Shown piece by piece: positions 1-64,000 of a DNA stretch of 64,000 bases. The notes beneath the pieces were generated by a model. It had not been told where the DNA came from, ran no database searches, and saw nothing but the letters and a program-made list of their open reading frames with translations. Numbering within the stretch: the first letter of the stretch is position 1; the number at the start of each line of letters is the position of its first letter. This DNA is from Lactobacillus sp. (GTDB lineage Bacteria > Bacillota > Bacilli > Lactobacillales > Lactobacillaceae), in contig JAKVNR010000001.1 in the NCBI GenBank assembly GCA_022483245.1, positions 620,001 to 684,000 on the forward strand, read 5' to 3'. The translations under genes were made by a program, and so were the position numbers.

Positions 1-434
1 GGTTCAGCCCAAACAACAATTGGCGTCTTGTAAGTTACGCGGGCCGTGCCTTGTAGGTCAAGCACATGTTGGTCACCCTGGTTTGATTTATTGCTAGTAG
101 TTGGAGCAGTTAATGAAGCATCGACAACCTTAATCCATTGATTGCTGCCGACTTTATACCAGCGCACGCCGTGACCATATTGACCTGAAACTTTCCAAGT
201 TGAACCTGCTGGTAGAAAGCGGCTAGTTTTAGTTTCATAAACAGGATCAGAGTAAAGGACAGCACCTTTCGGATTAGTAATTTTAGCAATCGAGCCAGCA
301 GCAACTGGCGTGACGACAGCATCGCGGCTGCTTGGCAAATTATTATTCTGCATCGCTGCAGAAACAGGAGCAGCCACAACAACTGACAGAGCTAATGCAC
401 TAACTGAAGCTAAAGAAATTTTAGTTAATTTAAT
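1..434 (-). CDS. SLAP/SH3-like secreted surface protein, 5' part (runs off the window)
   Basis: The ORF track shows only a shadow here (110..382). The real frame on the minus strand reads KLTKISLASVSALALS, a signal peptide ending near APVSA. It continues with an SLAP-like module containing AVLYSDPVYETKT, FLPAGSTWKV and WYKVGSNQWIKV, and then leaves the window. The frame is closed by a stop upstream, and no ATG, GTG or TTG occurs before the hydrophobic core. The SD-like GAGG lies 7 nt before an ATT codon at 434, so ATT is the best start. A -10 box TATAAT lies upstream (ATTATA on + at 477-482). Such proteins are exported and bind the cell wall non-covalently in lactobacilli. Family identity is fairly sure; the start codon is inferred. 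Confidence 0.7.
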   Translation of the reverse strand, partial: MKLTKISLASVSALALSVVVAAPVSAAMQNNNLPSSRDAVVTPVAAGSIAKITNPKGAVLYSDPVYETKTSRFLPAGSTWKVSGQYGHGVRWYKVGSNQWIKVVDASLTAPTTSNKSNQGDQHVLDLQGTARVTYKTPIVVWAE

Positions 435-520
435 TTTTACGCCTCGCGTGAAATGTTACATTTCTGTTACAAGACTATTATAGCACCATTATGACAGCCT
501 GATAGATTCATCTTCAAAAT

Positions 521-555
521 AAAAACATGGCTTCTGAACCAAGTCAGAAACCATG
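521..555 (-). terminator. Rho-independent terminator of adhesin A
   Basis: A 12-bp stem with one G-T pair (CATGGCTTCTGA / TCAGAAACCATG) is followed on the minus strand by a T-rich tail. It lies just after the stop codon of the 571..5394 gene. Confidence 0.8.
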
Positions 556-570
556 TTGATGAATTAAAAA

Positions 571-3500
571 CTATTTATGTTGCTTTCTTCTATGCTTTAA
601 ATCCTCGCCTAATCCTAATAATCCTAACCCGGCAAAAATTGAACCGACAATTGCAGCCATTGTGCTTTGATCACTGCTGCCTGTTTGCGGTAATCGTCCA
701 ACGGTTTGCGGATCTTTATTAATTTTAAGACCTGGCTTCGGTTTCCCAATTACAGGTTTATTTTCAGGAATACTGATCAAATCAGCTGGTTCTACCGGTT
801 TTTCTGGCTCTTGAGTAGTATCAGATGGCTCGTCAGTCATTTCTGGCTGATCAGTTGGTGACTGATGATCGTCTCCAGAACCACCACCTGATGGATGATG
901 CTCCTCTTCTCCGCCTTGATCAGTCGTACCGCCACCCTGGGACGTAATAGGTTCATATATGACCTTAATTTTAATATCTGCAGAATCATGAGTGATACCA
1001 GAAATAGCTTCAACGTTATTTTCGTTGTCGCCATGTGCTGAAACTTTCTTGATCTTATAGCCAATCTCTGTTGGTGAAATTACTTTTTCAAATTCTTTTT
1101 TACCGTCTTTCCAATTAATTTTAACTTCATCAGAATTATCCGGATCAACTACTAAAGTATGATTAGTATCATTTAACTTCTTAGCATGAACCATCTTCCC
1201 GGTTACTTTGTCGACATAAGCCATACCTTGGAAGGTTAAGGTTTGGTTGGCATTAGCAGGAACTTTACCAGTAAAAGTAGTTCCATCACTGTTTACGTAG
1301 TTTACAGTCAATTTAACAGCTTTGGTTAAGTCATCTTTAGTAACTTTACTGCCTTCAGGAATATTGTCCGGTGTTACTTCTTTGACACCATGTGTTAGGT
1401 AAACTATGACATTTTGAGCTTTCTTTGGATCAGTATCAAATTTTACTGGTAAATCGGCTTTGCTTACCAACACATATCCATCATTCAAATATGCATTAAC
1501 AACATCTTCATACTTTTGCTTCGTATCTTCTGGAATCTTCGCATTAGATGACCCAGTTGCTAGCACTTTATCTTGGACAAGTTTCTTACCTTCTCCAGCA
1601 CTATCAATATCTGCATCGTCAATGATTGTATAAGTTAATTTTTGACCCGATAGAGGCTCATATGTAACCGTAATTTCAATAGTTTCAGAATTATAGGTAA
1701 TACCAGAAATAGCTTTAACGTTATTATCTTTATCACCATACGGTGTAGGTATAACGCTCTTGATCTGATAGCCAGTCTCTTCTGGTGAACTAACTCCTTC
1801 AAATCCTGTTTTTCCGTCTTTTTCGGTCCAAGTAGGTTCCACTGCAGTCTTATTGTCTGGATCGGCTCCTAGTTTACCGTGAAAGTCTTTTGTATGGACC
1901 ATCTTACCAGTTAATTTGTCGACATAAACCGTACCTTCGAAAGTTAAAGTCTGTTTGGCGTTAGCAGGAACTTCACCAGTAAATGGAGTTCCATCACTGT
2001 TTACGTAGTTCACCGTCAGTGTAACAGTATTGGTTAAGTCATTCTCAGTAATTTGACTGTCCTTTGGGATATTATCCTTTGTTACTTTTTTGACATCATG
2101 TGTAAAGTGAACTTCAAACTTATTGTTATTGTCGTCCTTTTGATATTTAGTTCCTGCCTTGAAATTGTTGCTTACAAGAACATACCCTTTTTGCTCAAGT
2201 TCAGAAATTTTCGTAGTTGGATCAGTCCCAAATTTGATCTCTTGACCGGCCTGTCCGCTAATTTTATTAGGATCTACAATATCTGTATTATCAAAATCGT
2301 CAATGTAGCTTATTTCAGCATTTTGGTCAACTATTGGGGCGGTGCTAATTAACGTAATACTTGCAGCCGAATCCGAATTCTCGCCACCGTGTTCAATTAC
2401 CGCCGTTTTCTGTGAACTAGAAAATGAAATAGCTGATGACAAGTAGCCAGTTAGCCCACTGTGTTTTGTAAAGTCAGGATCTTGTCCCGTAAGAACCACA
2501 CGATAATTGGTATGTTTTGCAAGCGAAGGAATCTTAATCAAAATTGATTTAGCGCTCTTCTGATCCGTATTAAATTTACTAGTATCAGGTGATTTCAGAT
2601 CTGCAGTTTCGTCTGAGTACGAAATGTCTAGATTACTAGTAATATTTTTACCTGTATTGATATTGATAACCTGCAAATCACTTAACTTAAAATCATATTC
2701 TGACCCTGCATAACCGTTACTTGGCAAATTAATTACAGATTGGACATTATCACTTGCCTTGTCGCTACCATTGGCAATTGTCTGAGTAAAAGTTAATGTC
2801 TTATCGCCTGTAACGTCAGATTTACCCTTTTGAAGCGGATGAAGGTCTTGATTTCCTTTGCTCTGCTGAATTTGACCAACGATCTCAGCAGCACTAGTGC
2901 GCCAATCGTCTTGACCAATTAAATAAGCATTTGGATTATCTTGAACATATTGTAATTCTTGTGGATCAGTTACTGGTTTTAGATCTTTTTGTTTAATGTC
3001 ATCGTCAACAAATCTAATCTTATTATTAACCACATAGACCTTATAATGCCCTGTCATCGTAGGAGCATCATTCAAGTTTCTTAAAAACAAATTGGTCTTA
3101 CTACCGATAACTTTACCGCAGCCTGTATAGTCGATCTTAGCTACTCGCTTACCATCGCTCGCCGTAAAAGTTGTAATCTTAGGCATCTCTTTTGTAAATT
3201 TTGATCCTTGCTCCCATTTTGAAGAAAATTTACTAGTGTCTTGGTTTGGACTCACTTCAGCATTATTTGGCAAGACAATATAAAAAACTGTATCTTGCAG
3301 TGCTTCATCCGCCTTACCTGCATCAATTCTAATTGAACCGCCTTCTGCACCAGGTTTATGTCCCTCACTTTCATAGTTCATAGAATTTGGTACGTTTTGC
3401 CAGTTATAGACAGCTATATGTTTTACCTTTTTGTCGGTTACAACAACCTGTTGGGTTGCAGAGTAAGATTTTCCAACATTTGGTGCCTCTTTACTAGTTA

Positions 3501-5394
3501 TGAAAATGGTACTTTTTAAGGTATCTTTAGCTGTTACAGGTGTCGTTCCATCATCATGCTTAGCAGCAACATACCCATTCAACGATAGTCTGCCATCATG
3601 AGGATCCTGCTCCCAGCTTAAGTCACCGGTTGTACCACTAGGCCATTCCGTAGTTGTCACACCTGCGCCTAGAGTTTTAAACGTTAATACGATTTTTCTA
3701 ATATTTTTATCAGCATTAACGGTACCTTCTTTACTAAAAAAGTTTTTAGTTGTGCCATCCGAGTATGTCAAAACACCTTCATAATCGACCTTATCAGTCA
3801 TAGTCGGCAAAACAATACTCTTAGTTACAACCCCATCAGGTACCTCAATCGTCACAGTTGCATTATTAATATCTTGGGGTGTTCCATTACCAAAAACATA
3901 TGAGTAAAGTCTATATGGGGTTGGATTTTTTCCCAGTGGATCCAGCGGAACTGTCTTGTCCTTATATGCCCCGCCTATACCTTGAATATATCCATAATCA
4001 CCCAAAGGATTACCATCCACAGACATTAAAGTATCTTTAAAGGGAGGCAAGGTCCAGGTCTTGCGGGGAATTCCAGAGCCCTCAACATATTCTTGGGTAA
4101 CAGTACCTGGAGCTGCAGTTAATTCTTGCTGGTCCTTAGTCAGATTAGTTTCAAACTTACCTACTAAATAAATCGGTTGACTATAGTCCTCAATAATAGT
4201 ATTTGCTTTCAACAACTGAGAGCTCGATTTAGGAATTGTTATTACAACATCTTGTCCTTTGCCACTCTGGTTAACGGTTACATTCCAAAGAGAGTTATAA
4301 TTAGCCTCCGTCTTGTCTTTATTTAAAACAAAGCTATCTGGTACTGGAATAGTAATTGTTGTCCCAGCATTAATTTGTTTATTTACCCCTGAAACCGTAG
4401 TAGTTGATCCTTTATCAGTATTTAGCCCCGCTTCCTTAAGATTGAACACCCACTTGTAATCAACATTATTAAGAATTTGCCCAACTGAAGTTTGCTTAGG
4501 AACTTCTCTTGAGAACTCTGGTTCCATCTTCGGAGTGATAACTTGCTTAAAGCTGACCTTTCCTATTTCCGTGTTATTTTTCAAAATTTGAATAGGAATC
4601 TCAGTTTCTCCAACTTTTAAGATGTTGTCAATAGCATCAGATTTGTTAATTTTACTAATACTGATGTTTTGTTTAACAGTAGTTGACCCAATATTTCCAA
4701 ATGTGTCAGTAAAAGTAGTCGTATCATTCGTATTTTTAGTTGACTGAGTAGTGCCGAAATCAGGATTTAATGGATCTATATGGGCTTTGAAAGCTCCATT
4801 TCCAATAATAAATTGATATTCATCCTTGTCCTTAGGATCAACAATGTTCACGGCAAAGCCGAAATCATCATTGTCTGTCTGCGGTGAATATGTATCCTTT
4901 TTGGCCGAAATTGTAACATTGTCAAAATGTTCTAAAATAGCCGGCTTTTGCTCATCTGCACGAGCCTGCTTTACTTGTGGGGCCTTAGTTTTTGCGTTTT
5001 TTTCATCTTTAGGTGTTTCACCCTTAGTAGGAGTTGAACCTAATTCGCCTTTACCGCCAATATCTTTTTTCTTATCAGAACCCACTTTTACTAGTTGATC
5101 GCCTTCACTAGAAGGATCTTTCACCCCCCCAGTTTGGGTTTCAGGTTTTGCACCGTCTGGATCTTTCCCTAACTGTACTTGTTTCTTATCTTCAGCTTTC
5201 GGATTAACTTCTACCTGCCCAGGAGTCGGCTCATTCTCAGCTGCTTGCACCGTCTTAGTATTAAAACCGAGCCACATCGTGGTTCCCAGCAGCACTGAAC
5301 AAGTACCAATCGTCAATTTACGAATCGAAAAATGTTGCTCCTTCCGAGCACTTGCTTTCAACCTATTATTAAGGTTCTTGACTGAATTATTCAT
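571..5394 (-). CDS. Adhesin A: YSIRK/LPXTG cell-wall-anchored surface protein
   Basis: Predicted sortase-anchored adhesin of about 1607 residues. The ORF opens at 5427, but M12 (5394) is preceded by a good SD (AGAGGAC), so I start there. A YSIRK-type signal (FSIRKLTIG, residues 22-30) ends near QAAEN, residue 52. A charged, low-complexity stretch follows, then a long beta-rich adhesin-like region (about 150-1120). Two related repeats at about 1125-1290 and 1330-1490 share VNYVNSDGT, PANA and YVDK.TGKMVH motifs and resemble Mub/MucBP modules. A Gly/His/Asp/Glu-rich spacer leads to LPQTG, a hydrophobic helix and KHRRKQHK. Residues 89-91 (GGV) are encoded by a G7 tract that keeps the frame open. 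The ligand is unknown. Confidence 0.85.
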   Translation of the reverse strand: MNNSVKNLNNRLKASARKEQHFSIRKLTIGTCSVLLGTTMWLGFNTKTVQAAENEPTPGQVEVNPKAEDKKQVQLGKDPDGAKPETQTGGVKDPSSEGDQLVKVGSDKKKDIGGKGELGSTPTKGETPKDEKNAKTKAPQVKQARADEQKPAILEHFDNVTISAKKDTYSPQTDNDDFGFAVNIVDPKDKDEYQFIIGNGAFKAHIDPLNPDFGTTQSTKNTNDTTTFTDTFGNIGSTTVKQNISISKINKSDAIDNILKVGETEIPIQILKNNTEIGKVSFKQVITPKMEPEFSREVPKQTSVGQILNNVDYKWVFNLKEAGLNTDKGSTTTVSGVNKQINAGTTITIPVPDSFVLNKDKTEANYNSLWNVTVNQSGKGQDVVITIPKSSSQLLKANTIIEDYSQPIYLVGKFETNLTKDQQELTAAPGTVTQEYVEGSGIPRKTWTLPPFKDTLMSVDGNPLGDYGYIQGIGGAYKDKTVPLDPLGKNPTPYRLYSYVFGNGTPQDINNATVTIEVPDGVVTKSIVLPTMTDKVDYEGVLTYSDGTTKNFFSKEGTVNADKNIRKIVLTFKTLGAGVTTTEWPSGTTGDLSWEQDPHDGRLSLNGYVAAKHDDGTTPVTAKDTLKSTIFITSKEAPNVGKSYSATQQVVVTDKKVKHIAVYNWQNVPNSMNYESEGHKPGAEGGSIRIDAGKADEALQDTVFYIVLPNNAEVSPNQDTSKFSSKWEQGSKFTKEMPKITTFTASDGKRVAKIDYTGCGKVIGSKTNLFLRNLNDAPTMTGHYKVYVVNNKIRFVDDDIKQKDLKPVTDPQELQYVQDNPNAYLIGQDDWRTSAAEIVGQIQQSKGNQDLHPLQKGKSDVTGDKTLTFTQTIANGSDKASDNVQSVINLPSNGYAGSEYDFKLSDLQVININTGKNITSNLDISYSDETADLKSPDTSKFNTDQKSAKSILIKIPSLAKHTNYRVVLTGQDPDFTKHSGLTGYLSSAISFSSSQKTAVIEHGGENSDSAASITLISTAPIVDQNAEISYIDDFDNTDIVDPNKISGQAGQEIKFGTDPTTKISELEQKGYVLVSNNFKAGTKYQKDDNNNKFEVHFTHDVKKVTKDNIPKDSQITENDLTNTVTLTVNYVNSDGTPFTGEVPANAKQTLTFEGTVYVDKLTGKMVHTKDFHGKLGADPDNKTAVEPTWTEKDGKTGFEGVSSPEETGYQIKSVIPTPYGDKDNNVKAISGITYNSETIEITVTYEPLSGQKLTYTIIDDADIDSAGEGKKLVQDKVLATGSSNAKIPEDTKQKYEDVVNAYLNDGYVLVSKADLPVKFDTDPKKAQNVIVYLTHGVKEVTPDNIPEGSKVTKDDLTKAVKLTVNYVNSDGTTFTGKVPANANQTLTFQGMAYVDKVTGKMVHAKKLNDTNHTLVVDPDNSDEVKINWKDGKKEFEKVISPTEIGYKIKKVSAHGDNENNVEAISGITHDSADIKIKVIYEPITSQGGGTTDQGGEEEHHPSGGGSGDDHQSPTDQPEMTDEPSDTTQEPEKPVEPADLISIPENKPVIGKPKPGLKINKDPQTVGRLPQTGSSDQSTMAAIVGSIFAGLGLLGLGEDLKHRRKQHK
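5124..5130 (-). repeat. Poly-G (G7) tract inside adhesin A, in-frame state
   Basis: Seven C on the + strand (seven G in the coding strand) encode Gly-Gly-Val in ACT GGG GGG GTG AAA. A change of one G would truncate the protein soon after the signal peptide. Confidence 0.85.
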
Positions 5395-5610
5395 CTTTTT
5401 GTCCTCTTCATTCCATCTATAAACCAACCAGTCAGCGCTTATCCAGGTCTTTAAAAAGTGCGTGCAATAAAGCTGAGCTTATACTCTAATCTTAGCCTTA
5501 TATATATTTTCTAGCAAACTTATCCGCCATTTGTCTTCTAAATTTAATAAAGATCTTTTATTTGTGAATAGCCTAATTCTATGATTTATGAATTGAATGA
5601 TGAGCAGCAA

Positions 5611-5647
5611 AAAAGCACGACTTCTGTTAGTCAGAAATCGTGCTTTA
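5611..5647 (-). terminator. Terminator of the hisS-aspS operon
   Basis: A 15-bp hairpin (AAAGCACGACTTCTG / CAGAAATCGTGCTTT, one mismatch) is followed by T's on the minus strand, 16 nt after the aspS stop codon. Confidence 0.85.
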
Positions 5648-5662
5648 TTAATTTATATCAGC

Positions 5663-7516
5663 TTATTCTTCGTGTGCTTTCACGTCAGCGTCAGCTTCTT
5701 CATTTAGGCGTTCGTTGTATTCTTCCGTGCCCTTCTTCGCCTTCGGCGTAACTTCGATGCCTAATTCTTCCAGCTGTAAATCTTCAACTGGAGCTGGGGC
5801 ATGCATCATTGGTTCAGATGCACTCGAGTTCTTTGGAAAGGCTAAGACGTCTCTGATGTTGTCTTTTTCAGCCAGCATCATGGCAAACCGGTCTAAGCCA
5901 ATTGCCAGCCCGGCGTGTGGCGGGAAGCCCATGTCTAAAGCATCCAGCAGGAAACCGAATTGCTTGTAAGCGCGTTCCTTGCTGAAGCCTAACGCCTTCA
6001 GCATCTTTTCTTGAATCCAGCGTTTGTGAATTCTGATTGAGCCGCCGCCCATTTCGTCACCGTTCATGACAATGTCGTAGCTGCGGGCGTGTGCCTTGTG
6101 CGGATCAGTGTCCAGCAATTTAATGCCTTCATCATCTGGCATCGTGAATGGGTGGTGAGCAGCAATCCATTCGTCATCGCCTTCGTCGTATTCAAACAGT
6201 GGCCAGTCAACGACCCAAACAAAGTCAAAGACGTGAGCTGGAATTAAGCCCATTTCTTTGGCGATCGTACGCCGCAAGTAGTCAAAGGAGTCACAGCAGA
6301 CTTTCCATGGAGCGGCAACAAACAGAATCAGTTCGCCATCAGTTAAGTTAAATTCCTTCTTCAAGCCGGCTTGTTCATCATCGCCCAAGAAGCGGCTGAT
6401 TGGGCCAGTGAACTTGCCATCTTCAAACTTAGTCCAAGCCAGGCCCTTAGCGTGGTAGCGCTTGATGTAGTCTTGCATGGCATCAATCTTCTTGCGTGAG
6501 TATGCTTTAGCGCCGTCTTTCACGCAAATTGCCTTGACGCAGCCGCCATCAGCAATCGCGCCTGAGAAGACCTTGAATTCACTGTCTTTAAAGATTGGGC
6601 TTAAATCATGAATTTCCATTCCAAACCGGGTGTCAGGCTTGTCTGAACCGTAGCGGTTCATGGCATCAGTCCAAGTAATCCGCGGAATTGGCAGCCTCAG
6701 GTCAATGTTCATGACATCTTTCATAACCTTTTGCAGCATCTTTTCGGTGATGTCTTGCACGCCCTTTTCATCCAGGAAGGAAGTTTCCATGTCAATCTGG
6801 GTGAATTCTGGCTGCCGGTCGCCCCGCAAGTCTTCGTCCCGGAAGCAGCGGGCAATCTGGTAGTACTTGTCAAAGCCGGCACCCATCAAGAGCTGCTTGA
6901 AAAGTTGTGGTGATTGCGGCAAAGCGTAGAAAGAACCTGGGTAGATCCGTGATGGAACTAAGTAGTCACGGGCACCTTCTGGGGTGGATTTGCCTAAGTC
7001 TGGGGTTTCAATGTTGATGAAGCCATTTTGGTCAAAGAATTGGTGGATTGATTCAACAATCTTAGACCGCATGATCAAGGCCTTTTGCAAAGTTGGCCGG
7101 CGCAAGTCCAAGTAGCGGTACTTCAACCGGGTTTGTTCGCTGGCGTTTAAGTCATCCTTGATTTCAAATGGCGGGTTTTTCGCTTCATTTAAGACCTTGA
7201 TTTCGCTAGCATCAACTTCTACTTCACCAGTCTTCATGTCTGGGTTGACGGATGAACGCTTAACAACCTTGCCTTTGACTTGCAAAACGTACTCATTGCC
7301 CAGGCTAGTTGCAATATCCATTAATTCTTTGCCTGAGTCTTGGTTGACAACGATCTGCACGATCCCTTCCCGGTCACGCAAATCGATAAAAATCAAATTG
7401 CCCAGGTTGCGGACGCGTTGCACCCATCCGTACAAGTTAACGTTTTGGTTTTCGTATTTCGTGGTAATGTTGCCACAGTAGTCTGTTCTTGTTTCCATTC
7501 TAATTACCTTCGTCAA
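5663..7516 (-). CDS. aspS: Aspartate--tRNA ligase
   Basis: Class II aminoacyl-tRNA synthetase of 617 residues, bacterial type. The N-terminal OB-fold anticodon-binding domain contains [10 protein letters not shown]. Motif 2 ([14 protein letters not shown]) and motif 3 (GLAIGLDRF) of the catalytic core flank the long GAD insertion typical of bacterial AspRS. It charges tRNA-Asp in the cytosol. It is the second gene of a hisS-aspS operon, 8 nt after hisS, so it should be controlled by the T-box upstream of hisS. Length and motifs are normal, and the C-terminal tail is acidic. Confidence 0.98.
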
Positions 7517-7524
7517 TTATGTGT

Positions 7525-8808
7525 TTATTTAAATTGCTCCAGCACCGCTTGCAAATCAGCGGCTTGTTCCAGGTCAAACTGAATTTGCTGGCCATCAGCT
7601 AGCCGTTTGATCGTCAGCTGACCCTTAGCTAAATCCTTAGCACCAACTGTTAAAACATACTTAGCTTGCAAACGGTCAGCCTTGCGGAATTGGCCTTTCA
7701 GCTTCTTTTGGTCGACATCATACATGCAGGAGAAGCCTTGGCCGCGCAAGCTTCGGGCTAGTTCAACGGTCTTTAAGGTTGTGCCTTCACCAATATTAGT
7801 GATGAATACATCAATGCCAGCTGGTGCGAACAAATCTGGATTTTGCTTTTGCAAAACTAGCAAGAGCCGTTCTTCGCCGATTCCAAAACCAACAGCTGGC
7901 GTGTGCGGGCCAGTGAATTCTTCAACCAAGTGGTCGTACCGGCCGCCGCCTAAGATCGTGGTTGGTGAAGCCCACAAATCTTGATCAGCCACCATAAATT
8001 CAAAGATCACGCCGGTGTAGTAATCTAAGCCCCGCACCAAGTCGTTATCTAGAACATACTTAATACCCAAATGATCTAATTGATCAGTAATGGCTTTAAA
8101 GTTGGCTTTAGATTCGTCATCTAAGTAATCGACAATTTTTGGTGCATTTGGCAAAAATTGCTGATCTTCTTCTGCTTTTGAATCCAAAATCCGCAATGGG
8201 TTTAAACCCAGCCGCCGCTGCGAATCTTCTGATAATTGACCTTTCAGCGGAGTGAAATAGTCAACCAACGCATCATGGTAAGCTTGCCGCACTTGCTGGT
8301 TGCCGAGTGAATTGATGTGCAATTCATAGTTTTTCACGCCTAAAGCGGCCAGTAAGTCGTGACCCAGCACGATTGTTTCAACATCAGCTAACGGATTGTC
8401 TGAGCCGAAGCTTTCTACCCCGATTTGGTGGAATTCACGCAGCCGGCCAGCTTGCGGGCGCTCATACCGGAAAGTCGGTTCAATATAGAAGACATTGAAC
8501 GGCTTGACAATTTGCGGGCCATAGAGCTTATCTTCAACATAAGCCCGCACTACCCCAGCAGTGCCTTCAGGCCGCAAGGCGATGTGGCGGCCGCCCTTGT
8601 CGTTGAAATCATACATTTCTTTTTCAACCACGTCGGAAGTTTGGCCACTCGACCGGGAAAAGATTTCGTAATTTTCAAAGGTTGGGGTCCGAATTTCTTG
8701 ATAGCCGGCTAAGGCAAAAAACTTGCGGGCTTGATGCTCAACACGTTCCCACTTGCCAGATTCGCCTGGCAGAATATCGCTAGTGCCTTTTGGTCGTTGT
8801 ACTCTCAT
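7525..8808 (-). CDS. hisS: Histidine--tRNA ligase
   Basis: Class II synthetase of 427 residues. The ORF opens at 8844, but the conserved N-terminus [15 protein letters not shown] starts at 8808, 7 nt or so after AAAGGATG, so the first 12 codons of the ORF are rejected. Motif 2 ([16 protein letters not shown]) and the histidine-specific [10 protein letters not shown] and GGGRYDHL motifs are present. A C-terminal anticodon-binding domain occupies roughly residues 325-425. It is the first gene of the hisS-aspS operon and follows a T-box leader. Confidence 0.98.
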
Positions 8809-8833
8809 CAAATCAAAATCATCCTTTTTCAAA

Positions 8834-9046
8834 TAAAAAAGCACCCTTGAATTTCTTCAAGGGCGCTCTAAACAGCACGGTACCACCTTTTGCTTGCTAC
8901 GATTAACGCTCGCCGCACGAACCATTATCTGTTAAAGGGTCATGATTCTCAAGCAGCCGGCTCTCTCACCACACCAAGCCTTCTCTGGGGACTGCGCTGT
9001 CAAATCTCATTCTTTGTCATCGATAATTCTTGAATAGCTTACTGTG
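8834..9046 (-). promoter_or_regulatory. T-box leader (riboswitch) of hisS-aspS
   Basis: On the minus strand the leader carries the T-box antiterminator motif AGGTGGTACCGTGCTG. The terminator GCGCCCTTGAA...TTCAAGGGTGC plus T6 follows and ends before hisS. A complex Stem I lies upstream. The 3' side of Stem I reads GAATCATGACCC, which contains both a His codon (CAT) and an Asp codon (GAC). Uncharged tRNA pairing would favour antitermination. Confidence 0.9.
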
Positions 9047-9068
9047 TTTTTAAAAATTAGTCAAGCAC

Positions 9069-9506
9069 TCAATGGTCATAAACAATCGTAAATGGACCAT
9101 CGTTGACTAAACTGACCGCCATGTCGGCGCCAAACTTACCGGTTTCAACATGGAGCCCGCGGGCACGCAGTTCATCATTGAATTGCTCCCAGAGTTCTTT
9201 GGACTCCGGCGGCCGCATCGCATCAACAAAACTTGGACGGTTGCCCTTTTTAGTATTAGCCAGCAAGGTAAATTGCGACACTGACAAGACTTGTCCGCCA
9301 ACTTGCTTGATATTCAAGTTGGTTTTACCAGCTTCATCAGCAAAAATCCGCATTTTAGCAATTTTATCAGCAGCTTGGGTGACTTGTTCCGTCCCATCGC
9401 CATTTTTCAAACCTACTAACAGCAGCAGGCCCTGCTGAATTTGCCCGACGGTTTGACCGTCAATTGCTACACTAGCTTGTTTAACTCGTTGAATGACTAC
9501 TCGCAT
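9069..9506 (-). CDS. dtd: D-aminoacyl-tRNA deacylase
   Basis: 145 residues, the family's normal length. It starts [13 protein letters not shown] and carries the active-site SQFTL motif and the cross-subunit Gly-cisPro-type motif ([12 protein letters not shown], here NDGPFT). It hydrolyses D-amino acids from mischarged tRNA. The start codon overlaps the stop codon of rel by one base, so translation is probably coupled. The neighbourhood rel-dtd followed by hisS-aspS is common in Firmicutes. Confidence 0.97.
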
Positions 9507-11737
9507 TAGTTATCTGCCCGCTTTACTTCGTATACATTCGGGATGTCGCGCAACCGGCTGATAATTTGATCGAGGTGGTCAGCATTTTTAACTGCCACGG
9601 TCGTGTAAATATGAGCCATGTTGTTGCTGTCGACTTTACCGGAGATATTATCAATATTTTTCGTCTGGGAGTTTAAAACAGAAATCACGTCGGACAAAAG
9701 CTTCGACCGGTTGTAGCCAAACACTTCGACATCGGCGTTATAAGTCTGCTTGCCGCCTTGGGTATCTTCCCAGTCAACATCAATCAGCCGGCCTTGGGTT
9801 TTGGCCGCACCAGCCAAGTTATGGCAATCAGCCCGGTGAATCGTGACCCCGCGGCCTTGAGTGACGTAACCGACGATTGGGTCGCCTGGCACTGGGTTGC
9901 AGCATTTAGCCAGCCGTAGCATCAAATCTGATACGCCTTGAATTTTAACGCCGTTATCGCTTTGGCCTAAATCGTTTTGACTAGCATTTTCACTAGTTTC
10001 TTCGCTGGCCTGCTGGCCGGCATTCATGATCTTCTCGGTCCGCTCTTTTTCTTTGGCAGCTTCTTCTTGCTTGCGCAAGTCCAAAGTCAACCGGTTAGCC
10101 ACGGTTTGCGCCGATAATTCGCCAAAGCCAACGGCAGCATATAATTCATCCGCGTTGTGGTAGTTAAAATGCTCTAAGACCTTATCAACGTGATCTTTGT
10201 CCATGTAGTCTTTGGGCAGTAAATCAGCCTGCGCCAGGACTTCTTCCACTTCGCTTTGGCCTTTGTCAATATTTTCTGTCCGGCCTTCAGCTCTAAAGAA
10301 GCGCTTGATTTTGTTCCTAGCCCGCGAAGTTTTGACCATGTTGATCCAGTCAGCTGATGGGCGGGCATTAGTCTGCGTCAGCATTTCCACGACGTCGCCG
10401 TTTTTCAGCTGGTAGTCCAGCGGGACAATCTTGCCATTGACCCTGGCCCCAACTGAGTGTGCCCCGACTTCAGAGTGGATCATGTAGGCAAAGTCGATCG
10501 TAATGCTGCCTTTAGGCAGTTCATAAACCTCGCCCTTTGGCGTAAAGACATAAACCCGATCAGAAAAGATATCTGATTGGACGCTCTGCATAAATTCATC
10601 GGCGTTGTTAGTTTCTTCGCCAAGCTCCAAAATCTCCCGGAACATGTCCAGCTTTTTGCCCGAGCTAGTGGCTTCAACGGCGTAATGCATCCCTTCTTTA
10701 TAAGCCCAGTGCGCAGCAACACCATATTCAGCAACTTGGTGCATGTGCTCAGTCCGAATCTGAATTTCTAGCGGCCGGCCACCAGGGCCAATGATTGTCG
10801 TATGCAAGGATTGGTAGCCGTTAACTTTTGGCACAGCAATATAGTCTTTGAACCGTCCCGGCATTGGCTTCCACTTGGTGTGAACTACCCCTAAGACGGC
10901 GTAACAATCACGGACTGTTTGGACAATAACCCGGACCGCGAGCAAGTCATAAATTTCTGAGAATTGCTTATGCTTGTCGCGCATTTTTTTATAAATTGAG
11001 TAAATGTGCTTAGGCCGACCATAGATTTCGTACTTGATCCCTAAGGTATCCAGCTCATCTTTTAACACCGTAATTGCATCAGAAATGTATTTCTCCCGCT
11101 GGCTTCGCTTAGCCTGCATCAGGTTAACGATCCGGTAATATTGCTGCGGGTTCAAGTAGTGCAAACTCATGTCTTCGAGTTCCCACTTGATCGTCCCAAT
11201 ACCTAACCGGTCAGCCAGCGGTGCATAAATATCAAGCGTTTCTGCTGCAATCCGGCGCTGCTTGTCTGGCCGCAGATGGTCCAGCGTATGCATATTATGC
11301 AAGCGGTCAGCCAGTTTAACCATAATGACCCGCAAGTCTTTGGCCATCGCAATCAGCATTTTCCGGTGGTTTTCAGCCAAAAATTCTTCGTGGGACTTGT
11401 ACTTATACTTGCTTAATTTCGTCACGCCGTCCACGATAAACGCTACATCGTGCCCAAAATTCTGCTCAATATCAGCGTTTGTGACTGGTGTATCTTCGAC
11501 CGTATCATGCAAAAAACCGGCTGCTACTGTATCAGCATCCAGCCGCAATTTTGCTAGCGTCCCAGCTACTTGAGTTGGGTGGATAATGTAAGGCTGACCC
11601 GAGGCGCGTTTTTGGTCGCCATGGGCTTTGACCGCGAATTGGTAAGCTTTTTCAACAAAAGCCTGTTGGTCAGGCGTCATGTACTTGGCACACTCCGCCA
11701 TCACCTCTTCGTGGGTCATTTCAACGTATTTCGACAT
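9506..11737 (-). CDS. rel: Bifunctional (p)ppGpp synthetase/hydrolase
   Basis: 743 residues, a full-length RelA/SpoT homologue (Rel). The HD hydrolase domain has HDTVEDT and HNMHTL (residues about 30-200). The synthetase domain follows (YKSLHTTI-type YQSLHTTI, about 230-350), then TGS ([17 protein letters not shown], about 390-450), a zinc-finger/helical region with CCNPVPGD, and a C-terminal ACT domain (about 665-740). It makes and degrades the stringent-response alarmone in response to uncharged tRNA on ribosomes. It is translationally coupled to dtd. The hydrolase HD residues are intact, so both activities are expected. Confidence 0.97.
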
Positions 11738-11743
11738 GCAATA

Positions 11744-12124
11744 TCACCGCGCTTCTTTATAAAAGTGGTCCTGCCACAGACCCAGAACAGCTAAAATCAA
11801 ATAAGCCGCGCACAAAATAAAGTTGTATTTAGCAAAGTGCAGCGCTACCGCACCAGCAAACACTGCTGGCAGTAGCAGTAGCCACCACTTGCTTAAGTTG
11901 CGCTCAGCAATCAAATGACCGAGGTGGTAAGACAGCCAGCCATTATAAATGAAGAAAATCAACCCGATCCGCCAAACTTTTGGCAAGTGCACCAGTCCGC
12001 AGCCAAACCAAAGAATTACGGCGAGCAGGGTCCACCAAATTAAGGGCATGAAGGGGTGCTGGTTCAACCGGTTCACCCACTGGCCTAATTTTGAGCGCTT
12101 GATTTTTTCTAAAAAACTTTTCAT
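11744..12124 (-). CDS. Small integral membrane protein of unknown function
   Basis: 126 residues. The N-terminus is short and basic (MKSFLEKIKRSK). About four hydrophobic helices follow (FMPLIWWTLLAVILWF; WRIGLIFFIYNGWLSY; WWLLLLPAVFAGAVAL; FILCAAYLILAVLGL). I do not recognise the family. It ends 6 nt before rel and follows prmA, so it is probably co-transcribed with them. No signal peptide or catalytic motif is visible. Confidence 0.75.
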   Translation of the reverse strand: MKSFLEKIKRSKLGQWVNRLNQHPFMPLIWWTLLAVILWFGCGLVHLPKVWRIGLIFFIYNGWLSYHLGHLIAERNLSKWWLLLLPAVFAGAVALHFAKYNFILCAAYLILAVLGLWQDHFYKEAR

Positions 12125-12162
12125 CTTACTAATCCTTCAATCTCATGTTCATTTTAGCACTT

Positions 12163-13104
12163 TCAGTCAGCCCGTGAGATGATCATGCCTACCCAGCGTT
12201 TTTGCCGCATGATCAATTCCACTTGTAAGCCAGCTGTTTTTAAGGCTGCTTTAATTTTATCAGTTTGCAAGTAGTCAATACCAGAGAAAATTACCTTGCC
12301 GCCTGGGGCTAAGTGACTTGGCAGCTGCGGGATTAATTCAAGCAGGATCTCTGCCAAAATATTTGCCAAGATCAAATCAAATTGCCCGTCAATTCCGTCT
12401 AGCAAGCTGGCTTGTTTGACTGTGATATTCTGGCAGCCATTTAAATCCATATTTTCCCGAGCAGCGTGCATCGAATCTTCAGAAATGTCTGTCGCTAGGA
12501 CCGATTCAGCACCAAGTTTGCTGGCCGCAATGGCTAAAATTCCCGATCCAGTCCCAACATCAGCCACTTTCATTGGCCGGTCCAAACACCGCTCCATTGC
12601 CAGCATCACTAATTGAGTGGTAATGTGGCCGCCAGTCCCAAAGGCTAGGCCGGGATCCATGATAATTGCCTGCTGGCCTGGCAAAGCCGGTTCAAATGTC
12701 TCCCACTTCGGGACGATCGCTAAATGACGGGAAAAACTAATTGTATGGTAGTATTTCTGCCATTCGGTCCGCCAGTCAGCATCTGCAATATAAGAAGTAG
12801 TGATCTTTTCTTCGCCCGTAGCTAATTGATAGCTTTTCAGCTCAGCGAATTTCGTTTGGAGCGCCTGCTTAATTTGATCAGGATCAGTTTCTTGATCAAA
12901 ATATGCGATTAATTCTAAATCTTTCGGCAAATTTTTAATATCGGCTAGCTCAACCACAGTCGAGTCATGGCGCCAGCCGGCTTCTTCAAAATCGCTGCGC
13001 TTGCGCCCTTCAATCCCAAGCGCCTGCAATTGGTCTTGTAAAAAGACCGTCAGTGCGGCTTCGACTTCATGTGAGGTTTCAATCGTTACTACCAGCAGTT
13101 TCAT
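12163..13104 (-). CDS. prmA: Ribosomal protein L11 methyltransferase
   Basis: 313 residues from the start at 13104 (MKLLVVTIETSHEVEAAL), which follows the SD AAAGGATT; the longer ORF start is rejected. An N-terminal L11-recognition domain precedes a SAM-dependent methyltransferase core with the family motif DPGLAFGTGGH, motif I DVGTGSGILAIAA and LANILAEI (NILA). It methylates ribosomal protein L11. Its position upstream of rel is typical in lactobacilli. Confidence 0.97.
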   Translation of the reverse strand: MKLLVVTIETSHEVEAALTVFLQDQLQALGIEGRKRSDFEEAGWRHDSTVVELADIKNLPKDLELIAYFDQETDPDQIKQALQTKFAELKSYQLATGEEKITTSYIADADWRTEWQKYYHTISFSRHLAIVPKWETFEPALPGQQAIIMDPGLAFGTGGHITTQLVMLAMERCLDRPMKVADVGTGSGILAIAASKLGAESVLATDISEDSMHAARENMDLNGCQNITVKQASLLDGIDGQFDLILANILAEILLELIPQLPSHLAPGGKVIFSGIDYLQTDKIKAALKTAGLQVELIMRQKRWVGMIISRAD

Positions 13105-13167
13105 AATAATCCTTTCTTTGTCAGACCTGGCGGGCATGCTATATTAATAGCGGTAGGTGCATAATAT

Positions 13168-13671
13168 ATGAGTAAGAAAAAGAAACAAAAAGGTTTAAAG
13201 AAAACCCTCGTTGAAAAAATGTTGGACCAGCACAAGATTAAGTATCGGCAAGCCCAGTTCGCCACAAAAATGGACGGCGATGTTGCCCGCATGGATACTT
13301 CTATTCTAGCTAAAGACGAGCACTTGGTCTATAAGACCCTGGTTTGTCAAGGCAATAAAACTGGTATTGTCGTTGGCGTGGTCCCGGTCACAGCCCATTT
13401 AGATATGAAAAAGCTGGCAAAAGCTTCTGGCAACAAGAAGTGTGAACTGCTGCCGCTCAAGAAATTGGAAAAAACCACCGGCTATGTGCACGGGGCAAAC
13501 ACCCCCATTGGGATTTATGAACGGCTGCATTTTCCAATTTATTTAGACGACTCAGTGAATGACGCGGATGAAATTGGCGTTTCAGCTGGCGAAGTCGGCC
13601 GGTCAGTCTTTATCAACCCGCAAGACTTAGCCAAGTTAGTCCAGGCCACAATTGTTGATTTAAAAGAATAA
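13168..13671 (+). CDS. ybaK: YbaK/EbsC-type aminoacyl-tRNA deacylase (Cys-tRNA(Pro) deacylase-like)
   Basis: 167 residues, matching the YbaK/EbsC single-domain trans-editing proteins. The lysine- and threonine-containing core is visible (HLVYKTLVCQG; GVVPVTAHLDMKKLAKASG; GYVHGANTPIGI). These enzymes remove wrongly attached amino acids, mostly Cys from tRNA-Pro. It is divergent from prmA with 63 nt between them and lies 7 nt upstream of the broken MFS gene, so the two were probably an operon. Confidence 0.93.
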   Translation: MSKKKKQKGLKKTLVEKMLDQHKIKYRQAQFATKMDGDVARMDTSILAKDEHLVYKTLVCQGNKTGIVVGVVPVTAHLDMKKLAKASGNKKCELLPLKKLEKTTGYVHGANTPIGIYERLHFPIYLDDSVNDADEIGVSAGEVGRSVFINPQDLAKLVQATIVDLKE

Positions 13672-13678
13672 CAAGCAA

Positions 13679-14876
13679 ATGAACAAGACCCATGAACTTA
13701 ATTGGCACCGCAACCTCATTATTTTAGCGATCGGTGTCTTCATTGGCGGCATCGCCTTTTCTGAAGTCGTCCCTTTTCTGTCGCTGTATATCGATACTTT
13801 AGGTGAATTTAACCACCAACAACTAAACTTCTGGTCGGGCCTAGTTTTTTCAGGCACTTTTATTGTCGGCGCCTTTATTTCGCCGCTCTGGGGCAAATTA
13901 GCTGATAAGCGCGGCCGGAAAACGATTATTTTGATTTCTTCGGCTTCAATGTCAGTCGTCATGACCGGGATGGGACTGGTCACAAATGTGGTCCAGCTCT
14001 TTTTGCTGCGGATGCTGCAAGGTTTTTTTGCCGGTTATATTTCTAATTCCAACGCTTTAGTGGCAACGCAAGTACCAGATAAAGAAAGCGGCAAAGCGCT
14101 AGGTACGATGACGGCGGCTTTTACCGCGGGACAACTGCTTGGGCCGTTCGTCGGCGGGGCAATGTCCTCAGCCTTTAGCTACCGGGTAACTTTCTTCCTA
14201 ACGGGTGCCCTGCTGCTTTATTTTTTCACTGCTTTTTGTGCAAGAAGAATTCCACCCCGTGGCTAGTCAAAAAATGGACAAAACTAGCGACGTGATCAAG
14301 TCCTTGCGTAGCCCGCAGCTGATTTTTGGCTTGCTGCTGACGACAGTGATTATTCAGGCAGCCACAAACTCGATTAACCCAATTGTTTCGCTATATGTGC
14401 GGCAGTTAATGCACGGACGCGGCAACTATGTCTTTATCGCTGGTGTCATCGCTGCCTTGCCCGGGATTGCGACTTTCTTAGCGGCTGCCCGGCTAGGTGC
14501 TTGGGGCGATAAAATCGGAACGCATAAAATCATCCTGCTGGGCATGTACAGTGCAATCGTCTTTTTTGCCCTAACCGCGTTTGTGCAGAACACCTGGCAG
14601 CTGGGCATTTTACGGTTCTTGGTTGGCTTTTCAGATGCCTGCCTCTTCCCGCAGGTGCAGACGATGCTAACGAAAAATACGCCGAGCTATGCCACTGGCC
14701 GGATTTTTTCTTGGAACCAGTCAGCGATGTATATTGGCAATATCTGTGGTCCACTGATCGGATCGACGATTTCAGGGCTGACGAATTACAACTATGTGTT
14801 TCTCGCAACGGCAGCGTTGGTAGTTCTGAACTTAGTTCTGTTCCATGTCAATGTCCTGAAAAACATGCAAAGATAA
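13679..14876 (+). pseudogene. MFS drug:H+ antiporter-type exporter, split by a frameshift
   Basis: Two overlapping ORFs (13679..14266 and 14205..14876) together make one 12-TM major facilitator of about 400 residues. The first half has the motif-A sequence GKLADKRGRKTIIL after TM2 and ends in a short wrong-frame tail. The second half resumes the family sequence at LFVQEEFHP. A single extra T in the T5 run at 14233-14237 would restore GCT TTT TTT GTG CAA and join the frames. It resembles the DHA1 multidrug group. It is probably inactive here, unless the missing base is a sequencing error or the tract is slippery. Confidence 0.85.
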
Positions 14877-14877
14877 C

Positions 14878-14922
14878 AAAAAATACAGCTTACCTGCAAT
14901 CAACAAGTAAGCTGTATTTTTT
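14878..14922. terminator. Bidirectional terminator between the MFS gene and the CPBP gene
   Basis: The stem TACAGCTTAC / GTAAGCTGTA has A's on one side and T6 on the other, so it can end transcripts from both convergent genes. Confidence 0.85.
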
Positions 14923-16108
14923 ATGCATTCAATAATTGATTAACGTGATGATGTATCGTTTTTCTTTCAGGAATAAAGAAAATAAGAGCTAAGAGCAAAG
15001 CAGTTAAGGAGATAATAAGTCCGCCCCAAATACTTGGATCGCCATAATTGGCTAAAAAACTAATCCCCGACAAGCCAAAGCCCAATAAATCTGTGAGGGA
15101 GTGCAGCACCATCGCTAGCCACAGTTGGCCGGTAGACAGCCACAAAACTAGCCAGAAACCAGCTAAGCCAAAAGTAGATATAACTTGACCAATCACATTA
15201 TTAATTGGTTCGCCACTTGCTAGGTTAATCAAGTGCGTTAACGAGAAAATCAAGCTGGTTAAACCGATGCTCAAGCCAAGTTGATGCTTATGCTGCCTAA
15301 AAGCTGCAAGCAAGATCAGCAAAACTAGTGCTTGTTCTGTTTGTTCTAGCAAACCTGCTTCAATTGCTGTCATCCAATCATCAGCTTGCAAATGTAGGCC
15401 GCCAGCTAATGGCTGTAATAAAATTGCCTGCCCTGGTGTCAGTGAAAAGTATATACAAGCGGCAAACCCACTTAGCCACAAAGACACTAGCAACAGAAGC
15501 ACTAAAGGGACTGGCTGAACGAACTCATTTTTAGATAAACTTGACCCTAACTGTAACTTCAATCTCCAGGACTTGCTTAAACAAATTGCTGCCAAGAAAA
15601 ATGAAATTGCATGTAAGACGCCAAGATTAATTAATTCATACGCCCAGTCGGGCGAAACTCGAGCAAAACTACTGCTGATCATAATTGAAAAGATTAACCA
15701 GTAAACCGACAAGATCTGCCAAATAGTCCCGTTAATTGCATCAGCAGTATAAGCGATGATTGGTATCAAAAATTGAATAATTAAGATAGCGTATAAAATC
15801 AACCAATAGGAACTTTGTTGACTTAAATGACCAAAAGCACTTCCCCAATAGCGATCAATAATAATGGGTAAGCCTAAGAAAATTGCCCGTTTTTGCCAAA
15901 CTTGCCAAGTGGCTGATCTAACCTTGATCAGGGCTACCACCAACAGTAAAAGCATGACCAACTGCAGCCAGCACAAATTAAACCATGAAAGCGAGTAGTT
16001 GTTCGATACCAGCTCTTGGCCACTGATTAAGAAATATAATGCACAAACTATCGTCAGTGCGACTTCTATCATTAACCAAGGCAAATAGATCTTTTGATTA
16101 GTTTTCAT
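14921..16108 (-). CDS. CPBP-family (CAAX/Abi) intramembrane protein, probably a protease
   Basis: 395 residues, almost entirely hydrophobic with about 10-11 helices. The C-terminal part carries CPBP-like motifs: E...EQALVLLILLAAFR (a loose version of the EExxxR motif), FSLTHL (FxxxH) and MVLHSLTDLLGF (HxxxD/N). Families with these motifs include Rce1-like proteases and bacteriocin self-immunity proteins. The first motif is spaced unusually, so catalysis is uncertain. It lies downstream of a small secreted peptide gene with a weak terminator between them, a setting in which CPBP proteins often process or confer immunity to a peptide. Confidence 0.7.
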   Translation of the reverse strand: MKTNQKIYLPWLMIEVALTIVCALYFLISGQELVSNNYSLSWFNLCWLQLVMLLLLVVALIKVRSATWQVWQKRAIFLGLPIIIDRYWGSAFGHLSQQSSYWLILYAILIIQFLIPIIAYTADAINGTIWQILSVYWLIFSIMISSSFARVSPDWAYELINLGVLHAISFFLAAICLSKSWRLKLQLGSSLSKNEFVQPVPLVLLLLVSLWLSGFAACIYFSLTPGQAILLQPLAGGLHLQADDWMTAIEAGLLEQTEQALVLLILLAAFRQHKHQLGLSIGLTSLIFSLTHLINLASGEPINNVIGQVISTFGLAGFWLVLWLSTGQLWLAMVLHSLTDLLGFGLSGISFLANYGDPSIWGGLIISLTALLLALIFFIPERKTIHHHVNQLLNA

Positions 16109-16120
16109 AATACACCTTTC

Positions 16121-16153
16121 AAAAAAAGAACATGATTTTCATCATGTCCTTCT
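16121..16153 (-). terminator. Terminator or attenuator between the small peptide gene and the CPBP gene
   Basis: The 9-bp stem GGACATGAT / ATCATGTTC (one G-T pair) with a TTTC loop is followed by T7 on the minus strand. It may reduce rather than abolish readthrough into the CPBP gene, which has no other obvious promoter in the short gap. Confidence 0.65.
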
Positions 16154-16158
16154 TTACA

Positions 16159-16398
16159 TTATCCACGCCAAGGATTTTCTCTGTGTCCGCCAAAAAACCA
16201 ATAACCGGGGCCTGATGTTCCTTGACGAGTGATCATTACTTTTTCGCTATTTAGAGACTTTAGATTTTGATCATTTGGTTGATAGGTTGAAATATTTAAT
16301 GTATTGGAATTACTATCAGCTAAAACGGTTGTCGAACTTAAACTGGTTGCACCTAAAAATAAAGCTGCAGCTGGCAAAATTAATAATAATTTTTTCAT
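16159..16398 (-). CDS. Small secreted peptide, candidate bacteriocin or signalling peptide
   Basis: 79 residues from ATG at 16398, which follows a strong SD (GGGAGGC). The longer ORF start in the track lacks support. The N-terminus MKKLLLILPAAALFLGATS with VLA-DS is a Sec signal peptide. The mature part is about 50 residues and ends in an aromatic, Gly-rich tail (GPGYWFFGGHRENPWRG). I do not recognise the family. The following gene encodes a CPBP membrane protein. Function is unknown. Confidence 0.6.
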   Translation of the reverse strand: MKKLLLILPAAALFLGATSLSSTTVLADSNSNTLNISTYQPNDQNLKSLNSEKVMITRQGTSGPGYWFFGGHRENPWRG

Positions 16399-16493
16399 GA
16401 TTGCCTCCCATACTATATAAGTATCCCTACAATTAATAATGTTATCATTTAATTTTAAATAATCAATCGTTATTTTCATTTATTTTTCACAAC

Positions 16494-16525
16494 AAAAAAG
16501 CTCTCCTTTTCAGGAGAGCTTTTTG
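16494..16525. terminator. Terminator downstream of ldh
   Basis: The hairpin AAAAAAGCTCTCC / GGAGAGCTTTTT sits about 20 nt after the ldh stop codon; it is symmetric but only genes on the minus strand are nearby. Confidence 0.85.
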
Positions 16526-16544
16526 ATTGAACTGAAACTAAGAA

Positions 16545-17474
16545 TTAAAGTTCAACTGAGTCAACTACTTCTTGCATCTTGTCTGCTGAGTAGTTCATCT
16601 TCTTCAATTCTTCGTCTGACAGCTTAGTTTCGATAACATCGGCAATACCGTTGCTGTTAATAACAGCTGGAGTACCTAAGAACAGGTCGTGCTTGATACC
16701 GTATTTGCCTTGAACTGGAGCTGACAGTGGCAGAACCATTTCTTGGTTTTCCAAAATAGCCTTAACGATGTGAGTTAACATTTGAGCAACACCGTAGAAG
16801 GTAGCACCCTTGTTAGCAATGATCTTGCCGCCCTTCTTGCGGACGTCAGTTTGTAATTGTTCCAGAGTGTCGTCGTCCAATTCTGAGTATGAACGTAATG
16901 GCTTGTCAGCAATAGTAGCTTCGTCAAAGTTTTCGAAGGAAGTGTCACCGTGTTCGCCTAATACGTAAGCGTTGATGTCACGAACATCCTTGCCAACCTT
17001 CTTAGCCAAAGCAATCTTGAACCGAGCAGTGTCCAGTGAAGTACCAGTACCGATAACACGGTTCTTAGGGAAGCCTGACAAACGTTGAGTCAAAGTAGTC
17101 AAGATGTCAACTGGGTTAGCTGAAACAACAAAGATACCTTTGAAGCCTGAGTCAACGATTGGCTTTACAATGCTTTCAAGAATTTTAACGTTCTTGCCAA
17201 CTAAGTCCAAACGGGTCATACCTGGCTTACGAGCAACACCAGCAGTGATGACAGCAACGTCAGCATCCTTAGCATCTGCATAAGTACCTGCGTGAACATT
17301 TACTGGGTGGTAGAAGTTAGTAATATCTTCCAAGTCCAGAGCGTCACCGATAGTTAACTTCTCAACAACGTCGCAAATTACTAATTCCTTAACATCAGCA
17401 TTTTGCAGCAAGTCGTTTGCAAAGGTTGAACCTACACGACCGTCACCAACTAATAAAACTTTTCCTTTAGACAT
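16545..17474 (-). CDS. ldh: L-lactate dehydrogenase
   Basis: 309 residues. The Rossmann motif is VGDGRVGS; the substrate-binding arginine region is GVARKPGMTRLDL; the catalytic motif is GEHGDT (His near residue 178). It reduces pyruvate to lactate with NADH and regenerates NAD+ in glycolysis. The start codon follows GGGAGAATT. Codon use is highly biased, as expected for an abundant enzyme. A -10 box TATAAT lies about 50 nt upstream. It is monocistronic, with a terminator on each side. The activating FBP-binding residues were not assessed, so allostery is open. Confidence 0.97.
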   Translation of the reverse strand: MSKGKVLLVGDGRVGSTFANDLLQNADVKELVICDVVEKLTIGDALDLEDITNFYHPVNVHAGTYADAKDADVAVITAGVARKPGMTRLDLVGKNVKILESIVKPIVDSGFKGIFVVSANPVDILTTLTQRLSGFPKNRVIGTGTSLDTARFKIALAKKVGKDVRDINAYVLGEHGDTSFENFDEATIADKPLRSYSELDDDTLEQLQTDVRKKGGKIIANKGATFYGVAQMLTHIVKAILENQEMVLPLSAPVQGKYGIKHDLFLGTPAVINSNGIADVIETKLSDEELKKMNYSADKMQEVVDSVEL

Positions 17475-17524
17475 AGAATAATTCTCCCTTCAAAGAAAAA
17501 TCTTTGTTCTTAATTACACAAGAC

Positions 17525-17530
17525 ATTATA
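17525..17530 (-). promoter_or_regulatory. -10 box of the ldh promoter
   Basis: TATAAT on the minus strand, about 50 nt upstream of the ldh start; the -35 region is weak. Confidence 0.55.
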
Positions 17531-17587
17531 CACCATTTATGTCTGAGATTGCGAATGATTTAGTTTATTTTTTCACGAAGAAGCAAC

Positions 17588-17620
17588 AAAAAAAGCATCC
17601 TCAGGAGAGGATGCTTTTTT
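17588..17620 (-). terminator. Terminator of the fumC-fumarate reductase operon
   Basis: AAAGCATCCTC / GAGGATGCTTT hairpin with T6 on either side, directly after the reductase stop codon. Confidence 0.85.
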
Positions 17621-17628
17621 AATGGTCA

Positions 17629-19110
17629 TTAAGCTTGAGTTGCGCCTGAAGTAGCGTCAGCTGCAGGTTCTTCTTCTTTTTCGTCTTCAAGAACAACTGG
17701 TTCTAACTTCATGCCAGCTGCTTCCAATTGAGCTGCCATTTCCAAACCAGCTTCACGGCCGTTAACAACAGTTTCAGCAATTGAGTTACCACCAATTCTG
17801 TTGTTACCGTGCAGACCACCAGCAACTTCACCAGCTGCGTACAAGCCCTTGATAACGTTACCGTTTTCGTCGATAACTTGGGTCTTGCTGTTAACGTGAA
17901 CACCACCCATAGTGTAGTGGATAGCTGGAGCAATGTGAATTGCGTAGAATGGTCCTTCGATAGGACGTTGCATACCAGTAGTCCGGCCGAATTGTTCATC
18001 CTTGCCAGCCTTAACTGCCATGTTCCACTTCTCAACAGTTTCTTCCAAGGTCTTAGCGTGTTCGTTGTTTTGACCGCCAAGCAAGCCTGCCAAGTCGTCA
18101 CTCTTCTTAACCAGGCCAATTGATTCGTAGAAGTCTAATGACTTAGCGTGGTCACGAGTACCTTGACCAAAGATCAAGAATGCTGAGTGTTCTGGCAAAG
18201 CAGTAATAGCGTTTGAAACGATCTTACGAGTAGTTAATTCGTTTACGAAACGGTGGCCGCGGAAGTCACATAAGATGGCACCTTCACCACGAACAGCTTC
18301 ACCGATTAAGTATGGGTGATCGCCATCTTGGTAAACAGTTGGGTGGATTTGGATTAAGTCCATTTGAGTTAATTGGGCACCACATTCGGTAGCCAACTTG
18401 ATACCGTCACCAGTTGAGCCAGGGCCGTTAGTAGTTTCGTAGTCAACCAGGTCTGGACGGTACTTCTTGATCATGTCCTTGTTGTGACCGAAACCACCTG
18501 AAGCAAGCAGAACAGCCTTAGTAGCAACTTCACGTGGGCCGCCTTCAGTACCAACTAAAACGCCAGTAACGTTGCCGTCTTCGTCTTGTTCGATCTTCTT
18601 AACTTGGCAGTTGTTGAAGATTGAAATATTGTCTGCGTATTTAGCAGCAGTTTCCAGCAAGTGGCTTACTAAGTAACCACCAACAGCTGACATGTCAGCT
18701 GGACGGTGAGCACGAGGCTTAGACATACCACCAGTGATAGTTAAGTCGCTTAAGTCAATCTTGTGGTCAGCTAACCAGTCAATTGCTAATGGAGTGTGGT
18801 TAACGAAGAACCGCAGCATGTCGCGGTCGTTCATGTAGCCACCACCCTTTAAGGTTTCCTTGTAGAAGTCGTCAGCGCTGTCGATCACGCCGTGCTTTAA
18901 TTGAACGTGGGTTTCAGCAGCGTTCATACCTGATGAAGCCTTCTTAGTGTTACCACCAAGTTCGTCTTGCTTTTCAAAAACAGCAACGTGCAAGCCCATT
19001 TCAGCAGCTTGAATAGCAGCAGTTAAGCCGGCACCACCAGCACCAACTACAACTGCATCGTAAGATTCTTCTAATTCAACAAACCATTTTGGTTCATAAT
19101 GAAATGCCAT
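17629..19110 (-). CDS. FAD-dependent fumarate reductase (flavocytochrome c-like) with C-terminal FMN-attachment sequon
   Basis: 493 residues. The FAD-binding motif GAGGAGLTAA (residues 22-31) is followed by EKQDELGGNT. The active-site region has HPTVYQ and the family motif GNNRIGGNSIAE near the C-terminus, including the catalytic Arg. It is a soluble single-subunit reductase without haem or an FMN_bind domain. After the catalytic domain comes an acidic linker (EDEKEEEPA) and then DATSGAT. This fits the Dxx(S/T)GA(T/S) sequon that ApbE flavin transferase modifies with FMN on the last Thr (T491). Upstream fumC, 26 nt away, makes fumarate, so the pair forms a malate-fumarate-succinate electron sink. 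No apbE lies in this window. Confidence 0.93.
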   Translation of the reverse strand: MAFHYEPKWFVELEESYDAVVVGAGGAGLTAAIQAAEMGLHVAVFEKQDELGGNTKKASSGMNAAETHVQLKHGVIDSADDFYKETLKGGGYMNDRDMLRFFVNHTPLAIDWLADHKIDLSDLTITGGMSKPRAHRPADMSAVGGYLVSHLLETAAKYADNISIFNNCQVKKIEQDEDGNVTGVLVGTEGGPREVATKAVLLASGGFGHNKDMIKKYRPDLVDYETTNGPGSTGDGIKLATECGAQLTQMDLIQIHPTVYQDGDHPYLIGEAVRGEGAILCDFRGHRFVNELTTRKIVSNAITALPEHSAFLIFGQGTRDHAKSLDFYESIGLVKKSDDLAGLLGGQNNEHAKTLEETVEKWNMAVKAGKDEQFGRTTGMQRPIEGPFYAIHIAPAIHYTMGGVHVNSKTQVIDENGNVIKGLYAAGEVAGGLHGNNRIGGNSIAETVVNGREAGLEMAAQLEAAGMKLEPVVLEDEKEEEPAADATSGATQA

Positions 19111-19136
19111 CTTTAATTCTCTCCTATACTACTTAA

Positions 19137-20534
19137 CTAATCCATTGGATCGGTACTGTCGACATTAGTCATGGCAAGCATGTCCATCCACTCATCGTAT
19201 TGCTCAGCGGTTACCTTGCCACTCTTTAAAGCAGCTTCGCGCAATGTGCTGCCAGCCTTGTCAGCAGCTTGTGCGATCTTAGCAGCTGCGTGGTAGCCAA
19301 TGTGTGGTGACAAAGCAGTAACTGTCATCAATGAGTTTTCAAGCAAGTCGTCCATCCGCTCAGCGTTAACAGTTAAGCCGTGGATCATCTTGTCAGCAAA
19401 GCCCTTGATTGTGCCAGCCATCAGGTCAGCTGAGTCAAGGAAGGCTGCAATCATAACTGGCTTGAAGACGTTCATTTCAAAGTTACCTTGTGAGCAGGCA
19501 GCGGTGATGGTCGTGTCGTTGCCAAAGACTTTCAAGGCAGCCATCGTGACAGCTTCAGCCTGAGTTGGGTTGACCTTGCCTGGCATGATTGATGAACCAG
19601 GTTCGTTAGCAGGAATGTTCAATTCGCCGTAGCCAGCCCGTGGACCAGAAGCCAAGAACCGAATGTCTTGTGCAATCTTAAACATATCAGCAGCCAAGCT
19701 CTTTAAAGCACCGTGAACAGTGTTAATGCCTGAGTGGTGAGCTAAGCCGAAGAACTTGTTGGTCTTAACGTTGAATTCGTGACCATAAACCTTGGACAGT
19801 TTTTCAGCGATTCTAGCAGTCATGCCAGGAGCGGCATTCAAACCAGTACCAACAGCAGTACCACCAATAGCCAGTTCATACAGAGTTGGCTTCAGAGTCT
19901 TGATGTAATCTAAGTCATGCTCCAAAGCTGAAACGTAACCAGAAACTTCTTGGCCGAATGTTAATGGCGTAGCATCTTGCAAGTGGGTCCGGCCGACCTT
20001 AACAGTCTTCCAGTACTTCTCTTGCTTAACTTTTAATTCGTCAATCAGGTGTTGAACTTGTGGTTCCAGCTTGTCTAAAGCTTGGACAGCGACAAGGTTC
20101 ATAGCGGTTGGGAAAGTATCGTTAGATGATTGGCCACGGTTAACATCGTCATTTGGCAAAATAGTCAAATCTGGGTGCAGCTTCATTGCCATGTTAGCAA
20201 CGACTTCGTTCGTGTTCATGTTGGTTTGCGTACCTGAACCCGTCTGGTAAACATGAAGCGGGAAGTCCTTGCGCAAATCATCATCGCTTAAAGCTGAAAG
20301 CTTGTCGACAGCTTCGATAATCGCCTCACCTTTATCTTTTGGCTCGTCGCCAACTTCAACGTTTGATTGAGCAGCGGCTTTCTTAATTTGCAATAAAGCA
20401 CGAATAATAGCCAAAGGCATTAACTCACCGGTCGGGAAGTTATTGCGACTTCTCTCAGTCTGTGGGCCCCATAAAGCTTCCTTAGGAATCTTGACTGGGC
20501 CGATAGTATCACTTTCGACACGATATTCCGTCAT
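19137..20534 (-). CDS. fumC: Class II fumarate hydratase
   Basis: 465 residues, the normal length of the fumarase/aspartase superfamily. Signature GSSIMPGKVNPTQ and the regions SGTQTNMNTNEV and GRTHLQDATPL are present. It interconverts malate and fumarate without an iron-sulfur cluster. It is followed after 26 nt by the fumarate reductase, and the SD is GGAGGT. Together they form the reductive branch that disposes of electrons as succinate in lactobacilli lacking a full TCA cycle. Confidence 0.97.
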   Translation of the reverse strand: MTEYRVESDTIGPVKIPKEALWGPQTERSRNNFPTGELMPLAIIRALLQIKKAAAQSNVEVGDEPKDKGEAIIEAVDKLSALSDDDLRKDFPLHVYQTGSGTQTNMNTNEVVANMAMKLHPDLTILPNDDVNRGQSSNDTFPTAMNLVAVQALDKLEPQVQHLIDELKVKQEKYWKTVKVGRTHLQDATPLTFGQEVSGYVSALEHDLDYIKTLKPTLYELAIGGTAVGTGLNAAPGMTARIAEKLSKVYGHEFNVKTNKFFGLAHHSGINTVHGALKSLAADMFKIAQDIRFLASGPRAGYGELNIPANEPGSSIMPGKVNPTQAEAVTMAALKVFGNDTTITAACSQGNFEMNVFKPVMIAAFLDSADLMAGTIKGFADKMIHGLTVNAERMDDLLENSLMTVTALSPHIGYHAAAKIAQAADKAGSTLREAALKSGKVTAEQYDEWMDMLAMTNVDSTDPMD

Positions 20535-20661
20535 TAGATTACCTCCAATTTAGGTAGTTATGTTTAAAAACTTCACAAATACATTATAGCTAATTTTCCA
20601 AAATTCAGAAAGCCCTTTCACTCAATTTTAAGAAAAAAGCTACTAATCCCGCAAGATCAGC

Positions 20662-21366
20662 TTAGCGGCGGCGTTGATGACTAAGCTTTTTAACTAGTAA
20701 ATCCCCGACTAATTGGACTAATAAAATCAAAAGAACAACTAGTAAAGTAGCGACCACTGTGACATCATTCGCAAACCGGTTGTAGCCGTAAGAAATGGCC
20801 GTATTACCTAACCCGCCGGCGCCAACTGCACCAGCCATTGCTGTTAAGCCGATCAGACTAATCAAAGTCACGGTTGAAATCCGGATCAGTTCGCCCCGGC
20901 TTTCCTTTAAATAAACATCAAAAATCAAATCTTTGGTCGTGGCTCCTAAAGCCTGAGCGGCTTCAATTTTACCGGCATCAACGCTTTCTAAGGCGACTTG
21001 TACTTGCCGGGCAAAAAATGGAAACACCCCAACGGTCAGCGGCACTAAGGCAGCCTTCATCCCAATTTGCGTACCGACAATCTTTTGTGTTACCGGGGCA
21101 ATCAAAGCTAGCAAGATAATAAAAGGAATGGCCCGCAAGATTGAGATTAATTTATCAATCACATTATGCCAAAAGCGGTTGGCCAGTACCCCGCCCGGTT
21201 TAGTTAGCACCAGCAGCAGTCCAAAGACGATGCCCAGAAAACCGCCAAAAATTGCTGACCAGAAGGTCATAAATAATGTCTGAAAAATTGCGGTCCCCCA
21301 ACCAGCATCGCCGGTCCAGCCTAAGGCAGCGACATTAGGGAATGTTTTAACAAACCAATTAATCAT
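20662..21366 (-). CDS. metI: Methionine ABC transporter, permease
   Basis: 234 residues, with about five transmembrane helices and the EAA-type loop ([15 protein letters not shown]). It pairs with MetN and MetQ, whose genes are directly upstream; its start overlaps the end of metN by 8 nt. It imports L- or D-methionine at the membrane. A C-terminal basic tail (KKLSHQRRR) is visible. Substrate is inferred from the Met T-box leader and family. Confidence 0.93.
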
Positions 21367-22405
21367 CAGTTAAGACCTCCTTGTCCAGTTTCGTAGCCAG
21401 CACGTGCCGGCTAGCTAAAAATTCTTTGGCAGTTTGCTCCTGCTCAGGCGTCAGCGGCAATAAAACCGCTAGCGTTCCGACCGGCTGGCCGCCAATCTGC
21501 TCCACGTTCCCGTATAAAATAGAAGCTTTGGTCCCAATTGCCTGGTCTAGATCGGCTAAAACTGATTGGGTAACATCGGTAATTTGGTAGACCAGCTGCA
21601 CGAGCTGCTCCTGCGGCGCCAAATTCTGGAAGTGGTATTTTTCCAAAATTTCCTGGACTTCCAAGGCCCCGCCGACAAATTCCTGGGTCAATTTTTGTTT
21701 TGGCTGCAGGAACACATCAAGCAGCGGACCCTGTTCAATCACCCGGCCGTTTTTCATGACCGCGATCTTGCTGGCAATTTGTTTAACCGCATCCATTTCG
21801 TGGGTAATCAAAACAATCGTCAGCCCCAATTTTTTATTCAAACGGTACAGCAAGTCCAAAATCTGCTTGGTGGTTTTAGGGTCTAGCGCGCTAGTAGCTT
21901 CATCTGATAACAAAATGTCAGGCTTGTTAGCTAGCGCCCGCGCAATCGCCACCCGCTGCTGCTGACCGCCAGAAAGCTGAACTGGGTAAGCCTCGGCTTT
22001 TGATTGCAAATCAACTAATTCGAGTAAATGATTGACGCGCTGCTCTAATTCATCATCAGGTAAACCGGCATGCTTTAAGGCAAAAGCCACGTTTTCAAAC
22101 ACGGTAGCTTCTTCTAACAAGTTGAAGTTTTGAAAAATCATCCCAATTTTGCGGCGGCTAGCTTGCAGCTGTTTAGCTGACACTTGCTGCTGGCCGTTGG
22201 CAAACAAAACTTGCCCGTTGACTTTAACCGTGCCTTTGCTTGGCTGCTGGAGCAAGTTGATCGTTCTGACCAAAGTCGATTTGCCAGCGCCGGAATAACC
22301 AATCACGCCTAAAATATCACCCTGCTCAATGTCTAAGCTGACATCACGGACAGCATCCTGCCCGGAGAAATCTACTGAAATATGTTTAAGTTCGATTTGT
22401 GCCAT
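21359..22405 (-). CDS. metN: Methionine ABC transporter, ATP-binding protein
   Basis: 348 residues. Walker [13 protein letters not shown] signature [15 protein letters not shown], Walker [10 protein letters not shown] and the H-loop ITHEMD are all present. A C-terminal NIL-type domain (about 265-345) is the feature of MetN that lets intracellular methionine inhibit transport. It lies between metQ and metI. Confidence 0.96.
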
Positions 22406-22417
22406 GAGTTTCGCCTC

Positions 22418-23263
22418 CTAAAATTTACGGTTCCAGGCTGGCAATTGAGTATTGCCGTAGAGCTTGTGATAGAGCTGTTCAGTTTTTTTAGTTTGGTATG
22501 CTTTCACAACGGCCTTAACTGCTTTGTCGTTAGCGTTGCCCTTCCGCGCGACCAATACGTTGACCCATTGCACAGTATCATGGTTGAGCGGTTCAGTGTA
22601 AATAGTCTGCTTGCTGGTCAAGTGCGCTGGCACCGCGTATGTGTTGTTAACGACGCTGGCATCAGCTGAAGATAGCAGACGGGCTGTTTGTTCAGCGGCA
22701 ACTTCTTTAATTTTGTAGTGATGAGGATTGCTGCTAATATCAGCCACGCTGACCAATTTTTTACCAGCCTTTAGCTTAATCAGCCCAGCATTTTTTAAAA
22801 CAAACAAAGCACGCGACTCATTAGACGCATCGTTTGGCACGACGATCGTCGCCCCATCAGGCAGCTGGCTCAGCTTATGGTACTTCTTTGAATACAAACG
22901 AATTGGGGCGATGTAAGTCCGGCCGACTGGGGTTAAAGTTCCGTGGTTAGCCTTGTTCCAAGCATCCAAAAAGGCGTAGTGCTGGAAGCTGTTTAAATCC
23001 AGGTCCCCGTTAGCCAAGGCCTTATTTGGCTGATTATAATCAGTGAAGTTTTTCAGCTTCACGGTGACGTGATATTTATCTTTAGCGGTTTTAATTACCT
23101 GCTGCCAAATTTTTTGATCTTCTTTTGATAAAGAAACCACGCCGACAGTAACAACCGGCTGCTGGTGATGCGGGAGCGGTCCAAAACTCAGCCAGCCTAA
23201 GATAAACAGCGCAACCAGCAGCAAAGTATTAATAATGCGGTGACGCACGATTTTGCGATGCAT
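22418..23263 (-). CDS. metQ: Methionine ABC transporter, substrate-binding protein (NlpA/MetQ family)
   Basis: 281 residues. The N-terminus has a basic stretch and one hydrophobic helix (IINTLLLVALFILGWLSF) but no lipobox Cys, so it is anchored by an uncleaved signal-anchor rather than by lipid. The NlpA-type fold is recognisable (DLDLNSFQHYAFLDAWNK; VPNDASNESRAL). It is the first gene of metQNI and directly follows a Met T-box leader. Confidence 0.94.
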   Translation of the reverse strand: MHRKIVRHRIINTLLLVALFILGWLSFGPLPHHQQPVVTVGVVSLSKEDQKIWQQVIKTAKDKYHVTVKLKNFTDYNQPNKALANGDLDLNSFQHYAFLDAWNKANHGTLTPVGRTYIAPIRLYSKKYHKLSQLPDGATIVVPNDASNESRALFVLKNAGLIKLKAGKKLVSVADISSNPHHYKIKEVAAEQTARLLSSADASVVNNTYAVPAHLTSKQTIYTEPLNHDTVQWVNVLVARKGNANDKAVKAVVKAYQTKKTEQLYHKLYGNTQLPAWNRKF

Positions 23264-23278
23264 AACGATTACCTCCAG

Positions 23279-23530
23279 AAAAAAAGCATCCGTCCTCGAT
23301 AAGGACGAATGCTTCGCGATACCACCTTAATTTGTCAAAAGTTTGCACTTTTGGCCTCGGTCAGCAGCTAACACTGCTGAGCGTTGTTAACGAGCGCTAC
23401 CCCGTCAAGGCTTGATTATTCAGCCTTGCCTGCGGCCATTGATCCATCTTCAGTTGTTTTAGCTGCCCGCTTGCACCAAACGCGAGCTCTCTGTGAAGCC
23501 AGTCACGACTTACTTAATCAATGCAGTTTT
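23279..23530 (-). promoter_or_regulatory. Methionine T-box leader of metQNI
   Basis: On the minus strand AAGGTGGTATCGCG is the T-box motif. The terminator GCATTCGTCCTTATCGAGGACGGATGC with a T tail sits just before metQ. A Stem I region contains GAAGATGGATC, where ATG is a plausible methionine specifier codon. Uncharged tRNA-Met should allow readthrough. Confidence 0.92.
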
Positions 23531-23581
23531 ATTATTAAAAAAATATTATAATTTTCTCATGCTTTCGTCAAGCCTTAATTA

Positions 23582-24682
23582 TTAATAATCGTCATCATAA
23601 TCGTCGTAATCATCATCGCTGGTATTAGATTCTTCATCATCTGTGTCATAATCATCGCTGTCATCAGAGTCATCATCACCGCTGTCGGTCCAGCTATCAT
23701 CCTGATAAAGTAAGTCACCAAACTTTTTATCTTTATAAGCTTGCGCCAAAGCGGCCGATTTCCAGTAAACCGTATCCGTCCAAAATTCAGCCCCGCTGCC
23801 TGCCACTAAGACTGTTTGCCCTGCTTCCGTATGCAAACCATAAGCAGCACCAGCGCCGGCGCCTTGGTTAAAAGATTTCACGCCCATGAAATTAATCCCG
23901 CGCAAGGTAAAGGTCCGCACTGACAGCCAGTTAGCCTGCTGCTTTTTCAGCGTTTCAGACTGATCGGCCTGCCATTCTGACTGTGAAAACTTATGCAGGT
24001 ACATTAGCTGCCCATTTTGCTTCATGGTATGCTCGCCAAAAGTCAGGGTAATAATTTTATGCTCGTATTCGTCGTAGCCGTACCAAGTACCGCGCATCCC
24101 TGCCGGCACAATGAACCAATTATCGTCTTCACCAGCAGCTGTTTGCTTACTTGTCGCCTGCTTTGAAAAACTATCCGCCACGTCTAAATTGTCCGCAATC
24201 GTTTGCCAAGCAGCTTTCAGGCGCTTATTCTTGGTCACCACTTGGTACATTTTGCTTAATTTGACTGAGTCTTCTTCGTCCCCGTGGTCACTGACAAAAA
24301 TCTGCGTTTTCTTGGCATCATGACGCTTTTTCACGACAATCGTCACCCCACGGCCCAGGTAATAAATCGGCCGTTCGTGGCTATCGACCTCCTCATCGTC
24401 AAAATGGTACTCGCGGTACTTTTTAACTTTGAGAGTATCATCTTGCGCCTGCTCATAAACAGCCCGGTAATTTTTGTTGTCAGCTTCATCGTGACGCGCA
24501 AAAACCAGCCCCAAGCTAAGCAAGTCCTCAGTTGACAACTTGTCTAATTTGTCAGACAAACTCTCGGTTTTAACTGGCCGGGCTTGATTGTGCTGAGCCT
24601 CGCCACTATAAAATAAAGCTCCTACCAGCGCCAGCGCAATGACAACAATCCCGCCAATGATCAAATCTTTTTTATGCTTCAT
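23582..24682 (-). CDS. Membrane-anchored extracellular protein with Asp-rich tail, unknown function
   Basis: 366 residues. MKHKKDLIIGGIVVIALALVGALFY is an N-terminal signal anchor. The extracellular part has no domain I recognise, but GMRGTWYGYDEYEHKIITLTFG is a pattern seen in Gram-positive surface lipoproteins of unknown function. The last 40 residues are almost all Asp, Ser, Tyr and Glu, a strongly acidic tail. It stands alone between the Met T-box and the small 24814 gene, with the SD GGAGCAAGCG. Confidence 0.75.
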   Translation of the reverse strand: MKHKKDLIIGGIVVIALALVGALFYSGEAQHNQARPVKTESLSDKLDKLSTEDLLSLGLVFARHDEADNKNYRAVYEQAQDDTLKVKKYREYHFDDEEVDSHERPIYYLGRGVTIVVKKRHDAKKTQIFVSDHGDEEDSVKLSKMYQVVTKNKRLKAAWQTIADNLDVADSFSKQATSKQTAAGEDDNWFIVPAGMRGTWYGYDEYEHKIITLTFGEHTMKQNGQLMYLHKFSQSEWQADQSETLKKQQANWLSVRTFTLRGINFMGVKSFNQGAGAGAAYGLHTEAGQTVLVAGSGAEFWTDTVYWKSAALAQAYKDKKFGDLLYQDDSWTDSGDDDSDDSDDYDTDDEESNTSDDDYDDYDDDY

Positions 24683-24813
24683 CGCTTGCTCCTCGTTTTC
24701 ACTTTCCTCACTTTAGTTATATCTGAATAGTTATTGAAAAGCCAGCTGCAATTGACGACCGGCGGCCGAAAGAATGGTAAAATTTAAGTAAGAAAGCAAA
24801 GGAGGCAACCCTC

Positions 24814-25038
24814 ATGAACAATGAAAATGTCTTTTTTAATCCCGGCGATGCGATTGCGTCTTCGCACGACTTTAAAGAGGCTCGCCGCAGTGCCCAGATT
24901 TACAAGCAAGAAGAAGGCACGACCAAGAAACTGGTCATTGCTAAAAACAAGGACAACGGCATTTACGCGATTTACTACGCAGATAACGTTGTCGATGAGC
25001 AGCACGGCGTCCAGCATGAAATTAAGGACAAGCTGTAA
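24814..25038 (+). CDS. Small cytosolic protein of unknown function
   Basis: 74 residues, charged, without signal or membrane segment (KLVIAKNKDNGIYAIYYAD). It has a very strong SD (AAAGGAGGC) and is followed by a good terminator, so it is a real gene. I do not recognise the family. It converges with adhesin B. Confidence 0.75.
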   Translation: MNNENVFFNPGDAIASSHDFKEARRSAQIYKQEEGTTKKLVIAKNKDNGIYAIYYADNVVDEQHGVQHEIKDKL

Positions 25039-25046
25039 TTGCTGTT

Positions 25047-25102
25047 TTAATCAAATTTTTCACCAAAACAAAAAGACCCGCTTCACGCGGATCTTTTTTT
25101 GT
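25047..25102. repeat. Terminator-containing direct repeat, copy 1 (copy 2 at 28434..28489)
   Basis: About 55 bp starting TTAATCAAATTTT and including the whole terminator are repeated in the same orientation on both sides of adhesin B. Only the loop and a few bases differ. Confidence 0.8.
25070..25101. terminator. Bidirectional terminator shared by the 24814 gene and adhesin B
   Basis: The stem AAAAAGACCCGC / GCGGATCTTTTTTT ends transcripts from both sides. It is almost the same as the enolase terminator at 28456. Confidence 0.85.
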
Positions 25103-25118
25103 GTTTAAAATCAAACAA

Positions 25119-28100
25119 TTAATGATTCTTGCGTCGACGCGACAGAATATCTAGGGTAAGTGTGCCTACACCCAGCGCTAACAGCCCAAGAATTTCAGCA
25201 ACTGAAGTAGTCTTTTCACCCGTTTGCGGCAATGCGGCTTGCTGCTTTTTGCCGGCTAACCGCGGTGAAATAACTGTTTTAGCTTGCTTACGAGCGACGG
25301 TTAAGTGCGTTGGTTTTGCCACATCGATGTCGGTTTTTGCAGGTTCTTCTGTTTCATTATCTGTTCGCTTTTCTGTATCAGTCGGGGTCTTGTCCGGTGT
25401 TTGATCCGGATCACCAGTCGCCGGATTATCTGCTGGATGATCAGGACCTTGGTCACCGCCTGGTTCTTGAGTACCACCGCCTTTATCTCCTGGATCGACT
25501 GGTTGCTGCCCATCTTTAGCGACATGAACTTTGATTTCAGGATCGGTATTTTCATCAAAAGTTATTTCTTTAGGATACTTTTTATCAGTGATGTGCCAGC
25601 CAGCTGGAACTTTGCTGTCAATGTCAGTATTAATTTTATCGCCATCTTTACCTTTTAACAGATAATGGCTGCCTGGAATGGCACTGCCATCTGGATTCTT
25701 AATTTCTTGATCAGATGAATCTACATAGATCACTCTCGTTTCACGATATTTATCTTTAGAAACAATTTCAAAAGTTGCTTCTCCATCCGCGTTCGTAATT
25801 TCTACGTTGCTTTGATCATACTGTTCAAATTTTCCCTTACCGAACTTTTTATCAAGGTCATTTTGTAGTCGGGTAATAATGCTTATCTGATTAAGAGAAA
25901 TTTTATATTTACCAAGAGCCACCGGTGCAGTTGGCGTTCCATCTGCAGTTGTTATTGGTCGCCCATCTTCGGTTGTCCAACTATAGTCCCCATCTTGTAA
26001 AACATAATCCTTTTCAAATGTACTTAAGACTTTTACTTCATCTCCAGGATACGCTGGGGTGGTTGTCAGTTGAACCTTTAATTTAATTGAAATATCGCCG
26101 CCATTGTTAACATCATCAGTAGTTGTAAGATGTCCATCATATTCCTTATAGTTTTTTCCGCTTAATGTAACGGTCCCTGATGCCGGATTAATAGTGTAGT
26201 GTGCACTAACAGAGTCCCATTCACCCCAGTCATAATTTTGTTCATTTTCATCATTAACCAGTTTTTTCATACGTTCTTTAGCACTATCGGAGAAAACTAC
26301 GTCATAGCTTCCTACATTAACAACATTGTTGGTTTCATGAACACCAACCTTGTGACGATTAATCAAAAAAGCTAAATCACTAGGCTGTAAAGTAATTATT
26401 ACAGGGGTTCCATCTGGTTTGTAAAGAGTTATTTGATTAGCATTTCCGGCTCCAAACCCAAAAGAAGTATCAAAGGATTGAGGAAGGTCCCCAGCTGAAT
26501 TAAAAATTTTTTCTGTATTTCCATGTAGGGCAAAATCAACATTGTTTTTGTCAACTTTAACTTTTGCATTATTTATTACATCGCTAAATTCAGGGAAAAT
26601 GTATTGATCAACATACAATTCTTTAATGTGTGTAAATCCGTCTTGAGTTAAAACAACATTATAGCTATCTACACCACCTAATCCGCTCTTATTTTCGTAC
26701 TCTAAATCACCCTCTTGAGGTGTATATATCTGTTTATCATCAGAATTTACTGATGATGTTAATGTGATTCTGAAACTATCTGCTGGAACCTTAGTGCGAT
26801 AATCAACCCAGTCTTTATCTCCGTATAAAATTTCCGGCGTGCCAGAAACCTCAACTGATATCTTATTTTCTACATAGTCAATCGTGACAGCAGCAGGCTT
26901 ATCACCTGGTTTTACAGTTAATTTTTCAGCACGTTTTATAGGCACATATTTTGGAATTTCTGGAGCATCATATGCTGGCAGAACTAACTCATCATGATCA
27001 TAACTAGTGGATTTTTTACCGGTAATTTTATCCTGCATTGTTGTTTTAGTAAAAGTCACAGTTTGATCATGCACTTCAGCTTGATGAGTAATTGGATTAT
27101 TTACTGTAATCTTCCTAGTAACAGTTTCAGTCCTTGTGTCTATAGTATCCATTTGATGTTTTAAGTGAATCTGTACAGTAGTATCAATATCACCAATTTT
27201 TACCTTCTTTGGTAATTCTCTATTTTCCGCAAGTTCATAATTTGTAGGCACAGTTAGACTGACAGTTTGTTCTGTACCAGATTCTCCTGAAACTTTTACA
27301 TTATTGCCGACTTGTTTTTCATTATCATCATCATCTACAAATTGATAAATTACATTGGCCGTTTGGACGCCCTTTTGATAATCAATAGTTACGGTTTCTG
27401 GTTTTATATCATATGGGTTAATTACTTCAGAATCGATACCTGCTGATTCAGGTACACGACTTGTAATTTTATATGCGTAGTTCTTTACTTTAAAAGAATC
27501 CTTATCAAATGCTGGTAAAGTAACTTTCCAATTCTCACTATTAGTGGTTAATGCCATAAATTCGTAGTAATTTTGTTTTGACTGATCATTGTCAAAGTCG
27601 TCAGTTTTTTCATCAAGATAAATACTATGATCACCACTAGGATATAATTGTTCCGGTACATTTCCGCTTTGTTCGCCGTTATTGACATAAGCAGTAATCT
27701 GCGGATTCAAAAGAATATATTTTTTACCATGCAAACCTTTTATTTCTTTATAGTTGGCATCAGCCGAAATATAAATCGATTGAGTAATTTGTTGTGACTT
27801 AGTAGTACCTGGCTCACTGCCTGGTTTATTTAACGTTACAGTACGAACTACTATTGGATCTTCTCTTGTTCCCTTATTAAAAGAATCTGCATGTTCTTTG
27901 ACATTTTTAACTATTTCATCAATTTTAGAAGTTGAAGTTTGATCTTTTTTTGCTGGTACAGCCTTTTGGTTCACACCATTTTTGGCTGCAAGTGAAAGTT
28001 GAACTCCATTAGAGGCTGTTTTACCATGCTGCTTCGCATCTTTTTGCATATCACCTGATTTACCAGCAGTTTGTTGACCATCTTGTTTCTGTTGTTCTTG

Positions 28101-28325
28101 TGAGGTCGGTGTTAAAGCAACTTCTTTGCCCTGAATTGCTTTATGATTCTCATTCTGATCATTCAGGGCAGTCCCAGTTTCACCCTGCGCACCATCATTT
28201 GCGTCAGCGTAAGCAGTATTGCTACTTACCCCCCCATATATCGTCGCACCAATCAGCACCGAGGCTGCGCCAATTGTCAGTTTTCTGATGCTGTAATGGT
28301 TATGCTTGTCTTCGAATTTCTTCAT
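25119..28325 (-). CDS. Adhesin B: YSIRK/LPXTG surface protein with MucBP and MBG-like modules
   Basis: 1068 residues. The YSIRK signal peptide (YSIRKLTIG, residues 11-19) is cleaved near AYA-DAN. A long N-terminal region precedes a MucBP-like module (YQFVDDDDNEKQVG; IHLKHQ; about 320-480). Two or more MBG-like beta modules follow (VEVSGTPEILYGD; VTLSGKNYKEYDG; about 480-850). A Pro/Asp/Gly spacer leads to LPQTG, a hydrophobic helix and RRRKNH. It should be sortase-anchored and bind host mucus or glycans. Codons 31-33 in the signal peptide (Gly-Gly-Val) are a G7 tract. It lies between two copies of a terminator repeat, downstream of eno. Confidence 0.88.
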   Translation of the reverse strand: MKKFEDKHNHYSIRKLTIGAASVLIGATIYGGVSSNTAYADANDGAQGETGTALNDQNENHKAIQGKEVALTPTSQEQQKQDGQQTAGKSGDMQKDAKQHGKTASNGVQLSLAAKNGVNQKAVPAKKDQTSTSKIDEIVKNVKEHADSFNKGTREDPIVVRTVTLNKPGSEPGTTKSQQITQSIYISADANYKEIKGLHGKKYILLNPQITAYVNNGEQSGNVPEQLYPSGDHSIYLDEKTDDFDNDQSKQNYYEFMALTTNSENWKVTLPAFDKDSFKVKNYAYKITSRVPESAGIDSEVINPYDIKPETVTIDYQKGVQTANVIYQFVDDDDNEKQVGNNVKVSGESGTEQTVSLTVPTNYELAENRELPKKVKIGDIDTTVQIHLKHQMDTIDTRTETVTRKITVNNPITHQAEVHDQTVTFTKTTMQDKITGKKSTSYDHDELVLPAYDAPEIPKYVPIKRAEKLTVKPGDKPAAVTIDYVENKISVEVSGTPEILYGDKDWVDYRTKVPADSFRITLTSSVNSDDKQIYTPQEGDLEYENKSGLGGVDSYNVVLTQDGFTHIKELYVDQYIFPEFSDVINNAKVKVDKNNVDFALHGNTEKIFNSAGDLPQSFDTSFGFGAGNANQITLYKPDGTPVIITLQPSDLAFLINRHKVGVHETNNVVNVGSYDVVFSDSAKERMKKLVNDENEQNYDWGEWDSVSAHYTINPASGTVTLSGKNYKEYDGHLTTTDDVNNGGDISIKLKVQLTTTPAYPGDEVKVLSTFEKDYVLQDGDYSWTTEDGRPITTADGTPTAPVALGKYKISLNQISIITRLQNDLDKKFGKGKFEQYDQSNVEITNADGEATFEIVSKDKYRETRVIYVDSSDQEIKNPDGSAIPGSHYLLKGKDGDKINTDIDSKVPAGWHITDKKYPKEITFDENTDPEIKVHVAKDGQQPVDPGDKGGGTQEPGGDQGPDHPADNPATGDPDQTPDKTPTDTEKRTDNETEEPAKTDIDVAKPTHLTVARKQAKTVISPRLAGKKQQAALPQTGEKTTSVAEILGLLALGVGTLTLDILSRRRKNH
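28229..28235 (-). repeat. Poly-G (G7) tract in the signal peptide of adhesin B, in-frame state
   Basis: TAT GGG GGG GTA AGT encodes YGGVS. A gain or loss of one G would stop translation within the signal peptide region. Confidence 0.85.
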
Positions 28326-28433
28326 ATTCTGCCTCCGACAGACTACTTAGCTAATTAAATATCCACTTTAGCCCTTTATTAATCCATTCTTATATATCAT
28401 AACGCTATTTATAAAATAATTAAACCGGCTCCA

Positions 28434-28489
28434 TTAATCAAATTTTCCCAAAACAAAAAGACCCGCTTGTCGGCGGATCTTTTTTTGTA
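28434..28489. repeat. Terminator-containing direct repeat, copy 2
   Basis: Near-identical to 25047..25102. It holds the enolase terminator (28456..28487: AAAAAGACCCGC / GCGGATCTTTTTTT). Confidence 0.8.
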
Positions 28490-28530
28490 AGCGAGAATTT
28501 TAAAATTTAAGATTTAATGATTAACAGAAA

Positions 28531-29817
28531 TTAGTCTAAATCAACGTTGTCTGGGAAAGTGTCCAAACGTTCGCCGTCACCTAATTGCTCTTCGATTCTC
28601 AGCAATTGGTTGTACTTTTCAACACGTTCACTACGTGCTGGAGCACCGGTCTTCAATTGGCCGCCGTTAGTAGCAACTGCGAAGTCAGCAATAAAGGTGT
28701 CGCCAGTTTCACCTGAACGGTGAGAAATCATGGTGTTGTAACCGTTCTTACGTGACAGACGGATAGTTTCCAGAGTTTCAGTTACGGAACCGATTTGGTT
28801 CAGCTTGATCAATGAAGCGTTACCTGCGCCTTCCTTGATAGCCTTAGTCAACAGCTTAGGGTTAGTGCAAATGAAGTCATCCAAAACGATTTGCAGACGG
28901 TCTTTGTGGGTCTTGGTGAAGTTAACCATACCTTCAACGTCGTTTTCGTCGTATGGGTCTTCCATTGAAATTAATTCTGGGAATTCGTCTAACAGCTTGT
29001 CGTAGTAGTCAGATAATTGTTGACCATCTAAGACTTTGCCTTCCAAGTGGTACTTGCCGTCTTCTTTGTTGTAGAAGTATGAAGCAGCACAGTCACAAGC
29101 AATGGCAATGTCTTCGCCTGGCTTGTAGCCAGCCTTGATGATAGCTTCGTGCAGCATCTTCAAAGCTTCTTCTGAACTGTTCAGGTCAGGAGCGAAACCA
29201 CCTTCGTCACCCAAACCAGTAGTGAAGCCAGCATCTTCGATAACTTTCTTCAGAGTGTGGTAAGTGTTAACGATCTTTTCGAAGCCGTCACGGAATGAAG
29301 TCTTCTTAACAGGAGTGATCATGAATTCCTGCATGTCAATGCCGTTGTCAGCGTGTTCACCACCGTTGATAACGTTGTGGAAGGTTTGTGGCATTGATAA
29401 GTCAGTACCGCCCAAGTAACGGTAAAGAGGTTCACCAGCATCTTTAGCAGCTGCACGAGCAGTAGCCATTGAAACGCCCAAAATAGCGTTGGCACCTAAA
29501 CGGCCCTTGTTTGGAGTACCATCCAGCTTGATCATAGTGTTGTCGATCAATGCTTGGTTGTATGGGTCTAAGCCCTTCAAAGCATCGTTGATTTCAGTGT
29601 TAACGTTGTTAACGGCTTTAGAAACACCCTTGCCGCCTAAACGCTTGTCACCGTCACGTAATTCAACAGCTTCGTTTTCACCAGTTGAAGCACCAGATGG
29701 AACTTCAGCGCGGCCCATAATGCCGTTTGATAAAGTAACTTCTGCTTCAACAGTTGGGTTGCCACGTGAGTCAAAAATTTCTCTTGCGTGAACATTTTCA
29801 ATAACTGGTTTGAGCAT
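28531..29817 (-). CDS. eno: Enolase
   Basis: 428 residues from ATG at 29817 (MLKPVIENVHAREIFDSRGNPT), preceded by the SD AAGGAGGA; the 22 extra codons of the ORF are leader. Catalytic and metal-binding motifs are present (SGASTGENEAVELRD; GDEGGFAPD; ISMEDPYDENDVEG; LIKLNQIGSVTET; SHRSGETGDTFIAD). It converts 2-phosphoglycerate to phosphoenolpyruvate. Codon bias is strong. In lactobacilli enolase can also appear on the surface. It is monocistronic with its own promoter and terminator. Confidence 0.98.
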   Translation of the reverse strand: MLKPVIENVHAREIFDSRGNPTVEAEVTLSNGIMGRAEVPSGASTGENEAVELRDGDKRLGGKGVSKAVNNVNTEINDALKGLDPYNQALIDNTMIKLDGTPNKGRLGANAILGVSMATARAAAKDAGEPLYRYLGGTDLSMPQTFHNVINGGEHADNGIDMQEFMITPVKKTSFRDGFEKIVNTYHTLKKVIEDAGFTTGLGDEGGFAPDLNSSEEALKMLHEAIIKAGYKPGEDIAIACDCAASYFYNKEDGKYHLEGKVLDGQQLSDYYDKLLDEFPELISMEDPYDENDVEGMVNFTKTHKDRLQIVLDDFICTNPKLLTKAIKEGAGNASLIKLNQIGSVTETLETIRLSRKNGYNTMISHRSGETGDTFIADFAVATNGGQLKTGAPARSERVEKYNQLLRIEEQLGDGERLDTFPDNVDLD

Positions 29818-29899
29818 TAAAAAATCCTCCTTATAAATAGCGGCTACAAGAAAAATAGCCGCGACGCGGACCTTGATCCGCAATTTGTTTCCAGAAATA

Positions 29900-29946
29900 A
29901 TTGTAAGCCAACCAGAAATTCTTGTAAAGAAAGAAAGCGCTTTATT
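29900..29946 (-). promoter_or_regulatory. Enolase promoter with upstream cre-like site and structured leader
   Basis: On the minus strand TTTACA (29923-29928) and TACAAT (29900-29905) are 17 nt apart. AAGAAAGCGCTTTATT (29931-29946), directly upstream of the -35, resembles a CcpA cre site in an activating position. The 75-nt leader can fold two stems, GCGGCTA/TAGCCGC and GCGGA/TCCGC. The rest of the 29884-30223 gap is AT-rich and carries TATAAT-like boxes for the divergent ATPase. Confidence 0.6.
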
Positions 29947-30223
29947 CGCGCCTAAATAATTGCGGCCGTGTTCGCCTCTTGTTCGGCTCGCAGCTGCTTA
30001 TGCGCATAGCGATGAAAAAGCAATGCTCATCACTGTAACATATATTTTTCCTGGTTAGGGTACTTCTGCAGTTTAAAATAGGAAATTTCTGCAATAAATG
30101 TTTAGCTGCAATCCCAAAATTAACTATTTTTTAAAATAGTAACTTTTATAATAGTATTTTTTTAAATAGTAAAATATAATATAGTATAAGCACCTATAGT
30201 AATTTTAAGCAGAGGTGAATATA

Positions 30224-31642
30224 ATGCTTCAAAACTATCCATTCGTTGCACGTAAACGCGAACTACAGCGTCTCAACAAAATGTATGAATCCCCTACTTT
30301 TCAAATGGCCGTCATTTACGGGAGACGACGTGTAGGTAAAACTTCTTTAATCAGAGAATTCATAAAAGACAAGCCAGCCATTTACTCACAAGGCATTCAA
30401 ACTGTGGCTAAACAAAATCTTGCTCTGTTTGCTGATGATATTTCCGCCTTCATTAAAGATACCAGCTTAATTCCAAGTCCAGCCAGCTACGCTAATTATC
30501 GCGATGCTTTTACTTATATCGAGACAGTCGCGGGACAGCTCAAGCAGAAATTAATTTTAGTCTTAGACGAGTATCCCTATTTTGCAGAATCAGACCCAGC
30601 AATTAGTTCTGAGTTGCAAACAGTTATCGACCATTTATATAAACAGAAAAACAATATCATGCTCATTCTCTGCGGTTCATCCATGTCATTTATGGAACAT
30701 CAAGTTCTAGGGGAAAAGAGTCCGCTTTACGGTCGAAGAACGGCTCAATTAAAAATTAACCCGTTTACTATTTTTGAAACTAAAGAAATGCTTACCCGGG
30801 TTTCTAATACCGATTTATTAGCCTATTATGGTTTAACCGGAGGGATACCACAGTATTTGGCAGGAATTGACCAAAAGCTAAGCTTTTCACAAAATCTTGA
30901 AGAACTATTTTTGTATCCTGATTCGTTTCTTTTCAATGAGCCCAATATACTGCTAGAACAAGAATTTAATAATCCGACTCTTTATTTTGCAATTCTGTCA
31001 GCAATTGCTAAAGGTAAAACCCGCTTTAACGAAATTTTTGAAGACACTGATCTAAAAAATTCCAGCAATTTGGTGCCACGTTTAAATAATCTGCTCGAAT
31101 TAGGAATTATTGAACAGAAAATACCAATTTTTTCAAAATCTACTCGTAAAGGCATTTACGTCATTAAAGATAATCTGTTCAGATTTTGGTTTCGCTTTAT
31201 CGCCACTCAGCAAAGTGCCATCAATAGCGGCAGAATCGCTGGTTTAGAAAAAAGGATTTTGACACAGCTAGCTGATTTTTTAGGACCTACTTTTGAACAA
31301 GTCAGTAAAGAATGGCTTTGGCAAGCTGATGATTTACCATTAGAACCACGCACAATTGACAACTGGTGGGGTAACAATCCTATACGTAAAAGGCAAGAAG
31401 AAATTGACTTAGTAGCACCTAATTATAACGATACGGAAGCAATTATAGGTGAATGCAAGTGGCGCAATTCAGCCAATTTAAATCATCAAATGATCGATTT
31501 ATTGCAAGAAAGAGCACTACTGCTGCCTAAAATTTCCAAACGCTATTTATTCTTCTTTGCAAAAGATGCCTCCAGAGATTTTATTACGTATGCACACAGC
31601 CGCGGAGTGAGGGTAATTTTATACAATAATTTTTTCAGCTAA
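30224..31642 (+). CDS. AAA ATPase with C-terminal DUF234 nuclease-like domain
   Basis: 472 residues from ATG at 30224, which follows AGAGGTG (the GTG at 30215 is less likely). Walker A is GRRRVGKTSLI near residue 30; Walker B is LILVLDEYPYF; sensor-like LCGSSMSFME follows. The C-terminal DUF234 part contains EEIDLV and IIGECKW, a layout like the PD-(D/E)XK nuclease fold (D...ECK). This archaeal-type ATPase family is widespread, often horizontally transferred, and has no settled function. The gene looks more AT-rich than eno and stands alone between divergent and convergent neighbours, which fits acquisition. Confidence 0.88.
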   Translation: MLQNYPFVARKRELQRLNKMYESPTFQMAVIYGRRRVGKTSLIREFIKDKPAIYSQGIQTVAKQNLALFADDISAFIKDTSLIPSPASYANYRDAFTYIETVAGQLKQKLILVLDEYPYFAESDPAISSELQTVIDHLYKQKNNIMLILCGSSMSFMEHQVLGEKSPLYGRRTAQLKINPFTIFETKEMLTRVSNTDLLAYYGLTGGIPQYLAGIDQKLSFSQNLEELFLYPDSFLFNEPNILLEQEFNNPTLYFAILSAIAKGKTRFNEIFEDTDLKNSSNLVPRLNNLLELGIIEQKIPIFSKSTRKGIYVIKDNLFRFWFRFIATQQSAINSGRIAGLEKRILTQLADFLGPTFEQVSKEWLWQADDLPLEPRTIDNWWGNNPIRKRQEEIDLVAPNYNDTEAIIGECKWRNSANLNHQMIDLLQERALLLPKISKRYLFFFAKDASRDFITYAHSRGVRVILYNNFFS

Positions 31643-31644
31643 GT

Positions 31645-31689
31645 AAAAAAGCCATGGGGCACCGACTTCAGTGCCTCATGGCTTCTTTT
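31645..31689. terminator. Bidirectional terminator between the ATPase and the amino acid ABC operon
   Basis: Stem GCCATGGGGCAC / GTGCCTCATGGC with A's before and T's after serves both convergent transcripts. Confidence 0.85.
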
Positions 31690-31695
31690 ATGAAA

Positions 31696-32553
31696 TTATT
31701 TACTGTTAATAATGATATCAGTTGGTTTAACTTCCTTGCCAAAGTACGGCTTCAATTCTTGGTTGTAGTCCTTTTCAAAGAAGCCCTTCTTCGACAGCTT
31801 GTTAATCTCCTTATTGGTCCAGTTCAGCAAAGACTTGTTGCCCTTCTTGACCGCTGGGGCGATAAATTGATTTGGCCCTAAGTGCTTAATGCCAACCGTG
31901 TACTTCGGGTTCTTCTTCACCCAAGCGTACAGGTAAGAGTTGTCATCAGCTAAAGCTGCTCCCCGGCCATTCTTAATTGCGTTAAATTGCTGGGTCTTTG
32001 AGTCAAACTTTAACAAATCAACGCCCTTTTGCTTGCTGGTGAAGTAGTTTTCAGCAGTCGTCCCCTTAGTCACGATCACTTTTTTACCATTTAATTGGCT
32101 GACTTTTGTAATCGCCTTATTCTTTGGTGAAACCACGCCAACCGACACCTTCATGTATGGCTTAGCCCAGTCAACGACTTGCTTTCTTTCCGGAGTTTCT
32201 GTGAAGTTAGCCAAAACCAAATCAGCCTTATTCGCATTCAAAGTATCTACCCGGTTGTTAGCGTTAACTTGTACGAACTTGACTTTAACACCTAAGTCCT
32301 TAGCAACTTGGCGGGCCAAACGGACATCGTAGCCGACCCGTTTACCTTGGCTATTAACCCAACCATACGGCGGCAGATCGCCAAAAACAGCAATCTTGAT
32401 CGTTCCGCGCTTTTTAATTGCCGCAACCGAACTTGGATTATTTGAGCTGGATGATGAGCTGCTTTGGCCGCAACCAGTCAGGACCAGCAACCCAGCCATC
32501 AGCAGGCTGGCTCCCAGGACAATTTTCTTCATTAAATTCTTCTTCAGCTTCAT
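31696..32553 (-). CDS. Polar amino acid ABC transporter, substrate-binding lipoprotein
   Basis: 285 residues. The signal peptide ends in the lipobox LVLTGC, so the protein is lipid-anchored outside the membrane. The SBP type 3 fold shows VGYDVRLARQVAKDLG and FTETPERKQVVDWAKPYM. The family binds Gln, Glu, Asp or Cys; the close pattern suggests glutamine or acidic amino acids, but the residues do not settle it. It is the last gene of a four-gene operon. Confidence 0.92.
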   Translation of the reverse strand: MKLKKNLMKKIVLGASLLMAGLLVLTGCGQSSSSSSSNNPSSVAAIKKRGTIKIAVFGDLPPYGWVNSQGKRVGYDVRLARQVAKDLGVKVKFVQVNANNRVDTLNANKADLVLANFTETPERKQVVDWAKPYMKVSVGVVSPKNKAITKVSQLNGKKVIVTKGTTAENYFTSKQKGVDLLKFDSKTQQFNAIKNGRGAALADDNSYLYAWVKKNPKYTVGIKHLGPNQFIAPAVKKGNKSLLNWTNKEINKLSKKGFFEKDYNQELKPYFGKEVKPTDIIINSK

Positions 32554-32562
32554 TTTTTCTCC

Positions 32563-33303
32563 CTAAAAATCCATGCTGGCTAAAAAGTCCTTTGCCCGCT
32601 GCGTTTGCGGGTTGGTAAAGAAGTCCTTGCCAGCCGTTTGTTCCAAAATCGTTCCTTCATCCAAGAACAGGACCTGGTCGGCGATCTGCCGGGCAAAATT
32701 CATTTCGTGCGTGACGATGATCATCGTCATATGGTCTTGTTCTGATAATTCCTTAATTAAATCCAGCACGCTGCGGACCATTTCTGGGTCAAGCGAAGCC
32801 GTCACTTCGTCAAACAGCATTAAATCTGGATGCATTGCTAGCGCCCGCGCAATCGCGATCCGCTGCTTCTGTCCGCCCGATAATTCCCGCGGGTAGGCAT
32901 CAGCGTAGTCAGCCAGCTGCACGCGCTTGAGCAATTTCCGTGCTTCGGCTTCAGCTTCCTGCTTGCTGCGTTTTTGCACCTTAATCGGCGCCAGCGTGAT
33001 GTTTTGCAGGACCGTCATGTTCGGGAATAAATCATATGATTGAAACACCATCCCGATTTTTTGCCGGAGCTGCTGCCAATTGGCTGCGCTAGGTTTGATC
33101 GTTTGTCCTTCAAAAACCAGCTCGCCAGTCTGGAAGTCTTCTAAGCCGTTCAAACACCGCAAGAGCGTGCTTTTCCCAATCCCTGACGGACCAAGCATGG
33201 TCATGACTTCACCCTTGTTCAGCGAAAAGTTGATGTCATGCAAGACTTGCTGGTCGCCGTAGGATTTGCTTAAATTTTTAACCTCTAAAATACGCTCAGC
33301 CAT
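32563..33303 (-). CDS. Polar amino acid ABC transporter, ATP-binding protein
   Basis: 246 residues. Walker A GPSGIGKST, signature LSGGQKQRIAIARAL, Walker B LMLFDEVTASLD and switch VTHEMNFARQ are present. It is a GlnQ-type importer ATPase lying between the permease and binding-protein genes. Confidence 0.95.
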   Translation of the reverse strand: MAERILEVKNLSKSYGDQQVLHDINFSLNKGEVMTMLGPSGIGKSTLLRCLNGLEDFQTGELVFEGQTIKPSAANWQQLRQKIGMVFQSYDLFPNMTVLQNITLAPIKVQKRSKQEAEAEARKLLKRVQLADYADAYPRELSGGQKQRIAIARALAMHPDLMLFDEVTASLDPEMVRSVLDLIKELSEQDHMTMIIVTHEMNFARQIADQVLFLDEGTILEQTAGKDFFTNPQTQRAKDFLASMDF

Positions 33304-33315
33304 AGAAAACCTCCT

Positions 33316-33993
33316 TTAATCTTGTTTCCGGCGCGCTACCTTTTTTGACCACAAAGACAGCGGGTAATCGACGATGAAATACAGTAAAAAGATCAGGCCA
33401 TAAATCCAGAAAACCGCGGTTGGGTGGGACTGGTTGTTGGCTTCGATGATCTGCTGGCCGACATTGATTAGGTCCATGACCGAAATCATCATCAATAGCG
33501 AGGTGGTTTTAATTACCCGAGTCGCTAAATTGATCGTAGCTGGCAGTTCTAATTGGAAAGCCTGCGGAAGCAGCACATAGATAAACAGCTGCCACTTAGA
33601 TAGGCCTAAAGCTAGGCCAGATTCTTGCTGGACTTTTGGCACCGAGATCAAGGCCCCGCGGACAATATCTGAAAATTCAGCTGAGACCCACAAAGCAAAG
33701 GCGATTGTCGCCATGACTGATCCCGGCCAGTTCAGGCCAAATTGACGCGGCAAGATGTAATAGAACAAAAACAACAAGACAACAGTCGGCACGATCCGGA
33801 AGAATTCCAAATAAATCCGGAAAATGGCTCTAACTAGCTTATTTTTGCTCGTCCGTGCAAGGCCTATCAAGGCCCCCAGCAAGAGGCCGAATAATAAAGC
33901 CAAAGCCGCAATCCACACGCTTGTCCAGAGCCCGCCTAATAAACGGACGAAGTTGCGTCCTTGGAATAAAACGCTAATTCCCGAATGTTCCAT
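33316..33993 (-). CDS. Polar amino acid ABC transporter, permease 1
   Basis: 225 residues, GlnP/HisM-type membrane subunit. It has about five helices, the EFFRIVPTVV segment and the EAA-like loop (QQESGLALGLSKWQLF). It overlaps the other permease by 20 nt, which suggests coupling and a heterodimer. Confidence 0.93.
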   Translation of the reverse strand: MEHSGISVLFQGRNFVRLLGGLWTSVWIAALALLFGLLLGALIGLARTSKNKLVRAIFRIYLEFFRIVPTVVLLFLFYYILPRQFGLNWPGSVMATIAFALWVSAEFSDIVRGALISVPKVQQESGLALGLSKWQLFIYVLLPQAFQLELPATINLATRVIKTTSLLMMISVMDLINVGQQIIEANNQSHPTAVFWIYGLIFLLYFIVDYPLSLWSKKVARRKQD

Positions 33994-34633
33994 AACGCAC
34001 CCTCTTTTCTAGCCAAGTTAACAAAAGCGACAGCGGAATCAAGATAATCGCATACGCAATCACCAAGACAAATAAGTATTCATTGGACCGGTAATACAGG
34101 CCGATTAAATCTAGCGCCGTATTGGTCAATTCCGGAATTGCAATTACTGAAAAAATTGATGTTTCCTTAATTAAAAAGATAATATTCGCAGCTAGCGACG
34201 GCACAGACAGGGAAAAGCCCTGCGGAAAGACGATATACCGGGCCAGTTGCCAGTTGGACATCCCTAGCGCTTTGCCAGAATCAATTTGGGTCTGGCTTAC
34301 GCCGTCAAAGCCGCCAGTAAAACCTTCAGCCATGTACGCCCCGCCTAAAAAGACCAAACCAATGATCCCGCAGGTGACCGCGCTCATTTTTAAACCCATG
34401 ACCGGAAAAGCGTAGTACAGAGAGAACAATTGAATCAGCAGCGGCGTGTTGCGAAACAGCTCAACATAAACTGACACTAATTGTTTAGCGACGGGAACTT
34501 TAAAGTACTGCAGCAAGCTGCAACACAGGCCCACCACCATCGCTCCAACGATTCCGACAAAGGACAGCCACAGGGTCTCTTGGAACCCCTTGGCAAACTG
34601 CGGCAAGCTTTGTTGAATGATTTGCCAATCCAT
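33974..34633 (-). CDS. Polar amino acid ABC transporter, permease 2
   Basis: 219 residues from ATG at 34633 after the SD GAGGAGGAAG; the ORF's first seven codons are untranslated. It has ELFRNTPLLIQLF and QIDSGKALGMSNWQLARY (EAA loop). It is the first gene of the operon and partners with the permease gene it overlaps. Confidence 0.93.
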   Translation of the reverse strand: MDWQIIQQSLPQFAKGFQETLWLSFVGIVGAMVVGLCCSLLQYFKVPVAKQLVSVYVELFRNTPLLIQLFSLYYAFPVMGLKMSAVTCGIIGLVFLGGAYMAEGFTGGFDGVSQTQIDSGKALGMSNWQLARYIVFPQGFSLSVPSLAANIIFLIKETSIFSVIAIPELTNTALDLIGLYYRSNEYLFVLVIAYAIILIPLSLLLTWLEKRVRYGTFGN

Positions 34634-34760
34634 GTTCTTCCTCCTCTCTATCAAGAAAAGTTCTTATCATATCATAAACTTTTCAAACATCACTTACAAA
34701 TAATAAGTACATTTTTTTGCATACTTTTTTCTGATAGTAATTTAAGCCATTTATGCATAT

Positions 34761-34783
34761 AAAAAGCAGCCCTAAAGGCTGCT
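34761..34783 (-). terminator. Terminator of the deoxyribosyltransferase gene
   Basis: AGCAGCC-TTTAGG-GCTGCT plus T5 on the minus strand, about 20 nt after the stop codon. Confidence 0.8.
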
Positions 34784-34801
34784 CATCTCTTTCAGTTATT
34801 C

Positions 34802-35323
34802 TTAATAAACCGACCCGCGGTAGAAACGCTTGCGGACTTGGTTGAAGTCATAATCAGCCAGTTCGCTCATCTTGATAAAGTCGTCAGCTACGCCCCATGC
34901 CATCAGGTTAATTGCATCGCCAAATTCATCATCTGGCATCGCTAAGACAATCGGCTTGCCGAGCTGGCGGGCGTAGCCTAGCTCCATGCCCAAGCCTACA
35001 TCTTCTTCGCTAGGAAGATACACACCGAACATCACAGTTGAGATTTTGACACCGAGCAGGTCATCATCGTAAGTGCCTTGGGCCCACTCAATATCATCAG
35101 TCGCGTTATCAGAATGGATTTCGCCGCCGAATTGATTTTCGACCGGGACAAAGGAATTGGCAAAATCGACCGTTGTATTAGCGGCTAACGCCTTCATCGC
35201 ATCATTATAGGCTTTAATTTGCTTGTTGCTGAACCAGCCGGCGCCAAAATACAGGGTTTGGTTGCGGCGGTTAGGATCAAGCTGGTTGTCGACATCGGTT
35301 GAATGAAGTATGTCCATGAACAT
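34802..35323 (-). CDS. Nucleoside 2-deoxyribosyltransferase
   Basis: 173 residues from ATG at 35323, 5-6 nt after AAGGAGAG; an in-frame ATG two codons on is also possible. The family shows LYFGAGWFS at the start and VGLGMELGYARQLGKP, whose Glu is the catalytic nucleophile. It exchanges bases between deoxynucleosides in salvage and is typical of lactobacilli. It may belong to type I (PDT) or II (NDT). It is monocistronic. Confidence 0.93.
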   Translation of the reverse strand: MFMDILHSTDVDNQLDPNRRNQTLYFGAGWFSNKQIKAYNDAMKALAANTTVDFANSFVPVENQFGGEIHSDNATDDIEWAQGTYDDDLLGVKISTVMFGVYLPSEEDVGLGMELGYARQLGKPIVLAMPDDEFGDAINLMAWGVADDFIKMSELADYDFNQVRKRFYRGSVY

Positions 35324-35462
35324 TGAGACTCTCCTTTGCAAAAACTGTTGTCTTTAGCTTAGGAGGTCAGCTGGGCATGATCAAGTTAAGACGGTCTATT
35401 TTTCGATAGAAAGCTTTACTGGCTGCGGGCAGCAAATTAGAGACCGGGCACTGCTCTTTTGA

Positions 35463-35468
35463 TACAAT
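35463..35468 (+). promoter_or_regulatory. -10 box of the toxin 1 mRNA and start of the conserved Fst leader
   Basis: TTTTGATACAATTA occurs at the same distance before each intact toxin. The leader continues with GGCAACTGACA and then CCTCCCTTGAAAGGAGG, a hairpin that hides the SD. Confidence 0.7.
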
Positions 35469-35515
35469 TAAGAGCGGCAACTGACAAACGCCTCCCTTGA
35501 AAGGAGGTGAACTCA

Positions 35516-35611
35516 ATGCACGACTTGTTTAAATACGTCATTGCCCCAACAATCGTTGGAATAGCAGTGTCGCTATTTGAATGGTGGCTAGGCCATTTTG
35601 GTAATGATTAA
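35516..35611 (+). CDS. Fst-type type I toxin, copy 1
   Basis: 31 residues, too short for the ORF track. It starts MHDLFKYVIAPTIVGIAVSL and ends FGND. One hydrophobic helix with the family pattern IAP-IVG and a polar tail matches Fst/Par toxins, which insert into the membrane. ATG follows AAAGGAGGTG, which is also one arm of a 5' hairpin. TTGTTTAAATACGT at codons 4-8 recurs at 35718-35731 inside the antisense unit. Downstream are a CTTGTT/AACAAG stem and the bidirectional terminator. Confidence 0.88.
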   Translation: MHDLFKYVIAPTIVGIAVSLFEWWLGHFGND

Positions 35612-35660
35612 GTAAGGTTGCCACCTAACCCGCCCGCTTGTTGATCGTAACAAGTGAAAA

Positions 35661-35735
35661 ATAAAAGCACTATCTCTGGAACAGATAGTGCTTTTTGCGT
35701 TACTCAATGCATATGAATTGTTTAAATACGTTGCA
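35661..35735 (-). ncRNA. Antisense antitoxin RNA 1 (RNA II-like) with bidirectional terminator
   Basis: The minus-strand -10 TATACT (AGTATA at 35741-35746) predicts a start near 35734. The RNA covers the repeat complementary to the toxin 1 start region (AATTGTTTAAATACGTTG on +) and ends at the terminator 35663..35696 (AAAAGCACTATCT / AGATAGTGCTTTTT, loop CTGGAAC). This is the convergent arrangement of pAD1 par. Ends are estimates. Confidence 0.75.
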
Positions 35736-35799
35736 TATTCAGTATATCATAAAGAATAAAATATAATCTATAAGTATGCTTTATAGTTTAAGGATATCA

Positions 35800-35937
35800 A
35801 ACAAAAGCACTACCTCTCGTACAGATAGTGCTTTTTGCGTTGTTTGATGCATAGACCTGATTCAATGCGTCGCATACTTAGTATATCATGAATTGGCTTT
35901 TAAACAATCAAATTAGAGGGGGATCTATTTTGATAAA
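35800..35937 (-). ncRNA. Orphan Fst antitoxin RNA unit, identical to antitoxin 2
   Basis: It contains a terminator (35803..35836, loop CTCGTAC) and, from 35821 to 35937, a sequence identical base for base to 36243..36359. That includes the repeat GACCTGATTCAATGCGTC and the promoter TTGTTT-16 nt-TATACT. No toxin is attached on its left side. It could supply a second dose of the antitoxin for toxin 2. Confidence 0.75.
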
Positions 35938-36077
35938 TGTAATACATCTACATTGACTAGATATATTAGTGGTTATATTTATATGCAAATCTCAGCCGAA
36001 CGAGCCCTATACTTATAATTTTGATACAATTAAGAGCGGCAACTGACAAACACCTCCCCTGAAAGGAGGTGAGTTTG

Positions 36078-36176
36078 TTGCACGACCTGATTCATTACGT
36101 CATTGCCCCGATTATTGTCGGTATAGCAGTGTCGCTATTTGAATGGTGGTTAGGCCATTATGGCAATGACAAGTAA
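36078..36176 (+). CDS. Fst-type type I toxin, copy 2 (TTG start)
   Basis: 32 residues: a TTG start, then HDLIHYVIAPIIVGIAVSLF and HYGNDK. It aligns with toxin 1 without gaps, so TTG at 36078 takes the place of ATG. The leader hairpin is perfect (ACCTCC / GGAGGT). The promoter -10 TACAAT is at 36025-36030. A GACCTGATTCATTACGTC-like repeat at the start pairs with its own antisense unit. Terminator 36225..36258 has the loop CTGATAC. Confidence 0.86.
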   Translation: MHDLIHYVIAPIIVGIAVSLFEWWLGHYGNDK

Positions 36177-36221
36177 AGGTTGCCACTTAACCCGCCCGCT
36201 TGTTGATCGTAACAAGTGAAA

Positions 36222-36296
36222 AATAAAAGCACTATCTCTGATACAGATAGTGCTTTTTGCGTTGTTTGATGCATAGACCTGATTCAATGCGTCGCA
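36222..36296 (-). ncRNA. Antisense antitoxin RNA 2
   Basis: Minus-strand promoter TTGTTT (36324-36329), 16-nt spacer, TATACT (36302-36307), start near 36295. It covers GACCTGATTCAATGCGTC and stops at 36225..36258. The promoter lies only about 35-60 nt beyond the stop codon of adhesin C, which is transcribed into it. Confidence 0.75.
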
Positions 36297-36363
36297 TACT
36301 TAGTATATCATGAATTGGCTTTTAAACAATCAAATTAGAGGGGGATCTATTTTGATAAAACGC

Positions 36364-38695
36364 TTATTCATGCTTGCGGCGGTTTGTGCCAGCTAAACCA
36401 AGCAGGGCTGACAAACCAGCTGCTAACCAGCCAAAGATAGCGAGGTTATTTCCACCGTTGGTTTGCGGTAACGATTGCTGGCTTTGTGCCTTAACAGTTG
36501 TACCTTGGTGGCCTGGAACTGTTGAAATACCAGTTGGTTGAACAGGATTAGTTTGATCAGTTGAGCCATTATCTTTTGACCCGCCTTGATCGGTCTGATT
36601 ATCACCATCATCAGCCTTGTTCTTGCTGTAAGTAATGGTAATTGTGACGTCTTGCGTATCGTAAGTAACAGTCTGTGCTGCTACTTGGGTAATGCTTGGA
36701 GTGTAGCCGTCGATTGTTGGAGCATCGAATTCAGGCCATTCGCCAGTTGACCAATCGCCCCAAGTTGTTTCGCCTGTAGAAAGGTCCTTAGTCCCAGTTC
36801 TGGTCAAGGTAACTGTTTGTTTGGTAGTGGAAGTTTCACCGGTAATCGGGTCAACCACGTTGATCGTCCGGGTGATAGTTTTTGAATCAGAAACTGGTTC
36901 AGTAGTTGGGGTATCTGGTTCTTGCGGTGTATCCTTTACAGCTTTGATCGAAATCTTCCCGCCTTCTACAGCAGGTAACTGACTTAAAGGCGGAATGAAT
37001 CCAGCACCAGCATAGCCAATCACCGGATTATCTATTTGATAGTCTTCAGTACCTGTGTAAGTATTTAATTTAACATCGTTCAACAAGTAATTTTCATAAT
37101 CTTCTTGTGAACATGGTGCTAAATAGTACTCGTCCTGTTTATACGCAATCGTCTTAAACTTCATGGTCATCCCAGAACCACTGTAAAATGGACTACCATT
37201 CATCCCACTCGCTGAACCATCATTTCCTCCATCTGCGTAGACTACTATTCCAGCACCTTCATAAGTACTATTAGCTAAATCAATCACGTGGTTCACATGC
37301 AAGCCATTACTGGTAGTAGTTTCCAAGTGGTAGCCCTCAGGAAGAGTGAACGATTTTGACCCAAACATTAAGTCCAAATATTGATAAGTACCAAAAGCTA
37401 TCCCTGCTTCTTGATGCTGAGGTGCTAAATAGCCAAATGTATCTGAACTATGGCTGACATCGCTAGGCAGCAAAGACGAAGCAGTATCACTAGTTAAAGC
37501 GTTGCCCCAAACATCAGTGCCCTGGAGTTTTCCTTCGTCAATCAGTTTTTGAATTTGGTTGACCCATTCTTGGTAGGTATTGCCATACATACTAAAGGTG
37601 TTATCAACATCAACGCCATCTGCGCTAATTGAACCATCTTGATTCATCCAAGCAAACATGTATGGAACACCTTGATATTCTTCTTTAAAAATAACATCGC
37701 TAGTTACTTGGTCTTTAATCGCTGTCCCAAAAATCAAGCCATATTGCTGATCAACAAGTGTGGTTTCAGTCCCATCTGGTGCTTGAGCAACAACTTCATA
37801 ATGCTTCCAGGAAGATATTCTAGAATCCTTTAAGTAATCTTGTGTAACATCTTTTTGACCATGAACTAAGCTAACTTTAAACGTATCATTAGCCCAATCA
37901 TCAGTTACAGAAGTATACAGATCTTGCGTCGTCCCATCAGGTTTAACTAAACTCAGCGAACCATTATAACTACTAAAAGTCTGACTGGCAGTTCTGGTTG
38001 AATTGGTTTCATAATCCGTGCTGTAACGCCAACCGTGTTTATATAAGTCATCAGGAATATCAAAATTGCGAGCATTTTCTTCGTTAGATAGTAAGAAGAA
38101 ATTGCCTTTTGCCGCATCAACTGAGCTAGTATCTAATACATTTCCTTCTGAATCAACGAAGTTAATCGGAATATTTACTTTATTAGTATCACTGGCACCT
38201 GCAGCTTTTACTTTAACTTGCTTGTCCTTAGTAGCAACAGCTTTAGAATCACTTAATTCTTTAGTTGCTTTAGCTTTAGTTTGCTCATCTGACTTACTTT
38301 CTTCATCACCAGTAGTATCTTTTTGCACCCCCCCCATTTTCAATTTTCAGTGTAGTTTCAGTATCAGTTGCAGCAGCCTGAGTCTGCTCAGCGTGAGCAG
38401 CTTTTTGTTTTTTAGTGGTAGCATCTGCTGCAACGGTTTCAGTCTCAGCACTAGCTTTGTTCTCTGCAGTAGTCGCTTTACTTGATGGGTCAACAGTTTC
38501 TTTTTTACTTGAAACTGCTGTTTGAGTAACATTTGTCGTAGTGTCTGTTGTCTCAGCCTTAACTTGCCCTGGTCCCGCAACCAAAAAGGTCGTTGCCAGC
38601 GCAACCGATGCTAAACCAACTGACAATTTGCGTAATCCAAAATGTTGAATACCCTCGCTTGTATAAAGCTTAGGTTTATGAAATTTGCTAAACAT
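36364..38695 (-). pseudogene. Adhesin C: LPQTN-anchored surface protein, frame broken at a G8 tract
   Basis: The track shows two ORFs (38306..38695 and 36364..38343) that are one gene of about 777 codons. The N-part is a YSIRK-like signal peptide (FGLRKLSVGLASVAL, cleaved near VKA-ETT) and a Thr/Glu/Lys-rich stretch. The C-part is a large adhesin domain (about residues 160-560), a Mub-type repeat (ITRTINVVDPITGE; TWGDWSTGEWPEF) and LPQTN-GGNN plus helix and NRRKHE. G8 at 38328-38335 shifts the frame; seven G's would restore it. The SD is itself a G7 run (TTAGGGGGGGATCTATC-ATG). It is a tandem paralogue of adhesin D. It may be phase-OFF rather than dead. Confidence 0.85.
38328..38335 (-). repeat. 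Poly-G (G8) tract in adhesin C, out-of-frame state
   Basis: AAT GGG GGG GGT GCA runs into TGA after seven more codons; with seven G's the reading AAT GGG GGG GTG CAA joins the long downstream frame. Confidence 0.88.
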
Positions 38696-38884
38696 GATAG
38701 ATCCCCCCCTAAGATGTTATTCATCCTTTAACTGTAAGATAACATATCAGGTGTTATTTATCAAGGAACAAAGCCGCAGCAAAGCGCTTTTATACATGAC
38801 CCGTGCCATTTGATTTTATAGGGATTTAAAAACATTATAGCTTTATTTCAGCTTAAGCATTTGCCATTTATTAAAGTAATTTTA

Positions 38885-39000
38885 TAGCAATGACAAGTAA
38901 ACAATAAAAGCACTATCTATAGGACAGATAGTGCTTTTTGCGTTGTTTGATGCATAGACATAATTATGCGTCGTAGGCGTAATATATCATGAATTGGCTT
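38885..39000 (-). repeat. Decayed Fst unit 3 (toxin tail plus antitoxin region)
   Basis: AGCAATGACAAGTAA is a toxin tail. The terminator 38906..38939 has the usual stem and the loop ATAGGAC. GTTGTTTGATGCATAGACA and ATATATCATGAATTGGCTTT match the 36243..36359 unit, but the repeat and -10 (TATATT) have diverged. It follows the stop codon of adhesin D and supplies its only visible terminator. Otherwise the 38696-39031 gap holds only the adhesin C leader. Confidence 0.75.
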
Positions 39001-39031
39001 TTAAACAATCAAATTAGAGGGGGGGAAATGT

Positions 39032-41451
39032 TTATTCATGCTTGCGGCGGCTAGTGCCAGCTAAAGCAAACAGCGCTGACAAACTAGCTACTAGCCAACC
39101 CAAGATAGCGAAGTTATTTTCACCGTTGGTTTGCGGTAAAGATTGTGCAATTTGCTTGTTAGTAGTTTTGGCCTGACTAGCACCAGCAGCTTTGGCAGCT
39201 TGACCAATATTACCAGCTGACTTGCCATGATGGACGTTGGAAGAACTGCCACCATTCGAGCCGTTGTGACCCGGCTTTTGACCGCCTTGGTCGTCTGTAT
39301 TGCTGCTATTCTTAGTGTAGGTAATGGTAATCGTTACGTCATGAGTATCTGAAGTTACAACTTGATCTGGTACAACAGCTTGACTTGGAGTATAGCCTTT
39401 AAATTCAGGTGCATCGAATTCAGGCCATCCGCCAGTTGACCAATCGCCCCAGGTTGTTTCGCCCGTCGAAAGGTCCTTAGTGCCAGATCTAGTCAAGGTA
39501 ACAGTTTGCTTAGTAGTGGAAACTTCGCCGGTGATTGGATCGACGACGTTAATATTCCGAGTGATGGTTCTTGAATCGGAAACTGGTTCGGTTGTTGGGG
39601 TTGGTGGAACGTCAGTGTCATCTTTAACGTATTTGATGACGATCGTTTGCGAGGCAGGTAGCTTGCTTAGGTCCGGTACGTAGCCATCGCCTTTGTACCC
39701 AGTTAAGACACCAATGCTTGTCGTAAAACTTTGAAGTCCAGCAAGATTTAATAAATAGTTTTCATAATCTTTCTCTGACAATGGGGCCAAATAATAGCCA
39801 CCGTTTGTACCATCATCTTTCTCATAAGATATACGATTAAATTTTAACGTTAAGGATGTAGAGGAACCAGATTGAAATGGTAAGCCTGTATTATTGTTTG
39901 CGGATACTACTATGCCCGTCCCCTCATAACTACTATTTTTTAAATTAATGGTACGATTGACAAATAATCCATTTCCATTAGAAATTTCTGCATGATAGCC
40001 AGCCACTTTAGGAATGGAGAAGGAAGTTGATCCCAGCATTAATTCATTGCAATTACCATTAATAAGAAAACCAGCTTCATGCTTATTACCTTCTGCTAAA
40101 TAATTACCCGATGAATATGTGCCAGAAATCATTTCATCAGCAATTGTTTCGGCTTCTGAGGCCTGTAACGGATCTGAACTCCAGCGACTCGTCCCTTGCA
40201 ATTTTCCATCGCTGACTAATGATTTAATTTGTTGGCCCCAGTTTTGATAACTATTGCCATACATAGAAAAGATATTAGGGATATTCTGAAGATCCACATA
40301 TTTGTGGGTTGTTTCATCGTAGACCTTTAAGCCAAATTGATTTTCCTGTGGATTATCTTGTTCATTAGGATCATAGCCTTTTTGCTTGGTAACCTTGGTA
40401 TCAGGGTTGTTATCAACTAAATCTTCAACTACATTGCCATAGATAATAACAAAATGTTGTTCCTTTAATATTTTATTGCTTCCATTGGGTAATTCAGCGA
40501 TAACTTTGTAATCACGCTTAGCTGCAATCTCCGGGTCGCTATAGTACTGGTCAGTAATATTTTTCTTACCGTGAACTAATTGAACTTTAAAATGATAATT
40601 GTCCCAAGCATCTGAAACAGGTTCGCTACTATAACTGACGTTCGTACCGTCTTCTTTCACCAAACTGACAGATTGCTGATTATTTTTTATTTCTTGACTA
40701 GCTGTATGATACGAAGTTGTCCAATAATCGGTACTATAACGCCAGCCTTCGTCATACAGAGTTTGCGGAATATTAAATTTTGCAGCATATTTTGAATCTG
40801 TTGGATCGAAATTTTCGTTCTTGGTTGCATCTACAGAATTACTATCATCGAGAACATTGTTATCCGAATCCATAAATTGAATTTTAACGTTAACAGTATC
40901 TTGGCTACTTGCTGATAATGCCTTTAAGACCCGTTTTTTGATAAAGCAACAGCCTTCGATCCAGCTAATTGTTCTTTCGAATTAATCTTTTTTTCATTAG
41001 AAGATGATAGGGTATTGACTTTCTCAGCGTCTTTAGAATCACTAGATAGCGCTTTTCTAGAACTATCAAAAATTAAGTCTTTTTGGTTATTTGCTGCAAG
41101 AGTCGTTAATTCGGTCGAACCTTCTTTTTTTAGACCATCATCCTGTTTATTAGAATCATTTGCGGCTCCCCGATTTTCATTAGAAAGAACGGTTGACTTT
41201 TTAGCGATAGAATTTTCTTGATTTGTTTCTGATCCAGAAGCATCTCCAGTTTGTTCATTAGGTACAGCCATTTGACTAACACCAGTTTCTGCAGAAGAAG
41301 CTGTAGTCTCAGCCTTAACTTGCCCTGGTCCTGCTACCAAAAAAGTCGTTGCCAGTGCAACAGACGCTAAACCAACTGACAATTTGCGTAGTCCAAAATG
41401 TTGTACACCCTCGCTTGTCTTGAGCTTAAGTTGAGTATTTTTAGCAAACAT
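39032..41451 (-). pseudogene. Adhesin D: LPQTN-anchored surface protein, frame broken at an A6 tract
   Basis: The ORFs 40924..41451 and 39032..40873 are one gene of about 806 codons, paralogous to adhesin C. The signal peptide (FGLRKLSVGLASVAL) is nearly identical, as are the Mub-type repeat (ITRNINVVDPITGE; TWGDWSTGGWPEF) and LPQTN-GENN anchor. The central ligand-binding region has diverged. A6 in the coding strand (T6 at 40934-40939) gives TCA AAA AAC GGG TCT TAA. Seven A's would give AAA CGG GTC TTA AAG GCA, joining to VNVKIQFMDSDNNVLD, which matches adhesin C. The SD is a G6 run. Inactive or phase-OFF here. Confidence 0.83.
40934..40939 (-). repeat. A6 tract at the frameshift of adhesin D
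   Basis: One additional A restores the frame shared with adhesin C. Confidence 0.8.
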
Positions 41452-41644
41452 CGTAAATTCCCCCCTAAGATGTTATTCATCTCTTCAGCTTTAAAATAAC
41501 ACATCATGTGCTGTTTGACCAAAATTACTATAAAGTACTTTACATGCCGCTTTCATTTGTTCCTATAATTGATTAAAGAAACGTATAAGGTAATTTTGCC
41601 CTTGCTTTTTTGCAAACAATTCAACAAAACCAACAACGATGAGC

Positions 41645-41745
41645 AGCAATGACAAGTAAAAGCTGCCACTTAACATGCACGTATGTTAATCGCAACTAGT
41701 AAAAAATAAAAGCACTATCTCTAGAACGGATAGTGCTTTTTGCTT
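41645..41745. repeat. Decayed Fst unit 4
   Basis: A toxin tail (AGCAGCAATGACAAGTAA), a spacer stem and the terminator 41708..41741 (loop CTAGAAC, one stem change) remain. The toxin's start and helix are gone. The rest of the 41452-41811 gap is the leader of adhesin D (G6 SD) and shows nothing else. Confidence 0.65.
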
Positions 41746-41811
41746 TATTTATACTTTAGAAACGTTAGTAGATTTCAGCAGAACTTGCTGAGCAACTACT
41801 AATACAATAAA

Positions 41812-41899
41812 GGAGAGTACAGGATTTGAACCTGCGCGCCAAGTACAACTTGGTTCGCCGGATTTCGAGTCCGGTGCATTACCACTCTGCCAACTCTCC
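41812..41899 (-). tRNA. tRNA-Ser(CGA)
   Basis: 88 nt: acceptor GGAGAGT/ACTCTCC, D arm with GGTAATGC, anticodon stem CCGGA-CTCGAAA-TCCGG with anticodon CGA, long variable arm, T arm with GGTTCAAATCC. No CCA is encoded, and the base after the acceptor stem is T rather than the usual G. Confidence 0.93.
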
Positions 41900-41911
41900 G
41901 TAGCAATAATG

Positions 41912-41939
41912 ATTATACACGTTTTCACAGTTAGCGCAA
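41912..41939 (-). promoter_or_regulatory. Promoter of tRNA-Ser
   Basis: TTGCGC (41934-41939), a 16-nt spacer and TATAAT (41912-41917) on the minus strand, correctly placed upstream. Confidence 0.65.
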
Positions 41940-42040
41940 ATTCTGATTACCTATTTTAAATAATCGTACTTTTATTTCTTTTTGACAAAAACGCCCCAGA
42001 GAAATTAATATCCGAGGCTTTTTTGTGTTGCTCTATATAT

Positions 42041-42097
42041 TTTCAACTCATCGCACCGATTTTCGTCGGTATAGCACTAAAACTATTTGATTGGTAG
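42041..42097 (+). pseudogene. Fst toxin remnant with nonsense codon
   Basis: In-frame codons read FQLIAPIFVGIALKLFDW and then TAG, where toxin 5 has R-W-H-E-S-H. The following bases still match the family tail. There is no SD or leader in front, and no terminator of the family follows. It is a dead copy. Confidence 0.7.
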
Positions 42098-42329
42098 CAC
42101 GACAGTCACGCAATAATAAGTAACAGTTGCCATTTACCCGCACGCTTATCATTGCAAGTTAAGTATACCATGTTTATTTGATTCGATTACCATTCTTAGC
42201 TAAGTATAGTCTAAGAGGTTTTCCAATTTTGACTGTAAATTGCTAGGCTAATAACCTATTGCATCCTATATTTTGATACAATTATTATCGGCATCTGGCA
42301 TACGCCTCCCCGAAAGGAGGTGAACTCGC

Positions 42330-42425
42330 TTGGACTTTTTTCAACATATCGTGGCTCCGATCATTGTCGGTTTAGTCATGCGGCTAATTGATTACTTACT
42401 CAATAATCATGGTCACGATAAGTAA
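42330..42425 (+). CDS. Fst-type type I toxin, copy 3 (TTG start)
   Basis: 31 residues: a TTG start, then DFFQHIVAPIIVGLVMRLID, then YLLNNHGHDK. Leader -10 TACAAT (42277-42282) and the hairpin CCTCCCCGAAAGGAGG precede it. Terminator 42474..42507 has the loop CTCAACC. The start region CTCGCTTGGACTTTTTTCAA recurs as CTCGCTTGGACACTTTTTCAA at 42513-42533. It carries Asp-Tyr in place of the usual Trp-Trp in the helix. Confidence 0.82.
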   Translation: MDFFQHIVAPIIVGLVMRLIDYLLNNHGHDK

Positions 42426-42471
42426 CCAGTGCCTTTGAGTACACACGTTTGTACATTGTGACAAGCGAAAA

Positions 42472-42540
42472 ATAAAAGCACTATCTCTCAACCAGATAGT
42501 GCTTTTTGTGTGACTCGCTTGGACACTTTTTCAACTTATG
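42472..42540 (-). ncRNA. Antisense antitoxin RNA 3
   Basis: Minus-strand TATAAT (ATTATA at 42546-42551) predicts a start near 42539. The RNA covers the start-region repeat and ends at terminator 42474..42507. Confidence 0.7.
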
Positions 42541-42608
42541 AAGTTATTATAGCATGAAAACCAATTAGAAACACAAGTTTGAATTCATTATCTATCAAAC
42601 TCATCTTT

Positions 42609-42761
42609 ATTACGCTCATCGTCGGTTTAGCTTTGCAGCTATTTGATTATTTGCTCAAAAATCATGGCCATGATAAATAGCCAGAGCCTTTGAGCACACA
42701 CGCTTGCAAATTGTAACAAGCGAAAAATAAAAGCACATCTCTAGGACAGATAGTGCTTTTT
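42609..42761 (+). pseudogene. Fst toxin remnant without start, plus damaged terminator
   Basis: Codons 42609..42680 read ITLIVGLALQLFDYLLKNHG and end HDK-stop, but no SD, leader or start codon lies in front. The terminator (42729..42761, loop CTAGGAC) has lost two bases from the left arm. Closest to toxin 3. Confidence 0.7.
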
Positions 42762-42825
42762 GTGTGACTTATGTCATCGACATATGCAAATTTATTACAA
42801 ATTAGGTATACCATGTTTTGATATT

Positions 42826-42959
42826 TATAGCATTAAAATGGATTATTTACTCAATAATCATGGCCACGATAAGTAACCAGTGCCATTGGGTACACACGTT
42901 TGTGCATTAAAGCAAGCGAAAAATAAAAGCACTATCTCTAGTACAGATAGTACTTTTTT
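42826..42959 (+). pseudogene. Fst toxin remnant (tail only) with terminator
   Basis: After a deletion only DYLLNNHGHDK-stop (42841..42876) remains. The terminator 42925..42959 (loop CTAGTAC) carries one change. Nothing else is seen in the 42500-43035 stretch. Confidence 0.65.
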
Positions 42960-43035
42960 GTGTAGCTTTATGAATAATTTTTCCAATTATACGTTTATTG
43001 TAACAAGATAAAAATAAAATCATTATTACCTGCAT

Positions 43036-43069
43036 CAAAAAAAGGCGCCTCTATAAAGAGACGTCTTTC
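43036..43069 (-). terminator. Terminator of the giant Mub gene
   Basis: AAAGACGTCTC-TTTA-GAGGCGCCTTT (one mismatch) followed by T7 on the minus strand, just after the stop codon. Confidence 0.8.
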
Positions 43070-43081
43070 TTAAATTAGGAT

Positions 43082-46000
43082 TTATTCATGTTTTTTGCGG
43101 CGATCAGCACCAGCCAATCCTAACAGGCTAGCACCAATTGCTAAACCAATACCAATTGCTGATTCAGACTCATTGCCAGTTTGCGGCAGTTTATCTTGTT
43201 CAGTATTAGCCTTAGCAGTTTGCTGGTTATTGACTGCATTCGGAGTAGCTATAGTACCAGCCGTGCTTGGAACCTCACCAGGCTGCGAATTAGTATCGCC
43301 AGTTGAGCTTATACCAACAACTTGCCATTGACTGTCGCCATCTGCTTGCCAATTTCCATAAACTGGTTGGTTAGTAACCAAATCAGTTGCCACAGTCCGC
43401 TTAAATGTGACAGTTTGAGTAGTGCGTGTTGTCTCAGTTTGACCAGGAATATGCTCAACAATTGTCCGGGTAACAGTCTTCGTCTGATCAGCTTGTACCT
43501 GCAGTTTGTGCTTCAATTTCAAAGTTACAGTTTGACCTTGATCGCTAGTAAAGGTGTAGCTTTGACCAGGTGCAAGTTCATAGTTAGCTGGCAAAGTAAG
43601 CTGGCTCAAATCGGCTTGCTCGTCGACTGTGCCTTGAATAGTTGCACTGCCACTAACTGATGCATCATGGTTATCAGCATCAATGAACTTCACACTAGCT
43701 GAAACAGATTGACTTTGTTTAGTGTAGGTGATTGTAACTGTTGCGTTGCCAGTTTCAGGAGTAACCGTTTGCTCAGAAACAGTAGAAACAGATGGAGTGT
43801 AGCCTGGCACTGCAGTTGGTGTGTAAGCAGCCCACTTGCCGCCGTTAGTTCCAACGTCCCATGCGCCGTAAGTAGTTTGATTAGTGACCAGATCCTTGGT
43901 TCCAGTTCTGGTAAAGACAACTTCTTGGTCTGTCGTCTTAGGACTCTTACCTGGAATATTCTCAGTAATTGTCCGCTTAACTGTCTTACTATCAGTTACT
44001 GATTCAGTCTTGTGCTTCAGATGAATTGTCTTAGTCTGATTTTCATCAGTAGTAAAGACATAAGTGTTATCACTAGCACTGACTAATTGGTAATTAGTTG
44101 GAATATCGGAACTTAAGTCTAGGCTTGTACCGGCTTGACCATTAATCGTTACAGGTTGTCCAATTTGTTGGCCGCCATTATCGTCATCAACAAAAGTGAT
44201 TTTAGCACTCTTAGCGTTCTGACTGTAAGTGATCGTGACGGTCGTATTCGGTGTGTCTGACGTTACTGTTTGTTCAGCTACACTGTTTTGGCTCGGAGTA
44301 TAACCTGCAACAGCCTTTGGTGTGTATGCGTCCCACTTATCTGATCCGCTGACTGTCCAAACTCCTTGTTTAACCTGATTAGTTACTAAATCAGTATCGT
44401 TATTTTGGACAAATTTAACTGTTTGCGTAATTGTTTCAGGCTGGGTTTGACCAGGAATGTCTAAAACAATTGTCCGACTTATATTCTTAGTGCTTTGAGA
44501 ACTTTGATGCTTATGCGTTAAGTGGACTTCGACTGTTTGATCACTTGCTCCGGTTACTTCGTATGTCCCGGCTTTACTTTCATAGCGATTATCTTGGTAG
44601 GTCGGCAGGGTGATCGACGTGCCTGTCTTACCACTTATCGTGCTGGTCTCACCCACTTGGGCTCCACCAGCATCGTCATCGACATACTTAACTGTGATCG
44701 TCTGATCGTTTGCGGTGTATGTAATCGTCACCGTTTGATTAGTTGCAGTCTTTGGATCAACTTTTTCTGCAGCGATCGTAGTCTGTGATGGTGTGTAACC
44801 TGCAACCGTTGGGACAGTGACTGATTCCCAGCTATCTTTGCCACCTTCTGCTTGCCACTCTGTATAAGTTTTCCTCTCAGTTACTAAGTCTTTGCTACCG
44901 GTTCTAGTAAACTTCACAGTTTGCGTTTGCGTAGTCGCGGTTTCTCCTGGCTTAGTAATGCTGATCGTCCGCGTAATCTCTTTAGTTAACTCGCTTGGAT
45001 CATTGATGGCTTCATGCTTATGCGTTAAGTGGACTTCGACTGTTTGATCACTGTCACTGGTTACTTTGTAAGTTGCGTTTTGGCCAGATGCCAGATCATA
45101 GTTAGTCGGAGTACCCGGCAAATCAATCGTTGCACCAGTCTTGCCACTAATAGTTGCAATTGCACCAACTTGAGCACCACCGGCATCGTCATCGACAAAC
45201 TTAACCTTAATAGTGTGCTCTGCAGGAGTGTAGTTAATCTCAACTGTCTGATCGGTAGCTGTATTCGGATCAACCGTTTCTTCTGCTACCTGAACTTCTG
45301 AAGGGGTATACCCTGCTACTGCCGTTGGTACGTATTCAGCCCACTTATCACTGCCTTCACTAGCTGCAGTCCAAGCACCGTTAATAGTCTGATTAGTAAC
45401 TTTATCTAATTTGGCTGTCCGTTTAAACGTGGCTGTTTGCGTCTTGGTCTGGTCACCACTTGGCTGGTGTTCAATAATTGTCCGCGTGAACGTCTTAGTT
45501 TCATCGGTTAAATCTTCCAGGTGGTGTTTTAAGTGAACTTCGACTGTATTTGCGCCTTCGGCCTTAACAGTATAAGAAATTGTACTGTCCGCTAAATCGT
45601 ACCCGTTCGGTACATTCTTCAGTTGTTCTGCAACATTAATTGTCTGTCCAGTCTTGCCATGGATCGTTTCGTCTTGCGGATGACGTGTGCTGTCATCGTC
45701 ATCGACATAAGTTACTGTGATGTCTTGATCATTAGCAGTGTAAGTGATCGTAACTGTTTGATCAGTTGCAGTTTTTGGATCAACCGTTTCAGCAGCGATC
45801 GTAGCCTGTGATGGCGTGTAACCGGAGACTGTTGGGACACTAACTTCTGCCCAGGTATCGGTACCGTCCGCTTGCCAGTCCGTGTAGCTTGTATCACCAG
45901 TTACTAAGTCCTTGCTGCCAGTTCTGGTAAACTTCACAGTTTGCGTTTGGGTAGTAGCGGCTTTCCCTGGCTCAGTAATATTAATTATCCGCTTAATTTC

Positions 46001-49000
46001 TTTAGTTAACTGGCTTTGATCAGTTATTGCTTGACGTTTATGTACAAGTTTTACTTCTAAGCTATTATCACTAGCTTTAAAAGTATAGCTACTTGGAGTA
46101 TCAGCAGATAATTCATAATTTTCTGGCAGTGACAATTTACCTGCTAAACTAATCGTCTGCCCAGTAGTTCCAGTTATATCTTGGCCAGTCAACTGCTTAG
46201 TCGGATCATCACTGTCAATGTAGCTAATATGCAGCGTTTGATCATTAGCGGCATATGTAACAGTAATTGTTTGATCTGCCATCTCGGCAGTTACGGTTTG
46301 ACTAGCAATTTCGCTTAAAGTTTGCTCGCCATCTTTAATGACAGCTGAATAGCCATCAACGCTTGGTACATTAACTGCGTCCCAAGTATCTGTTCCATCT
46401 GCTTTCCAGTCTGTGTAGCTTGTCTCACCAGTTACTAAGTCTTTACTGCCAGTTCTGGTAAACTTCACAGTTTGCGTTTGGGTAGTAGCAGTTTCGCCAG
46501 GCTTAGTAATACTGATTGTTCGCTTAACTTCTTTAGTTAACTGGCTTTGATCAGTAACATCTTCATGCTTATGGTGAAGCGTGATAGTAATAGTTTGGTT
46601 TGGTTCCGCCGTAAATTTGTAAGTCTTGCTTTGGCTAGCATCTGTTGCATAGTTAGCTGGAATAGCCGGTAAATCAACAGTCTGATCAGTTTGACCAGAA
46701 ATTGTTTGGCCTGAGCCAACTTGTTCATTATTCTTATCACCGTCAACAAAGATAACTGTGGCAGTCTGACTGTTAGCAGTATAAGTAATCGTTACAGAGT
46801 CAGTCAGCTTAGTGTCATTTGGATTAATTGTGTACTTAGCAACAGTATTGCCTGCAACGCCATTGATCTTAGCACTATAACCTGCTGGCACTTGCGCTGT
46901 ATATTCAGCCCAATCTTGAGCAGGACTATCAGTTGCGAGTGTCCAATCACCAGCTGTTGTTGCCCCGCTGACTAAGTCTTTGGTAACTGTACGGGTAAAT
47001 TTAACAACTTGGGTTGTTGTCTTTGAACCAGTTGGCAATTGATCATTAATTGTTCTTGTTACTGTCTTGGTCAAAGACTCAGCTGGATGTTCATTGTTTA
47101 CCAGTTTGTGCTTTAAGTGAATGGTTACCGAATCATTGCCAGTTGCCTTGAATTTGTAGCTGGTTGGAATGGTCTGGCCATCAGCTAATACATAATTAGT
47201 TGGTACTGATACTGAAGTTGATGGGTTAACTATTTCATCAGTCTTACCATTAACAACAATATCTGTTCCGACTGGAGAACCATTATTATCATCATCAACA
47301 AACTTGAAACTAATACTTTGGTCTTTAGCTGTGTAATTAATTTTGATCTTTGGATCAACGTAGCCATCTACAGCTTCTTGAGTTGCTACCGTCGCTTGTG
47401 ATGGTGTATAGCCGTCTACTTTCGGAGCATTAACTGCTGCGAATGTACCCTTTGACCATTCACCATACACAAACTCACCGGTAACCGCGTCTTTGGTTGC
47501 CGTTCTAGTTAACGTTGCCGTTTGTGATAAATCTTGCGCAGTTATTCCACCATTGCCATCTGGCACATTAGCAGTAATGGTTCTCTTTACTTCTTCACTA
47601 AGTTTCGCATGTTTGCCATCTTTATCTGTTGTATTCTCGTCGACGGCATCTTGTCTGTGCTTTAAGTGAATGGTTACTGGCTCATTACCATTGGCCTTGA
47701 ACTTGTAGCTGGTCGGCAGGGTTTCGCCCTCAGTCAAAACATAATTATCTGGTGTTTTCACCTGACTAGAAATATCAACTGTTTCATCAGTTTTGCCAGT
47801 AACAACAATGTCAGTGCCTACTTGCTCGCCATTATTATCATCATCAACGAATTTGTAGCTAATACTTTGATCTTTAGCTGTGTAATTAATTTCGATCTTT
47901 GGATCAACGTAGCCATATACAGCTTCTTGGGCTGCTATCGTCGCTTGTGATGGTGTATAGCCATTTACTTTTGGAGCATTAATTTCTGCGAACGTACCTT
48001 TTGACCATGCGCCGTAAACAAACTCTCCGGTAACAGCATCTTTTGTTGCTGTTCTAGTTAACGTTGTCGTTTGTGACAAATCTTGCGCAGTTGTTCCACC
48101 GTTGCCATCTGGTACATTGGCAGTAATTGTTCTCTTTACTTCTTCACTAAGTTTCGCATGATTGCCATCTTTATCTGTTGTGTTCTCGTCGACGGCAACT
48201 TGTTTGTGCTTTAAGTGAACTACTACTGCTGTTGGGTCAGATTGAGTAAATTCATAGCTAGATGGGATTGTTTGACCATCAGCTAATTCGTAATTTTCTG
48301 GCAAAGCAGCATTCCAATTAACGGTCTTTCCTTGGTGACCATTAATCGTAATAGTTTTACCAACTTGCGCACCATTATCGTCATCATCAACAAAAGTTAA
48401 AGTGTTGCTTTCTTGCTTAGCATAGTAAACATCAACAGTTTCATCGCTATCAGTGGCATTCACCGTTTTCGCAGATACGGAAGAAATATTATTCTTCAAA
48501 GTTTGGTCCGAGTATGGGCCATCATAGCCTTCAACGGCCGAAACAGCTTGTGCATCCCATTGAGCGTGATCACTTGTCCAAGCTTGATCTGCACTAACTG
48601 TCTTGCTGCCATCATTTGGGTCAACCCAAGCCTTAATCTTCTTAGTAACCTTGTCGACGATTGCTGTTCGTTTAAAAGTAACCGTCTGCTGGGTTGGATT
48701 ATGACCAGCAATGGCATTGCCTTGCGCATCAACATAGTTGATCGTTCTTGTTACAGTTTTAGTTAAAGCATCTTGATCAGCTTGTGCAACTCCTGCGTCA
48801 TTCCACTGATTAGGATCACTTACTTGCACAGTTTGATGAATCAGGTGAACTTTCACCGGGGTTTCAGTTTCACCGGTAAATGTGTAATTTGTTGGCAAAC
48901 TTTGCCCTGTTGCTAATTCGTAATTTTCTGGCAAAGCAGCATTCCAATTAACGGTCTGTCCTTGGTGACCATTAATCGGAATAGTTTTACCAACTTGCGC

Positions 49001-50101
49001 ACCATTATCGTCATCATCAACAAAAGTTAAAGTGTTGCTTTGCTTTTTAGCGTAGTACAGTGTCACCGTCTGGTTGTCGGTATCAGCGTTAACAGTTTGC
49101 TCAGCAACCTTCTTTTCAGTTGTTAAAGTATTATCGCTATACGGACCATCATAACCATCAATAGCGGTGTCAGCTGTTGTCAGTGCAGACCATTTTGAAT
49201 CACCATTAGTTGACCAAGCTTTACTTTTATCAGTTATTGTCTTAGTGCTATCGCTCGGATCAACCCAACCGGTAATCTTCTTAGTAACCTTGTCAACGAT
49301 CGCTGTCCGAGTAAAGGTAACTTTTTGCGTAGTTGGATTATGCCCGGCAATAGCGTTGCCTTGCGCGTCAACGTACTTGATTGTCCGGGTGACATCTTTG
49401 CTAAAGACAACCCCTGTGTCAGTTGTATCACCGGCTGCAGTTAAATCATCCTGACTCTTAGCCTGAGTAGTTTGGTGAACCAGCTTAATTTGCACTGGCG
49501 TTTGCGTACCAGCAGTCGGTGTAGTAGTTTCAGCCTTAGATACCTTTAACGACTTAGCAGCTGCTGCTAACTTCTTTGCAGTTTGATCAATCTTTAAAGT
49601 TTGCTTTGTTTCATCTTGAGAAGTTGCGTCCTTGTTAGCATCAGCTTTTTCTGTTTGCGTAGCACCTAAAGCAGCAACTTTCTGATCACCGTCATTAGTT
49701 TGGTCAGTTGCACTCTCAACTTTAGTTTGTGACTGATCTGTCTTCTTTACTGTCTGATCTAATCCAGCAGTAGTTTTTGGCTCAGCCGAAGCAGCAGCTA
49801 ATTTAGCAGCTGCAGTAGTTTGGTTTTCATTAGTCTTAGCTATATCAGCTGTATTCTTATTTGCGGATTGCGTACCAGCATCTGCTGCAACCGTGGTTTT
49901 GGCAGCTTCTGTTTTAGCAGTATCACCAGTTCCGCTATTAGTTGTCTCTTCAGTTACAACCGCACTGCCGCTATCCGTTTTCGAAGTAGCAGCTTGCGCC
50001 GTTCCATTCACGCCTAAAAAAGTCATCCCTAGCAGGACTGATGACAGCCCAACGGTCAACTTTCTTAGAGCCCAGCGTTGTTTTTCGCGTTCGCTTAGCA
50101 T
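43082..50101 (-). CDS. Giant Mub-type mucus-binding protein with LPQTG anchor
   Basis: 2339 residues. A YSIRK-type signal peptide (WALRKLTVGLSSVLLGMTFL) is cleaved near AQA-ATS. A Thr/Ala/Lys-rich stalk reaches about residue 230. The rest is 11 tandem Mub units. Each pairs a Mub repeat (TRTI-YVDAQGN; TFKRTAIVDKVT) with a MucBP core (VDDDDNGAQVG and variants, then IHLKHK). The first two units are near-identical, as are units 3 and 4. LPQTG-NESES, a Gly-rich helix and RRKKHE end it. It should bind mucin glycans outside the wall. Its ATG at 50101 has no SD close by. A better-placed ATG at 50115 is out of frame by one base, with an A6 run between. Confidence 0.9.
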   Translation of the reverse strand: MLSEREKQRWALRKLTVGLSSVLLGMTFLGVNGTAQAATSKTDSGSAVVTEETTNSGTGDTAKTEAAKTTVAADAGTQSANKNTADIAKTNENQTTAAAKLAAASAEPKTTAGLDQTVKKTDQSQTKVESATDQTNDGDQKVAALGATQTEKADANKDATSQDETKQTLKIDQTAKKLAAAAKSLKVSKAETTTPTAGTQTPVQIKLVHQTTQAKSQDDLTAAGDTTDTGVVFSKDVTRTIKYVDAQGNAIAGHNPTTQKVTFTRTAIVDKVTKKITGWVDPSDSTKTITDKSKAWSTNGDSKWSALTTADTAIDGYDGPYSDNTLTTEKKVAEQTVNADTDNQTVTLYYAKKQSNTLTFVDDDDNGAQVGKTIPINGHQGQTVNWNAALPENYELATGQSLPTNYTFTGETETPVKVHLIHQTVQVSDPNQWNDAGVAQADQDALTKTVTRTINYVDAQGNAIAGHNPTQQTVTFKRTAIVDKVTKKIKAWVDPNDGSKTVSADQAWTSDHAQWDAQAVSAVEGYDGPYSDQTLKNNISSVSAKTVNATDSDETVDVYYAKQESNTLTFVDDDDNGAQVGKTITINGHQGKTVNWNAALPENYELADGQTIPSSYEFTQSDPTAVVVHLKHKQVAVDENTTDKDGNHAKLSEEVKRTITANVPDGNGGTTAQDLSQTTTLTRTATKDAVTGEFVYGAWSKGTFAEINAPKVNGYTPSQATIAAQEAVYGYVDPKIEINYTAKDQSISYKFVDDDNNGEQVGTDIVVTGKTDETVDISSQVKTPDNYVLTEGETLPTSYKFKANGNEPVTIHLKHRQDAVDENTTDKDGKHAKLSEEVKRTITANVPDGNGGITAQDLSQTATLTRTATKDAVTGEFVYGEWSKGTFAAVNAPKVDGYTPSQATVATQEAVDGYVDPKIKINYTAKDQSISFKFVDDDNNGSPVGTDIVVNGKTDEIVNPSTSVSVPTNYVLADGQTIPTSYKFKATGNDSVTIHLKHKLVNNEHPAESLTKTVTRTINDQLPTGSKTTTQVVKFTRTVTKDLVSGATTAGDWTLATDSPAQDWAEYTAQVPAGYSAKINGVAGNTVAKYTINPNDTKLTDSVTITYTANSQTATVIFVDGDKNNEQVGSGQTISGQTDQTVDLPAIPANYATDASQSKTYKFTAEPNQTITITLHHKHEDVTDQSQLTKEVKRTISITKPGETATTQTQTVKFTRTGSKDLVTGETSYTDWKADGTDTWDAVNVPSVDGYSAVIKDGEQTLSEIASQTVTAEMADQTITVTYAANDQTLHISYIDSDDPTKQLTGQDITGTTGQTISLAGKLSLPENYELSADTPSSYTFKASDNSLEVKLVHKRQAITDQSQLTKEIKRIINITEPGKAATTQTQTVKFTRTGSKDLVTGDTSYTDWQADGTDTWAEVSVPTVSGYTPSQATIAAETVDPKTATDQTVTITYTANDQDITVTYVDDDDSTRHPQDETIHGKTGQTINVAEQLKNVPNGYDLADSTISYTVKAEGANTVEVHLKHHLEDLTDETKTFTRTIIEHQPSGDQTKTQTATFKRTAKLDKVTNQTINGAWTAASEGSDKWAEYVPTAVAGYTPSEVQVAEETVDPNTATDQTVEINYTPAEHTIKVKFVDDDAGGAQVGAIATISGKTGATIDLPGTPTNYDLASGQNATYKVTSDSDQTVEVHLTHKHEAINDPSELTKEITRTISITKPGETATTQTQTVKFTRTGSKDLVTERKTYTEWQAEGGKDSWESVTVPTVAGYTPSQTTIAAEKVDPKTATNQTVTITYTANDQTITVKYVDDDAGGAQVGETSTISGKTGTSITLPTYQDNRYESKAGTYEVTGASDQTVEVHLTHKHQSSQSTKNISRTIVLDIPGQTQPETITQTVKFVQNNDTDLVTNQVKQGVWTVSGSDKWDAYTPKAVAGYTPSQNSVAEQTVTSDTPNTTVTITYSQNAKSAKITFVDDDNGGQQIGQPVTINGQAGTSLDLSSDIPTNYQLVSASDNTYVFTTDENQTKTIHLKHKTESVTDSKTVKRTITENIPGKSPKTTDQEVVFTRTGTKDLVTNQTTYGAWDVGTNGGKWAAYTPTAVPGYTPSVSTVSEQTVTPETGNATVTITYTKQSQSVSASVKFIDADNHDASVSGSATIQGTVDEQADLSQLTLPANYELAPGQSYTFTSDQGQTVTLKLKHKLQVQADQTKTVTRTIVEHIPGQTETTRTTQTVTFKRTVATDLVTNQPVYGNWQADGDSQWQVVGISSTGDTNSQPGEVPSTAGTIATPNAVNNQQTAKANTEQDKLPQTGNESESAIGIGLAIGASLLGLAGADRRKKHE

Positions 50102-50115
50102 TCTTTTTTATTCAT
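50095..50115 (-). promoter_or_regulatory. Six-codon upstream ORF overlapping the giant Mub start
   Basis: ATG AAT AAA AAA GAA TGC TAA follows the SD GAGGTG by 8 nt. Its stop overlaps the Mub ATG (ATGCTAA). Adding one A to the A6 run (50104-50109) would fuse MNKKR to the Mub frame. It may couple or switch Mub translation. Confidence 0.6.
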
Positions 50116-50150
50116 GATGAACACACCTCTATGAATCTTCCATAACTAGC

Positions 50151-52952
50151 TTAATCATAACACTTTGTGATTGCTGTTTCAATTCTAGGCGCTGCTAGTC
50201 CAGCAGCTTCTGGCAAGTACCCTGCTACTCGTTTAGCAGTTACTTCTTGGAAGCTGTCTTTACTCTGCCAGTCCTGCCATTCAACTTCATCGGTAACTAG
50301 ATCATGTGTGCCTTGGCGAGTAAAGTTGAGCTCTTGGACCGACTGCGGAGCTACTTCAGTCCCATCAGTCAGGCAAAAAGCAACTTCCCATCTAGCTTGT
50401 GCCTGCTCAGTTAATTTCTTAACTGCATGCTGCAAGTGTACCGTTAAAGTCAGTGGCCCATCAGTGAAGCTGGTTTGCTTGCTCCAATCGGTAGCAGCAA
50501 TTTGATAGCCTTTTTGCATGACTAGAGTTGCAGTTCTTTCAGCTGGCCAAGCAACTTTAGCACCAATTTTACCAGCGCTTTCAATGACAGCTACCTCAGT
50601 TTGCGTTGCATCATCAATAAAGACAAATTTAGCTACCCCAGCTTGCTCACGGTAAATTACTTTTTGCCGCAACTCTAACTGGTTACCGACCACCAATTTT
50701 GACAAATCAACTGCTGGCGGTGCAATGACAGATTTTTCCGGCTTATAACCCGCAATCTTGGGAGCAGGCAAATCCGTTAATTCATGGTTAGCTTGCCACT
50801 TGCCCCAAGTTTGCTTCTTAGTAATCAGGTCTAGTTGACCTTCGCGCTCATAAATGACGGTTTGTTTAGCTGCCGGAACTCCCAGCGAGCTGCCATCTGC
50901 CAGCACAAACTCCACCACACGCAAAACAGAGCTGGTTTGTTTGCCGAGTGACTTGCGCTGGTGGGTCAATTCAACTACGAATTGCTGCGGTTTAGCTAAA
51001 AACTTGACGTCTTCTTGCCAATTAGAGGCTCGCTTAGCCCAACCAGCTTGTTTGAGCTGCTTGAGTTGTTCAACCACCGGCGGCTGAAATTTTATAGTCT
51101 GTCCTAAGACGCCTGTAACTACAGCCGAGGAAAGCGGCCGCTTTTCTTCGGCATCGACAATGGTCAAAACAGCTTGCCCAACCTGTTCACTGTCTCTAGC
51201 GTAGACAAACGTTTTCTCAATTACTCGGGCACTATCAGCAGTTAGCGTTTGCAAATCAATACTTTCTGCATCTAGCCTTGGAATTAGCGACCGATAACCT
51301 GGCAATTTCAGCGCAGATAGCGCAGCAAAATTACGGCCTGTTTCCGGTGTCCAATCCGACAGCCAGTCACGCTGCCCAGTAACTTTATCTTCTAAGTAAG
51401 TCCGGTTAAAGCGCAGTTCACGCTGATCTGGATCCTGCAGCGGCGATCCCATTGTCGAAACATAGTGAATCCGTTCCGTTACTTTAGCCAACACCGTTTG
51501 TTTTTCATGTCGGTGTACAAAGTGCACTGAGTAATTATTAGCTAAGCGGTCAGCCTTAAACTTTGCTCCACCATCTGGCCAGTTGCTTTTAGCTGAATCT
51601 AGCTGGTAGCCTTGCCGCAAGTAGTCAGCAATGCGTGTTTTAGGATCAATTGAAAATGAAACTTTATCGCCAATTGCGCCGTGGATCGAAGCAGCTTCCA
51701 TAATGAGCGGCTTGCCCTGTTCATCATCAAAAAAAGTAATGGCGGCAGCTGTTTGCGCAGCTTTAACAGCAGGATAAACTACCCGCTTGTTAATGACTAG
51801 ATCGCTGCCTGGGCGGTTGAGCCCATCTAAGTCAGCCAGTTCTTGCTGACTGACAGCCACTAGCTGCGTTTCAGGCAGGCTGCTAAAGCCCGCCTTAGGA
51901 CTAGCAAGTTTTGGTGAAACGACAGCTTGCAAGCGCCCCGTTTGTTCCCACTTTTGCCAATGAGCATTGCCAGTTGCCAAATCCTGCCAACCATCACGGC
52001 TGAAAAACATCCGCTGCTGAACAGGTTTAATTCCAGTTGGCGTGCCATCGCCATATTGGTAACTAATTTTTAAAGTTATCGCGGTTGTTTGACGATTTAA
52101 TGCTTGATGTTCATGCTTGAAGTGAACTGCAAATTCATTATTGCCTAAACGATAATGCGGGTTAAGCGGCAAATTCTCGGTCACGAGCAGCAGGTGCTGA
52201 TTCTTAAAAGTTGCTGCGCGTTCATTGATTTCCACTGGAAAATTAATCGGCGCACCAAAGTAGCCCCAAACACGGTCAATTGCCAGGACTTTATTTTCAT
52301 CATCGTCAAAATAAGTCACCGTGGCTTGTTGACGCAAAGCTGGGTAAGTCACATGCTTCAGCTAAGTAGTTTTTTCATCATCGACCAGTTGCAGCTGCAA
52401 ACTAGCCAAATCACTAGCTGTCAGCCAAACCTGTTTTTGATTCGGCTGACCACTAAAGCCAGGAACTGGTTGTTGAATTAGCGGCGAGGCAATTGCTGGC
52501 ATGGCGCCAGTATCTGCATAAGTCCACGCACTCCAAGTTACAGCCTGTGCGGGATCAGTCGCTGCCAAATTGCGTTCTCCCCGGCGCACAAATGGCAAGG
52601 TCAGACTTTTTGACGGGGCAGCAATTTGTCCGCTGCTGTAGTGATAAGTCACCATTAACTTAACTTGGGCAGTCTGGGTAATAGTTTGTATTTGCGGTAA
52701 AAACTGCAAACTGTCTAAGGTCTGGGCAGCTTGCGTAGCTAGTGCTTGTTTAGAAGCTGCCGTCAGCTGATAATGGCGAGTTTCAACAGCCGCAATTGCT
52801 TGCTGCAGCAAGTCAGCCTGTGCTGGAACCGGTTCGTGCACTGGCTGCTCGTGCGTATCCACCAATTTAACCAGCGGCGGCTGTGTTTCCGAACGCTGGT
52901 TATTATTCGGCGGAATAATAATGTTTCCTTTCTGGTTTTGAGCTTTCTCCAT
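50151..52952 (-). pseudogene. Leaderless Mub-like protein interrupted by an in-frame TAG
   Basis: The ORFs 52362..52952 and 50151..52352 lie in the same frame, separated only by TAG at 52362-52364. The site reads DDEKTT-stop-LKHVTYPA, where a parallel repeat has NKRVVYPA. Joined, it is 933 residues. Four Mub/MucBP-like units are visible (TYFDDDENK; TFFDDEQGK; TIVDAEEKR; VFIDDATQT). There is no signal peptide and no LPXTG motif; it begins MEKAQNQKGN after TAGGAG and ends ETAITKCYD. It lies 50 nt upstream of the giant Mub and may be the head of its operon. Most likely a decayed or rearranged mub copy. Confidence 0.75.
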
Positions 52953-53148
52953 GGTAGCAAACTCCTACATTAACTTCATTAAACGTTATTCTACCACTTT
53001 TAGCACGTTCTTTTGGGTACTGATCACAACAATTCTTAATAATTGCTAAAATTAACTTGCAATTACCACCTGCGCCGGATTTTCAGCTATAATTAGCGCT
53101 GGCATGAACCAATAATTTTTAGAAAGATGCGGACTTGCGCGTTTAACA

Positions 53149-53745
53149 ATGATCACAACTTCTTTGAGCATTTTTATAGCTGCCACGATCGCCTTCACCG
53201 GGCTGACCCTGGGCATAGCCAATTCCAAACATTTTTTAGTGCTCGACCGCCTGCTGCAGCGGCGTTTATTCGTGCGTGATGAAAAACCCATTAGCCATTT
53301 TTTGTCGGTGATTTTAGCGCCGAAAATGCTGGTTCTTTGGGACTTCATCTTAGCGGCTGGGTTAATTTTGCACGGTAAAATTCTCGCCGCTGGCTGGGCG
53401 CTAGCCACCCTTGCCTTTGCGGACTTGTGCGGGATTGCCGTCAAACATCTGATTAAGCGGCAGCGGCCTTACAATCACGCCGATAACAAAACCGGCTGGT
53501 CTTTCCCAAGCGGGCATATTTTGGGCGCCACGACCATGATCATTATCATCTGGATCCTGCTTGGCAGCCAATTACCAGCAGCATTATTAGCCGGCCTGAT
53601 TATTGTCGGATTGACACTAGCTTTTGCCCGGCTGGAAGCTGGTGCCCATTACCCGGCTGATTTACTTGGAGCAGCCTTACTGGCCCTAGCCTGCTGCTCG
53701 ATTTCTGTTTTTTGCTGGACTAATTTACCGATCATTTTTGCCTAA
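53149..53745 (+). CDS. PAP2-family membrane phosphatase
   Basis: 198 residues with about six helices. The three acid phosphatase signatures are present: KHLIKRQRP (KxxxxxxRP), FPSGH, and ARLEAGAHYPADLLGA (loose SRxxxxxHxxxD). It probably dephosphorylates lipid phosphates such as undecaprenyl or phosphatidylglycerol phosphate at the membrane. SD is weak. It stands alone. Confidence 0.9.
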   Translation: MITTSLSIFIAATIAFTGLTLGIANSKHFLVLDRLLQRRLFVRDEKPISHFLSVILAPKMLVLWDFILAAGLILHGKILAAGWALATLAFADLCGIAVKHLIKRQRPYNHADNKTGWSFPSGHILGATTMIIIIWILLGSQLPAALLAGLIIVGLTLAFARLEAGAHYPADLLGAALLALACCSISVFCWTNLPIIFA

Positions 53746-53761
53746 ACCAAGCGATTAAATC

Positions 53762-53793
53762 AAAAGCGATTAGTGTATACTAATCGCTTTTTT
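53762..53793 (+). terminator. Terminator of the PAP2 gene
   Basis: AAAAGCGATTAGT-GTAT-ACTAATCGCTTTTTT, 17 nt after the stop codon. Confidence 0.88.
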
Positions 53794-53886
53794 GTTTTTA
53801 AATTAAAATTGCATTCTCAAATTGATCCTAACAGGTTACACTTAAGATGTGACTAGTAAGTTTTATTTTTTTAGGAGGAACGAACG

Positions 53887-54963
53887 GTGAAGTTCAGTCA
53901 AATTATCAAGGCTTCCGGCATTGTCCTGGCAGCTGGCATGCTATTAACAGCATGTTCAAACAGTTCCAAGTCATCCAAGGGCAAGTCAACCAAGGATTCA
54001 ATTGCGCTGGTTACCAACAACACTGGGGTTGATGACCACTCATTTAACCAATCCGCTTGGCAAGGCTTGAAAGCCTACGGTAAGAAGTACGGCTTGCGTA
54101 AAGGTACTGGCGGCTACAACTACTTTGAATCTAGTTCAGCTTCTGACCACGTGCCAAACATTGAATCAGCCATTAGTGCTAAGTACAAGACCATCGTTGG
54201 TGTTGGGATCGAATTAACTGACCCAATCAGATCTGAATCCAAGAAGCACCCGAAGACCAACTTCTTGCTGATTGATAACGTTGTTAAGCGGCCAAACGTT
54301 GTGTCAGCCACTTTTAAGAGTCAAGACTCTTGTTACTTAGCTGGTTTAGCTGCTGCTTACACGACCAAGACTAATAAAGTTGGTTTTATCGGCGGCGGCC
54401 ACAATGCGGTTATCGACTTGTTTGAAGCTGGCTACCTGGCCGGTGTTAAGGCTGGTGCCAAGGCCCAAGGCAAGAAGATCAAAGTTTACGACGACTATGT
54501 TGGCAACTTCACTGGTGTCGACAAGGCTAAGATCATTGCCAAGAGTATGTACGCTCACGGCGCTGACGTAGTTATGCACGCAGCTGCTACTGCTGGTGAA
54601 GGCCTCTTCCAAGAAGCTAAGGACATTAACCAAAAGCAGCCTGCTGACAAGAAAGTTTGGGCAATTGGTGTTGACTCTGACCAATCAAGCCTGGGCAAGT
54701 ACACAGCTAGCGACAAGAAGAAGTCTAACTTTACTTTGACTTCAGTTATGAAGGGTTGCGACACTGTTTGTGAAGATATTGCCACTAAGGCTCACCAAGG
54801 CAAGTTCCCTGGCGGCAAGCACCTGGTTTACGGTTTGGAGCACAACGGGACTTATGTTCTGAAAGGCAACCAAAGCGACAAGTGCTGGGCAGCTGTTCAA
54901 AAAGCCCGCAAGGATATTATTGCCGGCAAGATCAAGGTACCAACAGATCCTAAATCAAATTAA
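53887..54963 (+). CDS. BMP-family nucleoside-binding lipoprotein
   Basis: 358 residues from GTG at 53887 after the SD TAGGAGGAAC. The lipobox LLTAC gives a lipid-anchored exported protein. The family motifs are clear (VTNNTGVDDHSFNQSAWQGL; VGFIGGGHNAVIDLFEAGYL; WAIGVDSDQ). Homologues (BmpA/PnrA) bind nucleosides for an ABC importer; the transporter's other genes are not in this window. It lies next to pyrR-uraA, which fits nucleoside salvage. Confidence 0.94.
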   Translation: MKFSQIIKASGIVLAAGMLLTACSNSSKSSKGKSTKDSIALVTNNTGVDDHSFNQSAWQGLKAYGKKYGLRKGTGGYNYFESSSASDHVPNIESAISAKYKTIVGVGIELTDPIRSESKKHPKTNFLLIDNVVKRPNVVSATFKSQDSCYLAGLAAAYTTKTNKVGFIGGGHNAVIDLFEAGYLAGVKAGAKAQGKKIKVYDDYVGNFTGVDKAKIIAKSMYAHGADVVMHAAATAGEGLFQEAKDINQKQPADKKVWAIGVDSDQSSLGKYTASDKKKSNFTLTSVMKGCDTVCEDIATKAHQGKFPGGKHLVYGLEHNGTYVLKGNQSDKCWAAVQKARKDIIAGKIKVPTDPKSN

Positions 54964-54970
54964 GTCTAGG

Positions 54971-55136
54971 TTGACAAATCATTCGGAAACGAGTTTAATC
55001 AAAAGCGGTAACTGTTAGCGATGACCTTTAAAATTAGTCCAGTGAGGCTAAGAAGGAAATCTACCGCTTGGCAGGTCTTTGGCCTGCCCATAAGTAGAAA
55101 GACCAACTTGCACACTGGTGCAGGCTGGTCTTTTTT
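54971..55136 (+). promoter_or_regulatory. pyrR-uraA promoter and PyrR-controlled attenuator
   Basis: TTGACA (54971-54976), a 17-nt spacer and TTTAAT (54994-54999) form the promoter. AGTCCAGTGAGGCTAAGAAGG (55036 on) is the PyrR-binding loop type. The terminator GACCAACTTGCAC-ACTG-GTGCAGGCTGGTC plus T6 (55098-55136) follows. PyrR with UMP should favour termination. Confidence 0.9.
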
Positions 55137-55167
55137 CATGGGTCATCATAGTTAGAAAGGACGAACA

Positions 55168-55707
55168 ATGAGTAAACAAGTTCTAGACGGCCCCGGCATT
55201 AAGCGTGCCTTAATGCGGATGACCTATGAAGTCGTAGAAAGGAATAAAGGCACTGACCAGCTAGCATTGGTCGGGATCAAAACCCGCGGCTGGTATTTAG
55301 CCCAGCGCATGGCAGCCAATTTAGAAAAAATCGAGCAAGTTAAGTTGCCAGTCACTAGCCTCGATATTACCGCCTACCGCGATGACCTGCCCCTGTCTGA
55401 AAAGCAAGCCAACAATCACAAGCAATTTGATTTAGACATTAACGGGAAAAACATCGTCCTAGTCGATGATGTTCTTTATTCCGGCCGCACTATTCGAGCT
55501 GCCATGGATGCCTTAATGGACCACGGCCGGCCGGCGCGGATTTACCTGGCAATTTTAGTTGACCGCGGCCACCGCGAGCTGCCCATCAGACCCGATTTTG
55601 TCGGAAAAAACATCCCAACTTCGAAAAACGAAGACGTGCAAGTTTGCCTGCAAGAAGTTGACCAGCGTGATGGCATCTTTTTAGCTGACGGAAAGGAGCA
55701 AGCATGA
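55168..55707 (+). CDS. pyrR: Bifunctional pyr operon regulator / uracil phosphoribosyltransferase
   Basis: 179 residues. The PRPP-binding motif is VLVDDVLYSGRTIRAAMDAL. It binds the attenuator loop in its own leader in response to UMP and has weak uracil phosphoribosyltransferase activity. ATG follows AAAGGACG. Its stop overlaps the uraA start (ATGA), so the two are translationally coupled. Confidence 0.97.
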   Translation: MSKQVLDGPGIKRALMRMTYEVVERNKGTDQLALVGIKTRGWYLAQRMAANLEKIEQVKLPVTSLDITAYRDDLPLSEKQANNHKQFDLDINGKNIVLVDDVLYSGRTIRAAMDALMDHGRPARIYLAILVDRGHRELPIRPDFVGKNIPTSKNEDVQVCLQEVDQRDGIFLADGKEQA

Positions 55708-57026
55708 GCCAAGCAAAACCTTTCCGCAACCCTGACGCCGTCTTAGACGTCTATGAAAAACCCAAACTAGGACAAGGCATCCTGCTATCCTTGCAGCACA
55801 TGTTCGCCATGTTCGGTTCAACCGTCCTGGTTCCAATTTTAATCGGGATCAGCCCAAGCATCGCCCTGCTGTCATCTGGCGTTGGCACGCTGGTCCACAT
55901 GATTTGTACTAAGTTCAAAATCCCAGCTTATCTGGGCTCAAGTTTTGCCTTCGTCGCCACCATGCAAGCGCTCATGAAAATGGACGGTTACCCGGCTGTT
56001 GCTCAAGGCGCGATTGCATCTGGCTTAGTCTATGTTGTTGTCGCTTTGATTATCGGCCGGGTTGGTTCAGACTGGGTGAACAAAGTCCTGCCGCCAATCG
56101 TCGTTGGGCCAATTATCATTGTCATCGGCTTGTCGCTTGCAACAACAGCAGCCAACGACGCTATGCTGCACAATCAAAAGTACGATCTGACTTACTTTGG
56201 CGTGGCAATTTTCACCCTGGTCATGACTTTGATCTTCCAAATGTGCTTCAAGGGCTTCACCAGCTTGGTTTCAATTATGCTCGGCATTATCTGCGGCTAC
56301 TTGCTGTCCTGCCTGCTCGGCATTGTCGACTTCTCGGGCGTTGTTAAAGCCGCTTGGTTTGCTTGGCCGGCCCTGCAAGTGCCTGGCATCACTTACCACT
56401 TCCGCTGGTATCCGGCCGCCATTTTAACCATGGCCCCGATCGCCTTCGTTACTATGACCGAGCACATGGGCCACATCATGGTGCTGAATTCTTTGACTAA
56501 GCGCAACTTCTTTAAAAATCCTGGCCTGCACCGGACACTGCTCGGCGATGGTTTATCAACGATTGTGGCCGGCTTCATCGGCGGCCCGCCAACTACTTCA
56601 TATGGTGAAAATATCGGGGTGCTAGCCATGACCAAAGTTCACTCCGTTTGGGTTTTGGCTGGTGCCGCAGTTTGCGCGATCATCTTTTCCTGTGTCGGCA
56701 AATTGGCAGCCCTGATTGAATCAATCCCGATGCCAGTTATTGGCGGCATTTCCTTCCTATTATTTGGGACGATTGCGGCCAACGGCTTGAAAATCCTGGT
56801 CGATGATCAGATCGATTTTGGTCAAAAACGCAACATGCTGATTGCTTCGGTGATCTTAGTCATCGGCATCGGCGGCGCCTACCTGCAGCTTGGCTCCTTC
56901 CAATTAACCAGCGTGGCTTTATCGACCATCATGGGTATGCTGCTCAACTGGATTTTGCCAAAACAAGCTGCCAGTGAGAAAGCCCTTGACGAAAAGAAAC
57001 AAAAAGAACAAAAATTCTTCAATTAA
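55704..57026 (+). CDS. uraA: Uracil permease (NCS2 family)
   Basis: 440 residues with about 14 hydrophobic segments. Family sequences include QHMFAMFGSTVLVPIL near the start, TEHMGH (active-site Glu region) and GGPPTTSYGENIG. It imports uracil with protons. It is controlled with pyrR by the attenuator. Confidence 0.96.
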   Translation: MSQAKPFRNPDAVLDVYEKPKLGQGILLSLQHMFAMFGSTVLVPILIGISPSIALLSSGVGTLVHMICTKFKIPAYLGSSFAFVATMQALMKMDGYPAVAQGAIASGLVYVVVALIIGRVGSDWVNKVLPPIVVGPIIIVIGLSLATTAANDAMLHNQKYDLTYFGVAIFTLVMTLIFQMCFKGFTSLVSIMLGIICGYLLSCLLGIVDFSGVVKAAWFAWPALQVPGITYHFRWYPAAILTMAPIAFVTMTEHMGHIMVLNSLTKRNFFKNPGLHRTLLGDGLSTIVAGFIGGPPTTSYGENIGVLAMTKVHSVWVLAGAAVCAIIFSCVGKLAALIESIPMPVIGGISFLLFGTIAANGLKILVDDQIDFGQKRNMLIASVILVIGIGGAYLQLGSFQLTSVALSTIMGMLLNWILPKQAASEKALDEKKQKEQKFFN

Positions 57027-57046
57027 ACATCTTGCATAAGACAAAT

Positions 57047-57077
57047 AAAAGGCTTGCCTGCATGGGCAAGCTTTTTT
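57047..57077. terminator. Bidirectional terminator between uraA and the LysR gene
   Basis: AAAAGGCTTGCC / GGGCAAGCTTTTTT, convergent to both genes. Confidence 0.85.
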
Positions 57078-57925
57078 CATTGCTGCAAAGAATTGACAAT
57101 CTTTTGACCAAGCGGGCTCAAAGTTTCATCCTTGCGCCAAGCTAGCTGCAACTCTGTTTCCCACCGGCGGGCCCGAATGCGGTATCGATGCAGGGGCACC
57201 GTAGCTGCAACCGAGGCTGGCAAAATCGCTGTCCCCATCTCTTCGCTGGCCCAAACCAGCGTCGAGCGGGCATCATCGCAGACAATCGCAAAATACGGAT
57301 CGAGCCCAGCTTCAGCAAAAGAGTGGCCCAGCAAATGTTCAAACCGGCGGTAAATGATTAGCGGCTGCTGGGCCAGCGCTGGCAAATCAATTTCCGGTTG
57401 ATCAGTGAGCTGGGCTTGGCTGACTGCCACCATCGGCTCTTTTAACAAGGTTACAACGTGCAGGCCACGGTGATTAAACGGCGTCCGCAAAATCGCTAGG
57501 TCGAGCGTCCGGTTGCGTAGCAGGTCAAGTAAGTGATAAGTATTCCCTTCAAAGACGTCCAGTTTTACTTGCGGGTACAAACTGCGCAATCCACGCATTT
57601 GCCGGTTTTGCAAAAATCCATTTGACGACGACACTGTTCCTAAACTCAAGGTCCCAAGTTCTCCCCGGCCAGCCTTAATAACATTATTTTGCGCGGCTTC
57701 TGTCAAATGCAAAATTTGCTGGGCATAGGCGCTCAGCATCTCGCCTGCATTAGTTAATTCTACCCCGTGACTGGTCCGATTAAACAAAGTAACGCCCAGT
57801 TCAAGCTGGAGCTGTTTTAATTCATATGACAAAACCGGCTGACTGATAAACAGACGTTTAGCAGCAGCCGTCACCTGCTTTTCTTCTGCTAAAACGGCAA
57901 AGTAAGACAGTTGTTTTAAATTCAT
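57077..57925 (-). CDS. LysR-family transcriptional regulator
   Basis: 282 residues. An N-terminal winged HTH (LSYFAVLAEEKQVTAAAKRL; SQPVLSYELKQLQ) is followed by a periplasmic-binding-protein-like effector domain. It is divergent from the H+-ATPase with about 100 nt between them, so it may control that gene. The shared region is AT-rich (TATTATCTATATTTTT). The effector is unknown. Confidence 0.92.
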   Translation of the reverse strand: MNLKQLSYFAVLAEEKQVTAAAKRLFISQPVLSYELKQLQLELGVTLFNRTSHGVELTNAGEMLSAYAQQILHLTEAAQNNVIKAGRGELGTLSLGTVSSSNGFLQNRQMRGLRSLYPQVKLDVFEGNTYHLLDLLRNRTLDLAILRTPFNHRGLHVVTLLKEPMVAVSQAQLTDQPEIDLPALAQQPLIIYRRFEHLLGHSFAEAGLDPYFAIVCDDARSTLVWASEEMGTAILPASVAATVPLHRYRIRARRWETELQLAWRKDETLSPLGQKIVNSLQQ

Positions 57926-58026
57926 AATTGGCTATTATCTATATTTTTTATATTACTAATCAAAATTATGTATTATCTTTATACTGCCTTTCATGCTAGA
58001 TTATTGGCAGAAAAGGGGCAAGTAAA

Positions 58027-60306
58027 ATGACAGAAATTCATGGTTTAACGCAGGAAACTGCCGAAAAGAAACTGCAGGAAATTGGCTTAAACGCTGTGCC
58101 TGAACCTAAATTCAGCTTTTTCAAGGCATTTATGTCCGGTCTGTGGAACTTGTCAGCTTGGATTCTTGAAGGGGCAATCTTGCTGGAAATTGCCTTAGGC
58201 AAAGGCATTCAGGCTAGCTTCGTCTTAGCAATGCTGCTGTTTGCGGCTTTAAATAGCGCAATTCAGAAAAAGCGTTCGCGCAGAGTCCTCAGCAGCATTT
58301 CCCACCAGCTAACACCAACCGTTGCCGTTGAACGAGACGGCAAGTGGTCGAATATGGATTCTAAATACTTAGTCCCGGGCGACTTGATCAATTTAAAAGC
58401 TGGGGCCGTTTTGCCAGCCGACGTTGAGATCAAAACTGGCAGCCTGACGATCGACGAATCCAGCATTACTGGCGAATCAAAACCGGCAAAGCATTCAGCC
58501 GGCGAGACTGCTTTTGCCGGAACCACGGTCGTAAAAGGCAATAGTTTGGCGATTGTGACGGCTACGGGGGCCAAATCACGCTCAGGCAAAACCATCAATT
58601 TGATTAACAAATCAGCCGCTCCCGGCCACCTGCAGCAGCTGTTAACCCGGATCATTTTTTACCTATGCCTGCTCGACTCAGCCCTGACCTTAATTCTGTT
58701 AATTGCGGCCATTATCCGCCGTGAAAACGTGTTAAGCATGCTGCCATTTTTAGGTATGATGTTTATCGCAGCTATTCCAGTCGCCATGCCGTCAACTTTT
58801 GCCCTGTCCAACTCCTTTGAAGCAACTCGGTTGAGTAAAGAAGGCGTGCTAACTTCCGATTTAACCGGGATTCAGGACGCAGCCAACTTGAACCTCCTTC
58901 TCCTTGATAAAACCGGCACGATCACTGAAAACAAAACCGCGGTAGCCGAGTGGCACGTTTTTAACGAGGCTGACCCTGCCTTGAGCAACGATGAAATCTT
59001 GCAGCTAGCGGCAGCCGCCACTGATACGCGCGGCCAAAGCATTATCGACAGCGCAATCCTAGAATTTTTGCAGACTAAAAAACTGGCCTTGCTTAAACCG
59101 ACAACTTACCAGCCATTTACCCCCGACCGCGGCTACTCAGAAGCCCAAGTTGGCCAACATAATGTTAAGCTCGGCTCTTTTAAACGGCTGAGTTTGATCG
59201 ACGAAACTGCCAACCAGCAGGTGCAAGCGATCGACTTTCAAGCTGGACGCTCAGTTGCGGTTTTAATTGACGATCATCTGGCCGGGGTCTTTATCCTCCA
59301 AGACCAAGTCCGCCCAGACAGCCAAGCCGCCCTCGCTGAGCTTCAGCAGCGCGGGATTAAGCCGGTTATGCTAACGGGCGACAACCAACGGACTGCTGCC
59401 GCAGTGGCTAAACAAGTACGGCTGACCGGGCGCGTTGTTTCGATTAATGACTTTGATGAAAATAGCGAGCCTGATTTAAAGCAGATCGCCGGTATTGCTG
59501 ACGTTTTACCAGAAGACAAACTGGAAATCGTCAAATTTTTCCAAGCGCACGGTTATATCGTCGGTATGACGGGCGATGGCATCAATGACGCGGCCGCTTT
59601 AAAACAGGCCGAAGTTGGCATTGCCGTAGCCAGTGCCGCCGATGTTGCCAAAAGATCCAGCAAGATGGTCCTGCTGGATGAAGGCTTGACGCCAATTCTC
59701 AAAATCTTGGATGCTGGCCACCGCGTTTATGAGCGGATGACGACCTGGTCGCTGACCAAACTAACCCGGACGGCTGAATTGACAACGCTTTTGACCCTCG
59801 GCTACTTAGTCTTTGGCTACTTGCCAATGGTTTTAAACGCGATGGTGATTTACACGATCATGAACAACTTAGTCACGATGATGATTGGGACTGACCGGAC
59901 GCAGATCAGCCACCAGCCGGAAAACTGGGACATGGCCAAATTATCGCGTTTTGCTTTCAGTTTAGCGGCTGGCTGGATCATCGCTGGTTTTGGCTTAGTT
60001 TGGGGCTTAACGGCAAGCGGCTGGCGGCCGGCTTTGATTAAAACCATGATTTACTGCTTTATGGTAATTTCAGGCATGTTGATTTTGCTGATCACCCGAA
60101 CGCGGAAATTTTTCTGGCAGGATTATCCATCGAAGTGGGTGGCTGGGACGCAAATTGCTGATGTGATCGTTACCTGCGGTCTAGCTTTGTTTGGGATTGC
60201 GATGACTAAAATTAGTTTAGGTGCCCTGCTGCTAACGGCTGTAGTGGCTCTAGTTGCCGCAATTATTATCGACTTTATCTATAAAAAGTTCATCTATTTT
60301 GAATAA
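58027..60306 (+). CDS. P-type (IIIA) H+-translocating ATPase
   Basis: 759 residues. Actuator TGES near residue 148, phosphorylation motif DKTGTITENKT near 294, and hinge motif MTGDGINDAAALKQA near 515 are present. Ten helices are expected. Length and the compact N-domain match plasma-membrane-type proton pumps of bacteria rather than Ca2+ or heavy-metal ATPases; no CPx motif is present. It would export protons using ATP, perhaps for acid tolerance. It is divergent from a LysR gene. Confidence 0.9.
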   Translation: MTEIHGLTQETAEKKLQEIGLNAVPEPKFSFFKAFMSGLWNLSAWILEGAILLEIALGKGIQASFVLAMLLFAALNSAIQKKRSRRVLSSISHQLTPTVAVERDGKWSNMDSKYLVPGDLINLKAGAVLPADVEIKTGSLTIDESSITGESKPAKHSAGETAFAGTTVVKGNSLAIVTATGAKSRSGKTINLINKSAAPGHLQQLLTRIIFYLCLLDSALTLILLIAAIIRRENVLSMLPFLGMMFIAAIPVAMPSTFALSNSFEATRLSKEGVLTSDLTGIQDAANLNLLLLDKTGTITENKTAVAEWHVFNEADPALSNDEILQLAAAATDTRGQSIIDSAILEFLQTKKLALLKPTTYQPFTPDRGYSEAQVGQHNVKLGSFKRLSLIDETANQQVQAIDFQAGRSVAVLIDDHLAGVFILQDQVRPDSQAALAELQQRGIKPVMLTGDNQRTAAAVAKQVRLTGRVVSINDFDENSEPDLKQIAGIADVLPEDKLEIVKFFQAHGYIVGMTGDGINDAAALKQAEVGIAVASAADVAKRSSKMVLLDEGLTPILKILDAGHRVYERMTTWSLTKLTRTAELTTLLTLGYLVFGYLPMVLNAMVIYTIMNNLVTMMIGTDRTQISHQPENWDMAKLSRFAFSLAAGWIIAGFGLVWGLTASGWRPALIKTMIYCFMVISGMLILLITRTRKFFWQDYPSKWVAGTQIADVIVTCGLALFGIAMTKISLGALLLTAVVALVAAIIIDFIYKKFIYFE

Positions 60307-60312
60307 AACTAA

Positions 60313-60345
60313 AATAGACCTAATCATTGAAGATTAGGTCTATTT
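60313..60345 (+). terminator. Terminator of the H+-ATPase gene
   Basis: ATAGACCTAATC-ATTGAA-GATTAGGTCTAT with a T-rich tail. Confidence 0.88.
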
Positions 60346-60397
60346 ATTTACTGTTTATAAAGTTCAAGGAAGTGTCCGATTCAGCTATCTTCTTTGA

Positions 60398-60403
60398 TAT
60401 AAT
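60398..60403 (+). promoter_or_regulatory. -10 box of the toxin 4 mRNA
   Basis: TATAAT in the conserved leader TTTGATATAATTAACGCTGGCAACTGACAT-type context, followed by the CCTCCCTTGAAAGGAGG hairpin. Confidence 0.7.
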
Positions 60404-60450
60404 TAACGCTGGCAACTGACATACGCCTCCCTTGAAAGGAGGTGAATTTG

Positions 60451-60549
60451 ATGCATGATATTTTCGTATTCATCGTTGCTCCGCTTTTAGTCGGAATAAC
60501 TCTTAAGTTATTTGACTGGTGGCTCAGCAGTCACGGCAACGATAAGTAA
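60451..60549 (+). CDS. Fst-type type I toxin, copy 4
   Basis: 32 residues: MHDIFVFIVAPLLVGITLKL, then FDWWLSSHGNDK. It keeps the IVAP-VG helix and Trp-Trp. The SD lies in the leader hairpin. TGATATTTTCGTATTCATCGTTGC at the start recurs as TGATATTTTCATATCCGTTGC at 60647-60667. A CGCTCAT/ATGAGCG stem and the terminator 60595..60628 (loop GCCCACT) follow. Confidence 0.88.
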   Translation: MHDIFVFIVAPLLVGITLKLFDWWLSSHGNDK

Positions 60550-60591
60550 CGGTTGCCATGAGCCCACACGCTCATAGTTGCATGAGCGAAA

Positions 60592-60668
60592 AATAAAAGC
60601 ACTATCTGCCCACTAGATAGTGCTTTTTGTGTTGTTTGATACAAATGATATTTTCATATCCGTTGCAC
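60592..60668 (-). ncRNA. Antisense antitoxin RNA 4
   Basis: Minus-strand TATAAT (ATTATA at 60673-60678), start near 60666, runs over the start-region repeat to terminator 60595..60628. Confidence 0.74.
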
Positions 60669-60816
60669 CTTTATTATAGATGAACAAGCATAAAAAGCCA
60701 AATCTTAATTAAAACGCGCTACCACAATATAAAATAATAAGCCAATTAATGAGCCTGTTTTGATATAACTAACGCTGGCAGCTGACATAAGCCTCCCTTG
60801 AAAGGAGGTGAATTCA

Positions 60817-60918
60817 ATGTTCCAGGACTTTTTCAAGTTCGTCGCTGCCCCGATTATTGTCGGTATAGCACTTAAGCTATTTGACCGGTGGCACGAAAGT
60901 CATGGCAACGATATGTAG
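60817..60918 (+). CDS. Fst-type type I toxin, copy 5
   Basis: 33 residues: MFQDFFKFVAAPIIVGIALK, then LFDRWHESHGNDM, ending in TAG. The leader -10 is TATAAC (60764-60769), with the usual SD hairpin. Arg-Trp-His replaces Trp-Trp-Leu after the helix. A CATTCATC/GGTGAATG stem follows, then terminator 60966..60999 with the loop CTGTAAC. Confidence 0.86.
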   Translation: MFQDFFKFVAAPIIVGIALKLFDRWHESHGNDM

Positions 60919-60962
60919 CAGTTGCCTTCGGCTCGCACATTCATCAGTTGCGGTGAATGTAA

Positions 60963-61037
60963 AAGAAAAGCACTATCTCTGTAACAGATAGTGCTTTTTG
61001 CGTATTCAGTGCAGAAAATATTTTTAAATTCGTTGCA
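60963..61037 (-). ncRNA. Antisense antitoxin RNA 5 (diverged repeat)
   Basis: Minus-strand -10 TATACT (AGTATA at 61043-61048), start near 61036. The repeat on + reads GAAAATATTTTTAAATTCGTTGC, a poorer match to the toxin 5 start (GGACTTTTTCAAGTTCGTCGC) than the orphan unit at 61570. Confidence 0.7.
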
Positions 61038-61112
61038 TGTTTAGTATAACAGGACAAACGAAAATAAACATAATTAAAATCTGAATTATAATGTTTTTGC
61101 ACTAAATTAAAA

Positions 61113-61150
61113 TTCTCCCTATGTCGGTTGCAGACTAGCCTTATTTGAAA
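61113..61150 (+). repeat. Possible Fst toxin remnant
   Basis: TATGTCGGTTGCAGACTAGCCTTATTTGA resembles the helix codons GTCGGTATAGCACTTAAGCTATTTGA of toxin 5. Short and uncertain. The rest of 61060-61240 shows nothing. Confidence 0.35.
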
Positions 61151-61241
61151 TCGCGATGGTTAAAACCAGTTTGAGTGCATGTTGCTTGCTAGTAAGCCAG
61201 ATCCCATATATATTAAGCATATCTTGAAAGGAGAAGTTCCG

Positions 61242-61484
61242 ATGGTTAAAGTCAAAATCATAAAAATTGGTCATTCCAAAGTTCTTCCCGTTCCTAAAGC
61301 ATTCAAAACCATTAGCACTGAATATGAAGCCTTTTTAGGTAGAGATGGTGCGATTACTTTCTTGCCGGTGACTCTCAATCCCTTTGACAATAAAGACTCT
61401 ATTAAAAAATATGGCAAATTCAATGGCGATACTACTTGTTTCATCGACGTTGGGTTTACTGATAAAAAATATGAAGACCTATAA
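61242..61484 (+). CDS. AbrB/MazE-like antitoxin-type DNA-binding protein, without toxin partner
   Basis: 80 residues from ATG at 61242 after TGAAAGGAGAAG; the 21 upstream codons of the ORF are rejected. The N-terminal swapped-hairpin pattern (VKIIKIGHSKVLPVPKAFK) fits SpoVT/AbrB antitoxins, and the C-terminal half is variable. No toxin ORF follows. It sits between two units of the Fst cluster, so it may be a solitary antitoxin or an autoregulator. Confidence 0.65.
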   Translation: MVKVKIIKIGHSKVLPVPKAFKTISTEYEAFLGRDGAITFLPVTLNPFDNKDSIKKYGKFNGDTTCFIDVGFTDKKYEDL

Positions 61485-61569
61485 TGAGAGAGCAAAATTT
61501 TAAAATTACAAGGAGACGGCCGATTCAGCCGCTTTCGACCCGTACCTTCGTCAGTTGAGACAAACGTAA

Positions 61570-61644
61570 AAGAAAAGCACTATCTGTAAGAGAGATAGTG
61601 CTTTTTGCGTGTCCAGTGCATAGGACATTTTCAAGTTCGTTGCA
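61570..61644 (-). ncRNA. Orphan Fst antitoxin RNA, matching toxin 5
   Basis: Promoter -10 TATACT (AGTATA at 61650-61655), start near 61643, terminator 61573..61606 (loop GTAAGAG). The repeat AGGACATTTTCAAGTTCGTTGC matches the toxin 5 start at about 20 of 22 positions. The upstream toxin region survives only as a spacer (CCTTCGTCAGTTGAGACAAACG). Flanks also match unit 5 (CACACGAAAATAAGCATAGTT). Confidence 0.7.
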
Positions 61645-61796
61645 TACTCAGTATAACATGCCACACGAAAATAAGCATAGTTAAAATCTGAATGGGAAAT
61701 TTTTCCTCACCAACCAACAAAAATCCCCCTACATTCATATATGCAGTGGTGTTAAAATGAACTTGTCATTGTGAGGAAATGGAAAGGAAGAATACA

Positions 61797-63146
61797 ATGA
61801 AAAAAGCATCGGCCTTATTAGGCTCTTTGCTGTTCAGTGTTGGTTTGCTGGCAGTCAGCGGTCAAGCTGTTAAAGCGGACACCGTTCAACCTGCACAAAC
61901 AACTGCCACTGAACAAGTCCAAACTACCCAAACCACTGCTGAGCAAACTGCAACTGATCAAACTACTGACCAAGTTGCTACTAACGCTCCAGCAGTTAGT
62001 CAACAGTCAACGACGCAGATCAACTACGTTAAAGGCTACGGCGTTAACCTGTGGCAATTAAACGCTGATCAATCAGTTTCTTGGACTGGCCGCCGTTTAA
62101 CGACTGGCACCAAGTGGAAGACTTTTGGCTACACTGATTTGTCTAAGAGTCAGCAGCGTGTTTACAACTTGGGCGGGAACCAATGGATTTACGCTCAATA
62201 CTTAGTTGACGCTGGTACGAAGCAAAAAGTTGCTGGTTACCAAGCTGCTAGTTCACAGACTAAACCAAGTGGCCAAACGCCTGCGCAAACAACTGACATT
62301 ACCCCAGCTGCTAACGGCACGGTCGGAATTGTTGGCTACCGTCCAAGTTAGGGGACTGTTTTATACAGTTTAAACGGCAATACTGCCACCCCAACTGGCC
62401 GCTTCTTGAAGAACGGGACCGCTTGGAAGATCGTTGGTTCTAAGACCATCAACGGCACTACTTACTACAATTTAGGCGGCAACCAATGGGTTAACGCAGC
62501 TTACATTGTTACTGGTAATGCCAACGGTGCTTACCGCGTTTTAAAGAGCAACCCAAGTTCTCGTGAATACTACACTAGTCAATACAACCCAGTCTTTGCA
62601 CCTTGGGGCTGTGCTTCTTCTGCTTTGTCCATGCTGATGAAGTATGATGGCAACTGGAAGAACGTGCCGGGCAATTCTGAAAAAGCTAAGTTGACCTATA
62701 TGCAAAACCACCTGCCACGCAACAAGGCTAACGGTGGTCAAGACGGTGATCCTTACACTGGTAGAGGCTTCAGCCGCGTAATTCTGTCATACCGGTTAAC
62801 TCAATATGCCCACAGCTTAGGCGACGCAAAGATCGTTGATGTTTCTGGCGTATCTTTGAGCGGAATTATTGATTTGATCAAAGGCGGCAAGCCAGTTCTT
62901 TACTACGGCTGGTCATCATACCAAGCTGGCGGTGCTCGCAACCACTGTAAAGTAATCTTCGGCTACAACGCTCACAATAATACTTTCCTGGTTCACGATC
63001 CGTTGTACCAATACAAGTACTTCTACCGTGGTGGTGGCGGTATGCGTGAAGGCGTCCGCAACGGTTACGACTTAGGCCCAATCGCTTGGGTTTCAGCCCG
63101 CACCATTGCTCGTGAATACGCAGGCAACGCATTAACCATTCACTAA
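61797..63146 (+). pseudogene. SLAP-domain secreted protein with C39-like peptidase domain, interrupted by in-frame TAG
   Basis: The ORFs 61779..62351 and 62406..63146 are in one frame; only TAG at 62349-62351 separates them. The start is ATG 61797 after AAAGGAAG. The signal peptide (MKKASALLGSLLFSVGLLAV) ends near VKA-DTV; a Thr/Gln-rich linker and two SLAP-like repeats (NLGGNQWIYAQYLV; NLGGNQWVNAAYIV) follow. The second half is a papain-like C39-type domain with WGCASSALSML (catalytic Cys) and GGARNHCKVIFGYN (His). Intact length would be 449 residues. TAG stands between YRPS and GTVLYS, where a sense codon is expected. The N-terminal product alone could still be secreted. Confidence 0.78.
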
Positions 63147-63164
63147 AATTAAATAGTTAATTCT

Positions 63165-63205
63165 AAAAAATAGACAAGCAGTTTTAAGATTGCTTGTCTA
63201 TTTTT
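63165..63205 (+). terminator. Terminator of the SLAP/C39 gene
   Basis: AAAATAGACAAGCA / TGCTTGTCTATTTTT hairpin, about 20 nt after the stop codon. Confidence 0.85.
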
Positions 63206-63224
63206 GTTGGATTTTTATCCATAG

Positions 63225-63371
63225 CTATTCATTTTCGGCTTGCAACTTTTCCCATTCTTCTGGAGTTAATCGTTTAGCTGCATACTTAGAATTCATCCCT
63301 GCTCGCAATGCTTGTCTATTTTCATTAGTTGCAAGCAAATAATTTGTCTCTTGCTCTGATTCAGTATATTT
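63225..63371 (-). pseudogene. C-terminal fragment of a Phd/YefM-type antitoxin
   Basis: An open frame between stops reads ESEQETNYLLATNENRQAL and KRLTPEEWEKLQAENE. The ETNYLL-NR-L pattern is that of Phd/YefM antitoxin C-termini. No start codon or DNA-binding N-terminus lies in front, so it is a remnant of a third TA type. Confidence 0.55.
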
Positions 63372-63472
63372 TTAGAAAAAATCATCTGGTTTTCCCTCGC
63401 TAGTGCTTTTAAGTTAATTATATCTGCTCAAACTAATTTTCTGCTAAAATTTGTTCAGAAAGAGGGAACATT

Positions 63473-64000
63473 ATGCCGAAAAAGCACATCGTTTTAGGAA
63501 TCGTAGCCCATGTTGACGCCGGCAAGACTAGCTTAGCCGAAGCCTTGCTCTATAAAACCGGCCAAGTGCGCCAGCTCGGCCGCGTTGATCAAGGCAGCAG
63601 CCTGCTTGATCCAAGCCAACTAGAAAAGCAGCGCAAAATTACGATTTATTCTCACCAAGCCTTATTGACCAGTGGCGACTTATCGATCACATTGCTCGAC
63701 ACTCCCGGCCACCTGGATTTTGGTCAGCAAACTGAACAAGTGGTTTCAGTTTTAGACTACGCCATTTTGGTCATCTCGGGCACTGCTGGCGTGCAGGCAA
63801 CCACCCTCGCCTTCTGGAATTTACTCAAGCACTATCAGGTTCCAACTTTTATTTTCATTAACCAGCTTGACCGGCCAACGGCTGACTTGCAAACAGTGCT
63901 TAAGCAGCTGCAAACTCAGCTCTCGCCGGCTTGTCTGCACTTTGAGCACCCAAATTTAGATGATGTTGCCGCCCAAGATGATGCAGCGCTGACTGAATTT
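63473..64000 (+). CDS. TetM-like ribosome-binding translational GTPase, 5' part (runs off the window)
   Basis: 176 codons are visible from ATG at 63473 after AGAGGGAAC. G1 is AHVDAGKT, G3 is DTPGHLDF, G4 is NQLD. The N-terminus MPKKHIVLGIVAHVDAGKTS and the DQGSSLLDPSQLEKQRKITI segment (switch I) align with the Tet(M)/Tet(O) ribosomal protection group rather than EF-G. Chromosomal members in lactobacilli do not necessarily give resistance. The C-terminal domains that define specificity are outside the window. Confidence 0.85.
   Translation, partial: MPKKHIVLGIVAHVDAGKTSLAEALLYKTGQVRQLGRVDQGSSLLDPSQLEKQRKITIYSHQALLTSGDLSITLLDTPGHLDFGQQTEQVVSVLDYAILVISGTAGVQATTLAFWNLLKHYQVPTFIFINQLDRPTADLQTVLKQLQTQLSPACLHFEHPNLDDVAAQDDAALTEF

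Follow-up and report, generated by a model that had tools for sequence, protein, structure and literature searches.

The window, that is the whole stretch of 64 kb of DNA under analysis, belongs to a Lactobacillus genome of 1,555,094 bases held in a single contig. Its species is represented by this one genome, and, of the relatives found, the closest one with a name is the MAG Lactobacillus sp. UW_TS_LAC6_1 (G082/L040), with 91% protein identity for the ATPase. Type I toxin-antitoxin units of the Fst type (par pAD1-like) form an array in the window and have one common palindromic terminator, AAGCACTATCT-loop-AGATAGTGCTTTT, near-perfect hairpins of this kind being found ten times inside the 64 kb and once more just beyond. 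Complete toxin units are located near 35.48, 36.04, 42.29, 60.41 and 60.78 kb, and genome position 1382272 holds one more; those of the toxins that were tested fit the type I Fst model of NCBI, and the toxin mRNAs of the array are covered by Rfam RefB11. On the toxin strand, the hairpin loops mostly read CTNNNAC or similar, whereas that of a toxin-less unit referred to below as OD reads GTAAGAG. Arrays of Fst units, like the Fst mechanism itself, are already known. Besides, degenerate Fst units (relic toxins, hairpins) were noticed at 38906-38993, 41708-41740, 42040-42160, 42600-42770 and 42830-42960, around genes for sortase-type surface proteins. Two large surface protein genes of the minus strand are apparently broken near their 5' part, at 38329-38336 and ~40873-40924, the first of these breaks lying at a run of eight C, a possible slippage or phase-variation site.

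Table 1. Features of the Fst units and of their surroundings, with positions in the window
Feature	Position	Strand	Remarks
Second solo antitoxin, OA	35803..35890	-	arm identical to that of antitoxin 2, loop different
Unit 4, complete (toxin 4 / antitoxin 4)	60393..60680	.	start-region duplex -38.1
Toxin 5 promoter, -10 box TATAAC with a TGA before it	60764..60769	+	compared with T1-T4 and the G082 units
Predicted toxin 5 mRNA (RNA I type)	60776..60999	+	predicted fold; weak Rfam RefB11 match at 60777-60964
DRa-like (upstream) repeat at the start codon of T5, GAATTCAATG	60810..60819	+	GTATTCAGTG in A5, GTGTCCAGTG in OD
Toxin 5 (T5), Fst-family type I toxin, MFQDFFKFVAAPIIVGIALKLFDRWHESHGNDM	60817..60918	+	NCBIfam NF033608, 33.8 bits (cut-off 26)
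Downstream repeat (DRb-like) of T5, predicted target of the OD arm, AGGACTTTTTCAAGTTCGTCGC	60824..60845	+	sequence match and duplex energy
Predicted antitoxin 5 (A5) RNA	60960..61036	-	start-region arm 61014-61036, pairing with T5 lost
Bidirectional terminator hairpin common to T5 and A5	60966..60998	.	loop CTGTAAC on + (60979-60985)
-10 box of A5, TATACT, extended -10 type	61043..61048	-	intact
MazE/PemI-like small protein, without adjoining MazF partner, convergent with the OD RNA	61242..61484	+	match to NCBIfam NF047400 under the cut-off (E 2.9e-6)
Remnant of the OD toxin 3' UTR	61526..61572	+	34/47 identical to the T5 3' UTR
Predicted solo antitoxin RNA OD, ~77 nt	61567..61643	-	arm 61622-61643 predicted to pair with T5
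OD terminator hairpin	61573..61605	.	loop GTAAGAG on + (61586-61592), CTCTTAC on -
-10 box of OD, TATACT, extended TG, as in A5	61650..61655	-	41/51 identity with the A5 promoter region

The leader of unit 5 is 92% identical to the leader of unit 4. T5 shows the features of a small hydrophobic toxin, with APIIVG (a PxxxG motif) and a W, and scores 30.8 bits with the Pfam model Fst_toxin, under the Pfam cut-off of 36. In the predicted fold of its mRNA, the 5' end pairs with the 3' UTR and the Shine-Dalgarno sequence is held in a CCTCCC/GGAGG stem. Sequence inspection reveals extended -10 boxes on both strands, and the terminator offers loops that are complementary in cis.

The unit OD has a different content. 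The remnant of a toxin 3' UTR found at its left end starts where the stop codon ends in T5, indicating that the toxin gene and the toxin promoter are missing; the loss of the toxin, already claimed in the preliminary description, is thus borne out by a homology with unit 5 that begins right after the toxin stop. On the antitoxin side, the extended -10 box TGTTATACT is intact. The same description had noted that the loops differ, being CTGTAAC in T5/A5 and GTAAGAG in OD on the plus strand, and this can be sharpened: the OD loop is apparently the usual one inverted, its reverse complement CTCTTAC fitting the CTNNNAC pattern. As RNA, the OD loop CUCUUAC would form at most three isolated pairs out of seven with the T5 loop CUGUAAC, and is therefore predicted to be unable to kiss it. 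The OD loop is also complementary to the A5 loop (GUUACAG) at 5/7 positions, so that it might touch the other antitoxin, not the toxin mRNA. Farther to the right, a gene for a secreted protein with C39-peptidase/SlpA domains (61797-63146) contains an in-frame stop at ~62349, and its homologue in UW_TS_LAC6_1 is uninterrupted.

The central claim of the preliminary description was that the antitoxin RNA of OD fits the start of T5 better than the adjacent A5 does. The sequences that it quoted for T5, OD and A5 are all present, at 60824-60845, 61622-61643 and 61014-61036, respectively, and the claim holds. The OD arm AGGACATTTTCAAGTTCGTTGC (61622-61643) is identical to the T5 sequence AGGACTTTTTCAAGTTCGTCGC at 20 of 22 positions, and the T5/OD duplex reaches -35.3 kcal/mol, which is in the range of cognate pairs, whereas T5 with the A5 arm GAAAATATTTTTAAATTCGTTGC (61014-61036) gives -20.1 kcal/mol, within the non-cognate range. 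When toxin start regions are crossed with antitoxin arms, the other five cognate pairs lie at -30.8 to -38.1 and the non-cognate ones at -9 to -26 kcal/mol. Net of the opening of both RNAs, the values are -10.4 for T5/OD and +1.2 for T5/A5, the other cognates having -11.2, -4.3, -23.1 and -8.6. In the same line, comparison with dinucleotide shuffles yields z = -5.3 for the OD arm (0/1000) and z = -2.1 for the A5 arm.

A chance match between T5 and OD can be ruled out. The joint pattern with up to three mismatches occurs in the 64 kb at the T5 and OD places only, for 0.01 expected, and the sites within three mismatches of the OD arm in the 1.56 Mb genome are the OD arm itself and T5. Moreover, T5 is the best target of this arm among ~56 Fst toxins. 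OD as the antitoxin of another toxin of the genome was rejected, the pairing being weaker in each case (T4 -25.5, T2 -24.0, T8 -23.4). The T5/OD match departs from identity at 2 of 22 positions, while the flanks of both copies have diverged by ~23%, a difference by which retention of the pairing beyond descent is not significant (simple binomial about 0.08).

A further role considered for OD is that of a terminator. The MazE-like gene lies directly before the OD hairpin, and its homologue in UW_TS_LAC6_1 (L040 ~7374-7585) likewise immediately precedes a solo Fst antitoxin and converges with it, so that the solo antitoxin hairpin may terminate the MazE-like gene in both genomes. To go further and suppose that OD was retained for this purpose, the antitoxin arm being a bystander, is nevertheless very unlikely: a terminator would keep neither the complementarity of the arm to T5 nor an extended -10 box on the opposite strand, and the solo arm of the relative matches T5 at -23.2 only.

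In A5, the loss of pairing is confined to the downstream repeat, so that the start-region complementarity usual for Fst/par pairs is gone from T5/A5, whereas the upstream repeat is still there; upstream of the start codon, A5 (ATTCAGTG against T5 ATTCAATG) even fits T5 better than OD (GTCCAGTG) does. The possibility that A5 serves a toxin located elsewhere, e.g. the MSNIFK toxin of the relative, which has the same loop CTGTAAC, was rejected: the best of ~56 toxins is still T5, at -21.8, leaving A5 without a good partner.

How unusual this situation is was evaluated on 53 complete units, parsed from the neighbourhoods of Fst hits in Lactobacillus and Lactobacillaceae after exclusion of three candidates (two without a convincing bidirectional hairpin and one promoterless relic). 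Over these units, the cis energy has a mean of -35.2 (sd 5.4), unit 5 being the weakest at -20.4; when it is left out, the mean is -35.5 (sd 5.0) and the weakest value -26.5, which places unit 5 at 3 sd. Of 35 toxins whose genome contains several units or a known solo antitoxin, none but T5 has a clearly better antitoxin in trans, the two other flagged cases being ties between near-identical units or a frameshifted toxin. Trans pairs at or below -35 are limited to T5/OD and T2/OA, both of which involve solo antitoxins of this genome. Another Lactobacillus Fst array (L157 / L083; G005:C1 ~1153600-1155000) comprises five hairpins, three toxins and one solo antitoxin, the latter with a break near the toxin stop codon, similar to that of OD.

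Since an antitoxin always matches its cis toxin fully in loop and stem, and since the upstream repeat of A5 is the better fitting one, A5 might still be the working antitoxin of T5 through these contacts, OD being redundant. This appears rather improbable, however, as strong start-region pairing is kept by all 52 other units and the net pairing of A5 with the T5 start is unfavourable. Besides, it is the start-region contact that blocks translation in pAD1 (PMC7472228), and the 3' part of SprA2AS alone gave no inhibition of translation (PMC6393315).

With regard to the origin of OD, the duplication proposed in the preliminary description is supported by 78% identity over 179 nt between 60919-61097, the part of unit 5 that starts just past the toxin stop and reaches a point upstream of the A5 promoter, and 61526-61704. 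This identity is spread over the 3' UTR (34/47), the hairpin (28/33), the arm (37/48) and the promoter (41/51), which points to OD being a copy of the whole unit minus the toxin and the toxin promoter. Recombination inside the hairpins of unit 5 and OD was rejected as the cause of the mismatch, the left part, the arm and the promoter being similarly diverged (72%, 77% and 80%); copying of the whole unit followed by divergence is therefore the simpler explanation for OD. Two other attempts to refine this history were abandoned: the segment left of OD (61498-61529) resembles the region upstream of a toxin promoter (60354-60385) too weakly, with 24/32 matches, to be taken as its old counterpart, and the solo arm of the relative, used as an outgroup to order the changes in A5, OD and T5, provides two informative third-position sites only, which is not decisive.

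The second solo antitoxin, OA, has another history. Its arm and flank, on the right of the hairpin, agree with unit 2 in 97 of 97 bases, while the left side is unrelated; the hairpin itself matches that of unit 2 at 30/33 positions, two of the three differences falling in the loop. This break of identity inside the hairpin suggests that the common palindrome served as a recombination junction, putting a new loop on an existing arm. Such a recombination appears clear for OA only; there it is the most economical account of the identity profile, and it would uncouple the loop from the arm.

Taken together, these data lead us to regard OD, with moderate confidence, as the trans antitoxin of T5, this being the best explanation for a duplicated copy of unit 5 next to an A5 that has lost its start match. 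According to the proposed scenario, units of the array would have been duplicated and reshuffled around their common terminator, and the copy of unit 5 would have lost the toxin and the toxin promoter while keeping the antitoxin RNA and its promoter; after the duplication, A5 would have lost its match to the T5 start region, and OD would have kept or acquired one. If OD is transcribed and T5 toxic, the 5' arm of OD would pair across T5 codons 3-10, just past the start codon, and block ribosome loading in trans, in a way comparable to SprA1AS and SprA2AS and without the terminator loops, whereas A5, with its loop and upstream repeat, would give at most a first contact. As to the partner rewiring put forward in the preliminary description, the part that stands is the displacement of the start-region fit from the cis antitoxin to OD, visible in the energies and in the outlier position of unit 5 among the 53 units; functional rewiring would be a possible consequence. 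In other words, the sequences, the homology, the duplication, the toxin loss and the energies with their outlier status are firm, and a functional takeover is of moderate probability.

The promoter of T5 opens another, less probable possibility. Its -10 box is TATAAC, instead of the TAYAAT of T1-T4 and the G082 units, so that transcription of T5 may be very low, leaving A5 to drift freely. Unit 5 would then be decaying: a promoter mutation would have cut T5 transcription and relaxed the selection on A5, whose arm drifted, and OD would be a relic without regulatory function, its likeness to T5 being due to descent. The tail of T5, which is W-H where nearly all relatives have W-L, is in line with such a decay, as are the changes in A5 relative to T5, mostly from G/C to A/T, and the frank relics of the same genome (hairpins at 38906, 41708, 42723 and 42925). 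However, T5 still has an intact ORF, start, Shine-Dalgarno stem, 5'-3' pairing and terminator, its HMM score places it among the better Fst matches in this genome, and A5 and OD have both preserved their -10 boxes. In addition, the A5 arm has no second-codon-position change relative to T5, which disfavours pure drift, although eight changes make this weak evidence.

The known systems bear on the proposed takeover of T5 by OD. The par system of plasmid pAD1 and the chromosomal par EF0409 of Enterococcus faecalis resemble unit 5 in having an Fst toxin, a bidirectional terminator, start repeats and a 5' Shine-Dalgarno stem, and in their convergent promoters, of which unit 5 carries candidates on both strands. 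They differ in that the downstream repeat of T5 finds its match in another, toxin-less unit instead of the cis RNA, and in that the T5 loop is CUGU, without a strict YUNR motif. Binding in pAD1 begins with the terminator loops, and the start repeats block the ribosome, one RNA making both contacts (PMC7472228). Against a takeover thus stands the loop of OD, which is not expected to kiss that of T5, whereas pAD1 binding starts at the loops; under this model neither RNA would be complete, A5 bringing the loop and the upstream repeat and OD the downstream repeat. A split pairing, with A5 for the loop and OD for the start, as the preliminary description had suggested, could be one way to reconcile the data with the pAD1 model, but would not be required. 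Indeed, in the Staphylococcus SprA1/SprA2 systems, the 5' arm of the antitoxin alone suffices for repression, that of SprA2AS both binding and repressing by itself (PMC6393315), so that OD could act alone and the split would be unneeded. Following the SprA model, OD alone should repress T5 and A5 should do so poorly. The likeness with SprA1/SprA1AS and SprA2/SprA2AS of Staphylococcus aureus, also members of the Fst family, lies in a 5' arm that acts in trans and, away from the terminator overlap, pairs at the ribosome-binding/start region; the difference is that SprA1 and SprA2 form intact, insulated cognate pairs, whereas the arrangement described here predicts a non-adjacent partner.

The Lpt system of Lacticaseibacillus plasmids also has an Fst-like toxin from lactic acid bacteria, convergent RNAs and a 24-nt complementary DR, and differs in consisting of single plasmid units, the available part of the source describing neither an array nor a solo antitoxin. 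More generally, an incomplete search of the literature returned neither a solo Fst antitoxin nor a toxin for which an antitoxin other than the adjacent one is the better match.

How the specificity of RNA antitoxins changes after duplication is an open question, as the paralogues tested so far are mutually insulated: RNA II of pAD1 gives no protection against RNA I of EF0409, which was attributed to differences in the repeats (PMC7472228) and is a precedent for specificity being set by the arms, and no cross-regulation occurs between the paralogous antitoxins of SprA1 and SprA2 (PMC6393315), a point against regulation of T5 by OD. A toxin whose best antitoxin is non-adjacent represents a natural intermediate in partner switching. 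On a broader and more tentative level, it is possible that a toxin-less duplicated antitoxin took over a neighbouring Fst toxin from its cis antitoxin, turning a plasmid-type cis addiction unit into a trans-controlled one, and that such swaps arise by recombination at the terminator palindrome, which would uncouple the loop, responsible for the first contact, from the arm responsible for repression. In this array, the two Fst contacts, loop and start region, fall on different RNAs, making their separate roles testable with native sequences, and in Fst arrays adjacency does not safely identify the cognate antitoxin.
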